The position numbers and the translations under genes were made by a program. From positions 1-37,775 of the IMG/VR virus record IMGVR_UViG_3300044952_000207: a stretch of DNA of 37,775 bases; one strand, written 5' to 3'. Below, piece by piece: positions 1-37,775 of the stretch. Source of the DNA: a virus. Within the stretch, counting starts at the first letter, position 1. Each line of letters opens with the position of its first letter. The notes beneath the pieces are model-generated. The model was not told where the DNA came from, ran no database searches, and saw only the letters and a list, made by a program, of their open reading frames with translations.

Positions 1-1252
1 ATTTTACTGCTTGCGCTTGTGGCATATTGGCATTTGCGACGACATAAGACATCACGCCCTGCACGATCTCTGCCATGTCGCCCGTATCATTCTCGGCTTG
101 TATGAATAGGCTTTTGAGTTGCCGCTTTGGCTTAATACCAAAGAACGGCAGCCCCAATGCCCAGAACATCGATGCCTGCACCGTCAACGATGATTTGCCA
201 ACGCCGGACTGCCCAACAATGAGCAACTGACCACCTTGGCATACCCACCGATCTCCGAGAAGCGTCGTGTTGTCCTCCTTTGGGACGAATTGGAACAGCT
301 CCTCGAATGAGTGCATCTCCACTCCTACCATCGATGGATCGGTTGCGTTCTTAATTGCCGAAACGATTGTTTTTTTGTTTGTGTCTTTTGCTTCCACCCA
401 ATCATTTGCGTCCTTGAAATTTGATGGAGTTCTAACGCGAAGAATCGTTTTGCATGATGAAATGGCATCCTGCATCCAGATTTCGGATGGTATTTTGCCA
501 TCCTTTTTCGGTTCGTCATTTTGCGGGAAAGCATAGACCTGTCGGTCTTGAGAAAATTGTGCGATGCACTTTCCGTTGCTTGCCCCGCGAGATGCTACCC
601 ATAAAACGCTACTCCAGTCGTCACCGAGCTTATCTGCAATCGCTAGCAAGTCCCATTGAGACTCAAAAAAGTAGACGTTCTTGGAGTTTTGATCACCAAA
701 TACAAGTGGAACATTCTGAGTTCCCTTTGGCTCAAATCTCCATGCGCCGTTATCGCAACGGACGTGAGCACCATCGCCAGATTTAAATGCCGGTTGATCT
801 CCAGCTGCGCCAAGGATGTCGTTGTCGCGAGCGGTCTTCATTATATTGAAAGATAAGCTCCTCTGTTCCGCTAATGATCTCAGGAAGTCATCTGTTGCTT
901 CCGACTTGTATTTGCTCCAGTCGGATGCTGTCGGAGTGCTCGTCTTTATCTTAAAGCGTGCAGGCTCAGGCCGATTGTTTTGGATCGGCATTCCTGCAAG
1001 TTCAGCGTAAGCCAACATGGCATTATGGTTGCTTTTGTTTTCGAGCTTGGCTAGGAAGTCGATCTCGTCTCCACCTTCGCCTGTGCCGTGGTCTTTCCAT
1101 CGCCATCTTCCGTCTAAATTGTAGATACCAAATGATGGCGTCTTTTCATCGCGGAAGGGTGATTTAGACTTTGATTTGGCGTAATCTCCCAAACCTAGTT
1201 TTGCCATGAGTTCTGGTAATGGCAGGCATTGCCGGGCTTCTTCGATGTTCAT
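1..1252 (-). CDS. Primase-helicase, N-terminal 417 codons (runs off left edge; continues at 36917-37775)
   Basis: Replicative primase-helicase. ATG at 1252-1250 overlaps the stop of the upstream 81-residue gene (ATGA). Residues about 10-60 align with a CHC2 primase zinc domain (SPFRDEKTPSF, then GGDEIDF), but the usual Cys/His ligands are gone. A toprim-like region follows (FFESQWDLLA; then AFPQNDEPKKDG, where the first Asp of the usual DxD pair is replaced). The Walker A of a RecA/RepA-type (AAA_25) helicase is G347-QSGVGKS-S355. The frame is open to base 2 and matches that of the right-hand part, giving 657 residues over the junction. Domain reading comes from motifs. Whether the degenerate primase half still primes is unknown. 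Confidence 0.85.
   Translation of the reverse strand, partial: MNIEEARQCLPLPELMAKLGLGDYAKSKSKSPFRDEKTPSFGIYNLDGRWRWKDHGTGEGGDEIDFLAKLENKSNHNAMLAYAELAGMPIQNNRPEPARFKIKTSTPTASDWSKYKSEATDDFLRSLAEQRSLSFNIMKTARDNDILGAAGDQPAFKSGDGAHVRCDNGAWRFEPKGTQNVPLVFGDQNSKNVYFFESQWDLLAIADKLGDDWSSVLWVASRGASNGKCIAQFSQDRQVYAFPQNDEPKKDGKIPSEIWMQDAISSCKTILRVRTPSNFKDANDWVEAKDTNKKTIVSAIKNATDPSMVGVEMHSFEELFQFVPKEDNTTLLGDRWVCQGGQLLIVGQSGVGKSSLTVQASMFWALGLPFFGIKPKRQLKSLFIQAENDTGDMAEIVQGVMSYVVANANMPQAQAVK
12..137. repeat. Terminal direct repeat, left copy (contig closure)
   Basis: Identical over 126 bases to 37650-37775. Bases 1-11 align with 37639-37649 except at 2, 5 and 11. It lies inside the primase-helicase gene and keeps its frame, so it marks a circular or circularly permuted map rather than a duplicated gene. 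Confidence 0.97.
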
Positions 1253-1494
1253 TTCAGCCCCCCGTCAAGATACCACCAACCTTGGTCGTCTTTGTGTAGT
1301 TTACCCTGCATTGCCATGTGATCGAGCACATGGTCTGCTAGTTTTTTGGCTGCCTGCCAATAAGCAGGATGAGCGCCGTAAGGCAATAATTGCTGTGCTA
1401 TGTCGAGCCTATCGATTGCGCCGCGTCGGCGCGATGAATTGAAGGCCCGAATGACATACTCTTCGAGAGCATGATCGGGAAGTTCCGTTTGCAT
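1249..1494 (-). CDS. Small protein, winged-helix-like, upstream of primase-helicase
   Basis: 81 residues starting MQTELPDHALEE. An upstream ATG at 1545 would place the start inside the long hairpin at 1499-1567, so the ATG just after that hairpin is preferred. The body is helical (about residues 18-60) and ends in KDDQGWWYLDGG, which looks like a wing or beta-hairpin, so a small DNA-binding protein is possible. The stop overlaps the primase-helicase ATG (ATGA), implying translational coupling and a replication role. No family recognised. Confidence 0.7.
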   Translation of the reverse strand: MQTELPDHALEEYVIRAFNSSRRRGAIDRLDIAQQLLPYGAHPAYWQAAKKLADHVLDHMAMQGKLHKDDQGWWYLDGGLK

Positions 1495-1498
1495 AATG

Positions 1499-1567
1499 TA
1501 AAAAAATCCCTTCGTGCTTGTCGGATGAAAAATTGGCCCATGCAAAGGCTACGACGCGCACGAAGGG
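1499..1567 (-). terminator. Long hairpin with U-tract (terminator or attenuator)
   Basis: On the minus strand CCCTTCGTGC (1567-1558) pairs perfectly with GCACGAAGGG (1517-1508), followed by A and seven T (1506-1500). Inside, GTCG/CGAC (1555-1552 and 1523-1520) can stack as a second helix. The unpaired loop is large. It ends only a few bases before the ATG at 1494, so it may attenuate or structure the leader of the primase operon. Confidence 0.55.
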
Positions 1568-1637
1568 AAAATGGATTTTGTTTGTGTTTGGGTTGCATGA
1601 ATTGAAAGGCTTTTTCACGGCCTAGGTTTGAATATAT

Positions 1638-1829
1638 TTACTTGTCTCTGTTTGTCAAATAACGCTGCAAAGTCTCCTCGGCCTCCTCCTCGATCCACCG
1701 CGTGGCCTGAGTAACAACCTCAACCCACTTGCCGTCGATCTGGACTTCCCAGTCCCACCTATAGCAGTCGTCTTGGTGGTTTGGCCAGCACCTGAGCGGA
1801 TAGCCGCGCCAATTCATTTTGTCATTCAT
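1638..1829 (-). CDS. Small hypothetical protein, Trp-rich
   Basis: 63 residues from the ATG at 1829, which overlaps the stop of the preceding 41-residue ORF. A longer version from 1880 would overlap that ORF by about 60 bases. Several tryptophans (MNWRG, CYRWDWEVQ) with a central beta segment and a charged C-terminal helix (RWIEEEAEETLQRYL). No family recognised. It is part of the early/replication operon. Confidence 0.6.
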   Translation of the reverse strand: MNDKMNWRGYPLRCWPNHQDDCYRWDWEVQIDGKWVEVVTQATRWIEEEAEETLQRYLTNRDK

Positions 1830-1947
1830 CTTGGCCGGATAGGAATTGGCGGAGTCGTCGGTTGTCTTTTCGCAGTTCATCGTTTTCGTTATCTAAGTAT
1901 TCGATACGTTTGTTTAATAGCTCTACAAGCAATTCAAGATCAGCCAT
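1822..1947 (-). CDS. 41-residue coiled-coil peptide
   Basis: ATG at 1947 preceded by AAAGGAAAT, one of the few good Shine-Dalgarno sequences here. The product starts MADLELLVELLNKRIEYLD and is almost entirely one charged heptad-type helix (LELLVELLNKRI, LDNENDELRKDNRRLRQFL), likely an oligomerising peptide. The stop overlaps the start of the next gene. It is below the usual gene-calling length; its support is the SD, the helix pattern and the fit between neighbours. Confidence 0.6.
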   Translation of the reverse strand: MADLELLVELLNKRIEYLDNENDELRKDNRRLRQFLSGQDE

Positions 1948-1954
1948 ATTTCCT

Positions 1955-2164
1955 TTAACTAGTCTTGCGAGATTTAACATCTTTGTGATGCCTTCGAACA
2001 TAATCTGAGATTCTTTCTAAGTGTTGTTCCGCCAATACTCTCCCCTCCGGCGTGTCATCGTATGTATGCTGGTAGACCGGTAGCGGGTCGCCCCGTTCCA
2101 ACCTAAGCCCAATAGGACATTCATTCATGCAAATACACAACCGGAGTGAGAGAGATCCGTTCAT
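1955..2164 (-). CDS. Hypothetical protein, Cys-containing N-terminus
   Basis: 69 residues, beginning three bases after the SSB-like gene. The N-terminal half has three cysteines (LCICMNECPIG) and an IGLRLERGDPLP segment; the C-terminal half is a basic helix (LEHL-type, RRHHKDVKSRK). The cysteines could bind a metal but there is no complete zinc-finger pattern. It sits in the recombination/replication operon. Function not recognised. Confidence 0.65.
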   Translation of the reverse strand: MNGSLSLRLCICMNECPIGLRLERGDPLPVYQHTYDDTPEGRVLAEQHLERISDYVRRHHKDVKSRKTS

Positions 2165-2167
2165 TTA

Positions 2168-2674
2168 TTAAAACGGAATGTCGTCGGTTTCGTCTTGGGG
2201 TTGAGCAACGAAGCCGTTGCTTTTGGCAACGATGTGCTTGTCTTGCTTGGCCGCTGGTTTGCGGCGGTTGCCGAGCCACTTGGCTTTTTCGTCACCGAAT
2301 AACCAGCGCTCGACGCAGTTGAACTGGTGGTCGGGGTTGGTCTGTCCTGGCTCGACGCCGATAAGACAAACTCCTTTTTCGCCAATTAGGTCTTCGGCTT
2401 CGACCGTGACGTCTTCGCCTGGGATGACTGCGCGACCGATGCTGGATAGCACTTGATCGACTTTCCACGCCGCCTTGGGAGTGAATGTGAGATGCTCCCA
2501 CATCTTCGGACCCTCGATGCCGCCTTCAAGGATGACGGCAACGTCAAGCTTGATCGTCGGGTTGCCTGCTTGGCTTGTCTTCTCAACGGCTTTCACGATC
2601 TCGACTTCGTATGTTCCAGGCTCGACGTAGTAAATTGCGGCCTGCTTTGGTTCGCTTGCTTTGTATGTTGGCAT
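2168..2674 (-). CDS. SSB-like protein (DUF669-type)
   Basis: 168 residues. The N-terminal about 120 residues are beta-rich (GTYEVEIVKAVEKTS, TIKLDVAVILEGG), matching the pattern of phage DUF669 single-strand-binding-like proteins. The C-terminus is a disordered linker ending in DETDDIPF, the acidic tip typical of SSB proteins that recruits partner enzymes. It is followed by the exonuclease, Sak4-like ATPase and resolvase, a standard phage recombination set. The ATG has no SD but the A-rich leader AAAATAGAAAA shared with two other genes. Family call from motif and context. Confidence 0.75.
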   Translation of the reverse strand: MPTYKASEPKQAAIYYVEPGTYEVEIVKAVEKTSQAGNPTIKLDVAVILEGGIEGPKMWEHLTFTPKAAWKVDQVLSSIGRAVIPGEDVTVEAEDLIGEKGVCLIGVEPGQTNPDHQFNCVERWLFGDEKAKWLGNRRKPAAKQDKHIVAKSNGFVAQPQDETDDIPF

Positions 2675-2771
2675 TTGTATTTTCTATTTTGTTTGTTGTT
2701 GGTCAGCGTTTTTTAGGATGCGCTGCCCCCTTTTGCCCCTGCCGCCGGATATTTCCAGCAAGGCGAGGAAA
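2675..2771. promoter_or_regulatory. Leader of the SSB-like gene with A-rich motif and small dyad
   Basis: A 97-base spacer on the minus strand. It holds a purine-rich run, a CAGCG/CGCTG dyad flanking an A-rich loop, and then ACAAACAAAATAGAAAA just before the ATG. Near-copies of this leader precede 4796 and 5872. No convincing -35/-10 pair was seen. Confidence 0.4.
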
Positions 2772-3785
2772 TTATTTAACTTTGGTCTGTCTAAGTTGCG
2801 TTGTCGGTGATCCCGCCTTTATCGCCGTTGTGTCTGGTTCCACGCCGTTATTGGCGCAAAACTCAATATAACTCTTTTCCGATAGCTTACCGCCCATCGC
2901 GAGTATTAATGTCTCTTTGCTGATACCTTCGGAGGCTTTAGCGATGGCTTCATGCTCCACAAACCTCCTGCCGCTTACGCTTGTGAGTTTCCAGCCTGCC
3001 ACCTCGTCCCCGCTTTCGAGACGGGTCTTGAGATGACCGAGTAGCGGTTCCGCGATCTCCTTTTCCGCCAGTTTCCATTCGCGAATGAAAGACCCTAGTG
3101 ACTCTGGCGTGGCAAGGATGCGATCTTTGATGGCCTCGATGCTGTTGCCGGTTGCTTCGGGAATGAGCGCGATAGCACTTTCGGCCTGCCGCACGATGGC
3201 GTGGCAGTTATTAAAATGCTTACACCATGAACAATACTCGCAAGGCGTCGGCTTCGCCTCCGCGCTTGTTGCGCGGTCGATAACTCTCTGCGTGCCTTGT
3301 TTGGCTTCCTCGTATGTAAAATCATACGAGCGGATCATTGATTGATCGACGTATATGACATGGGCAGTCCAAGACATTTCAAAATTGTCTTCCATGCAAG
3401 CCAAAGAGTAGGCCATCAGCTGATTTCTGTAATCCCGCACCTGTCCTGTTTTTATGTCTGCGACCCATTTCTGCTCTTTACAGACTGCGTCCGCCGTGCC
3501 GAGCTTTGATAGTCCAGGAACTGCCATCGCCAGATATTCTTCGCGGGTTTCGATGAACGAATGCCGAGCGAGTCGCTTGAGTTGTTTAACCCCGAAGTCG
3601 ATGGGACTAAAATCAAACCCGACGACAGCCGCCATAGGCTCAAGCTCATTTCCTGCTATTATGTTTCGGATCGCAAGATCGACCGCCGTGCCGCGCTCCG
3701 CTGCCGCACTCGTTCCGCTTGCGCCCTCGAAGAGAGCGCATTCGGCAAGTTTGGGAAGCGTTGAAGGTGATATTTCTTTACTCAT
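2772..3785 (-). CDS. PD-(D/E)XK exonuclease, DUF2800/Cas4-like
   Basis: 337 residues. The N-terminus (PSTLPKLAECALFEG, then AERGTAVDLAIRNII) resembles the substrate-entry region of DUF2800/RecB-type nucleases. The catalytic core shows TADAVCKEQKWVADIKTG with the D-x-K of the PD-(D/E)XK fold. A cysteine set (CEYCSWCKHFNNC) resembles the iron-sulfur cluster ligands of Cas4/AddB nucleases. It would resect double-strand ends to give the single strands bound by the SSB-like protein and used by the Sak4-like ATPase next door. Assignment by motif. Confidence 0.8.
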   Translation of the reverse strand: MSKEISPSTLPKLAECALFEGASGTSAAAERGTAVDLAIRNIIAGNELEPMAAVVGFDFSPIDFGVKQLKRLARHSFIETREEYLAMAVPGLSKLGTADAVCKEQKWVADIKTGQVRDYRNQLMAYSLACMEDNFEMSWTAHVIYVDQSMIRSYDFTYEEAKQGTQRVIDRATSAEAKPTPCEYCSWCKHFNNCHAIVRQAESAIALIPEATGNSIEAIKDRILATPESLGSFIREWKLAEKEIAEPLLGHLKTRLESGDEVAGWKLTSVSGRRFVEHEAIAKASEGISKETLILAMGGKLSEKSYIEFCANNGVEPDTTAIKAGSPTTQLRQTKVK

Positions 3786-3839
3786 TTTATTTCAATTCCT
3801 TAAGGTATAAGTGCCGTTACAAATAATGGGTAGTATTTG

Positions 3840-4796
3840 TCACGAGTTTGCCGCTCTCCACTCGACCGCCGTATTGACGAATTGATCGACCCGAAGCGCA
3901 ACGCGGTGTAGGTATTCCGGCGCACAGTCGCGCCATGTCTGTTCTGATGTTAGGACGCCGCGAGCAATTAGAAACTGGTTGACAGCTCCTTCGTGCTCTG
4001 CGAGTCGTGCTTGCCATAGCGGCCTCCAAACTGTCGCGCCTAATCCGACCATTTCGTCGGCTTCAACGATATGATCTGGCTGTTTAGTTGCAACAGCTTC
4101 GAACAAATGCGCAACCGATGCCCATTCGAGCGGGAGTTCCTCCGCAAGGCCGCTGCGCGTCTTAGCGTCGTATGCCGCGCTGTGCGTCGTTAGGATGATG
4201 CGCTCCTTGCCGCCGATGCCTTTACCTTTGCCGGAGTCGGTAGTGCTTACTTTGGTTTTGAAACGCAAGAACCAAAGCTCGTCCGCGAACTCTTTCAAGA
4301 GCGGCGCCGATTGTTTACTGAGCTTCAACTCGTAGCGGTCATATGCTGCGAGAGCGTCTGGAGCCTCGAAGCGGACGATTTTGGAGTGAGCGATCATCAC
4401 CACGTTCTTGCCGGCGTCAATGAGTTGATCGACGGACGACAAGAACCGGCTCATTCTTTCCGCGACCATAACCCACCCCTTACCAAAGCCGAAGTCTTCG
4501 ACGCTGGTCTTCTTGGTCGAAGCGAGTAGGTCTTCAACGCATAGGCGTTCCGCCCAGTCTGCCGAGTCGATGACGATGGTTTTGTAGTCTGTAGCTTTAG
4601 CCTCGGCTAGAGCGTCCGTCAGTTGCTTCCACGTCCCGATCTCGCAGCGGTCAACGTCCAGGTGGGATGTTCCGCCCTCGATGTCCAAGAATAGCGGCCT
4701 TGGGAATTTGGCCGCGAATGTGCTTTTGCCTACGCTCTCAACTCCGTAGATGACGACGCGCTGGGCGCGTGTTTGTTTTCCTTTTGTTATTTTCAT
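3840..4796 (-). CDS. Sak4-like RecA-fold ATPase (single-strand annealing recombinase, AAA_24)
   Basis: 318 residues. Walker A is G18-VESVGKST-F27, followed by FPRPLFLDIEGG, characteristic of the AAA_24/Sak4 group. Walker B is YKTIVIDSADW (about 71-81). Sak4 proteins pair single strands with the help of a cognate SSB, and this gene sits with an SSB-like protein, an exonuclease and a resolvase, fitting that role. The C-terminal about 60 residues are helical and extra to the core. The ATG is six bases after the resolvase stop, behind the shared AAAATAGAAAA leader. Confidence 0.8.
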   Translation of the reverse strand: MKITKGKQTRAQRVVIYGVESVGKSTFAAKFPRPLFLDIEGGTSHLDVDRCEIGTWKQLTDALAEAKATDYKTIVIDSADWAERLCVEDLLASTKKTSVEDFGFGKGWVMVAERMSRFLSSVDQLIDAGKNVVMIAHSKIVRFEAPDALAAYDRYELKLSKQSAPLLKEFADELWFLRFKTKVSTTDSGKGKGIGGKERIILTTHSAAYDAKTRSGLAEELPLEWASVAHLFEAVATKQPDHIVEADEMVGLGATVWRPLWQARLAEHEGAVNQFLIARGVLTSEQTWRDCAPEYLHRVALRVDQFVNTAVEWRAANS

Positions 4797-4799
4797 TTT

Positions 4800-5240
4800 C
4801 TATTTTCCTTTGTTGTTGTTTGCTGCGAATACGGCCACAGCGAGTGCCGCCCAAGTGTGCGACTTAATTCCGTAAGTCGGCCCTGGGGTTTTCTTCGTTC
4901 CCTGCGGCCCGATGAGATCGAGCAATGCCTGACGCACGTTGGCGTCCTTGGCTCGCATCGTTCCGCAGAGAAAAAGTTTGATATCCTTCCGAAAGATCAA
5001 CTCGACGTCCACCCGTGCAACCTCGATGAAGCGCCCGATCCAGACGCACGTTTCAAATGTCGAAGCCCCGACTGCCATTCCGTAGCTGGCGATCATCTCG
5101 CAAACGCACCGAGTGTATTCGCGACCGATGAGAATCTGGCGGATCTCGGCATTTGGAAGGTGGCCGTGATCAACAATCTTTTGTTGGTCGTATTGCACGA
5201 ACGCGGTGTGCGTCGTTCCTGGATCGAGTGCTAATATCAT
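4800..5240 (-). CDS. RuvC-like Holliday junction resolvase
   Basis: 146 residues beginning MILALDPGTTHTAF, the first RuvC motif with catalytic D6. E48 in CEMIASYG is the second acidic position. The late motif is KDANVRQALLDLIG (D99) then GIKSHTWAALAVAV, where His128 stands where RuvC often has Asp, as in phage members with a final H-x-x-A pattern. It would resolve recombination branches before packaging. It overlaps the upstream 116-residue gene by about 70 bases. Fold call fairly safe; activity not tested. Confidence 0.75.
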   Translation of the reverse strand: MILALDPGTTHTAFVQYDQQKIVDHGHLPNAEIRQILIGREYTRCVCEMIASYGMAVGASTFETCVWIGRFIEVARVDVELIFRKDIKLFLCGTMRAKDANVRQALLDLIGPQGTKKTPGPTYGIKSHTWAALAVAVFAANNNKGK

Positions 5241-5520
5241 GGTTCAATGCTTTCGTTTTAATTTTGTCGGCTGGCAGGGCAAGGACATCGCAGATGCCTT
5301 GGAATGCTTTGCTTTTGATGAAGTAAATTGCCGAGTTGCGATCAAGTTCCTGTTCTTCGTTTAGTTGTCGGCTCAAGAAAACCTTTTCGCTTTGTAGGTC
5401 GACAACGGTCTGCTGTATCATCCCGCAAAGAAGGTTGCGGGTGAATTGGCATTCGGCGTCATGTAGTTCTTCGGCTGTCACTAGCGGCGCTCCCGTTTTA
5501 TCTGGCGGTTCATCCACCAT
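5170..5520 (-). CDS. Hypothetical protein in recombination operon
   Basis: 116 residues, largely helical and charged (about residues 17-80: EELHDAECQFTRNLL, SEKVFLSRQLNEEQ), ending in a basic Arg-rich tail. It overlaps the end of the 50-residue membrane ORF upstream and the start of the resolvase downstream. It lies in the recombination operon, so it may assist the resolvase or nuclease, but I recognise no family and assign no function. A shorter product ending before the overlap cannot be excluded. Confidence 0.6.
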   Translation of the reverse strand: MVDEPPDKTGAPLVTAEELHDAECQFTRNLLCGMIQQTVVDLQSEKVFLSRQLNEEQELDRNSAIYFIKSKAFQGICDVLALPADKIKTKALNHDISTRSRNDAHRVRAIRPTKDC

Positions 5521-5633
5521 TTGCGAGTCTGTTCCATTTCGCAGGTGGCTTTAATGTTGCCGATTAGGTATCCGGCGATGAATGCACAGCAAGTGCAGAT
5601 TCCAAATAGGGCGAGAAATGTTAGTGGTTCCAT
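5481..5633 (-). CDS. 50-residue single-pass membrane protein
   Basis: Reads MEPLTFLALFGICTCC, continuing as a hydrophobic helix to about residue 26, then a basic tail ending QIKRERR. Three cysteines lie in or near the membrane segment (C13, C15, C16). It starts 14 bases after the preceding gene, fills an otherwise empty gap and overlaps the next gene by 40 bases. No SD (TAAATATATG). Expected topology: N-terminus outside, positive C-terminus in the cytoplasm. Function unknown; a small membrane tether or host-interaction peptide is a guess. Confidence 0.5.
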   Translation of the reverse strand: MEPLTFLALFGICTCCAFIAGYLIGNIKATCEMEQTRKWWMNRQIKRERR

Positions 5634-5647
5634 ATATTTAGTTAGTG

Positions 5648-5872
5648 TTAGATTGCTTTGAAGACTGGGGCCATGCTGTAACGCTCAGGCATGATGAACT
5701 CGCATCCATCTGAATCAATTAATACTTTTTTGCGCTTTTCATCGTTCATCCATTTGATGACTGCAAATGCTCCCTTGCGGCTTAACACTTCTAATGTGTA
5801 AATGCAGTTGTAATCGCAAATGCTGCGGGTTGTGAGAGTCTGTCCGGCTTTGATTGTTTTCGTTGTTTCCAT
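5648..5872 (-). CDS. Hypothetical protein, beta-rich
   Basis: 74 residues beginning METTKTIKAGQTLTTRS. The predicted pattern is small beta-barrel-like (CIYTLEVLSRKGAFAVIKWM, then KKVLIDSDGCEFIMPERYS). It is the first gene after the 173-base gap with a hairpin and a possible promoter, and is preceded by the A-rich leader AAAATAGAAAACC. No family recognised; probably an early protein. Confidence 0.7.
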   Translation of the reverse strand: METTKTIKAGQTLTTRSICDYNCIYTLEVLSRKGAFAVIKWMNDEKRKKVLIDSDGCEFIMPERYSMAPVFKAI

Positions 5873-5961
5873 TTTTGGTTTTCTATTTTTGTTTCTGTCG
5901 TCAGCGGTCTTCGCTTTCGATGTGCAAATCCTCCTTCATTCCCTTTAATATGAAAAGAAAA

Positions 5962-6006
5962 ATTTTCGCGAAGTGCGAAAATAATTCTTGGGAAAAGTCT
6001 TTACAA
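5962..6006 (-). promoter_or_regulatory. Candidate promoter and hairpin ahead of the recombination operon
   Basis: On the minus strand TTGTAA (6006-6001), 17 bases, TATTTT (5983-5978) resembles a weak sigma70 promoter. The -10 overlaps a perfect 8-bp dyad ATTTTCGC/GCGAAAAT (5982-5975 and 5969-5962) with a 5-base loop. That dyad is followed by a T-rich stretch, so it could also be a weak terminator for the upstream gene. Downstream, AAGGAGG lies at about 5928-5934 inside a 12-codon mini-ORF (MKEDLHIESEDR) before the 5872 gene. Confidence 0.35.
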
Positions 6007-6045
6007 ATGAGCGCAACCAATGCCCATGCGCCTCTGCGGGCTTTT

Positions 6046-6324
6046 TTATTTTGAGATCGGGCGGTATAAATTTACCTCGCGAGCGCCCTGCCTTGTCTGT
6101 ATCGTTGCCTTTTTTGATTCAAGCGTCCCTTTTTTGATGGCAGTTTCAACTCGGCAAGAAATCGCGGCAACGGTCATCTTTGATTCCGTTGAAATTGCGC
6201 GGATGGTCTTCCATCCTTGCTTGGCTAGGTCTTTTTCGTTCTCAACTTTCGTTGTATCGTAGAAGCTCTCCCACGCTTTATTTACAGCGGCAAGAGCCAA
6301 GGGTTGTTTATTTTTCGTTCGCAT
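6046..6324 (-). CDS. Small winged-helix/HTH DNA-binding protein
   Basis: 92 residues. A helix-turn-helix-like stretch (KTIRAISTESKMTVAAIS, then CRVETAIKKGTLESKKA) is followed by a beta wing (TIQTRQGAREVNLYRPIS), the order of a winged-helix domain. It overlaps the end of the phosphoesterase gene by 43 bases and precedes the hairpin and promoter region at 5962-6006, so it could regulate the recombination operon. DNA binding is inferred from the pattern only. Confidence 0.6.
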   Translation of the reverse strand: MRTKNKQPLALAAVNKAWESFYDTTKVENEKDLAKQGWKTIRAISTESKMTVAAISCRVETAIKKGTLESKKATIQTRQGAREVNLYRPISK

Positions 6325-7004
6325 AGGTTGATGTTTATTGAGTTATCTTTGTAGTAGCCGTAAGCGAAGCCCTGCGACCATCCGAAAGTTGCACGGCGGG
6401 TGCTCGCGTATTCCATATCAAAGCGAGCCAGCATTCCGACGCAATATCCCGACGGCCCGTCAAGCGTGCGAGCGCGTTCCCAGCCTACGCGGTGAAGGTG
6501 GGCGAGAACACATTGCCCGTAGGTTTCGGCGTGATCGCGGATGGCCTGCACGTTATACATATAGCCGTGGATAAACTTGCATCCACCTAACTCTAAGTAG
6601 CTACGAATATGATACGGGTATAATTTCGCCTTTAGTTCCTTCGCGGTCTTTTCGATGGCTTGAATGGTCAGCGTCGCGGCGTGCGCGGCCAATGCGTTTG
6701 GCGAAGATGCGAGCTTATAAAGCCTAGCTTCGTGGTTGCCGTATAAAATATGCTGTGGCCGGAGTTCGTGAAGAAAATCGATACCAGCTGAAAGATCGTC
6801 CGAGATGCTGGCCGCGCGGTCGCTTGAGTTCGGATCGGAGATAGCACCAGAGCGGAAAGCGGCTAGGTCTAGGAAGTCGCCGAGATGGATGGTCGTGTCG
6901 GGGCGCCAGCGGTCCTTGAACATAAGAACGGCCTTGCGAGCTTCTGGGTCTATTTGATCCCCGTGAGAGCACCCGACTGCCATCCATTTTTTCCAGCCCT
7001 TCAT
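6282..7004 (-). CDS. Calcineurin-like metallophosphoesterase
   Basis: 240 residues from the ATG at 7004, which overlaps the previous stop (ATGA); an earlier ATG at 7100 would overlap that gene by 100 bases. Metallophosphoesterase motifs in order: GCSHGDQ (the usual D-x-H is here S-H), THLGDF-type IHLGDFLD, YGNHEARL, then FIHGYMY and LAHLHRVGW with the late histidines. Such phage enzymes hydrolyse phosphomonoesters, phosphodiesters or cyclic nucleotides; the substrate cannot be told from sequence. It sits after the lysis genes in an accessory block. Family call firm, substrate open. Confidence 0.85.
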   Translation of the reverse strand: MKGWKKWMAVGCSHGDQIDPEARKAVLMFKDRWRPDTTIHLGDFLDLAAFRSGAISDPNSSDRAASISDDLSAGIDFLHELRPQHILYGNHEARLYKLASSPNALAAHAATLTIQAIEKTAKELKAKLYPYHIRSYLELGGCKFIHGYMYNVQAIRDHAETYGQCVLAHLHRVGWERARTLDGPSGYCVGMLARFDMEYASTRRATFGWSQGFAYGYYKDNSININLCERKINNPWLLPL

Positions 7005-7225
7005 ATCAGCTCCGGAATATTTCGCTTGGTTCGTTCTTCCCAAATCCAAGCGCGAACGGCTTCCATAGTGTCTTCGTCGAGTTTCGCAAACGCTCCGCAT
7101 TCGTGCTTTAAGGCGCTTCGGAGTTCTTGATCTATGTCATCCACCAATATCAAAATATCAAGCGCCTTGCAGGCAACCTCGTGCTCGTATCGTTCGGTCT
7201 CGTCGTATTCAAGTGTCATTTTCAT
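7001..7225 (-). CDS. Hypothetical acidic helical protein
   Basis: 74 residues starting MKMTLEYDETERYEHEVACK, mostly amphipathic helix with acidic surface, ending in AWIWEERTKRNIPELI. The ATG overlaps the previous stop and its own stop overlaps the phosphoesterase ATG, so it is coupled to both. No family recognised. Confidence 0.65.
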   Translation of the reverse strand: MKMTLEYDETERYEHEVACKALDILILVDDIDQELRSALKHECGAFAKLDEDTMEAVRAWIWEERTKRNIPELI

Positions 7226-7464
7226 GCTTCGTCCTCCTCTTCTTCTTCTTCTAAGTCTGGGAATAAAATACTAAATGAGTCCCCTGCTAGTCCCTCCACG
7301 GCGTATTTGTTACCAAATACAAACTCCCCGTGATGCGTCTCCCCGCCTTGTTCCCAGCTAACGATCGTCAGCCCGCAGTCGTAGTGCTCGGACAAAATGC
7401 GCTTCGCTTCCGCGAGTGCTTCAGTTCGCTCCGATTCAACCGTCGGTTGTCTCTTTTTTTTCAA
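7222..7464 (-). CDS. Hypothetical protein with polyacidic tail
   Basis: 80 residues from a TTG start at 7464 that overlaps the endolysin stop (TTGA). Basic N-terminus, a helix (ALAEAKRILSEHYD), a beta-rich centre (GLTIVSWEQGG, EFVFGNKYAV) and a C-terminal run of Glu/Asp (LEEEEEEDEA). The start codon choice is uncertain as no SD is seen. Function unknown. Confidence 0.6.
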   Translation of the reverse strand: MKKKRQPTVESERTEALAEAKRILSEHYDCGLTIVSWEQGGETHHGEFVFGNKYAVEGLAGDSFSILFPDLEEEEEEDEA

Positions 7465-7934
7465 GCAAGGATGTCTATTTTTTTAGATACTCTAGTGCGT
7501 AAAATTGCGAGCATTTCCCGCTCTGTCATTCCTTTCGCCCAATGCGGGCGGATCTGATAGTGCGGCTCGTCAACAAATTTCCAGTCACCGCCCCATTCAA
7601 GGCCAAGGCTTTTGCCAAGCGTGCCAAGTTCGTTGTAGAGCGGATGCTCTCCGCAATACTCTTTGCCGCGAAAAATACCGATATCGAAAGCGATACCGAA
7701 ATTGTGATTTGAATGGCCGGCAGGCGCCATCGTGATTTTCTTCCCTGGGGTCGTGCGGCCTTTTGCATAGATCGCATCTTGCTCCATATAAGATCGCGTT
7801 CCGCTTATGATCTTCACGTCACAGCCCACCTTTGCAGCAATGACCTTTGCAACGCCTAGGAAGGCCCGTGCGGCCTTTTGTGCTTCTGGGTGGAGCGTTG
7901 CAAGCTGGATCTCGCTGCGTTCGTCGAACGTCAT
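7461..7934 (-). CDS. Endolysin, M15-family peptidoglycan peptidase
   Basis: 157 residues from the ATG at 7934, chosen because it overlaps the lipoprotein stop (ATGA); a start at 8075 would overlap that gene almost fully. M15/VanY-type zinc peptidase: SGTRSYMEQDAIYAKGR at 44-60, the S-x-H-x-x-G-x-A-x-D motif SNHNFGIAFD with H77 and D84, and DEPHYQ with the third zinc ligand H125. It would cleave peptide cross-links (L-Ala-D-Glu or D-Ala-D-Ala type) in the host wall. There is no signal peptide, so a holin is needed, and two small membrane proteins lie just upstream. Assignment solid. Confidence 0.9.
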   Translation of the reverse strand: MTFDERSEIQLATLHPEAQKAARAFLGVAKVIAAKVGCDVKIISGTRSYMEQDAIYAKGRTTPGKKITMAPAGHSNHNFGIAFDIGIFRGKEYCGEHPLYNELGTLGKSLGLEWGGDWKFVDEPHYQIRPHWAKGMTEREMLAILRTRVSKKIDILA

Positions 7935-8098
7935 TTTTTCAGCCCTTGGATATCTGGTAATTCGTAGCACAGAGTTCCGTACTGACTCCGCAAGCATATT
8001 TGCGGGTTTCCATAGCCAGAGCATGAAGTCAAAAGCGCCATTCCAAGAAACGCGAATGAAAGAATGATCATCCAAAGCGCGATGGATTTGGCGCTCAT
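7931..8098 (-). CDS. Small lysis lipoprotein (outer-membrane spanin-like)
   Basis: 55 residues from the ATG at 8098, overlapping the preceding stop. A hydrophobic signal segment (IALWMIILSFAFLGMAL) leads to the lipobox LTSC with C26, giving a mature lipoprotein of about 30 residues (CSGYGNPQICLRSQYG...). In phages of Gram-negative hosts such short lipoproteins next to holin and endolysin are often outer-membrane spanins (Rz1-like). No embedded or neighbouring inner-membrane spanin partner was found, so the exact role is uncertain. Confidence 0.7.
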   Translation of the reverse strand: MSAKSIALWMIILSFAFLGMALLTSCSGYGNPQICLRSQYGTLCYELPDIQGLKK

Positions 8099-8259
8099 TT
8101 TTCTTTGCGGAAGATTTCGATGAGTCCGATTATCGACGCAAGCGCCGCACCGATAGCGTCCCATTTTGCTGGTTCCAAGCTCAAACCGGCAACGGCTCCG
8201 ATTATCGCGACCCCGCGAATGGTTGACGGTTCCTTCAATTTTGCGAGTAGTGTTTTCAT
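8095..8259 (-). CDS. Holin-like two-segment membrane protein (54 residues)
   Basis: Starts MKTLLAKLKEPSTIRGVAII. Two short hydrophobic segments (about 17-30 and 36-50, AIGAALASIIGLIEIF) with a basic C-terminus (RKEK), a pattern seen in small phage holin-like proteins. It overlaps both neighbours by ATGA and lies between another membrane protein and the lipoprotein/endolysin pair. Below the usual length cut-off; context and hydrophobicity carry the call. Confidence 0.65.
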   Translation of the reverse strand: MKTLLAKLKEPSTIRGVAIIGAVAGLSLEPAKWDAIGAALASIIGLIEIFRKEK

Positions 8260-8423
8260 GGTTTTTTAGGTCGAGTCATTTTATACAGCGATACCGCACC
8301 GATGCAAATTCCGAGAAGCAGGGAAGCGATACGCAGCCATGCTTCAACTTCCGAGAACGAGATCAAGACAGCGGCTGCGGGCGCGGACGTTCCGACGAGC
8401 GAATGGAAAGCGTGGCTGTCCAT
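8256..8423 (-). CDS. Holin candidate, single-pass (55 residues)
   Basis: ATG at 8423 overlaps the stop of the upstream 434-residue gene (TAATG). The N-terminal half is small and polar, then SEVEAWLRIASLLLGICIG begins one transmembrane helix (about 31-48), ending SLYKMTRPKKP with a basic tail. This EVE-W-LRI-SLL-G layout is common in phage proteins annotated as holins. First gene of the lysis cassette; together with the next 54-residue protein it may form a holin pair. An earlier in-frame ATG at 8468 is less likely. Confidence 0.6.
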   Translation of the reverse strand: MDSHAFHSLVGTSAPAAAVLISFSEVEAWLRIASLLLGICIGAVSLYKMTRPKKP

Positions 8424-9727
8424 TAGCTCAATCCGCCTTGGCTGATGAGTTCCTCGGTAAGCGTGCATGGCTGCAATATGATCGTGCTGCGTTCGCCTGC
8501 GGTCGTTAGCTCGATCTCAATCTCGGTCGTTACCGATGTTGCATTAAGCAAAAGATCGCGGACGCCGAACGTATTGAAATCGACAGCAGCTGTCTTGCCT
8601 GCGGCTGCGCTCAACCCGCTCTGGACTTGGAGTGTCGGCAAGTCGGTGAAGCCCTTGTCGCCTCCGAAATTAATGTCGTAGTAATTGTTCTGGACTCCGA
8701 CAACGGTCGCATTGCCTGTTCCGATGCTGTCGAGTGCTTGGAGTGCTGTTTGCAACTGCGCGGCGGTCGTGCTCGCGTCAAGTGGTATCGTCTGCCGTAG
8801 GACGGTTGTGGCAACGCTGCCTGTCGTCACCGTTCCTGTGCCTGTTGTTATTGCTACGGCTCCCGCAGTTAGTCCAAGCAAAAACTCGGTCGTTTGCGGA
8901 ATAGAGCGAACAAAATATTGAAAGCCTGCCGTGTACCCGGTTAACGCCGTGAAGCCTGTTAGCACGACAGGCTGAGAGAGTGTCAGTCCGTGGTTGCTTG
9001 TCGTAATAAATACGCCATCCGTGACGGTGCTGGCAATATCCACATTGTAGGTCGGGATCGTGAAGCGGTAGCTTCCAAGATACGGAGCGCGAGAGAATGT
9101 CACGCGCTGAATTTCGTTGTTGAGCGTCGAGCCTGTTAGCGTTGTTGCAACGCTGACGGTCATGGCCGTTCCGAGATCCGTCCACGTTGGTTCGTAGACT
9201 GCCGGAGCGAGACGGAGTTGAAGCTCTTGAATTTCGGCGTTGGTGGCGTCTCCTACGAGTCGCTCGTCGATCAGAGCGGTCGTTGTTGGAATGAGTCGAG
9301 CGAAGTTGCCCGTGATCGCGCCCTGCGTTCCTGCGCTGTTAAACGAGACGACAAAGTTGGTTGCCATCGTGCCGTCAACGCTGACCGATCCTGCGGCGGT
9401 AATTGTCGAGAGCGAGTTGAGAGCGGACGAGATCGCGCCTGCGGTCGCGCTGAACGCGATTGCTCCGCTAGTCTGACCGCCGAAGGACAGCGTGAACGTG
9501 CCGCTGGCTGGCGTTCCTGTGCGGCTTCCTACGCCGAATTTTACATCCGTTCCGGTGTAGTCGATCACGTTAAACGGACTTGTGATGTTGCCTGTCGCCT
9601 CCAGAAAATAAAGGTTGATCGCTCCGTTGTCGCCTTTGACGAATCGTTGCGTTGTAGCCGGTGCTAGGCTCGTTAGGCTCGTCGCAAGCCTGCGGTTGGT
9701 GGTGTCAATAAATAGGTCGCGTGCCAT
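8423..9727 (-). CDS. Virion structural protein, Ser/Thr/Ala-rich, tail or appendage
   Basis: 434 residues, starting MARDLFIDTTNRRLATSLTS. Low in charge and rich in Thr, Ser, Ala and Gly, with beta-strand repeats typical of phage fibres and decoration domains (GTFTLSFGGQTSGAIAFSA; ADGVFITTSNHGL-type segments). It begins at once after the sulfotransferase-like gene (TAA ATG) and precedes lysis, the usual place of a distal tail protein. No enzymatic motif or pectate-lyase signature. Structural role inferred from composition and place. Confidence 0.65.
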   Translation of the reverse strand: MARDLFIDTTNRRLATSLTSLAPATTQRFVKGDNGAINLYFLEATGNITSPFNVIDYTGTDVKFGVGSRTGTPASGTFTLSFGGQTSGAIAFSATAGAISSALNSLSTITAAGSVSVDGTMATNFVVSFNSAGTQGAITGNFARLIPTTTALIDERLVGDATNAEIQELQLRLAPAVYEPTWTDLGTAMTVSVATTLTGSTLNNEIQRVTFSRAPYLGSYRFTIPTYNVDIASTVTDGVFITTSNHGLTLSQPVVLTGFTALTGYTAGFQYFVRSIPQTTEFLLGLTAGAVAITTGTGTVTTGSVATTVLRQTIPLDASTTAAQLQTALQALDSIGTGNATVVGVQNNYYDINFGGDKGFTDLPTLQVQSGLSAAAGKTAAVDFNTFGVRDLLLNATSVTTEIEIELTTAGERSTIILQPCTLTEELISQGGLS

Positions 9728-10513
9728 TTACTTGTCGCTTTTGTCAACAGCTTCCCATTTTCCTATCGGGCACTTTTCGGTCGCCATGCGTAACTTCGCC
9801 CATGTTGAGCACCCGCACTTGCGACAGCGGCCCGTTTTGTTCAAAGCCTGCGCGTCCCACTCGGGGCAGGCTTTGCAGATGTCTTGTCGGGTGGCGAGGG
9901 CTTCGGGTGGGGTGGGAATAAAATTTGAAGCGGCAAATTTGCGGACAGCAAAACCTACATTTTTCATTTGCTTCCAAAGCGTAGGATTCTTTTCTGTTTG
10001 GAATCCTGCTAATGTCTGAGGTTTTTTGATGCTAGCGTATAAATCAAAGTCGTCCTTGTAAATTTCTCGTAGTTTTTCGGTATTCGGAAAATCAATCTCT
10101 TTATCGTAAATCTTTGGTGGCTCTCCGAGGTCTAGCGTTTCCAAAAAATGCTCGATGTGATCTGTATCTTTCCAAAGATAAACCGATTGCCCTCCCCATT
10201 TTAAAAATCTAGATTGCGGGAAAAAATGGAATGACGGGAACTTTCCTTCAGATACTTGTTTTATTGCTTCCTCTGGATCAATCCCGTCTTCGTGACAAGC
10301 GGAAATGAATTTCTTTATTGGGTCGCCTACTAATAATGCTACTGGATTACTTGGAATATTTTTGTATCCATTAATGATAAAGTGAGGGCGAATTGGCGGG
10401 ATGCTTTGATTCTTTTTAACCCAAATTGCATTTACAATTTCTGTGGAAAATACTTTCCAGTTGTAAGCAATATCAAACCCACCATATTCACAATATGAAA
10501 ATCTAAAAATCAT
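9728..10513 (-). CDS. Sulfotransferase-like protein with C-terminal zinc-binding module
   Basis: 261 residues in two parts. Residues 1-175 resemble family-2 sulfotransferases: WKVFSTEIVNAIW could be the phosphosulfate loop (K-x-x-S-T), VGDPIKKFISACHEDG matches the RDPxxRxxSAY region (Arg replaced by Gly), followed by FFPQSRFLKWGG and LREIYKDDFDLY. Residues about 210-250 have four or more cysteines (ICKACPEWD, RCRKCGCSTWAK, EKCPIGKW), a phage zinc module. Base composition is visibly more AT-rich than the flanking genes, suggesting separate acquisition. It overlaps the upstream stop by ATGA. Sulfotransferase activity is a tentative call. Confidence 0.5.
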   Translation of the reverse strand: MIFRFSYCEYGGFDIAYNWKVFSTEIVNAIWVKKNQSIPPIRPHFIINGYKNIPSNPVALLVGDPIKKFISACHEDGIDPEEAIKQVSEGKFPSFHFFPQSRFLKWGGQSVYLWKDTDHIEHFLETLDLGEPPKIYDKEIDFPNTEKLREIYKDDFDLYASIKKPQTLAGFQTEKNPTLWKQMKNVGFAVRKFAASNFIPTPPEALATRQDICKACPEWDAQALNKTGRCRKCGCSTWAKLRMATEKCPIGKWEAVDKSDK

Positions 10514-11130
10514 GTAATGTTAATGTCTAAAGACGCACTTGCACTTGAATCAAGATTCCAGATTCCAAAATTTAAGCTCCCTGCTGAAGTTGTTAATGTC
10601 GCTGTCCCTACGTTTGTTAAAAAACCACTGCCACCATTAGTGTCAGCCTCCCAGCTTGTAATAAAACCAGATGTGTAACAAAAATTCATTGGAGGCATAA
10701 TATTTGCAAAACACGCCCCACTATTAAGCCCTAAAAGTCCACCTTGACCATAAGCCAGTCTGTATTCTGACCCAACTTTTGAAATTGCCCAAGTAAAACT
10801 CATATACGATTGATATGGCTGACCACTACCCGACGTGCAATTATCGGAATAAACACCCGCTGAAGAGCCACAATTACAGCTAGATATGATACCGCTTGCT
10901 GTTGCCGAAAATGAACATCCCGTGCTTTCGCTTCCACCGCCAGATGCGCTTACCGACCCGCCAGCTTGTAATGAATCAAACATCTCTTTGGAAATTACAA
11001 TATAATATTCAGTAATGTCTGGACATGGATTACATTGCGGCCCCCCACAACACGCGCAATTCACAGCGCGAAGGCCGCCGCCGTTTTTGATCTTGATCGC
11101 GTTGGCTGTTCGTCCTAAAGGCATCAGCAT
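10510..11130 (-). CDS. Cysteine-rich virion-region protein
   Basis: 206 residues with about eleven cysteines, including a dense N-terminal set (C25, C27, C28, C33, C36 in NCACCGGPQCNPCPD) and a second group near 72-98. The rest is Gly/Ser-rich beta sequence like phage tail-tip or fibre proteins. The pattern suggests metal binding or disulfides in an exposed virion protein. AT-rich like the following gene. ATG at 11130 overlaps the preceding stop; a second in-frame ATG lies two codons on. No family recognised. Confidence 0.6.
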   Translation of the reverse strand: MLMPLGRTANAIKIKNGGGLRAVNCACCGGPQCNPCPDITEYYIVISKEMFDSLQAGGSVSASGGGSESTGCSFSATASGIISSCNCGSSAGVYSDNCTSGSGQPYQSYMSFTWAISKVGSEYRLAYGQGGLLGLNSGACFANIMPPMNFCYTSGFITSWEADTNGGSGFLTNVGTATLTTSAGSLNFGIWNLDSSASASLDINIT

Positions 11131-11324
11131 TCCTCCGTCGGCATCCAGAACAAAAATCCGCCGCGCGAGGCTAAAACATAAACGCCGGATGGATCGGGCG
11201 GCGAGGGTGGCACGTCCATTCCGCCCCCGCTTGCGTTATCAAGATAGGTGAAATTGTCGTTCAGCCCTTTTGCCGAGATCGGCGTTGTCTTAGGCGACGA
11301 CGAGATGGTATAGGGTAATGACAT
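11124..11324 (-). CDS. Small hypothetical tail-region protein, Pro-rich
   Basis: 66 residues, MSLPYTISSSPKTTPISAKG, then a helix and a proline stretch (GMDVPPSPPDPSG) before GVYVLASRGGFLFWMPTEEC. It lies in the run of small genes after the tape measure. The short repeated beta-turn ending fits a virion component; no family recognised. Confidence 0.6.
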   Translation of the reverse strand: MSLPYTISSSPKTTPISAKGLNDNFTYLDNASGGGMDVPPSPPDPSGVYVLASRGGFLFWMPTEEC

Positions 11325-11326
11325 TG

Positions 11327-11779
11327 TTAATTTTCTGTGCCGGTCATGAACCCGTATGGTGCAGAAACAATGATATTATACGTTGTCGCGACTTCGATCA
11401 AATCTCCTGCCGGTGATGTGGAGATACTTCCGATTGACTGCACTTTTGTTAAGCCGTTTGGATTATAGGTTGTAGCATCCGAGAACGTATAGCCGGGGTA
11501 AAATCCTCGAATCAGCACATACGGATCTGGGATTGATGGTCCGCCTCTTCCGCGCTGTAGTAGGATCGGCGTGTAGTCGAGGGTTACGTCACTTAATGAA
11601 AGTGGCACAGGCTTATTAGCCGCCTGCGTGCCTTTTCGCGTAAATGTCTGCGCTAAGATCTTTTGATTGAAAACAAATGTAGTTACAGTTTGACCGCCCG
11701 TGCCTTGAATTAATGTCAGTTGAATTTCAACTTGCACGTCCTGTATTTCTGCGCCGTAGTATTCTGTTTTTGCACTCAT
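11327..11779 (-). CDS. Hypothetical minor tail-region protein
   Basis: 150 residues, mainly beta (VQVEIQLTLIQGTGG, TVTTFVFNQKILAQTF). The middle part has a turn-rich GRGGPSIPDPYVLIRGFYPG. Coupled to the upstream gene by ATGA. Its place just after the tape measure favours a minor tail or tail-tip role, but no known distal-tail family (Dit, Tal, gpJ) is recognisable. Confidence 0.6.
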   Translation of the reverse strand: MSAKTEYYGAEIQDVQVEIQLTLIQGTGGQTVTTFVFNQKILAQTFTRKGTQAANKPVPLSLSDVTLDYTPILLQRGRGGPSIPDPYVLIRGFYPGYTFSDATTYNPNGLTKVQSIGSISTSPAGDLIEVATTYNIIVSAPYGFMTGTEN

Positions 11780-12072
11780 AGTAAAGTCAATGCCTCTTGG
11801 ATTTGTTCAATTATTACGTTATTTGCGTAACCGGTGACCCTAAATGTTGTAAATCCATTATTCCCAATTTTGATATCAACCGTGTCCCCGATAATAAATA
11901 GATCCAAACCCGCGCCTATCATTCGCTCTCCGCGAACTAATAAGGGAAGCCATTTTGCAATTTCGGTATTTCGGCAGGTATATTCCGCATTGCAACGGTA
12001 TGCGCCGCTGTCCAAATTAACGACGTTTTGCGATGTGAGTATTAAATCTGTGGTTCCGTGGTATGTTATCAT
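11776..12072 (-). CDS. Hypothetical minor tail-region protein
   Basis: 98 residues directly after the tape measure gene (three-base gap). All-beta pattern with two cysteines (YRCNAEYTCRNTE) and a barrel-like end (TVDIKIGNNGFTTFRVTGYA). Small beta proteins after the tape measure are often tail-tip components, so that is the preferred role; sequence alone does not prove it. Confidence 0.6.
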   Translation of the reverse strand: MITYHGTTDLILTSQNVVNLDSGAYRCNAEYTCRNTEIAKWLPLLVRGERMIGAGLDLFIIGDTVDIKIGNNGFTTFRVTGYANNVIIEQIQEALTLL

Positions 12073-12075
12073 TTT

Positions 12076-14634
12076 TTATGCTCCTACAACTGCGATTGGG
12101 AGTTTTCCGTTTATAGATGTCGTCGCCGTGCTTATTGTGGTAACGAGGCCTTTTATCGCCTCAAGCAATCCGCTCACGCCCGACTTCGCGGACACATCAA
12201 GCTCGATGCCGTCTTTGATAGAATCTCGAAGACCAGTAACGGACTTTTCTGCGTCCAATGTTGCTTCGACTTTTGAAAATGCAGTATCAGTTGATTTTTT
12301 GGCCTCGTCGTGGTTAATCACAAGATCTGCTTTCATTGGGTTTCCCCCAAAGAATTTGACTAAATTCAAGATATCCGCTTGACCCTTTTCGGAATCAATC
12401 GGACTTTTAGCAAGATCAGTTTTTATTTCGTTCATGTATTTTACAACGGCCCGAATTTGCTCTTCTCCTGTTTGTCCGATTTTGTCCAAGTTGAGCAATT
12501 TAACAAGATCCGGAAAGCTTTTTTGGGCAAGATCAGTTCCAAGCATTTTATCCATAACCCTTAACTCGTCTGTTGCGGCCTTTGCAGTATTTGCCGCCTT
12601 GTCTAAGGCTTTAATCTCCTTCATCTTCGCCAGCGTATCCGCAAAACCAGTTGCAGATGCAAGGCTCAGATGCAATTTTTTTGCATTCTCTGCCGCCTTG
12701 AAAAACAACTGATTCCCGTCTTTGTCGTATTGCTTAATGTTTGCCGAGTTGTTTGCGGCGATTGCCAGGTTGGTCGCAAACAATGCGGCCTGTTCGTTAT
12801 CGAACCCCGCCGCCAAGGCTTTCTGCACGTCTTCAGCATACTTTTTACTAGCCTGCAAAGCTGTGACACGCTCTGTATCGCCAGCGGCTTGCGCCTCGGC
12901 GATTTCAAGCTGAAATTTCAGTTCGCCCTGCTTTAATTTATTTGCCGCTTCTTGGTCTGCAGTTTTCTTTGCGTTAGCCTTCTCTTGGTCTTCTTGAAAT
13001 TTCTTGTGATCTTGAAAATACTTTCTCGCCTCTTGTTCGGCCTTTGCGTCTTCCTTTGCTTGATCAGAAATCGCGGCAGTTGTTTCCTTCGTCGATTTGG
13101 TAATGCCTTGTTGCAAGCGGTCAATTTCCTTTTGATGCTCCTCTATTCCTGTAAATAGAGGCGGGACGCCAGCCATATTTTCCTTGAAACTTTCAGGGAG
13201 TGCTTTTCCTGTCTCCGTAAATTGTTTAGCAATTCTGCCTCCAGCTCCCTTTAACCCTTCTTCAGCAATTTTTGCTGTTTCTGTCGCTTGTCCCGCCATT
13301 TCTCTTAAAGAAGCAGCGATCCCTCGCGTCAAATAGCTCCCGTCAAATGCCTTTGCAAGCCCGCTCATAATGCTTGCGCCAGCTTTATTGGCTAAAAGAT
13401 CAAAAGACATTAATAGGGTTTGAGCAAGTGCCCCAGATGAATTAAATATTTTAGCCGCAAATTCTCCAGCCGTCTGGAATGCGGCAACCATGCTCGCATA
13501 AATACTATTCCCTGTTTCCTTGAATTGGATCTGGATCGCCTGTGCTACGATTTTCAATGCGGTCATCATATCGCCAGCATCAATGGCATCCACGGCGGCT
13601 TGGAATCCCTTCATTCCTTCTCCTGCCCCCGTAAAAAAGCCAGCAAGTTGTTGGCCTAGCTTTGCCGCATCAATGCGAGTTAATCCCGTTGTTAGCGCAT
13701 CCAATGCCGGCTTCACTTTGTCGATAATTCCAGCCGCAAATTCAACGAATTTTCCACTTATAATAACAACCGCGTCAGATATCCGATCAAATTGCTTTGC
13801 ACCTTCTTTCATTATTTGCGGAAGCGTTCCTAGTTGAGACTTAGCCGTTTCAATCTCGCCATCCATGTCGGCAAACATTTGATTCAACGCACCGCCAGAT
13901 TTACCAAATATCTCCATTGAGACGGCGGCACGCTCTGCAGGATCGGGAATTGTTGCAATAGCCTTTCCGATGGCTTGCAGTTGTTGATCTGGAGATAGTT
14001 TCTGAAGTTCTGAAAGTGGGATGCCTAATTGAGTAAACGCATCAGCGGCCTTGCTGCTCCCATCGCCAGCATCAACAATCGCCTTTTGCATCTTGTTGAT
14101 AATTGGGCCAAGTGAATCGGCTCCGATTCCTGTATTTTGAAATGCTCTTTCTAGGAGCATTACCTTATCGACAGCAATGCCTGTGCGGTCTGAAAGCTCT
14201 GCAAGCCTGCCACCCATATTCAAAGCGTCTCCGAAGCTCTGCACGGTCTTCTGTGCAACCGCAAATGCGGCGTCAATCGCCGCTGTTCCAAGTTTAACTG
14301 CTGCGCCTGCAATTCCTGCGCCTATAGCTATTTCGCCAAATCCCGTTTTACCCTTTTTCCCAGCGTCTTCGGCTTTATCTCCAGCCGTCTTCATGTCTTT
14401 GCCTAGCTCATCCACCTTTGGCGATGTCGCGGTGGACGAATCCCCGATGGCCTTGATGTTTTTCTCCATCGTCGTAACCTGTCCGATGCGTTTCATCGTG
14501 CTTTCAAGTTCGGTCATGGAAAGCTCGCCGCTCGATACCTTGCCCTTCAGCTGGGTAAGCTCGTCTTGAACGGCCTTGAGTGTCTTCTCAAGTCCTGTGT
14601 CGGTTGCGCCAAATTCTACGGTTACGTCTGCCAT
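12076..14634 (-). CDS. Tape measure protein
   Basis: 852 residues. The N-terminal about 90 residues are helical and heptad-like (LEKTLKAVQDELTQLKGKVS), then Gly/Ala-rich membrane-like helices (FGEIAIGAGIAGAAVKLG and AGIIDKV regions), and about residues 500-600 form a long Lys/Glu/Ala coiled coil (AKEDAKAEQEARKYF). This is the classic make-up of a siphovirus tape measure, which sets tail length and is ejected with DNA. At roughly 0.15 nm per residue the tail would be near 125 nm. It follows the chaperone genes, as expected. No lysozyme or peptidase insert seen. Confidence 0.9.
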   Translation of the reverse strand: MADVTVEFGATDTGLEKTLKAVQDELTQLKGKVSSGELSMTELESTMKRIGQVTTMEKNIKAIGDSSTATSPKVDELGKDMKTAGDKAEDAGKKGKTGFGEIAIGAGIAGAAVKLGTAAIDAAFAVAQKTVQSFGDALNMGGRLAELSDRTGIAVDKVMLLERAFQNTGIGADSLGPIINKMQKAIVDAGDGSSKAADAFTQLGIPLSELQKLSPDQQLQAIGKAIATIPDPAERAAVSMEIFGKSGGALNQMFADMDGEIETAKSQLGTLPQIMKEGAKQFDRISDAVVIISGKFVEFAAGIIDKVKPALDALTTGLTRIDAAKLGQQLAGFFTGAGEGMKGFQAAVDAIDAGDMMTALKIVAQAIQIQFKETGNSIYASMVAAFQTAGEFAAKIFNSSGALAQTLLMSFDLLANKAGASIMSGLAKAFDGSYLTRGIAASLREMAGQATETAKIAEEGLKGAGGRIAKQFTETGKALPESFKENMAGVPPLFTGIEEHQKEIDRLQQGITKSTKETTAAISDQAKEDAKAEQEARKYFQDHKKFQEDQEKANAKKTADQEAANKLKQGELKFQLEIAEAQAAGDTERVTALQASKKYAEDVQKALAAGFDNEQAALFATNLAIAANNSANIKQYDKDGNQLFFKAAENAKKLHLSLASATGFADTLAKMKEIKALDKAANTAKAATDELRVMDKMLGTDLAQKSFPDLVKLLNLDKIGQTGEEQIRAVVKYMNEIKTDLAKSPIDSEKGQADILNLVKFFGGNPMKADLVINHDEAKKSTDTAFSKVEATLDAEKSVTGLRDSIKDGIELDVSAKSGVSGLLEAIKGLVTTISTATTSINGKLPIAVVGA

Positions 14635-14637
14635 ATT

Positions 14638-15468
14638 CTAAGTTTCTGTAAGGGTTTTTTGTCTCTTTTTTAGGATGGTGTTCATCTGGGTTTTCATCTT
14701 TGCTACGACTACAGCAACGGCCATAGCTTGTTCACTTGCCGGAATAACAGAATTTGCCCACGGAGTTGTGTTTGTCATCACAACGCGAGGACTTTTTATG
14801 TCGGATGTCAGGTCTTGAGTTTTCCCATTTTTAAAATCCGCCGTATGACGAATTACCCAAGGAGGAATTGATGCTGTCAGTTTGCCTTTGTTGACCTTTT
14901 TAAGTTGCAAAGCACAATTCGCCCATCCCGCCTTCGCAATACCAACCTTTTTGATTGCCTTTTGAATATATTCATCAAGCGATTCTTTACTGACAAACAT
15001 TTTATCTAAAAACTTCCACCTTCCTATGTTTCGGGTTTTTGAACCAGCGGATGACATCTTTCCATTTACAAAATTCTTTTTATGAAATGCTCGCATTTCC
15101 GCTGCGGAAGCATCTGGTCGAAACATTGTTTTTTCTGTGCCGTAAGCAAACCCATCCTTACCGACAAAAAGCCTAACATTGTCGCCAGTTTTATACCAAG
15201 AATATCCATTTTCTTCAGTCATTGCTGCGCCAATAGCCCCGAAGATTCCCACTCTACGCTTTCTTCCAATGAGATCGCCCGTGATGGCATTTTCTCCAGT
15301 TTCTCTAGCCTTATTGTCATCTCCGAACGGCTGAGTCCTTCTCGCTAACTCCACGCAAAGAAGGCGAGCGTTAAGTGATACGGCGTCAGGAATCGTGACT
15401 TCGCGTATCTCCGCATAGTCCTCCATGATCTGCTCAAACTTCACACTCTCGAACTTGAATTTTGCCAT
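14638..15468 (-). CDS. Tail-region protein between chaperone and tape measure
   Basis: 276 residues, basic, starting MAKFKFESVKFEQIMEDYAE. The first part contains SLNARLLCVELARRTQPFGD, followed by a polar central region and a C-terminus rich in Lys (KMKTQMNTILKKRQKTL). Its ATG lies inside the end of the -1 frame extension of the chaperone, so the genes overlap by about 35 bases. Position suggests a tail completion or minor tail protein; the arginine- and lysine-rich ends would fit contact with DNA or acidic surfaces. No family recognised. Confidence 0.65.
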   Translation of the reverse strand: MAKFKFESVKFEQIMEDYAEIREVTIPDAVSLNARLLCVELARRTQPFGDDNKARETGENAITGDLIGRKRRVGIFGAIGAAMTEENGYSWYKTGDNVRLFVGKDGFAYGTEKTMFRPDASAAEMRAFHKKNFVNGKMSSAGSKTRNIGRWKFLDKMFVSKESLDEYIQKAIKKVGIAKAGWANCALQLKKVNKGKLTASIPPWVIRHTADFKNGKTQDLTSDIKSPRVVMTNTTPWANSVIPASEQAMAVAVVVAKMKTQMNTILKKRQKTLTET

Positions 15469-15685
15469 ATTTTGCGAGGGTATCTTCTATGGTGGCGAGA
15501 GCGTCAACATCTACGGAAGCGTTGTTGCGCGACCAAGGACGGTGGATGCCGTTCGTGTAGTCGTCGGCTTGGAGTAACTGCAACCCTGCCGCGAACGGGA
15601 GTTCTTCCAGGATGTGAACGAAGCCCCAGCCGGTCAGCTTAACGAGTCGAAAGACGTAAGCTGCGAGCCAGTTGGGGCTATTTAG
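15434..15685 (-). CDS. Tail assembly chaperone, -1 frameshift extension (GT-like part)
   Basis: An open frame of 83 codons with no start codon, in the -1 frame of the upstream chaperone. It begins by re-reading base 15685 at the slippery site and reads LNSPNWLAAYVFRLVKL, then GWGFVHILEELPFAAG, ending at TGA 15436-15434 inside the next gene. Fused to the 131-residue product it makes 214 residues. The Trp- and Leu-rich helical content, and its place between major tail protein and tape measure, match the T domain of G/GT tail chaperones, which binds the tape measure during tail assembly. Confidence 0.8.
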   Translation of the reverse strand, partial: LNSPNWLAAYVFRLVKLTGWGFVHILEELPFAAGLQLLQADDYTNGIHRPWSRNNASVDVDALATIEDTLAKYGKIQVRECEV

Positions 15686-15691
15686 TTTGGG
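15622..15691 (-). promoter_or_regulatory. Programmed -1 frameshift signal: slippery heptamer plus nested stems
   Basis: On the minus strand, zero frame, the last sense codons are AGC CCA AAC then TAA, giving the heptamer C CCA AAC (15691-15685). This fits X XXY YYZ exactly. Five bases further, AGCCCCA (15679-15673) pairs with TGGGGCT (15628-15622), and inside it CAGCTTA (15663-15657) pairs with TAAGCTG (15641-15635). Both stems are 7 bp without mismatch. The distance suits a stimulatory structure. Confidence 0.8.
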
Positions 15692-16077
15692 CTTCCTGAT
15701 CCGGCTTTAGATTCCGTTGCCGATGCGTTGTAAAGCTCAAAAGCGGAGTTCATCGCGTCCGACATAGAACCGACTTCGAGATGATGCGCCATGTTCTTTT
15801 CGATCCACGAATCCACGGCGTTAACGAACGTATCGCGGTCATTGACGACAGATCGGATCGAGCTTGTTGGCTCGCTGTGGAGAAACGCAAAGGCTGCTGC
15901 CTTCCAAACGAGATCCATGTTCCCGCTGAAAATCTCGTTGCGTTGCATCCAGCTAATTGTAAGCGCCGTGATCGGTCGCAAGGTGCGCCCGTTTACTTTT
16001 TTCGGCCCGTCCTCCATCGCTTGAATGCGAAGAATTTCGTCGTCTTTTACTAGGTCTGTGTTTTGTGTCTTTTTCAT
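15682..16077 (-). CDS. Tail assembly chaperone (G-like product)
   Basis: 131 residues. The centre is helical (RPITALTISWMQRNEIF, then DLVWKAAAFAFLHSEP) with a conserved-looking SSIRSVVNDRDTFVNAVDSW. The Ser/Gly-rich tail ends at TAA directly after a slippery heptamer, so most ribosomes would make this form and a fraction the 214-residue fusion. Such proteins coat the tape measure while the tail tube polymerises. The ATG overlaps the upstream stop (TAATG). Call from gene order plus frameshift architecture. Confidence 0.8.
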   Translation of the reverse strand: MKKTQNTDLVKDDEILRIQAMEDGPKKVNGRTLRPITALTISWMQRNEIFSGNMDLVWKAAAFAFLHSEPTSSIRSVVNDRDTFVNAVDSWIEKNMAHHLEVGSMSDAMNSAFELYNASATESKAGSGSPN

Positions 16078-16475
16078 TATTTTAAAAATCTTGTCATCTC
16101 TTGCTTGGTCTTGTCCGAAGCGTGCTCCGAAATGGCGATGCGTTTTCCGTTGTGCTCGATCTCGATCAAACGCGGGGTATTGCGGATGATGTCCACTAAT
16201 ACGTCGCGGTTCGCCAATGCGGCGCGGATGTAGCAGAGCGGGTTTTCTGGTTCTTTTGCTTCGAGTTCGTCGCCTTCCTTTGTCATCTGGCGATAGACTT
16301 GCGATGCGTCTTGACCCTTGTCGTTTTCGCCTTCAAACCAGAACTCGGTTGATTCCTTGCCGTCGGTGCGAACCAGTCGAGTGACCGGTGGGAAGTTCAT
16401 TTTGAAGCCCATCGTAGCGAGTGCCACAGCGGCTTTGAGGTTGATCGTGTGAAAGAATTTCTTATTGCAGTCCAT
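16077..16475 (-). CDS. Hypothetical protein between tail tube and chaperone genes
   Basis: 132 residues from the ATG at 16475, MDCNKKFFHTINLKAAVALA. A longer form from 16517 would read through the hairpin at 16480-16509, so the later start is preferred, though neither has an SD. Later parts include WFEGENDKGQDASQVYRQM and PRLIEIEHNGKRIAISEHA, a mixed alpha/beta protein. Its place suggests a chaperone-related or tail-completion role. No family recognised. Confidence 0.65.
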   Translation of the reverse strand: MDCNKKFFHTINLKAAVALATMGFKMNFPPVTRLVRTDGKESTEFWFEGENDKGQDASQVYRQMTKEGDELEAKEPENPLCYIRAALANRDVLVDIIRNTPRLIEIEHNGKRIAISEHASDKTKQEMTRFLK

Positions 16476-16479
16476 ATAT

Positions 16480-16509
16480 AAAAAGGCGGCTCCCTTTAGC
16501 CGGGGAGCC
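16480..16509 (-). terminator. Hairpin after major tail protein gene (probable weak terminator)
   Basis: On the minus strand GGCTCCC (16509-16503) and GGGAGCC (16494-16488) form a 7-bp stem with an 8-base loop, followed by GCC and five T. It lies 20 bases after the tail-tube-like gene, as another hairpin lies after the capsid gene. It would reduce expression downstream of an abundant product. Confidence 0.5.
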
Positions 16510-16528
16510 ATCGGCATGAGCCAGTTGC

Positions 16529-16894
16529 TTAGACGATCTCGGGGTATTGAGTCGCGGAAACGGTGATCGTTTTGAATGTGCCAGCGCCTGTCTTTTCGGA
16601 AACGGAATCAACGATGACTGCACCGCCAGAAACGCCATAGGAGGACGTATCGTTGGCGAGAGTTAGGACGTTGGCGAGTTCGTAGGCGACGCCGCCGTTG
16701 ATGACGCCATCAAGCGAGATCGTGGCGCTCTTGTTGAAGTACGCTACGGCAACGGTATCGCCGAGGGCGTCCATGACGGTTGCTTTGTCCGACTGAACGG
16801 AACGGGAGAAAGAATTGAGCAAAAGCCCAGTTTCTTGAAGGAGTCCGAACTCAACGCCGGACGCTACGGATGATGTGATGACGGTTGCTGGCAT
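16529..16894 (-). CDS. Major tail (tube) protein candidate
   Basis: 121 residues, compact and beta-rich (VSVDSVSEK-type strands, KSATISLDGVINGGVAYEL, GTFKTITVSATQYPEIV). It is the gene before the chaperone pair and is followed by a hairpin, as expected of a highly made tail tube subunit. It is short for a siphovirus tube protein, so a small tube or a related tail component is possible. Role inferred from gene order and composition. Confidence 0.6.
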   Translation of the reverse strand: MPATVITSSVASGVEFGLLQETGLLLNSFSRSVQSDKATVMDALGDTVAVAYFNKSATISLDGVINGGVAYELANVLTLANDTSSYGVSGGAVIVDSVSEKTGAGTFKTITVSATQYPEIV

Positions 16895-16912
16895 GATATT
16901 TTGTGAAAATTG

Positions 16913-17359
16913 TCAACTTGCGAAAAGCGCGGCGTGAACCGTGATCGTGACGGACCGTTCAAAATGCCGCTCGTTTGACGAAAGCGATACCGGCCCGTCC
17001 CGAAGGATGCCGAAAACGAAAGCGTATTGCGGACGGACTGCATTCAACTTTGTCTTGAGGCCTGTAACGTCGTGCGATACGCAGAGCACTTGCGACCATA
17101 AGTTCTCCATCGCCATTTGATCCATGTCGTCGGCCTGCACGATCAAGGCGATATCGACGCTGAACTGGAAAATGGCTGAGTCTATAATACTCTCCCGCTG
17201 CCTTGTGCATTTCACGAAGCAGGCCGGCAATGTCATCGTGCCGAAGTTCTCCGCTGCCGTCACCACCAATGCGCTCTGCATCTCTTGCTGGAGCGCAAGA
17301 ACAAAGGTATCAGTAAGCGCCTTCTCCAGCGTCAGCGTGTAAGTCGAGTCTGTTATCAT
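16913..17359 (-). CDS. Tail terminator/completion-like protein
   Basis: 148 residues starting MITDSTYTLTLEKALTDTFV. Mixed alpha/beta: an N-terminal helix, then strands (ACFVKCTRQRESI, FQFSVDIALIVQADD) and a C-terminal strand pair (RHFERSVTITVHAALF). Length, fold pattern and position immediately before the tail tube gene match gpU-like tail terminators. No SD before the ATG. Family call tentative. Confidence 0.5.
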   Translation of the reverse strand: MITDSTYTLTLEKALTDTFVLALQQEMQSALVVTAAENFGTMTLPACFVKCTRQRESIIDSAIFQFSVDIALIVQADDMDQMAMENLWSQVLCVSHDVTGLKTKLNAVRPQYAFVFGILRDGPVSLSSNERHFERSVTITVHAALFAS

Positions 17360-17361
17360 TT

Positions 17362-19932
17362 TTAAAAATATGTTGTCACAATTACAATTCCTTGACCTCC
17401 ATCGCCGCCCTTGCCTGAGAAGAAGGATGCGTTAAAATTCCCCAAGCACCCGCCACCACCGCCACCTCCGCCATACAACCCGCCATTGCCTCCACCGCCT
17501 GCGTTTTTTCCTGTATAGGCTCCGACCCCACCACTACCGCCGCCGCCTGCATGAATATATGTGCCCATGCTTGTTCCAGCTACGCCATTTGTCCCCTCAA
17601 CTCCCGACGATTGAGATTGTCCTCCAACTGGATTATTGCCTAGCACCCATTGTCCGTTTCCACCGTTAAAGAAGGATGTTGTATTTGCGCCTCCGCCGCC
17701 ACCACCACCAGCCGCAGAAATAAACGAGGATGAACCAGCCGCACCAGCCGCAGCACTCCCTCCTGCTCCACCAGCACCGGCGACATTAACATTTCTAATA
17801 CTTGCTGATCCGTTTCCTCCTGCTGCCCCAGATCCCCCCCCACCTCCACCAGCAAATACAAATGGATTTGTTGTGATCGCGCTAATTGCTCCGAAAGAAG
17901 AATCAAAGCCTGCCCCTCCTGGGATATTTTGTGAGTTTATTTGGTTCGTTGCCGTTCCACCGATTCCCTCAATTCCTACAAAGACTGGTTCAGTTGCAGA
18001 TAGAATTGTTGCTGGTATTTGCGTCCTAAAATTAAGTCCGCCTCCAGCCCCTGCACCACCACCTTGCAACCCAGCGTTAACTCGTCCACCCGCACCAGCA
18101 CCGCCTCCAGCAATACAAAAAACATCTACAGACTTTGCCCCAGTTGGTTTTGTCCAAGTGTATAAACTTGTTGCAAATCCTATTGTTGTAGCAATGTTGC
18201 GATCAGAATAATTGTATGTTGCATTTCCAGAAACGGTGATGGTTGTTCCTGAAATATTTGTAATTGTCGTTGGGATTCCACCAGATTGAGCCGGAAGAAA
18301 TGGGGCTGTAATAGCCATTCCAACAACCATGTTAGCATTACTTGCTACGGTTATTGTTGGGCTTCCAGATGTAAATGCGGTCGCTGTTGTTGTGAACAAT
18401 GTTTCGCGAGTAAAAATCTGGACGTCTGTCGTTTTTGCCTTCGCGTTGAACGTAGTCCAATCTGTTGATGAAATATATCCGCTCGTTGCAGCAGTAGCGA
18501 CCGGCATCGAGATAGTCGGAGTTGTGCCTCCGCTCGAAACAACTGGTGACGTGGCTCCGACCGATGCTACCTTTCCGCTGAGATCCGCTGAGAGTCCGCT
18601 GATTGTTCCGACGGTCAAAGTTGAGTTTGTCCAAAGCGTAGTTGCCGAGTTCCAAAGGATCGTTTGGTTGTTTTGCACCGAAGTAACCAAGACATTGTGC
18701 AATTCTTCAAGTTCAAAACCATTTTGCGGACGAATATAAAGCTGTCCGTTACCAGCATTTGCCCGTTCGACAACTCCGATAAAAACGATGTGGTCGGGTT
18801 GCGTTGGCTTAACTCGCGTAAATGTCCCTGCGGCGTTTCCAAGATAGACGGAATCTCCTTCCGCATACGGCGAGCCAAGTGAAAGCCCGTCAAGGACGCC
18901 TTGAGTAATTATGAATCCGTTCTGGTTTGCGCCAATGCTTTCGGCAACAAGGCCAATAGTTTTGGATGAGCTTGAATCAGCCACATTGGATGCCCTTTTT
19001 ACGCTTGCGCGGTTGCCTGTTGCTCCGAAAAGATAGACTACCTCGCCCTTGTTGAGCGTTGTTGCCTCTGCGTTGCGAACGTAGGCCACTAGCATTGATC
19101 CCATTTGCAACTGCACGTTGCCGCCTACAAGACCGACTTGCGGAGCGCCTTCGGTCGTGTTCCAGAACATCTTTCCGACGGCATTCGTTTCGGTCGCTGC
19201 CGTATTGAAATTGAGCGAGTCCGCAGGAACGTCTGCCAACATCGAGATCGTGCGCGAAGCGGAAAGATCGCCGCCGCCTGTCAGCCCTGTGCCTGCCGTG
19301 ATAGCCGTTATCTTGAGTGCCTTTGTATCAAGCGCACTTTGCAAGTCGGTCTGGTTTGAAAGTGTTCCGGTTATTGCTCCCCAAGATACAACTGAAAGTG
19401 GCGTGACTGCGCTCCACTCCGATCCAGTCCAACCCAAGGATTGACCCGTTATAGGTGCGGCTGTCGCGACCGAATAGCCCTGCAATTTAACAACGCTAGG
19501 CGCTGGATATGTCCCGCCAAGATCTCCCGATGCGGCGCCTGTAGGCGTGCGCGAATCGCTTAGGCGTGAGTCGGTGGTGATGACTGCTGTCCCTGAAATT
19601 GCGCTTGGTGAAATGCCGGACGATGGAGCCTTTGCATCGAGAACCGTTTGAAGATCGGTTTGGTTTGAAAGCGTGCCGGCAATGCCGCCCCAGATCGCCG
19701 ATCCACCGCCACCGCCACCCGTCACCCACTCCGTATCGTAGTCGGCGTTGGTTTTCTTCGCGAGCACTTGACCTGTAAATCCGCCCGTGACTACACCCGG
19801 CCCCACCGGCCCCGCTGGGCCTTGGCTTCCGGTTGGCCCCGCTGCGCCCGTTACCAACTCGGTGCGTAAAATTGGTTGATAATCTACTTCTGGGACTTCG
19901 CGGCCCTCGTCTTCTGGAAAGAAAATGCTCAT
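17362..19932 (-). CDS. Long glycine-rich tail fibre / receptor-binding protein with collagen-like segment
   Basis: 856 residues. After about 28 residues comes a collagen-like stretch of six Gly-X-Y triplets (29-46), then two copies of a WGxIxGTLSNQTDLQ repeat (near 81 and 184), a beta-rich middle, and from about residue 590 a glycine-rich C-terminal domain opening with YTWTKPTGAKSVDVFCIAG and ending QGIVIVTTYF. Such glycine-rich ends form polyglycine-II-like adhesin tips in phage fibres. Codon and base use shifts towards A/T in the C-terminal third, suggesting module exchange at the host-binding end. It sits between head-tail joiner and tail terminator, an unusual place for a fibre. Confidence 0.8.
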   Translation of the reverse strand: MSIFFPEDEGREVPEVDYQPILRTELVTGAAGPTGSQGPAGPVGPGVVTGGFTGQVLAKKTNADYDTEWVTGGGGGGSAIWGGIAGTLSNQTDLQTVLDAKAPSSGISPSAISGTAVITTDSRLSDSRTPTGAASGDLGGTYPAPSVVKLQGYSVATAAPITGQSLGWTGSEWSAVTPLSVVSWGAITGTLSNQTDLQSALDTKALKITAITAGTGLTGGGDLSASRTISMLADVPADSLNFNTAATETNAVGKMFWNTTEGAPQVGLVGGNVQLQMGSMLVAYVRNAEATTLNKGEVVYLFGATGNRASVKRASNVADSSSSKTIGLVAESIGANQNGFIITQGVLDGLSLGSPYAEGDSVYLGNAAGTFTRVKPTQPDHIVFIGVVERANAGNGQLYIRPQNGFELEELHNVLVTSVQNNQTILWNSATTLWTNSTLTVGTISGLSADLSGKVASVGATSPVVSSGGTTPTISMPVATAATSGYISSTDWTTFNAKAKTTDVQIFTRETLFTTTATAFTSGSPTITVASNANMVVGMAITAPFLPAQSGGIPTTITNISGTTITVSGNATYNYSDRNIATTIGFATSLYTWTKPTGAKSVDVFCIAGGGAGAGGRVNAGLQGGGAGAGGGLNFRTQIPATILSATEPVFVGIEGIGGTATNQINSQNIPGGAGFDSSFGAISAITTNPFVFAGGGGGGSGAAGGNGSASIRNVNVAGAGGAGGSAAAGAAGSSSFISAAGGGGGGGANTTSFFNGGNGQWVLGNNPVGGQSQSSGVEGTNGVAGTSMGTYIHAGGGGSGGVGAYTGKNAGGGGNGGLYGGGGGGGGCLGNFNASFFSGKGGDGGQGIVIVTTYF
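19318..19698 (-). repeat. Two in-frame copies of a WGxIxGTLSNQTDLQ fibre repeat
   Basis: Copies at about 19698-19627 and 19389-19318 encode AIWGGIAGTLSNQTDLQ and VVSWGAITGTLSNQTDLQ. They are about 103 residues apart. DNA identity is lower than protein identity, so the repeat is an old, selected one. Confidence 0.75.
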
Positions 19933-20237
19933 TTGTTAATGTCCTCAAGCGTGAAATCGACGGATACGGCGTCTTGGGAAAGCTCTGCGGACGTAACGCG
20001 AAAGCGCCTGCCGCCGATAACGAGAACGTCACCGAGTGAAATGGTCTGAACGAAAGCGTCGTAGATCGCCGTTATGGTCATGGATGCCGAGTCCATGAAT
20101 CCGCCATCCGCCAGGCTGTTGTCGCGCCGGTATGTCGTCCGGTTCGCGAGAAAGTTGCGCTCGCCGAACGTAACTGCCAATGGCAGTTCATTCATTATCG
20201 CGCTTAGGTCGTTTGTAAATATATCGAGCAGTCCCAC
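19929..20237 (-). CDS. Head-tail joining protein, gpFII-like
   Basis: 102 residues from a GTG start (GTG GGA CTG CTC). The C-terminal half has the pattern of lambda FII-type connectors: TISLGDVLVIGGRRFRVTSA followed by a short strand, comparable with a RGDTLTIGEENFWVD-like core. The N-terminal helix MGLLDIFTNDLSAIM would be the partly disordered segment. It opens the tail module after the glycosyltransferase island and overlaps the fibre gene by ATGA-like spacing. Family call by fold pattern and place. Confidence 0.55.
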   Translation of the reverse strand: MGLLDIFTNDLSAIMNELPLAVTFGERNFLANRTTYRRDNSLADGGFMDSASMTITAIYDAFVQTISLGDVLVIGGRRFRVTSAELSQDAVSVDFTLEDINK

Positions 20238-20252
20238 AAAAGGGACGATGCG

Positions 20253-20915
20253 TCAAAACTTGCGCTCGATACGGCGTTGGTTCGGGTGCGTGAAGTCGTG
20301 CTTCGGGCTGTCTGAAATGTGAACCCAACTCTTGCGAAGTGCGGATGCAAGAATGCTTGTGCTTGTGTTGATCGTAACCACCTCTTGCGCGTCTCGAATA
20401 TACGCGCACATATATTCTATGCTTTCAAACTCAGCCATTCCGTGAGCGGCCTTCCCCGCGCAAAGCACGGGCCTGCCGTTGGCTACTTGGTGCGCGACGG
20501 TGATAACATCCCGAACGTCGATCTTTTTATCTTGCGAGTATCCGGTCGGAAAACAAAGAACCCAAGACCTAAGTTCGGGCGGCGTCACTATTGCGGGAGA
20601 GTTGAGCACTATCTGGCGGTCGATATCTTTTCCTTCGGGAAATAGTCCGTAGACATAGTCAGTCCAGCTCAACGGACTCGCACAAAAGTCTTCGTGCAAG
20701 TCCGGCCATATTTGCAAGTTAATGATGCGATGAAAGCCGCTGTGATCGTTCTGCGGATAGAGCGGCTTGCAGTAGTCCACCATCTCGAAAAGGCCGTGAT
20801 ACTCCGGCAAACATTCAAGCATTACATCGTGTCCTTGATCTGCGAAGTGCTTCGCTATCGGCAAGCACCGCGCAATGTCTCCGAGTCGCAAATGGTAAAC
20901 AATTAGGATGTTCAA
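20253..20915 (-). CDS. GT9-like (heptosyltransferase-type) glycosyltransferase
   Basis: About 220 residues if started at the TTG at 20915, which overlaps the previous stop (TTGA) and puts the Rossmann strand at the N-terminus: NILIVYHLRLGDIARCLPIA. The LGD-x-x-x-CLP pattern is the GT9/ADP-heptose transferase entry motif. The C-terminal part ends TINTSTSILASALRKSWVHI, the sugar-nucleotide-binding region. ATG starts at 21014 or inside the overlap are possible. Last gene of a four-gene carbohydrate island; it could glycosylate the virion or mimic an LPS step. Start uncertain, family fairly likely. Confidence 0.65.
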   Translation of the reverse strand: MNILIVYHLRLGDIARCLPIAKHFADQGHDVMLECLPEYHGLFEMVDYCKPLYPQNDHSGFHRIINLQIWPDLHEDFCASPLSWTDYVYGLFPEGKDIDRQIVLNSPAIVTPPELRSWVLCFPTGYSQDKKIDVRDVITVAHQVANGRPVLCAGKAAHGMAEFESIEYMCAYIRDAQEVVTINTSTSILASALRKSWVHISDSPKHDFTHPNQRRIERKF

Positions 20916-21496
20916 AACGTGTAATATTGCTCTCGCGTTTTCCCTGCCACCCATCCATGAAACCCGAATGAGCGATCCGGCCCTGCCGTGTTTTCGTGAA
21001 TGTAATGCTCCCAAGAGAACGCCGCTGCTACACTTACCGGCGCATATTTGATGCCGTTATCTCGAAAGCCTTGCTCCATTGTGCGGCACAAGAAAACATC
21101 CCCTGCCTCTCCCTTCCAAAGTGCCTCAGCCTTTGCCGCCATTTGCAGAAATTTCATGCTCTGGAGCGTGAATCCGGTATTGCCGACGCGATGCCCGACG
21201 TTCCAACACGCAGGCCAAGGCGCTCCTATCAGGTCGTATTCAAGCCATGAATCATCCCACAAGTGCGGGTTTGCAATGAACCCGTCGTGCGTGCAGATGA
21301 GCGCGTGGGAAGTGTCGAAATAGTCGGCAAAGCGCCCTAATTCCCAGTGCATCGCTTGCTGGTATGTGCAATCTTCGGCGATATAAACGGCGTCACCGAA
21401 TCCACCCAAGCCGCAAAGGTGATTAAATAGTTTTCCGCTTTGTTCGTGTCTTGACCTTAGACCTTCAAATAAGATGAGAGTGACATCCTTATTCAT
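20912..21496 (-). CDS. DUF5672-family glycosyltransferase-like protein
   Basis: 194 residues. Hallmarks of DUF5672: CTHDGFIANPHLWDDSWL, then EYDLIGAPWPA, VGNTGFTLQSMKFL, and a late FSWEHYIHE with FGFHGW. The family resembles GT-A glycosyltransferases and is common in surface-polysaccharide clusters. Overlaps its upstream neighbour by 8 bases and the GT9-like gene by 4, so the set is one coupled unit. The sugar and acceptor are unknown. Confidence 0.8.
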   Translation of the reverse strand: MNKDVTLILFEGLRSRHEQSGKLFNHLCGLGGFGDAVYIAEDCTYQQAMHWELGRFADYFDTSHALICTHDGFIANPHLWDDSWLEYDLIGAPWPACWNVGHRVGNTGFTLQSMKFLQMAAKAEALWKGEAGDVFLCRTMEQGFRDNGIKYAPVSVAAAFSWEHYIHENTAGPDRSFGFHGWVAGKTREQYYTF

Positions 21497-21794
21497 TGCT
21501 CAAATTCCTTAGTTCTCGATTTTCAAATGTTAAGCGCAAAACTTCATCTTGCGAATCTCGCAAACTTTGCCAAACAGCACTTAATTTCTCCAGCGCCTCG
21601 TCACGCTCTCTACGCAGAACACAGACAGGTCTTTGGCATTCGTTGTGGCAGGAATGAATTGCAGTAACATCTAAGTTGTTCAACTTCCTTCTCGCCTCGT
21701 CGCGCTCGCGCTCCAGTTGCTGCGCCCACTCGGTCGGCGCGACATGATTGCCTCGCGCTATGTCGTCCGTCTCTGGTGTTGGTCGGTCACTCAT
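21489..21794 (-). CDS. Coiled-coil protein in glycosyltransferase island
   Basis: 101 residues starting MSDRPTPETDDIARGNHVAP, then a long charged coiled coil (EWAQQLERERDEARRKLNNL and DEALEKLSAVWQSLRDSQ). Three cysteines lie in the middle (SCHNECQRPVC), possibly a metal-binding bend between two helices. The opening MSD-P-TPETD is common in small phage coiled-coil proteins. It overlaps the tandem transferase gene by ATGA. A scaffold for the neighbouring enzymes is possible but unproven. Confidence 0.65.
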   Translation of the reverse strand: MSDRPTPETDDIARGNHVAPTEWAQQLERERDEARRKLNNLDVTAIHSCHNECQRPVCVLRRERDEALEKLSAVWQSLRDSQDEVLRLTFENRELRNLSNE

Positions 21795-23464
21795 TTTGCG
21801 TGGAGTTCTTCAAAAATTGCTTTCGCTCTTTCATATTCCGCCGGATCGTTCCCACGCTGATATGTCGCATCGAGCGGACGCTGTTCAAAAAACGGGTGAT
21901 GATGAACGATAGCAATGTCACGAGCATCAACAATCGCCCCATTTTTCGCGGCACGAAAGGTGAAATCTGTGTCGGAATACACGTTTCGGAATCTTGGGTT
22001 GAATAGTCCATGTTGCTCATAATATTTGCGCGTAAGAATCGCCATGCAAAGTAATTCGTCTTTGCGGTATCCATCCGAGATCCGAAGCACCTGCGGCTGC
22101 GAAATGTCAAGACGCTTTTCGATCATCTCATCCCACCCTGGCGGACACTCCCAATCGTCCGAAAGTTGTATAATAATATCCCCCGATGCTTTAGCCGCTC
22201 CGAGGTTCCAAGCTCCGACGGAAAAGCCTTTTCCTTCTTGCGTCACAGATCGGAAGCGCTTTAGAACGTCTGCTGTCTCGTCGTCGTGATCGACTGCAAA
22301 GATATGTTCCACGCGCTCTGGGTGCGTTGCGCGGGAAAGCCATAGCGTCATACATTGCACGGCCTCCACGGGCCTTCCTCGCGTTGCATGAACGAGTGAT
22401 ATCTTAGGCTTGTTCGATCCTGCTAATGTTTCGCGCTCGATCTCTTCGGCGTCTTCGTTGCGTCCGAGCAATCGAAGCACCCAGGCGTAGAGTTGATCTC
22501 CCTTCCAGCCATACCACTCCTTGCGGTGCGTCCATTGTGGAAATTTAGGGGTTGGCACTTCGAGCATTTCTTCTACCACTTTTAACGCATCTTGGTATTT
22601 TTTATCATCAAGCAGAATGCTTGCCTCCAGTCCGTAGGCTTCACGGCGCTTTGGTTCAAGTGCTCGCGCCTTACGTGCAAGGTTGAGCGATGTTTCCCCG
22701 CTCGTAATGTTGGCGCAGTTTAAAAGAATCTCGTAGCGATTTACGCCGTCGAGATCGCTCAAGGCTAAGGCTTCGGAGCCGTATTTCGCGGCGAGTTCCT
22801 TGTTGCCGGCGATGAAGTTCTCATAGTGTAGGTAAAACTTGAAGTGCGACGTCATGCGGTCTTGGTGCATTAGAATCCTGCGGTTGCGCTCGCTGCTGTT
22901 GCGATGACCGAGCGGCGGCTTGTGCGTGATCTCCAAGTCGCGGCGCATATACACTTGAACGTCTTTCGTAGGCTGCGCGTTTTCGTGAACGGGGCGATGC
23001 CACCACGCTGTTTTGTAACGAAAGAAACGCTCGCGTGGTGCGCGTTTGCCTTGTTCGGGAATGACGTAGTCGGTCAATATCCAGTCCTGTTCTGGTGGGC
23101 ATTCTTCAAGCGCGGCCAACGTAGGAGCGACCATTGCCGGTTCAATAATGTCATCGCAGTCAGCCCACATTACCCACCCTTCTTTTCCAGCCAGCTCGTA
23201 GGCTTTCGCAAACGCCTTGTTCCTGGCTTCGCCGAAATTGTCGAGATGCTCCCAGTCTGCCACAAGCGGAGAATTGAGATATTCGTCAACGTGACATCCA
23301 AGTTCTTTTGCGATCTCTAACGTGCGATCCGGTGTGAGTGCTCCGATCGCGCGAACGATAACGATCTCGTCGCATATCTGTTGGAGTGACTTAACGCATC
23401 GAGCTATGCGCGGTTCTTCGTTGCCGCAGATAAGCCCTGCGACTAGCTTCGTTTTTTGTTTCAT
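21791..23464 (-). CDS. Tandem glycosyltransferase (two GT2-type domains with helical linker)
   Basis: 557 residues from the ATG at 23464, preceded by AAGAG; an ATG at 23506 lies in the upstream terminator. First domain (about 5-240): KLVAGLICGNEEPRIARCVK nucleotide-binding start and WADCDDII metal site (about 100-107). Middle (about 250-360): TPR-like helical pairs (LNLARKARALEPKRREA). Second domain (about 370-557): KISLVHATRGRPVEAVQC, VGAWNLGAAKASGD and LSDDWECPPGW. Both look like GT-A fold, family 2. As first gene after the capsid terminator it likely glycosylates a virion or host-surface acceptor; which one is unknown. Confidence 0.8.
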   Translation of the reverse strand: MKQKTKLVAGLICGNEEPRIARCVKSLQQICDEIVIVRAIGALTPDRTLEIAKELGCHVDEYLNSPLVADWEHLDNFGEARNKAFAKAYELAGKEGWVMWADCDDIIEPAMVAPTLAALEECPPEQDWILTDYVIPEQGKRAPRERFFRYKTAWWHRPVHENAQPTKDVQVYMRRDLEITHKPPLGHRNSSERNRRILMHQDRMTSHFKFYLHYENFIAGNKELAAKYGSEALALSDLDGVNRYEILLNCANITSGETSLNLARKARALEPKRREAYGLEASILLDDKKYQDALKVVEEMLEVPTPKFPQWTHRKEWYGWKGDQLYAWVLRLLGRNEDAEEIERETLAGSNKPKISLVHATRGRPVEAVQCMTLWLSRATHPERVEHIFAVDHDDETADVLKRFRSVTQEGKGFSVGAWNLGAAKASGDIIIQLSDDWECPPGWDEMIEKRLDISQPQVLRISDGYRKDELLCMAILTRKYYEQHGLFNPRFRNVYSDTDFTFRAAKNGAIVDARDIAIVHHHPFFEQRPLDATYQRGNDPAEYERAKAIFEELHAK

Positions 23465-23489
23465 GTTTACTCTTGAAGTATATGTCAAC

Positions 23490-23525
23490 AAAAACAAAAA
23501 AGCCACCCCTTTCGAGGTGGCTTTT
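23490..23525 (-). terminator. Rho-independent terminator after the major capsid gene
   Basis: On the minus strand AGCCACC (23522-23516) pairs with GGTGGCT (23507-23501), extended by A/T pairs, followed by TTTTTGTTTTTG. It lies 25 bases after the capsid stop. The reverse strand also ends in four T, so weak bidirectional action is possible. Confidence 0.85.
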
Positions 23526-23548
23526 CCGATGCTTACTTGCGGGGAATC

Positions 23549-24502
23549 TTACACGTATCCGGTTGTGATGCGGATGATGCTGGAGCCGTCGATGACTTTC
23601 TCAGCCGAGTTCTGACGAACGCGGAGAACGTCAGCGCGGCGAGCTTCGTCACGATAGGTTTCGGAAACGAAAGGCACGGGACTATCAGCAGCCCATACGA
23701 TCGTGCGACCGAATCCACCACCTGAGAACTCTCCACCAACCGTGTTGGCAAGGGCCATATAGGTGTTGCTCCAGATGAACCCACCAGCATAGGTCTGACC
23801 CTTAGCGGCGGTGTTTTTTGGTGCGCGGCCAACGAGAACGCGGTCAACTCCGACAGCGGCGGCAACTTCGCCTTCGCTAAGGAGACGGCTTTGATCGGAA
23901 GGAACAATGCCGAAGAACTGATTCTGCACTTTAGCCGAGCGGCGGATGCGCTCGAACAAAGGCATTGACATGATCAAGGTGTTAGCAAGAACGCCGTATT
24001 TGGCGAGTTCGAGCTTTGCTTGAGCCACGTCACCGGGAACGTCGAATGATGTGATGTTCGCGTCGCTGTAGGCTGCGCTGGCGCTGATCGCTGTCAGTCC
24101 GTTGGCGGCGAATGCTGCGGAAGCAACGCGGGCCTCGTGGGAGACTTGGATCTGGCGGAGCAACATCGCGGCGATGTTCACCTCGGTGTCGAAAAATCTG
24201 TCGAGATCGCGGCGGTTGCTGTCAGGAAGAACCTCTTCAAGACCGTATTCGATAGCGTCGAACGAGTCGCTCGTGAACCGGCGGCTTGTGCGGGGATATC
24301 CAGCACCAGCGGCGATCTTGAGAACGTCGTCGTTGAGGGCTTCGGAGTCGCCGAGGTTCAATTTCAGATATGCGCCGGAGCGAACGTCTGAGGAGAACAC
24401 GGGCATTACTTCTGTGCCGATGAACAAATTGTTTTTGTTGGAAAGACCTTCAAAAACGGCCTGCGCAATATCAGCGCGGATGGTTGTGTATGAGAGTGCC
24501 AT
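23549..24502 (-). CDS. Major capsid protein
   Basis: 317 residues starting MALSYTTIRADIAQAVFEGL. Internal patterns typical of HK97-fold capsid subunits: an N-terminal arm, an E-loop region with SRRFTSDSFDAIEYGLEEVL, the spine helix (FFDTEVNIAAMLLRQIQVSH), and a C-terminal P-domain part (DRVLVGRAPKNTAAK, FGRTIVWAADSPVPF). It follows the protease/scaffold and decoration genes and is closed by a strong terminator, as expected of the most abundant virion protein. There is no SD before the ATG. Call by order, size and pattern. Confidence 0.85.
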   Translation of the reverse strand: MALSYTTIRADIAQAVFEGLSNKNNLFIGTEVMPVFSSDVRSGAYLKLNLGDSEALNDDVLKIAAGAGYPRTSRRFTSDSFDAIEYGLEEVLPDSNRRDLDRFFDTEVNIAAMLLRQIQVSHEARVASAAFAANGLTAISASAAYSDANITSFDVPGDVAQAKLELAKYGVLANTLIMSMPLFERIRRSAKVQNQFFGIVPSDQSRLLSEGEVAAAVGVDRVLVGRAPKNTAAKGQTYAGGFIWSNTYMALANTVGGEFSGGGFGRTIVWAADSPVPFVSETYRDEARRADVLRVRQNSAEKVIDGSSIIRITTGYV

Positions 24503-24514
24503 AGTAGTGTTAAA

Positions 24515-24874
24515 TTATTGGTTAAACTTAGGAACGTATTCGACGACGTCGCCAGCAACGCCGCTGTTGATCGCAACTCCAAGAGTAACGGTCGAAGCGT
24601 TGGCGTATGTGCCGAGGATCAGACCGCTGGTCACCGCAAAAACGGTGTTACCGGCTGTCACAATCGCGGACACGATGCCGAACTGGGAAGGGAAGAAAAG
24701 TTTGACAGCGCCTTGAGCACCAGCGGCGACGTCATTCTGGACGACTCCGATAGCATTTGCGCCGGTTGATGCTGCTTGCGCAGCGTTTGCGCCCGATATG
24801 TTGACGAGCGTGTTCGCGGTGATCGCGGATGCGAAGCTAAAGCTCCGAATGCCGTTGTCGTTTTGTGTTGCCAT
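24515..24874 (-). CDS. Capsid decoration-like protein
   Basis: 119 residues, Ala/Gly/Val-rich and beta (ITANTLVNISGANAAQAAST, GANAIGVVQNDVAAGAQGAV), like DUF2190/capsid stabilising proteins encoded just before the capsid gene in many phages. A compact beta-tulip or barrel is likely. It would bind outside the capsid at three-fold sites. No SD. Role inferred from composition and place. Confidence 0.65.
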   Translation of the reverse strand: MATQNDNGIRSFSFASAITANTLVNISGANAAQAASTGANAIGVVQNDVAAGAQGAVKLFFPSQFGIVSAIVTAGNTVFAVTSGLILGTYANASTVTLGVAINSGVAGDVVEYVPKFNQ

Positions 24875-24887
24875 AAATTAGTTGGGA

Positions 24888-25745
24888 TTAAAAGTTGAGT
24901 TGGTTGTTGTCGCGGGCTTCGATGTAGGCTTCGCGGTGGTTGCGCATTGCGAAACGGATAGCTTCGGTGCGGCTTCCGAGTTCCTCGGTTTTCTGGGTGA
25001 TGATCGCTTTCAAGTCGAATTTCTCTTCGGCTTTCTCTTCTGCGACTACCGAAGCCTTAACTGGGGTGGCTCCGAAATTGCTGATGATCGTGTCGAGCTT
25101 GGCTTCGAGTTTGGAAATTGCGCTGAGTTCAGCGGCCATCTCTTCCTTCATAGGCTCGGCTGCTGGCTCTTCGGCTGGCATTTCCATTTTGTTCTTGTAG
25201 TCGCCGAAGGCGGTTTCAAGAGCGGCGAGACGAGAAACGATGTCGGCGATGCTGACCTCGTCCTCCTTTGGTTCGATTTCAATTGTTGCGTCTTCCATTT
25301 GTTTGAAAAATTTGTCAACTTGCTTTGCCGTAAAACTGAAAAGCCCGGTCGCATTTGCAGCGGGTGTTTGCACGAGATCGGCGCTGTAGAGTTCGGTGCA
25401 ACTTGCGAAGTCCATTCCATCCACTTCGCGGATCGGCCCGCTAAAAGCGATACTGATACCGAATGTGTCTGGGAGTTTGCTTGAAATCTCCAAGACGTAA
25501 TCACGCATAGGCGATGTTTGCAGAAGGTTGAGATCGCCCAAGAGTTGCGATCCGACGATGCGAAAATTGTTTACGAAGCCAACGATATCTTTAATGCCTG
25601 CGCCGTGATCGAGGTTGACCTTCACGCCGCCCTTGTATGACTCCGCGCATTCTTTGACTTCCATCAAAGTCTGCTCGTCAACGTATAGCCCGTGGCCTTT
25701 TGCTTCGCCGATTGAAATTATTGAGACACCTTCGATGACATCCAT
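24888..25745 (-). CDS. Prohead maturation protease fused to scaffold domain
   Basis: 285 residues. Residues 1-150 show a herpes/HK97-type assemblin pattern: HGLYVDEQTL, VNLDHGAG with His47, FRIVGSQLLGDL, PDTFGISIAFSG with Ser98, and CTELYSADLVQTPAANATG. Residues about 150-285 are acidic and coiled-coil (KQMEDATIEIEPKEDE, EEKAEEKFDLKAIITQ), a scaffold that templates the shell and is then cut away. The order protease-scaffold, decoration, capsid is standard. Confidence 0.8.
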   Translation of the reverse strand: MDVIEGVSIISIGEAKGHGLYVDEQTLMEVKECAESYKGGVKVNLDHGAGIKDIVGFVNNFRIVGSQLLGDLNLLQTSPMRDYVLEISSKLPDTFGISIAFSGPIREVDGMDFASCTELYSADLVQTPAANATGLFSFTAKQVDKFFKQMEDATIEIEPKEDEVSIADIVSRLAALETAFGDYKNKMEMPAEEPAAEPMKEEMAAELSAISKLEAKLDTIISNFGATPVKASVVAEEKAEEKFDLKAIITQKTEELGSRTEAIRFAMRNHREAYIEARDNNQLNF

Positions 25746-25760
25746 GCGAGGGCGCGGATG

Positions 25761-26204
25761 TCAAATGCTGTCCATCAATTCCATCGCGGCTTGTGCCATC
25801 AAATAAACTTCAAGTTCGTTCTCTTCTTCGCACCCGACAACGTCGAACGTGGACGAAATTGAGATGCCTGCGCGACCCGTGCCGGTATGGTTGCGGTTGC
25901 CTTTTGCCGTCGTGCTTGCGCTGATCGAAAGCGAAGCGTCGGACGTGCGAGAATTAAACGCGCTACCTGTTACATTTATCCGCGTTCCTGCGCTTATATC
26001 GACGCTGCCGACCGAATATCGGAGTCGGTTGCCAAGAGCGTAGAGTGTAACCCTTCGCTCGTCTCGCCGTCCGCCACCGCCAGGAAGATCGGTCGGCGCA
26101 ATAGGCGGCGCGACTGGGATAAATAGCAAGCCCTGCACGCCGATTGAAAGCGGCGTCGGGCTTGGCAATAAGCCCTGCGTTGCGATTAGCAGGGAAGCGA
26201 TCAT
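25761..26204 (-). CDS. Hypothetical head-region protein
   Basis: 147 residues with a hydrophobic, Pro-rich N-terminus (MIASLLIATQGLLPSPTPLS, then FIPVAPPIAPTDLPGGGGRR) and a Ser/Thr-rich beta domain (GTRINVTGSAFNSRTSD). The first 15 residues could act as a signal or membrane anchor, but the proline repeat also fits a virion linker. It ends in an acidic helix (EEENELEVYLMAQAAMELM). Lies between appendage and protease genes. No family recognised. Confidence 0.6.
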   Translation of the reverse strand: MIASLLIATQGLLPSPTPLSIGVQGLLFIPVAPPIAPTDLPGGGGRRDERRVTLYALGNRLRYSVGSVDISAGTRINVTGSAFNSRTSDASLSISASTTAKGNRNHTGTGRAGISISSTFDVVGCEEENELEVYLMAQAAMELMDSI

Positions 26205-26207
26205 GCG

Positions 26208-27740
26208 TTAGACTCGCGTGACTATCGTGCTTGTGGTTCCGTCGCCGGTGATCGCTTGCGTGATCGCTCCCGCCGAGCGTAGCGTTGGCGTGACCGTGAG
26301 CGCGTTTGCTATGTCGAGTCCGTGGATCGCGTGAACCTCGGTGATCTCGGTGAGTTCTGGCGTAAGTTCCGTCCGCATCGCGCCTGTGAAAAGCGTGACT
26401 GCGCTTGTCGCGAAGGCCACCGACTCGATGACGGCGGCTTGAAATTGGTGAACATTTGCGGCTGCGTAGTTTTGCGCGTTTAGTTGCAATTCGTTGTTTG
26501 CGTTGGTCGATCGCACGACCCTGCCGCCGTAGGTTCCCGCTGTCGTGTGGCTGGACATCAATTCATCCCAAACTGCGTTTGCATTTGTTACGGCTGTCGG
26601 TATTGCGGCGAGTTGCGTGTCGAGGTTGGCTGTGGAAAGTCCCATTGCTGCGCGGACATCAGCGGCGGTGAGCGTTGCTGTGCCTGTTGTGTTGTCGGTT
26701 GGGACGCCGAATGCAACTGATCCTGCTGCGGGAATATATGCAACGCCCGTCAATGCTCCGCTTGCGTAGACGGTGCCAAAACGAACGTCCGTTATAGCAG
26801 GCATTTCGCCTTGAGTTGCATCAACAAGGGTCTTCGATCCTACGGTGTCGCAGTAGTTAAATATGGCAACATTGCTCGTAAGTTTTTTTAAACGTATTCC
26901 TGCCCCGCTTGTTGGCGACATTCCCAATGTGCCATATTCCAACTCCTCAACGCCCACAACTCCAAGTGCAGAATTTGCAACTCCAACGGCTGCGGCAAGT
27001 CCAACCGACCCCGGCCCGTAGCCATTGCCTATTGCGCGAGTGACAATGATAGTGCCCGTTGAGGTATTAATAACGCCAGCCCCAACCCCACCAGTTGTTG
27101 ATCCTTTTGCTTGGCCTACAATATTTATAGTGCCATTCGCTGTGTTACTTATAGCTGGCCCCTGCCCACCTACGCAGTTCCCAATTACATTTATTGTCCC
27201 AGCGGAGGGGTTTTGTATTGCTAAACCTAAAGGCCCAACCCCACCAGTTGCATTGCCAGTAAAATTTATTGTCCCAGCGGAGTTTGCCAGATTTAACACC
27301 CCGCCAGCAACACCTGTTACGCGAGCATCGCCGGTTATGTTGCCAGTAAAATTTAATATCCCTGTTCCAGTATGGTTAATTGCTATTTGCCCTCCCGATG
27401 CATTAACAGAGCTTGCATTTCCAACTATTGAAGCGGAATTAGGGGTTGCCCCCGCATATGCAACAACGGTTGCCCCACCGGTCACATTTGCCTGAGTTAC
27501 ATTTGCTGTTAATGTAACGCCATTGGAAAGCGTGAATGTTCCTCCTGCTGTTGCTCCGCCCGTTGTATCATTGCGAACCTCAAGGCATGTTGCCGAGACC
27601 GTAACAGCAACAACGCGGTTGTTTGAAACTGCCGTATCGCCAGCAATAGGCGGGCCAAACCCAGCGACTCCCGCTGGAGTCGTTGACCATGTGGCGGTCG
27701 CGTTAAAATTCCCTGCGGCTACAGCGTAATAAGTCGCCAT
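26208..27740 (-). CDS. Beta-rich head-fibre/appendage-like protein
   Basis: 510 residues starting MATYYAVAAGNFNATATWST. Residues 1-240 are Gly/Asn/Thr-rich with repeating short strands (GTINFTGNATGGVG, GTINVIGNCVGGQG, GTINIVGQAKGSTT), spaced about 18-24 residues apart, the look of a beta-solenoid. Residues 330-510 are helical/neutral (ADVRAAMGLSTANLDTQLAA). This combination is common in phage fibres and head appendages. It is encoded between portal and protease, so a head fibre is more likely than a tail fibre. The repeat region is more AT-rich than the ends. Confidence 0.65.
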   Translation of the reverse strand: MATYYAVAAGNFNATATWSTTPAGVAGFGPPIAGDTAVSNNRVVAVTVSATCLEVRNDTTGGATAGGTFTLSNGVTLTANVTQANVTGGATVVAYAGATPNSASIVGNASSVNASGGQIAINHTGTGILNFTGNITGDARVTGVAGGVLNLANSAGTINFTGNATGGVGPLGLAIQNPSAGTINVIGNCVGGQGPAISNTANGTINIVGQAKGSTTGGVGAGVINTSTGTIIVTRAIGNGYGPGSVGLAAAVGVANSALGVVGVEELEYGTLGMSPTSGAGIRLKKLTSNVAIFNYCDTVGSKTLVDATQGEMPAITDVRFGTVYASGALTGVAYIPAAGSVAFGVPTDNTTGTATLTAADVRAAMGLSTANLDTQLAAIPTAVTNANAVWDELMSSHTTAGTYGGRVVRSTNANNELQLNAQNYAAANVHQFQAAVIESVAFATSAVTLFTGAMRTELTPELTEITEVHAIHGLDIANALTVTPTLRSAGAITQAITGDGTTSTIVTRV

Positions 27741-27743
27741 CGT

Positions 27744-28025
27744 TTAAAGCCCCTTCGCGTAAATAAATTCTTGAATGCTTGCGGAAATTTGAGCAACGGC
27801 GGTCTTTGTAGGTTGATCAACATTCTCAACGCTTCCGAGTGCCATCGTGCGTGCGTAGTCGTTCGCAAGAATGACTTCGCCATTCGCGATCCGCGTAGGA
27901 ACTAAGCGCATAGCCACATTCGCGTCTTCGCTTGCGTCTGCATTCACGATGCTGGTGATCGCAAGGTTGATCGTGTAAATATCGTAGGTTTCTCCGTCGA
28001 TAATAATTGGGTTGGTCGGTTTCAT
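27744..28025 (-). CDS. Hypothetical head-region protein
   Basis: 93 residues, starting MKPTNPIIIDGETYDIYTIN. One beta sheet (NVAMRLVPTRIANGEVIL) plus a C-terminal helix (TKTAVAQISASIQEFIYAKG). Paired with the 137-residue gene directly upstream (two-base gap), probably a co-assembling structural pair. No family recognised. Confidence 0.65.
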   Translation of the reverse strand: MKPTNPIIIDGETYDIYTINLAITSIVNADASEDANVAMRLVPTRIANGEVILANDYARTMALGSVENVDQPTKTAVAQISASIQEFIYAKGL

Positions 28026-28027
28026 AT

Positions 28028-28441
28028 TTAAGCTAAAAGAATGAGTGCGTTATTTTCGGTTGGCTTTGGAAATTTTAATTCAAATGCGCCTTCAAAGACA
28101 TGACGCTCGCCGCCTAGGTTTAGAACGCACAAGGTTGCGTTGCCTTTGCTGGCATTGTAGACCATCGCGCCGCCGGTGGAGAATGTTGCATTCTTTAGTT
28201 CAACATCATCGAACGTCATAAAGGCATTCTTGCCGATGCTGCCGGTCTTGAACCCTTTGAGCTTGACGCCTCCGGCTTTGTAACCTTTGCCTTTGATCTC
28301 GCCTTCGGAAACGTAGGCTTTAGTTTGTGGCCCGACCTTGGCCGATGCCGAATAAAATGCGATACGGTAGTCATCTCCAGGTTGGTGAACGCCTGAGATC
28401 AGCGCCCGTTTAGCTTCAAGTGCGATTCCTTGTGTGATCAT
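28028..28441 (-). CDS. Conserved-type phage head-region protein
   Basis: 137 residues beginning MITQGIALEAKRALISGVHQ. Jelly-roll-like beta pattern: DDYRIAFYSASAKVGPQTKA, GKGYKAGGVKLKGFKTG, AMVYNASKGNATLCVLNLGG, ELKFPKPTENNALILLA. This arrangement is common in phage virion genes near portal or appendage genes. ATG follows the portal stop directly (TAA ATG). Structural role likely; precise job unknown. Confidence 0.65.
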   Translation of the reverse strand: MITQGIALEAKRALISGVHQPGDDYRIAFYSASAKVGPQTKAYVSEGEIKGKGYKAGGVKLKGFKTGSIGKNAFMTFDDVELKNATFSTGGAMVYNASKGNATLCVLNLGGERHVFEGAFELKFPKPTENNALILLA

Positions 28442-30634
28442 TTATTTTTTCTCCCATTGTGCCATGCACACGGCGGTGCGTTGGCTCTCGTCTGGATATT
28501 CGCTCGACATCGTTCCGCTCACCATGCAGCGGCCAATGAAGTCATCTTGCTCTTCGTTTCTTTCGGGTGTCGGCATAACAAGCTCATGCTTTGTTTCAAA
28601 TCCGGTGATGCGTCCGAACGGATCGCGAACGGCAAGCGATACCTTCATTTGTTCGGGTTGCGATGCCTGCATTCCCTTCACTTTGTCAGCGGCCCACACT
28701 TGGCCAGCATCTCCGCCCCACAATGCCCATGCAATGCGGCCTGCGGATGGGAAGCCGTCTTCACCTTGTTGAAAACCCTGTCCATTTTTATCAACTTCAT
28801 GCCGTGAAAAGTAGGAGTGCATCCGCTTAACGGTATCGTCGGAAAGGTTCTTTCCGTTAGAAATGTCGCGAGCACGTGCAACGCCTACGGTTGTGCCGCC
28901 TCGGTTGTGCTCTTCGCGCCACTTTAGACCCTTTAGTGCCTCTTCGACCATTCCCTTGCTAGGCTTGTTCTCGTCTGCGAGTTCGGAAAGTTGCTCTGTA
29001 GCTTGAACTTCACTTTGCGGAGCTTGAGATTTAACTAATTCGGCGGCGCTCACTTCATCCATTCCGAAGACAACGCGAAGAATTACGGATACTTGCTCAG
29101 CGGACAATCCGCCCGAAGCAAGTTGAGTAAGAATCGTTGAAACTGCAAAGGTTCCGTTTGCTCCAATGCTTTCAATTAGCGGAACAGGCTTTTGCTCTGA
29201 ATCGTTCGCGCTGGCCGGAACAGAATCAGAAATGCGTGAAGGCTGGATGTCGAACTCTTGTCCGAGTTCTTTGATCATGTTTGCTTCCTTCGCACGTGCG
29301 CGAAGTGCTTCCTCGTAGTCTTCGCCCATGTCGGAGTAAATTTGTCCGGCTGTCTTCAGTCCTGCCTTCCACAAATTGATGTCGGCATTCGCTTCGCGTC
29401 CGTAATCAATCGAAACTTTTGCAGGCCAGCACCAACGTCCATCTAGCAAGTATTCGGAATCTGGAATGAGTCCGCGTGCGGCGGCGTCCAGCAAGATAAT
29501 ATTTTTTATCCTGTCTAGGAATTTCCCTTCCAGCAACCCACGCCACCGCAAGAATGTGCGCTCGGCCATTGCCGCTTCCATCCGTGCCATTGGCCCCGAC
29601 TTGTCGGCGTCGAAGGCGAAGCCGTAGGGTAGGCCAACAGCCATGCAAATGTGGGCTTGAATTAAGCGGATAAATTCTCCGAATGCGCCCGTCGGGCGAT
29701 CCGACTTGAACATTTCCATCTTCTCGCCCGATCCCAAATAGTTGACCGTGCCAGGGTCGAGCGACTGAAGGCGGGCGACTTGGCCTTGATCATTTGAGTT
29801 GCCGCGCGCGAAGTAGTCACCAGCATCAGCTGCGCCGCTCTCGGTGGTGATAACGCCGGACTGATACGAAGCGTATTTGATCGCCTGCACTTCGGCCTTG
29901 ATCGCTTCTTGCAGATCGCGCGTTGCGTTTAGCGCAGTAGCGAAAGCAGACCGCCCACGATATTCGTCAAGTCTTGCTGCGTCGAACAAGTGGATAAACT
30001 CTTTTGCAGGAATATCAGTAGGAGAAATGTACTGGTTATTAATAGTACGCGTGAAAATTGTGTATGAAACGGGTCTTCCATAGTCGTCAACATTGATGCC
30101 GCCAATGTATTTGTCGGTATCCGTTCTGTCGTAAGGCGATCCGATGCGGTCGGCTTCCACGCTTTGTAGTTTTAGGTCTTCGCCGTCTCGGACGATGATG
30201 AATCCGCAGTCGCCATCGCGTAGCATTGCTGTTACTGCAAGCTGTAAAAGCGTTGTGAAATTGTGGCGACCTAGGAAGTCGCACTCGTTGCACCACTTCT
30301 GCCAATACTTTTCGATCTTCGTATCAACATCATGATCGCCGGTGCGGGCCTGATAGGCGATACGCCCGGATACGTAGGTTGCAAATTTGAGAAGCAACGA
30401 ACGGACGGGCGGAAAATTGTCTGCGAGATCGCGAGCGGCTCGGATAAGAGAGAGTCTTTCGCGAGTTCCTGCCGTGTCTTCACCGCCACTAACGCCGCGA
30501 CTGATCCCGCGCTTCTCGCTCGTTAATGCGCTATCGAAGCGCCCGAAATTGCGGAGTTTCGCTTGGTTGACCATGCGATCCAGCGCGGCCCTTGGTGCAA
30601 CTAACGAAAGTGCTTTTGTGATGATGTCTTGCAT
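28442..30634 (-). CDS. Portal protein, lambda gpB family, with extra C-terminal modules
   Basis: 730 residues. Residues about 1-480 match gpB-type portals: RDLADNFPPVRSLLLKFATY, WCNECDFLGRHNFTTLLQLA, LKLQSVEADRIGSPYD, AKEFIHLFDAARLDEYRGRS. Lambda-type portals are near 530 residues, so about 200 are extra. The extra part has a module with VARARDISNGKNLS, RMHSYFSRHEVDK and GRIAWALWGGDAG, and a last segment DDFIGRCMVSGTMSSEY ending with a QRTAVCMAQWEKK motif. The portal forms the packaging and head-tail vertex. Family call firm; function of the added modules unknown. Confidence 0.9.
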   Translation of the reverse strand: MQDIITKALSLVAPRAALDRMVNQAKLRNFGRFDSALTSEKRGISRGVSGGEDTAGTRERLSLIRAARDLADNFPPVRSLLLKFATYVSGRIAYQARTGDHDVDTKIEKYWQKWCNECDFLGRHNFTTLLQLAVTAMLRDGDCGFIIVRDGEDLKLQSVEADRIGSPYDRTDTDKYIGGINVDDYGRPVSYTIFTRTINNQYISPTDIPAKEFIHLFDAARLDEYRGRSAFATALNATRDLQEAIKAEVQAIKYASYQSGVITTESGAADAGDYFARGNSNDQGQVARLQSLDPGTVNYLGSGEKMEMFKSDRPTGAFGEFIRLIQAHICMAVGLPYGFAFDADKSGPMARMEAAMAERTFLRWRGLLEGKFLDRIKNIILLDAAARGLIPDSEYLLDGRWCWPAKVSIDYGREANADINLWKAGLKTAGQIYSDMGEDYEEALRARAKEANMIKELGQEFDIQPSRISDSVPASANDSEQKPVPLIESIGANGTFAVSTILTQLASGGLSAEQVSVILRVVFGMDEVSAAELVKSQAPQSEVQATEQLSELADENKPSKGMVEEALKGLKWREEHNRGGTTVGVARARDISNGKNLSDDTVKRMHSYFSRHEVDKNGQGFQQGEDGFPSAGRIAWALWGGDAGQVWAADKVKGMQASQPEQMKVSLAVRDPFGRITGFETKHELVMPTPERNEEQDDFIGRCMVSGTMSSEYPDESQRTAVCMAQWEKK

Positions 30635-30883
30635 TTATGGGCGCTGGGTTGGGAACGTCGGCGTGAATCTCCTTATACGCGATCCGCTGGCGTTGTCAAT
30701 AGCGGCCTGCAATTCCTTGATCGTCTGTGCGACCTCGGCAAGATTAGCGCGAGTAAACGAGCGCCCAGCGATGCTATACGACGCGCCTGCAACGGCTATT
30801 GCCTTCAAGCAAGCCGTAAAGTCGCCCTGCAATTCCTGCAGAGTTGCAAGAGGCAGGCCAAAAAATGATTTGTTCATCGCCAT
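30635..30883 (-). CDS. gpW-like head-tail connector
   Basis: 82 residues starting MAMNKSFFGLPLATLQELQG. Pattern of gpW: helix, beta-turn with ASYSIAGRSFTRANL, then a second helix (EVAQTIKELQAAIDN). Lies between terminase and gpB-type portal exactly as W does in lambda. The tail end is basic (RIRRFTPTFPTQRP). The first ATG and the alternative ATG two codons on both lie in a hairpin (30875-30899). Confidence 0.7.
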   Translation of the reverse strand: MAMNKSFFGLPLATLQELQGDFTACLKAIAVAGASYSIAGRSFTRANLAEVAQTIKELQAAIDNASGSRIRRFTPTFPTQRP

Positions 30884-30899
30884 TCATTTGATGGCGATG
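30875..30899 (-). promoter_or_regulatory. Hairpin that buries the gpW start codon
   Basis: On the minus strand CATCGCCAT (30899-30891) pairs perfectly with ATGGCGATG (30883-30875), loop 7 bases. The second arm holds the gpW start codon and its next ATG. It directly follows the terminator at 30902-30937, so RNA from read-through would carry both structures. Confidence 0.6.
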
Positions 30900-30901
30900 T
30901 C

Positions 30902-30937
30902 AAAAAAAAGAAAAGGCGCGGGGATTGAACCCGCGCC
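30902..30937 (-). terminator. Strong terminator with a tRNA T-arm-like hairpin
   Basis: On the minus strand GGCGCGGG (30937-30930), loop TTCAATC, CCCGCGCC (30922-30915), then TTTTCTTTTTTTT (30914-30902). Eight GC-rich pairs plus a long U-tract. The stem-loop also matches a T-arm (G-TTCAATC-C), but the other tRNA arms are absent. Confidence 0.9.
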
Positions 30938-30950
30938 GGTTGGTGTTAGT

Positions 30951-31127
30951 CTAGTGAAGTTCTGGGCAATCTTTCCAAAGTTTGATTGTGCCGTTTTTGA
31001 AAACAACAACGTCTCCAAATGATGCGCGAATGTTTACACTGCTTACCGTCCAATCGCTCAAAGATGATGCGGCGATTTCGCGGATTTCGTTTAGTGTTTG
31101 TGGGAGGTTTTGAGTTTCGTTTTTCAT
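30951..31127 (-). CDS. Small hypothetical protein (58 residues)
   Basis: ATG at 31127 behind an AAAAAGAAAAAACAAA leader, stop TAG at 30953-30951, 14 bases before the strong terminator. It reads MKNETQNLPQTLNEIREIAA, then DWTVSSVNIRASFGDVVVF and ends KDCPELH. Mixed helix and beta hairpin. It is the last gene of the terminase transcript and too short for usual gene calling. Function not recognised. Confidence 0.55.
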   Translation of the reverse strand: MKNETQNLPQTLNEIREIAASSLSDWTVSSVNIRASFGDVVVFKNGTIKLWKDCPELH

Positions 31128-31257
31128 TTTGTTTTTTCTTTTTAGGTTTTCTTCGTCGGGCTTCTTGCCTTTCGATGTTTTGAATATCTACGCTTTTTTT
31201 ATTTTTGAAAAGAAAAAAATGAAATTATTTTTTGTCCCTTGCCAAGCCGCTTAGATA

Positions 31258-32988
31258 CTAGCTCTCCGCACCTATCGGCAAAACGCCTGCAAGCATAGCG
31301 GACGCAAGCGCGATACACTCGCAGTCCCAAAGATGGTTCGGGCGTCCGCCGATGCGCACCCATCTTTGTTCGACTTGCTTGGTTTTCGAGTTCGTCACGT
31401 CCTTTTTCATCTCGCTCAACATCTGCTTGCGATAGTCTTCGGAAACATCCCGCGCCACTTCCCATTTCGGCGTTGCGTCAGCCTGGCGGAGTGAAGCGAG
31501 CTTGTCCTTGATGCCTTCGTTGCTGAAGAAGAAGTAAGCGCATTTGAGTCCGTCCGATCCGGCCTGCGCTCCTTCAATTTTTGAGACGAAGCGCCGAGTG
31601 CGCCTGCCGTTGTCGATATGGTAAAACCCGTCCTGCCCCGACCCGTGCGAAGCTGTCCACCCACGCCTAGCGCACTGCTCGTAGACCAGCGGCGTATCAT
31701 AGCCAGCGTCCACAACAACGCACCTCGGCATGATATCGAATTGTTGTTGAATGGCGTCGAGCGTCTCCCAAGTCAGCGGGCGCGACTCATGCAATAGCAT
31801 CGACGAGCCGTCCACTCGGAAGGCGCGGACAACGGCCCAGAAATGGTCGCGCTGTTTGTCGACGCACATAAAGCGCCGATGCTCGCCGTCGATTTTTTGT
31901 CCTTCGAGATATTCCGCCTTGGCGTAGTCGCCGGTGGTGATCTCCGGAAGATCGCTCGTGACTTCGTCCTGCCAAGTCTGCGCCTTGCGTTTTTGGATAA
32001 ATTGTTTGAGTGGCTCTAGGTTGCCGGATGACTTGGCTTCGTTGGCCTCGATCCATTCTTTCACGATAGAAAACCACGGTATCCACCAGACGGCGTAAGC
32101 CGGATACTCGAACGAGCGATGCCCTCGCACCGGATGTGGGTTGAGTGCACGATACGTTGCAGAATTTGCAATGTTTCGTCTAGTCGATGCGTCGTCTTTG
32201 TATCGCGTTTCGCAATGCTCGCATTTCATTCTCACCGAGTCCTGCACCTTATCCCACAATATGCCGCCCTTGTCGTCGCGTTCGGACGTGTATTCTATCT
32301 GATCGAACAAGTAACGCTGCCAGTTCCCACAATGGGAACACGTCCAGCCCCAGACTTCCCGCGTTCCGCTGTCCCATTCGGCATCCGCTTCGTGCCCTGC
32401 GTCCCATCCCTGCGACACTAAGAGCGTCTTGCGGTTCCATCTGTCATGGTGACGAGCTTTTAATTCCTTTATCATCCCGCTCTTCCATCTCCAAACCTCG
32501 TCACCGATGCAATATCGCATGCTTTTTTCTTGCAAGTTGGTCATGTTCGCCCCGCCTGCGAACAATACCATATGCGGAAATAGGATCGTGGTCTTGCGCA
32601 AGGCGTGCCGGTCTTCTGGGAACAAGTCTTTGACCGGCTGGCATTCGTTGAAGATCGGAAGCAGGCGCGACTCTGTCCAGTCTTTGACCATGTCGTCAGT
32701 CTGACCGACGAACAAAGTCGGACCCGGCTTTTGTGCAACGATGAAGCAGGCCAATGTTTCCATCATCGTAGTCTTCCCGCCTCCAGTCGGAGCGCGAAGA
32801 AAGACCTGTGTCGTTTCGTCGTCGCTTGCGGCCAACAGCGGCGCGTTGAGCCACGGCGCCACCGAAGGGTCGAAGCGTGAAGCACGGTCGGAGTTTGGAA
32901 AGCTGACGTGGTCGGATGCCCAGTCCAGTATCGTGCCGTCGAATGCTAACTTTATGCCGTCGCGGATGCCTTGTGCTAGTGGGTTCAT
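31258..32988 (-). CDS. Terminase large subunit, GpA family
   Basis: 576 residues. ATPase: Walker A APTGGGKTT (66-74), Walker B MRYCIGDEVW with D163-E164. A zinc-ribbon-like pair follows: C217-SH-C220 and C256-EH-C259, typical of GpA terminases. Nuclease half: FMCVDKQRDHFWAVVRAF, RCVVVDAGYDTP and late HLWDCECIALAS supply acidic residues for the RNase-H-like fold. It cuts concatemers and drives DNA into the prohead. GpA proteins usually make cohesive ends. ATG at 32988 overlaps the 24-residue membrane ORF (ATGA). About 130 AT-rich bases (31128-31257) separate it from the 58-residue gene. Confidence 0.95.
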   Translation of the reverse strand: MNPLAQGIRDGIKLAFDGTILDWASDHVSFPNSDRASRFDPSVAPWLNAPLLAASDDETTQVFLRAPTGGGKTTMMETLACFIVAQKPGPTLFVGQTDDMVKDWTESRLLPIFNECQPVKDLFPEDRHALRKTTILFPHMVLFAGGANMTNLQEKSMRYCIGDEVWRWKSGMIKELKARHHDRWNRKTLLVSQGWDAGHEADAEWDSGTREVWGWTCSHCGNWQRYLFDQIEYTSERDDKGGILWDKVQDSVRMKCEHCETRYKDDASTRRNIANSATYRALNPHPVRGHRSFEYPAYAVWWIPWFSIVKEWIEANEAKSSGNLEPLKQFIQKRKAQTWQDEVTSDLPEITTGDYAKAEYLEGQKIDGEHRRFMCVDKQRDHFWAVVRAFRVDGSSMLLHESRPLTWETLDAIQQQFDIMPRCVVVDAGYDTPLVYEQCARRGWTASHGSGQDGFYHIDNGRRTRRFVSKIEGAQAGSDGLKCAYFFFSNEGIKDKLASLRQADATPKWEVARDVSEDYRKQMLSEMKKDVTNSKTKQVEQRWVRIGGRPNHLWDCECIALASAMLAGVLPIGAES

Positions 32989-33059
32989 TCGATATCTTTC
33001 CTAGCGTCCCAAATAAAAAGGACGACCAATAAAATTGCGACAATGATTGAGATTATCAT
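32985..33059 (-). CDS. 24-residue membrane peptide coupled to terminase
   Basis: Starts at 33059 with MIISIIVAILLVVLFIWD and ends RKDIE. The first 17 residues are one uninterrupted hydrophobic helix; the tail is charged. ATG overlaps the stop of the upstream gene (ATGA) and its stop overlaps the terminase ATG (ATGA), an exact fit in an otherwise empty 67-base gap. Membrane insertion is likely if made. Function unknown; it may mainly couple translation to the terminase gene. Confidence 0.5.
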   Translation of the reverse strand: MIISIIVAILLVVLFIWDARKDIE

Positions 33060-33265
33060 CGCATTCCAAAAATTTGCTTGAGCGCGTCGAGATTCCCAGA
33101 CTGAGCCGGTTTAGAAGTCGGTTCCTCTTCTCCGTCATACATGGCGACTTCCCATGTAGTTTCAAACATCTTGCGAAGCCCAGCGGCGGACAACGTTATC
33201 ATTCCTTCACCGTCAAATGAAGGATTGCGTTTTGAGTAAATTTTCCAGAGTTCTTTTTTCGTCAT
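33056..33265 (-). CDS. Small hypothetical packaging-region protein
   Basis: 69 residues, MTKKELWKIYSKRNPSFDGE, followed by SAAGLRKMFETTWEVAMYDG and a short helix (DALKQIFGMR). The FDGEG...L...GLRKMFE...E pattern is common in small phage proteins next to terminase. Overlaps the membrane peptide (ATGA). Function unknown. Confidence 0.7.
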   Translation of the reverse strand: MTKKELWKIYSKRNPSFDGEGMITLSAAGLRKMFETTWEVAMYDGEEEPTSKPAQSGNLDALKQIFGMR

Positions 33266-33284
33266 AGGTCAAGTCTACTTTGAA

Positions 33285-33503
33285 CTAGTCGTAATTCCGG
33301 CACAACTTAAACATCTTCTCGATGGCGTCGCGGACGTGCGGCCATTCTTCTGCGTCGAAGCGTAGCTTACCGCCTTCCTGGCTAACCTCCAGAAACTCTC
33401 CAGCGGCCTCGTCTACGATTTCGATCTCGGTGATGCTGTCGTCAAATATTTGCTCTCCCTTTACTCCGACTATCATCTTTGTCGTTCGTGTTTCGTATGT
33501 CAT
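33285..33503 (-). CDS. Small hypothetical protein
   Basis: 72 residues starting MTYETRTTKMIVGVKGEQIF. Beta-rich front (DSITEIEIVDEAAGEFLEV), then RFDAEEWPHVRDAIEKMFKL as one helix. AAAGG precedes the ATG by about nine bases, a fair SD. Acidic. Between the terminase subunits; role unknown. Confidence 0.7.
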   Translation of the reverse strand: MTYETRTTKMIVGVKGEQIFDDSITEIEIVDEAAGEFLEVSQEGGKLRFDAEEWPHVRDAIEKMFKLCRNYD

Positions 33504-33546
33504 AATTTATACCCTTTCGAGTTCAATTTGTTCATCGGTTGTTTGA

Positions 33547-34149
33547 TTATACCTTTTCAAGCTCATTTCGGATCTCGGCCAAGATCGCTTGCGTGCGCTC
33601 ATGTAGTTTCTTCCGCAAGCTAGCTTCATCGAGTCCGGCCAATGCGCCAGATGCATCGTTGACGAGCGCAGCGAGCTTGGCGCTGAAGATAGCGCCGATG
33701 CGGATTCCGGCTTCGCGGATCTCGGTTCGCTTTACATATTCGTCTCGATCAACCGAAAGCGAAAATTCGATCTTCTCACATTCTAGCAAAGTCTTTCTGA
33801 GCTTCGCCTCCTGTATGCTCTCCGGTGCGGTGTCTCCCCGCCCGTGGGTTTTCAGCCATTCCTTTCTCCATTCCTCTGCGGCCTCGATGCTGGTCAGCGG
33901 CATTCCCGCTTTCACCATCTTATGCACGTTCGGCTGCGTCATCCCCCAAGCCCGCGCAACTTCCTGTTGCGTCAGCGGCTTGTTCTTCCCGTCCCGCTGC
34001 GCGGCAAACTCCGAAGCGATCTTAGATTCACGTGCCGTCAGCGTTTTCCCATCCTTCAGTTTTTGAAGGATGTTTTTGAACTCGGCCTCGCGGATCTTCC
34101 CCTGTAGGTCGGGCTCTGGTTTTGGGTGTTCTTTAGTTTGACGCGACAT
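33547..34149 (-). CDS. Terminase small subunit, Nu1-like
   Basis: 200 residues. The HTH lies at about 60-95: LTQQEVARAWGMTQPNVHKM then AGMPLTSIEAAEEWRKEW, the Nu1/gp16-like winged HTH layout. Residues 110-200 form a helical region with KTLLECEKIEFSLSVDRDEY and AKLAALVNDASGALAGLDE, as in phage small terminases that bind the large subunit. It would recognise the packaging site. GGAG lies five bases before the ATG, which overlaps the TAGT stop (TAATG). Confidence 0.8.
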   Translation of the reverse strand: MSRQTKEHPKPEPDLQGKIREAEFKNILQKLKDGKTLTARESKIASEFAAQRDGKNKPLTQQEVARAWGMTQPNVHKMVKAGMPLTSIEAAEEWRKEWLKTHGRGDTAPESIQEAKLRKTLLECEKIEFSLSVDRDEYVKRTEIREAGIRIGAIFSAKLAALVNDASGALAGLDEASLRKKLHERTQAILAEIRNELEKV

Positions 34150-34868
34150 TAAAACTCCAAGCTAATTGAGTAACTCGATCCGCCCCTAGTGATTTTCCTA
34201 ATCATTCCGGGATATTTTTTGACCAACTTATTTATGCAATCCAATTCCATTTTACCACTTCGATAATCCTTGCACCCTCCGTCATCAGTCCAATGGCTGT
34301 TTTCCCAGTAACAAAATCTCGCGGCCATTACTCCGCCAAAATTTTTTATATGTCTCAGTCCAATTTCGTAATCTTCTTTTACGGGAAAAGATTCATCAAA
34401 CGGATAAGTCCCATCGTTCACGATCCCCATAAATGAAGCCGTGATGTAACTCCTAGACAATATCGGCTTGTATGGGTAAACGCTTCTTGCCGCATTCTGT
34501 GTTGCTACCCCCCAAATCTTCCACCCTAAATCCTCCGTTGCTTCAAACAATCTTATGCAAATTTTCTCCCAATCTTCCTGTTTTAATTTTCTGTGCTTTG
34601 TCCTATTCTCTAGCATTTGCACCCATCCCTGCGTTTTTATATCATCGTCCACCATTACGATCCAGCGATCCTTCGCCTCTCTCAAAATGAAATTCCTTGT
34701 TTGCGTGATGCCTTTAACTTCCAACGGGACAGCAACAACCTGCGATCTCGGCATTGCTTTTTTATATGCCTCCGACTCATTCTCTGGCACATAAAAAACG
34801 GCATTGCTTAAGACTCCCTGCGTCTTCGTTCTTCCAGCGCGGCCTTTACTTGGTATTGCGAATTGCAT
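34149..34868 (-). CDS. TAGT-like (TET-associated-type) glycosyltransferase
   Basis: 239 residues. Signature features: N-terminal MQFAIPSKGRAGRTKTQGV, then YVPENESEAYKKAMP, GITQTRNFILREAKDR, the metal site WIVMVDDDIKTQGW (about 68-81), and MGIVNDGTYPFDESFPVKED with a late ENSHWTDDGGCKDYRSG. This matches the TAGT family of phages and GREB1, proposed to glycosylate modified DNA bases. It overlaps the ParB-domain gene by 23 bases and precedes terminase. Base use is AT-rich relative to its neighbours. No TET/JBP oxygenase or base-modifying enzyme is visible in this genome, so the acceptor is open. Confidence 0.65.
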   Translation of the reverse strand: MQFAIPSKGRAGRTKTQGVLSNAVFYVPENESEAYKKAMPRSQVVAVPLEVKGITQTRNFILREAKDRWIVMVDDDIKTQGWVQMLENRTKHRKLKQEDWEKICIRLFEATEDLGWKIWGVATQNAARSVYPYKPILSRSYITASFMGIVNDGTYPFDESFPVKEDYEIGLRHIKNFGGVMAARFCYWENSHWTDDGGCKDYRSGKMELDCINKLVKKYPGMIRKITRGGSSYSISLEF

Positions 34869-35472
34869 GTTTTAATCTATTGAATGTTATAGCGCGTTCA
34901 AATGACACGGCATCAAATGCGCTTCCTTCTTTGTAACCACCACGACGAACCTGCTTCAAATCAAGAATGCTTTTTGCTTCCTCGTATTCACTAGGTTCGC
35001 AAATAATTACAATGAACTCCTTTGCTGGATCGAGTTGCACAGACTGCTCGAAAATCTTTTCCGAAATTTCATTCTCCTTTTCCTCCTCTTCACTCCATCC
35101 GTCATCCCATCCAAGTCCAGCAATATCAACGCCATCACCTAGCAGCGACGTTAGTTCATTCTTTAACATTTCCTCATCCCATCCACCGCCAATTTCTGAA
35201 AGTCGGTTGTCGGCTAAGATGTAGGCTCGGCGCTGGGTGTCCGTAAGATGATCGAGCCGGATGCAAGGAACCTCCTTGAGATCCAACTTTTGCGCAGCCA
35301 TCACTCGACCGTGCCCCGCGATGATGCCGTTGTCTTTGTCAATGAGCACCGGATTGTTAAAGCCAAACTCGCGGATGGATCCAGCGAGTTTTGAGACCTG
35401 CGCGGCGTCATGCTTTTTTGCATTTCGAGCGTAGGGAATTAGTTTCTCGGTTGGTATTTTTTCGATCTTCAT
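34846..35472 (-). CDS. ParB/sulfiredoxin-fold domain protein
   Basis: 208 residues. ParB-N domain at about 1-105: IPTEKLIPYARNAKKHD, IREFGFNNPVLIDKDNG, IIAGHGRVMAAQKLDLKEV with the GHGR motif, and LTDTQRRAYILADNRLSEIG. This form usually heads phage DNA-methyltransferase proteins; here no methyltransferase follows. The C-terminal about 75 residues (EFIVIICEPSEYEEAKSIL) form a small alpha/beta segment. It overlaps the TAGT gene by 23 bases and is likely its partner. DNA binding or nucleotide use is inferred from the family. Confidence 0.8.
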   Translation of the reverse strand: MKIEKIPTEKLIPYARNAKKHDAAQVSKLAGSIREFGFNNPVLIDKDNGIIAGHGRVMAAQKLDLKEVPCIRLDHLTDTQRRAYILADNRLSEIGGGWDEEMLKNELTSLLGDGVDIAGLGWDDGWSEEEEKENEISEKIFEQSVQLDPAKEFIVIICEPSEYEEAKSILDLKQVRRGGYKEGSAFDAVSFERAITFNRLKHAIRNTK

Positions 35473-35482
35473 TTGGTTTTTT

Positions 35483-35557
35483 TATAACTCAGATTTTTTA
35501 GACTATTCATACGGGAGCAAAGAGAGTTCATTAACCCGTATGGATCAGCCAGTTATA
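35483..35557 (-). promoter_or_regulatory. Nested inverted repeats upstream of the ParB-domain gene
   Basis: In the 117-base gap before the ParB gene, CATACGGG (35508-35515) and CCCGTATG (35535-35542) are perfect arms 19 bases apart. Outside them, TATAACT (35483-35489) and AGTTATA (35551-35557) form a second perfect pair. The two are roughly concentric. An operator or ParB-type binding site is possible; no T-run follows, so it is not an obvious terminator. Confidence 0.5.
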
Positions 35558-35589
35558 GGAATCTCTTAATTTTTTGAGAAGGTTGCAAC

Positions 35590-36123
35590 TCATTTTAATT
35601 TCTCATAAAGCTCTGCTATCGGCTTAATTGCAACTCTTAACGATTCACGCTCATCGTGCCGCCATTGCTCCACCGGCTTGCGCGTGAATAGGTCGGCGAA
35701 GGAGCGTTGCAGTTTGCCCGCGTATGTGAGCCAATGCGTGCTCGCGCCCGTTGTCCGTTCGGGATCGTTCTCCTCGCGACCCGCTGAACCTGGAGGCGGT
35801 AGGATGCCGAGCATCTGCGCTCCGAGCTTTGCCATGTCTGCCGGCCATAGGTCTAGCTCAAGTTGATCGCGGTTGCGCGCCAAGTGAATTGCTTTGGCTG
35901 CCTTGTCAGGGTCGATGCCGAGCGACGCCAGCCACTCGTTGCGGTTGCCGCGCACGTGGTCTTTAGCGACCATTAGCATCTGGCCGCAGTCTGCCATGCG
36001 TAGAACGGCAGCGCGTGCGTTACCTTTGGCCGTTACGGCTAGGGCGTTGGCCTCAGCGTAAGCGGTGCGAATCTCAGTTTCAATTACTGGCAGGGTGAGT
36101 GCTGTGATTTCGTTTGGTTCCAT
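35590..36123 (-). CDS. DUF3102-like DNA-associated protein
   Basis: 177 residues, helical. The core RMADCGQMLMVAKDHVRGNR, then NEWLASLGIDPDKAAKAIHL resembles the DUF3102 pattern (a helix, G-x-W/F-x-x-WL, then an HTH-like helix) found in phage and plasmid proteins near ParB. C-terminal part: HWLTYAGKLQRSFADLF and RVAIKPIAELYEKLK. It overlaps the upstream HTH gene by 44 bases. Family similarity is weak, from pattern only; a DNA-binding or regulatory role is plausible. Confidence 0.55.
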   Translation of the reverse strand: MEPNEITALTLPVIETEIRTAYAEANALAVTAKGNARAAVLRMADCGQMLMVAKDHVRGNRNEWLASLGIDPDKAAKAIHLARNRDQLELDLWPADMAKLGAQMLGILPPPGSAGREENDPERTTGASTHWLTYAGKLQRSFADLFTRKPVEQWRHDERESLRVAIKPIAELYEKLK

Positions 36124-36520
36124 ATTTGTTAGTATTTGTTTTGCGGTATGTATTGCGAGCTTCCTCGCTCTTGAGTGAAGTGCTAGGCGGTAGGCCCGTT
36201 GTGTCTAAGAAATCCATTGCTATTTTCGAGATCGCCTGCTTGGTACATCCGAGTTCCCGACCTGCTTCTAGCATACTCATGCCAGCGGTGAGCGGATGCC
36301 CAAGAGCGAACGCCACCCCCCACAATGTTTTGCTTCGAGAGTAGCCGTGTTCGGCCAAGAAGCTGATCGTTTTGTTCAACACAACCAAGAGTTTCTCCGA
36401 CGCTTCCCGATACGCTGTCATGCGAAAGGCGTGTCCGGCCGTGGGATCGTCGAACGAATAAAAATCTGGGGTGTAGGAAGCTTCGTCGTATTCCGCCGCA
36501 TCTCGCGTTTGGTCGTGCAT
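36080..36520 (-). CDS. HTH-type regulator candidate, first gene after the main promoter
   Basis: 146 residues. An acidic N-terminus (ATG at 36520), helices YREASEKLLVVLNKTISFLA, then WGVAFALGHPLTAGMSMLEA and GRELGCTKQAISKIAMDFLD, which has a helix-turn-helix pattern like region 4 of sigma factors. The basic tail (TYRKTNTNKYGTKRN) is disordered. Being the first gene behind a strong promoter and dyad, it may regulate the operon. DNA binding inferred from the HTH only. Confidence 0.65.
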   Translation of the reverse strand: MHDQTRDAAEYDEASYTPDFYSFDDPTAGHAFRMTAYREASEKLLVVLNKTISFLAEHGYSRSKTLWGVAFALGHPLTAGMSMLEAGRELGCTKQAISKIAMDFLDTTGLPPSTSLKSEEARNTYRKTNTNKYGTKRNHSTHPASN

Positions 36521-36684
36521 CGAATGTCTTTGTTCGCATATTTCTAGAAGAATGCAAATTGTTTTTTAAAGGCCTGTTAGAATATAGGGGGAGGGGGGTA
36601 TTTTTTTAAATTAGTTTCTTGTTTTTTGGCTCTGAATAAAGGGCGCTTTTCTCCAACCGCTCCCACCAAGAAAAACAGTGGCTT

Positions 36685-36726
36685 TTTTATAGGCATCCAA
36701 ACATCCACGTATCAACGCCTATAAAA
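36685..36726 (-). promoter_or_regulatory. Sigma70-like promoter inside a 10-bp dyad
   Basis: On the minus strand TTGATA (36715-36710), 18 bases, TATAAA (36691-36686). The perfect arms TTTTATAGGC (36726-36717) and GCCTATAAAA (36694-36685) sit upstream of the -35 and across the -10. A repressor bound to the dyad would block the promoter. It would drive the HTH, ParB, TAGT and packaging genes; leader about 160 bases. Confidence 0.55.
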
Positions 36727-36822
36727 GTGTTAAATCATTTCGTCTTCACCCTATCGACAAAGCTAGCTGCAAAAAACAATTATTTTTTGCGGGGCCGAGT
36801 CCAACATAATAAATTGCCCCAA

Positions 36823-36857
36823 CAAAAAAATAACCCCCCCCTTTAGGGGGGTTTTTT
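36823..36857. terminator. Bidirectional terminator after the primase-helicase
   Basis: CCCCCC (36836-36841), loop TTTA, GGGGGG (36846-36851), T6 on the plus strand. On the minus strand the same stem is followed by TTATTTTTTTG. It lies about 60 bases after the primase-helicase stop and ahead of the main promoter, separating the two transcripts. Confidence 0.85.
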
Positions 36858-36916
36858 GTGGGTAATTTTTTGTGGATCTCATCGGGTAAAAAAAATACCA
36901 TTTTTTGTAATTCTTT

Positions 36917-37775
36917 TTAATTTTTTGTAGTGTCATTTTTGAGCTTGTCTTTCCATATATTTTTTATGGTTTGACGGTCGCAAGACAGCTTGAATTTATC
37001 CAAGCACTTCTGCCACTTGGAATGATCATCTTCGGGGAAAGATGCGATGAAGGCAATAACTTCTTGAGTCTGGATTTCATTTAATGCTTTAGGTCTTCCA
37101 GGCTTTCCCTTCTCTTTCGATGCCTGCTCTTCTGTTGGTAGCGCACATGGTTCCCAATACAGGCCGACTTGGCCGTGCCTTAAACCGATTTGAGTAGTAG
37201 AATCACCTATTTCATCAACTACGCCAGCCCGACGTCCACGTTTGGCTAATAGAAGCCGGAATGTGCCATCCTCCTTTGTTGTTTGAAGGACGCAGATGGC
37301 CCTTGCCCAGTTTGTGAGTTCGGATGACCCGAGTCCGACATAGGCGAAGTCATTTGTATTCCAATGTGCGCGGCTCTTGGAGTCGCCTTGTGGCTTGCCT
37401 GTATGGTGACTCCATACCCATGCAAATTTACGCTGAAATGCAATGGGGTTGCATAGTCCGCGCAGGAATGAGCTTGCCACGCTCTGTTGGCTTATATCAT
37501 CGCCGATATAGCTCAAGAGCGGATCGCCAAATACCAAGTCGCAGTCTCCCTTCTTGTCGAGTAGCCTTCCGACAACATCGATGAAGTCGGCGCCGGTCTG
37601 CGAAGTCACGCGGGCAAATGTAATATTTTCTGTGAGCAACTTAACTGCCTGCGCTTGTGGCATATTGGCATTTGCGACGACATAAGACATCACGCCCTGC
37701 ACGATCTCTGCCATGTCGCCCGTATCATTCTCGGCTTGTATGAATAGGCTTTTGAGTTGCCGCTTTGGCTTAATA
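36917..37775 (-). CDS. Primase-helicase, C-terminal part (continues from 1-1252)
   Basis: In-frame continuation of the primase-helicase: base 37714 corresponds to base 76 and residue 393, and the piece covers residues 373-657. Walker B is DCDLVFGDPLLSYIG with D456; WSHHTGKP (H495-H496) is the later catalytic/sensor region of RepA-like hexameric helicases, followed by ICVLQTTKEDGTFRLLL. After the helicase core, a linker with KGKPGRPKALNEIQTQEVIA leads into a C-terminal helical domain with HTH character (WQKCLDKFKLSCDRQTIKNI). It unwinds DNA at the fork; host polymerase must extend. Confidence 0.85.
   Translation of the reverse strand, partial: IKPKRQLKSLFIQAENDTGDMAEIVQGVMSYVVANANMPQAQAVKLLTENITFARVTSQTGADFIDVVGRLLDKKGDCDLVFGDPLLSYIGDDISQQSVASSFLRGLCNPIAFQRKFAWVWSHHTGKPQGDSKSRAHWNTNDFAYVGLGSSELTNWARAICVLQTTKEDGTFRLLLAKRGRRAGVVDEIGDSTTQIGLRHGQVGLYWEPCALPTEEQASKEKGKPGRPKALNEIQTQEVIAFIASFPEDDHSKWQKCLDKFKLSCDRQTIKNIWKDKLKNDTTKN
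37650..37775. repeat. Terminal direct repeat, right copy (contig closure)
   Basis: Identical to bases 12-137; see the left copy. Position n at the left corresponds to n+37638 here. Confidence 0.97.

Follow-up and report, generated by a model that had tools for sequence, protein, structure and literature searches.

A predicted -1 frameshift at a stop-abutting heptamer in a candidate tail assembly chaperone gene of a phage tentatively linked to Verrucomicrobia

The window, i.e., the whole stretch of DNA that was analysed, corresponds to a virus record 37,775 bases long; it encodes a portal of lambda type, a terminase of gpA type and a recognisable major head protein. On its minus strand lie a short gene, hereafter G, an extension frame displaced by -1, a further gene and the tail tape measure gene (Table 1), so that one gene separates the frameshifted pair from the tape measure gene. 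The preliminary description had put a chaperone before the tape measure; the predicted chaperone gene is indeed upstream of it, but not directly next to it, as the 276-aa gene lies in between and shares 35 nt with the extension. This intervening gene was mosaic, with 45-96% identity among phages whose extensions were 73-100% identical, a sequence pattern that suggests module exchange at its start. Small genes at 16077-16894 occupy the place expected for the major tail protein, and no tail-tube profile from Pfam or PHROGs matched them. An 856-aa collagen-like, glycine-rich protein is encoded amid the head-tail genes at 17362-19932, upstream of the chaperone gene.

Table 1. Features of the predicted frameshift locus and of the genes downstream of it (positions in the window).
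Feature	Position	Strand	Basis
Predicted short tail assembly chaperone (G-like), 131 aa	15682..16077	-	open reading frame
Slippery heptamer C_CCA_AAC	15685..15691	-	direct reading; kept in relatives
0-frame TAA stop, directly 3' of heptamer	15682..15684	-	direct reading
Stem-loop, 5 nt 3' of heptamer	15622..15679	-	fold energy, pairing in relatives
Extension in -1 frame, 83 codons + TGA	15434..15685	-	conserved protein family; dN/dS
276-aa gene between extension and tape measure	14638..15468	-	overlaps extension by 35 nt
Tail tape measure protein, 852 aa	12076..14634	-	PHROG 8462 E 9.9e-16; PHROG 9483 E 3.8e-15

The 3' end of G (131 codons) reads TCA GGA AGC CCA AAC TAA, so that CCCAAAC constitutes the last seven coding bases and abuts the stop codon, as had been described from the sequence alone. 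Across 31 genes of the window, motifs of the form X_XXY_YYZ occurred in frame at 0.5% of codon steps (47 of 9534), and three of these genes, G included, presented one exactly against the stop; by itself the heptamer was therefore no more than suggestive. At 36926-36920, A_AAA_AAT immediately precedes the stop of another gene. The gene upstream of G ends in T_TTA_AAA TAA (16086-16077) and G begins at TAATG, in the -1 frame; a second -1 fusion, into G, was considered at this place. The upstream motif was not kept in relatives, which often showed TTTGAAA or a G start out of register, and we thus treated it as a coincidence that doubles as a negative control. An AGGA resembling a Shine-Dalgarno sequence about 8 nt before the slippery heptamer was common among relatives; as it follows a Gly-Ser linker and varies, no function is claimed for it.

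The junction was then compared in 76 distinct sequences, window included. Viral contigs were scanned with G, the extension, the following gene, a profile of the extension and a distant member as queries, and one relative among the 76 came from a match to a genome contig. These sequences derived from many metagenomes, and their lowest protein identities to the window were 31% (G) and 36% (extension). Relative to G, the extension lay in the -1 frame in every one of the 76, and a heptamer of the X_XXY_YYZ form stood directly against the stop (GGGAAAC in 57, CCCAAAC in 16 and AAAAAAA in three), the stop itself being TAA in 66, TAG in seven and TGA in three. Conservation of this junction in 76/76 sequences rules out chance. 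Stops interrupting the -1 frame in relatives, which the preliminary description had named as evidence against its frameshift reading, were found in none of them, and that reading gained support, since the relatives keep both the -1 frame and the heptamer. From the window alone, two frames belonging to one broken or mis-sequenced gene would be hard to tell from a recoded pair; the same break with the same kind of heptamer, in three versions, recurred in all 76 distinct sequences and across many metagenomes, and this refutes the broken-gene explanation, whose probability we regard as negligible.

After a -1 slip the translation would continue as LNSPNWL...ECEV for 83 residues up to the TGA at 15436-15434, giving a predicted fusion of 214 aa (131 + 83); both the length of the open frame and that of the fusion agreed with the earlier reading. 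In 44 core sequences the dN/dS of the extension was 0.114 in the -1 frame vs. 1.51 and 2.27 in the other two, and variable columns were concentrated in the third codon position of the -1 frame (54 of 68, vs. 26 and 18). For G, dN/dS was 0.107 in its own frame. Residues PxWL, Y, R, TxW, I, ELP and GLQ were invariant along the extension in an alignment of 16 members, and conservation started exactly at the heptamer. These patterns of substitution indicated protein-like evolution of the extension in the -1 frame and in neither of the other two. Gene finders had missed or shortened this 83-codon frame, and its annotation is now corrected.

One alternative is that the -1 frame is an independent small gene, started internally and never fused to G. 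The absence of start codons from the -1 frame, asserted earlier, was verified for ATG and GTG, whereas one TTG lies deep inside the extension (15583-15581), and relatives often have an internal ATG or TTG. However, such internal starts lie within the conserved core and would remove the conserved first residues PxWL, conservation begins precisely at the heptamer, and 15 of the 76 sequences contained no ATG, GTG or TTG anywhere in the extension. This last result excludes internal initiation as a general explanation, and an independent gene is accordingly highly improbable. Codons 58-63 of the extension (GAT GTT GAC GCT CTC GCC; 15511-15494, minus strand) were nearly invariant synonymously in the 44 core sequences and sit 26-43 nt before the ATG of the next gene; they are perhaps a regulatory or recombination-conserved stretch.

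Downstream of the heptamer, after a spacer of 5 nt, the outer stem AGCCCCA (15679-15673) / TGGGGCT (15628-15622) encloses an inner one (15663-15657/15641-15635), both of which had been pointed out as nested 7-bp stems. The fold energy was -29.0 kcal/mol vs. -20.1 ± 3.0 for shuffled sequences (z -3.0). The outer stem was fully paired (7/7) in 68 of the 76 relatives, with a mean of 6.76 pairs in comparison with at most 4.7 when the partner was slid. Covariation told little here, since most pairs of the outer stem are invariant; better evidence for the stem came from the frozen synonymous sites in its arms, where Pro3 was CCC and Gly20 was GGC in 44/44 core sequences, whereas Pro29, Gly33 and Gly45 of the same extension used three to four codons each. 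Conservation in relatives, which the preliminary description had proposed for comparison, thus held for the heptamer and the outer stem. The inner stem was less well conserved, with 73% of cells paired, and in that exact form it is probably not essential. In a distant clade (L112, L113 and L115) the old 3' arm was gone and the 5' arm, CCCCAAG, paired with a closer CTTGGGG to form a helix of 9 bp, 4-5 nt 3' of the heptamer; in these sequences the predicted pairing partner has shifted and the place of the stem is retained.

Frame, heptamer and stem, together with coding and synonymous constraint, were maintained across the relatives. A programmed -1 ribosomal frameshift very probably yields GT (214 aa) beside G (131 aa) at this locus, as the long and the short form of a predicted tail assembly chaperone; we infer the slippage itself, its efficiency and the chaperone roles of the two products. 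A ribosome on C_CCA_AAC would have tRNA-Pro in the P site and tRNA-Asn in the A site; the stop codon would follow directly, and a strong stem-loop would stand where the mRNA enters. The smaller share of ribosomes would re-pair one base back (CCC AAA) and then read 83 codons in the -1 frame, and the remaining ones would terminate at the abutting TAA to give G. By analogy with lambda, many copies of G may coat the tape measure protein and few copies of GT may recruit the tail tube protein. Stop and stem are also placed as in some recoding sites of other kinds (in the bypassing of T4 gene 60, the stop abuts the take-off codon; PMC5009743), and the hairpin next to the stop might drive readthrough or ribosome bypass instead of tandem slippage. 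We give this very little credence. Readthrough keeps the 0 frame, which closed again within 65 codons after the stop in all 76 sequences (within 16 in 54 of them, usually 13-16) and hence cannot produce the extension, whereas bypass gives no reason for XXX and YYY to persist when X varies among C, G and A.

Regarding the host, relative L117 lies on a contig that was binned with the genome of a Verrucomicrobia bacterium; there, small tail-type genes are followed by G (ending G_GGA_AAC TGA), the -1 extension, a gene of 214 aa and the tape measure. The phage is of freshwater type and probably one of Verrucomicrobia, the best host guess, taken from this one bin.

The identity of the heptamer varied within the family. 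In a tree built from the extension, with the heptamer left out, the XXX type changed seven times by parsimony, at least three of these changes being forced by well-supported branches. The XXX triplet was always swapped as a block, and the second codon was always AAC or AAA, never AAG, in the 76 relatives. Recombination among these mosaic phages could be behind some of the changes, and at the AAAAAAA sites, which are runs of A, transcriptional slippage could contribute. With AAC in the A site, slippage in E. coli is weak as compared with AAG (PMC5009743), a point against the frameshift reading. The L117 bin carries both tRNA-Lys(UUU) and tRNA-Lys(CUU), and from this one draft genome we infer that tRNA-Lys(CUU) may make AAG less slippery. 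A host lacking queuosine, which would make AAC slippery, was considered as well; it was unsupported, the same bin having two TGT-family matches. As a tentative proposal, about which we are more doubtful than convinced, the frameshift cassette may undergo piecemeal replacement while selection steadily favours a single fusion ratio, with AAG avoided perhaps by way of the host tRNA-Lys(CUU). If this were true, the relatives would be a natural series for testing slippery sites tuned to the same output; the family in any case offers many naturally occurring replacements of heptamer and stem.

Chaperone identity is predicted from position and architecture, by analogy with known pairs, rather than from homology. 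Profile searches of G and the extension found no family match in Pfam or PHROGs, and protein searches with the extension and L117 queries found no match in the phage collection; Mycobacterium phage matches to G (E 0.5, 34% identity over half of G) were taken as chance. The AlphaFold model of G (pLDDT 82) found no PDB match in the fold search, the best VIA Z being 3.0, to unrelated proteins, and its best viral match was an uncharacterised phage protein (E 0.11, TM 0.6). At the level of predicted models, then, the fold search of G speaks for chaperone identity neither way; the predicted model of the extension was too poor for use. Neither sequence nor fold thus links the pair to a known chaperone family, as would be expected if the frameshift were real and its products something else. 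This we consider unlikely: the place one gene before the tape measure, the short G, the matching size of the extension, the -1 direction and the co-conservation form a recognised pattern, and phage KL1 presents the same anatomy.

The mechanism itself is textbook biology, well known in tailed phages. The slippery site of lambda is G_GGA_AAG, some way before the stop, whereas the site described here has AAC as its second codon and lies directly against the stop. The anatomy is otherwise that of lambda G/GT, where, upstream of the tape measure gene, a -1 frameshift joins two frames that overlap, the short product being abundant and the long one rare (PMC5009743), and no profile match was obtained between the proteins. 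G_GGA_AAC, the commonest heptamer of this family, has been described at the G/GT sites of Caulobacter phage Colossus (PMC3556154) and haloarchaeal virus HCTV-1 (PMC5009743), whose hosts differ and for which the likeness lies in the site. The likeness to HK97 gp13/gp14 lies in gene layout, HK97 being listed among the phages in which a single gene separates the frameshifted pair from the tape measure (PMC3483164). Mean distances from slippery site to stop were 26 and 36 nt in the two sets of PRFect (PMC10885494), and strict abutment across a whole family lies at the short extreme of such distances. Stop abutment was already known, as it occurs in Burkholderia phage KL1, whose layout is nearly identical to that of the window pair: gp18/gp19 are a short and a long chaperone, one gene before the tape measure, with a predicted GGGAAAC immediately before the stop (PMC3483164). 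We read this heptamer directly upstream of TGA in the KL1 sequence (JF939047). KL1 differs in its host, Burkholderia, and in its longer extension (122 aa), and protein similarity to G or the extension was undetectable (hhalign probability 0.2%). On the basis of the -1 extension, the stop-abutting heptamer, the stem, the protein constraint and the tape measure one gene downstream, the window pair is very probably a new member, divergent in sequence, of the lambda G/GT class of tail assembly chaperones, to which it adds a previously unannotated, predicted family from phages linked to Verrucomicrobia.
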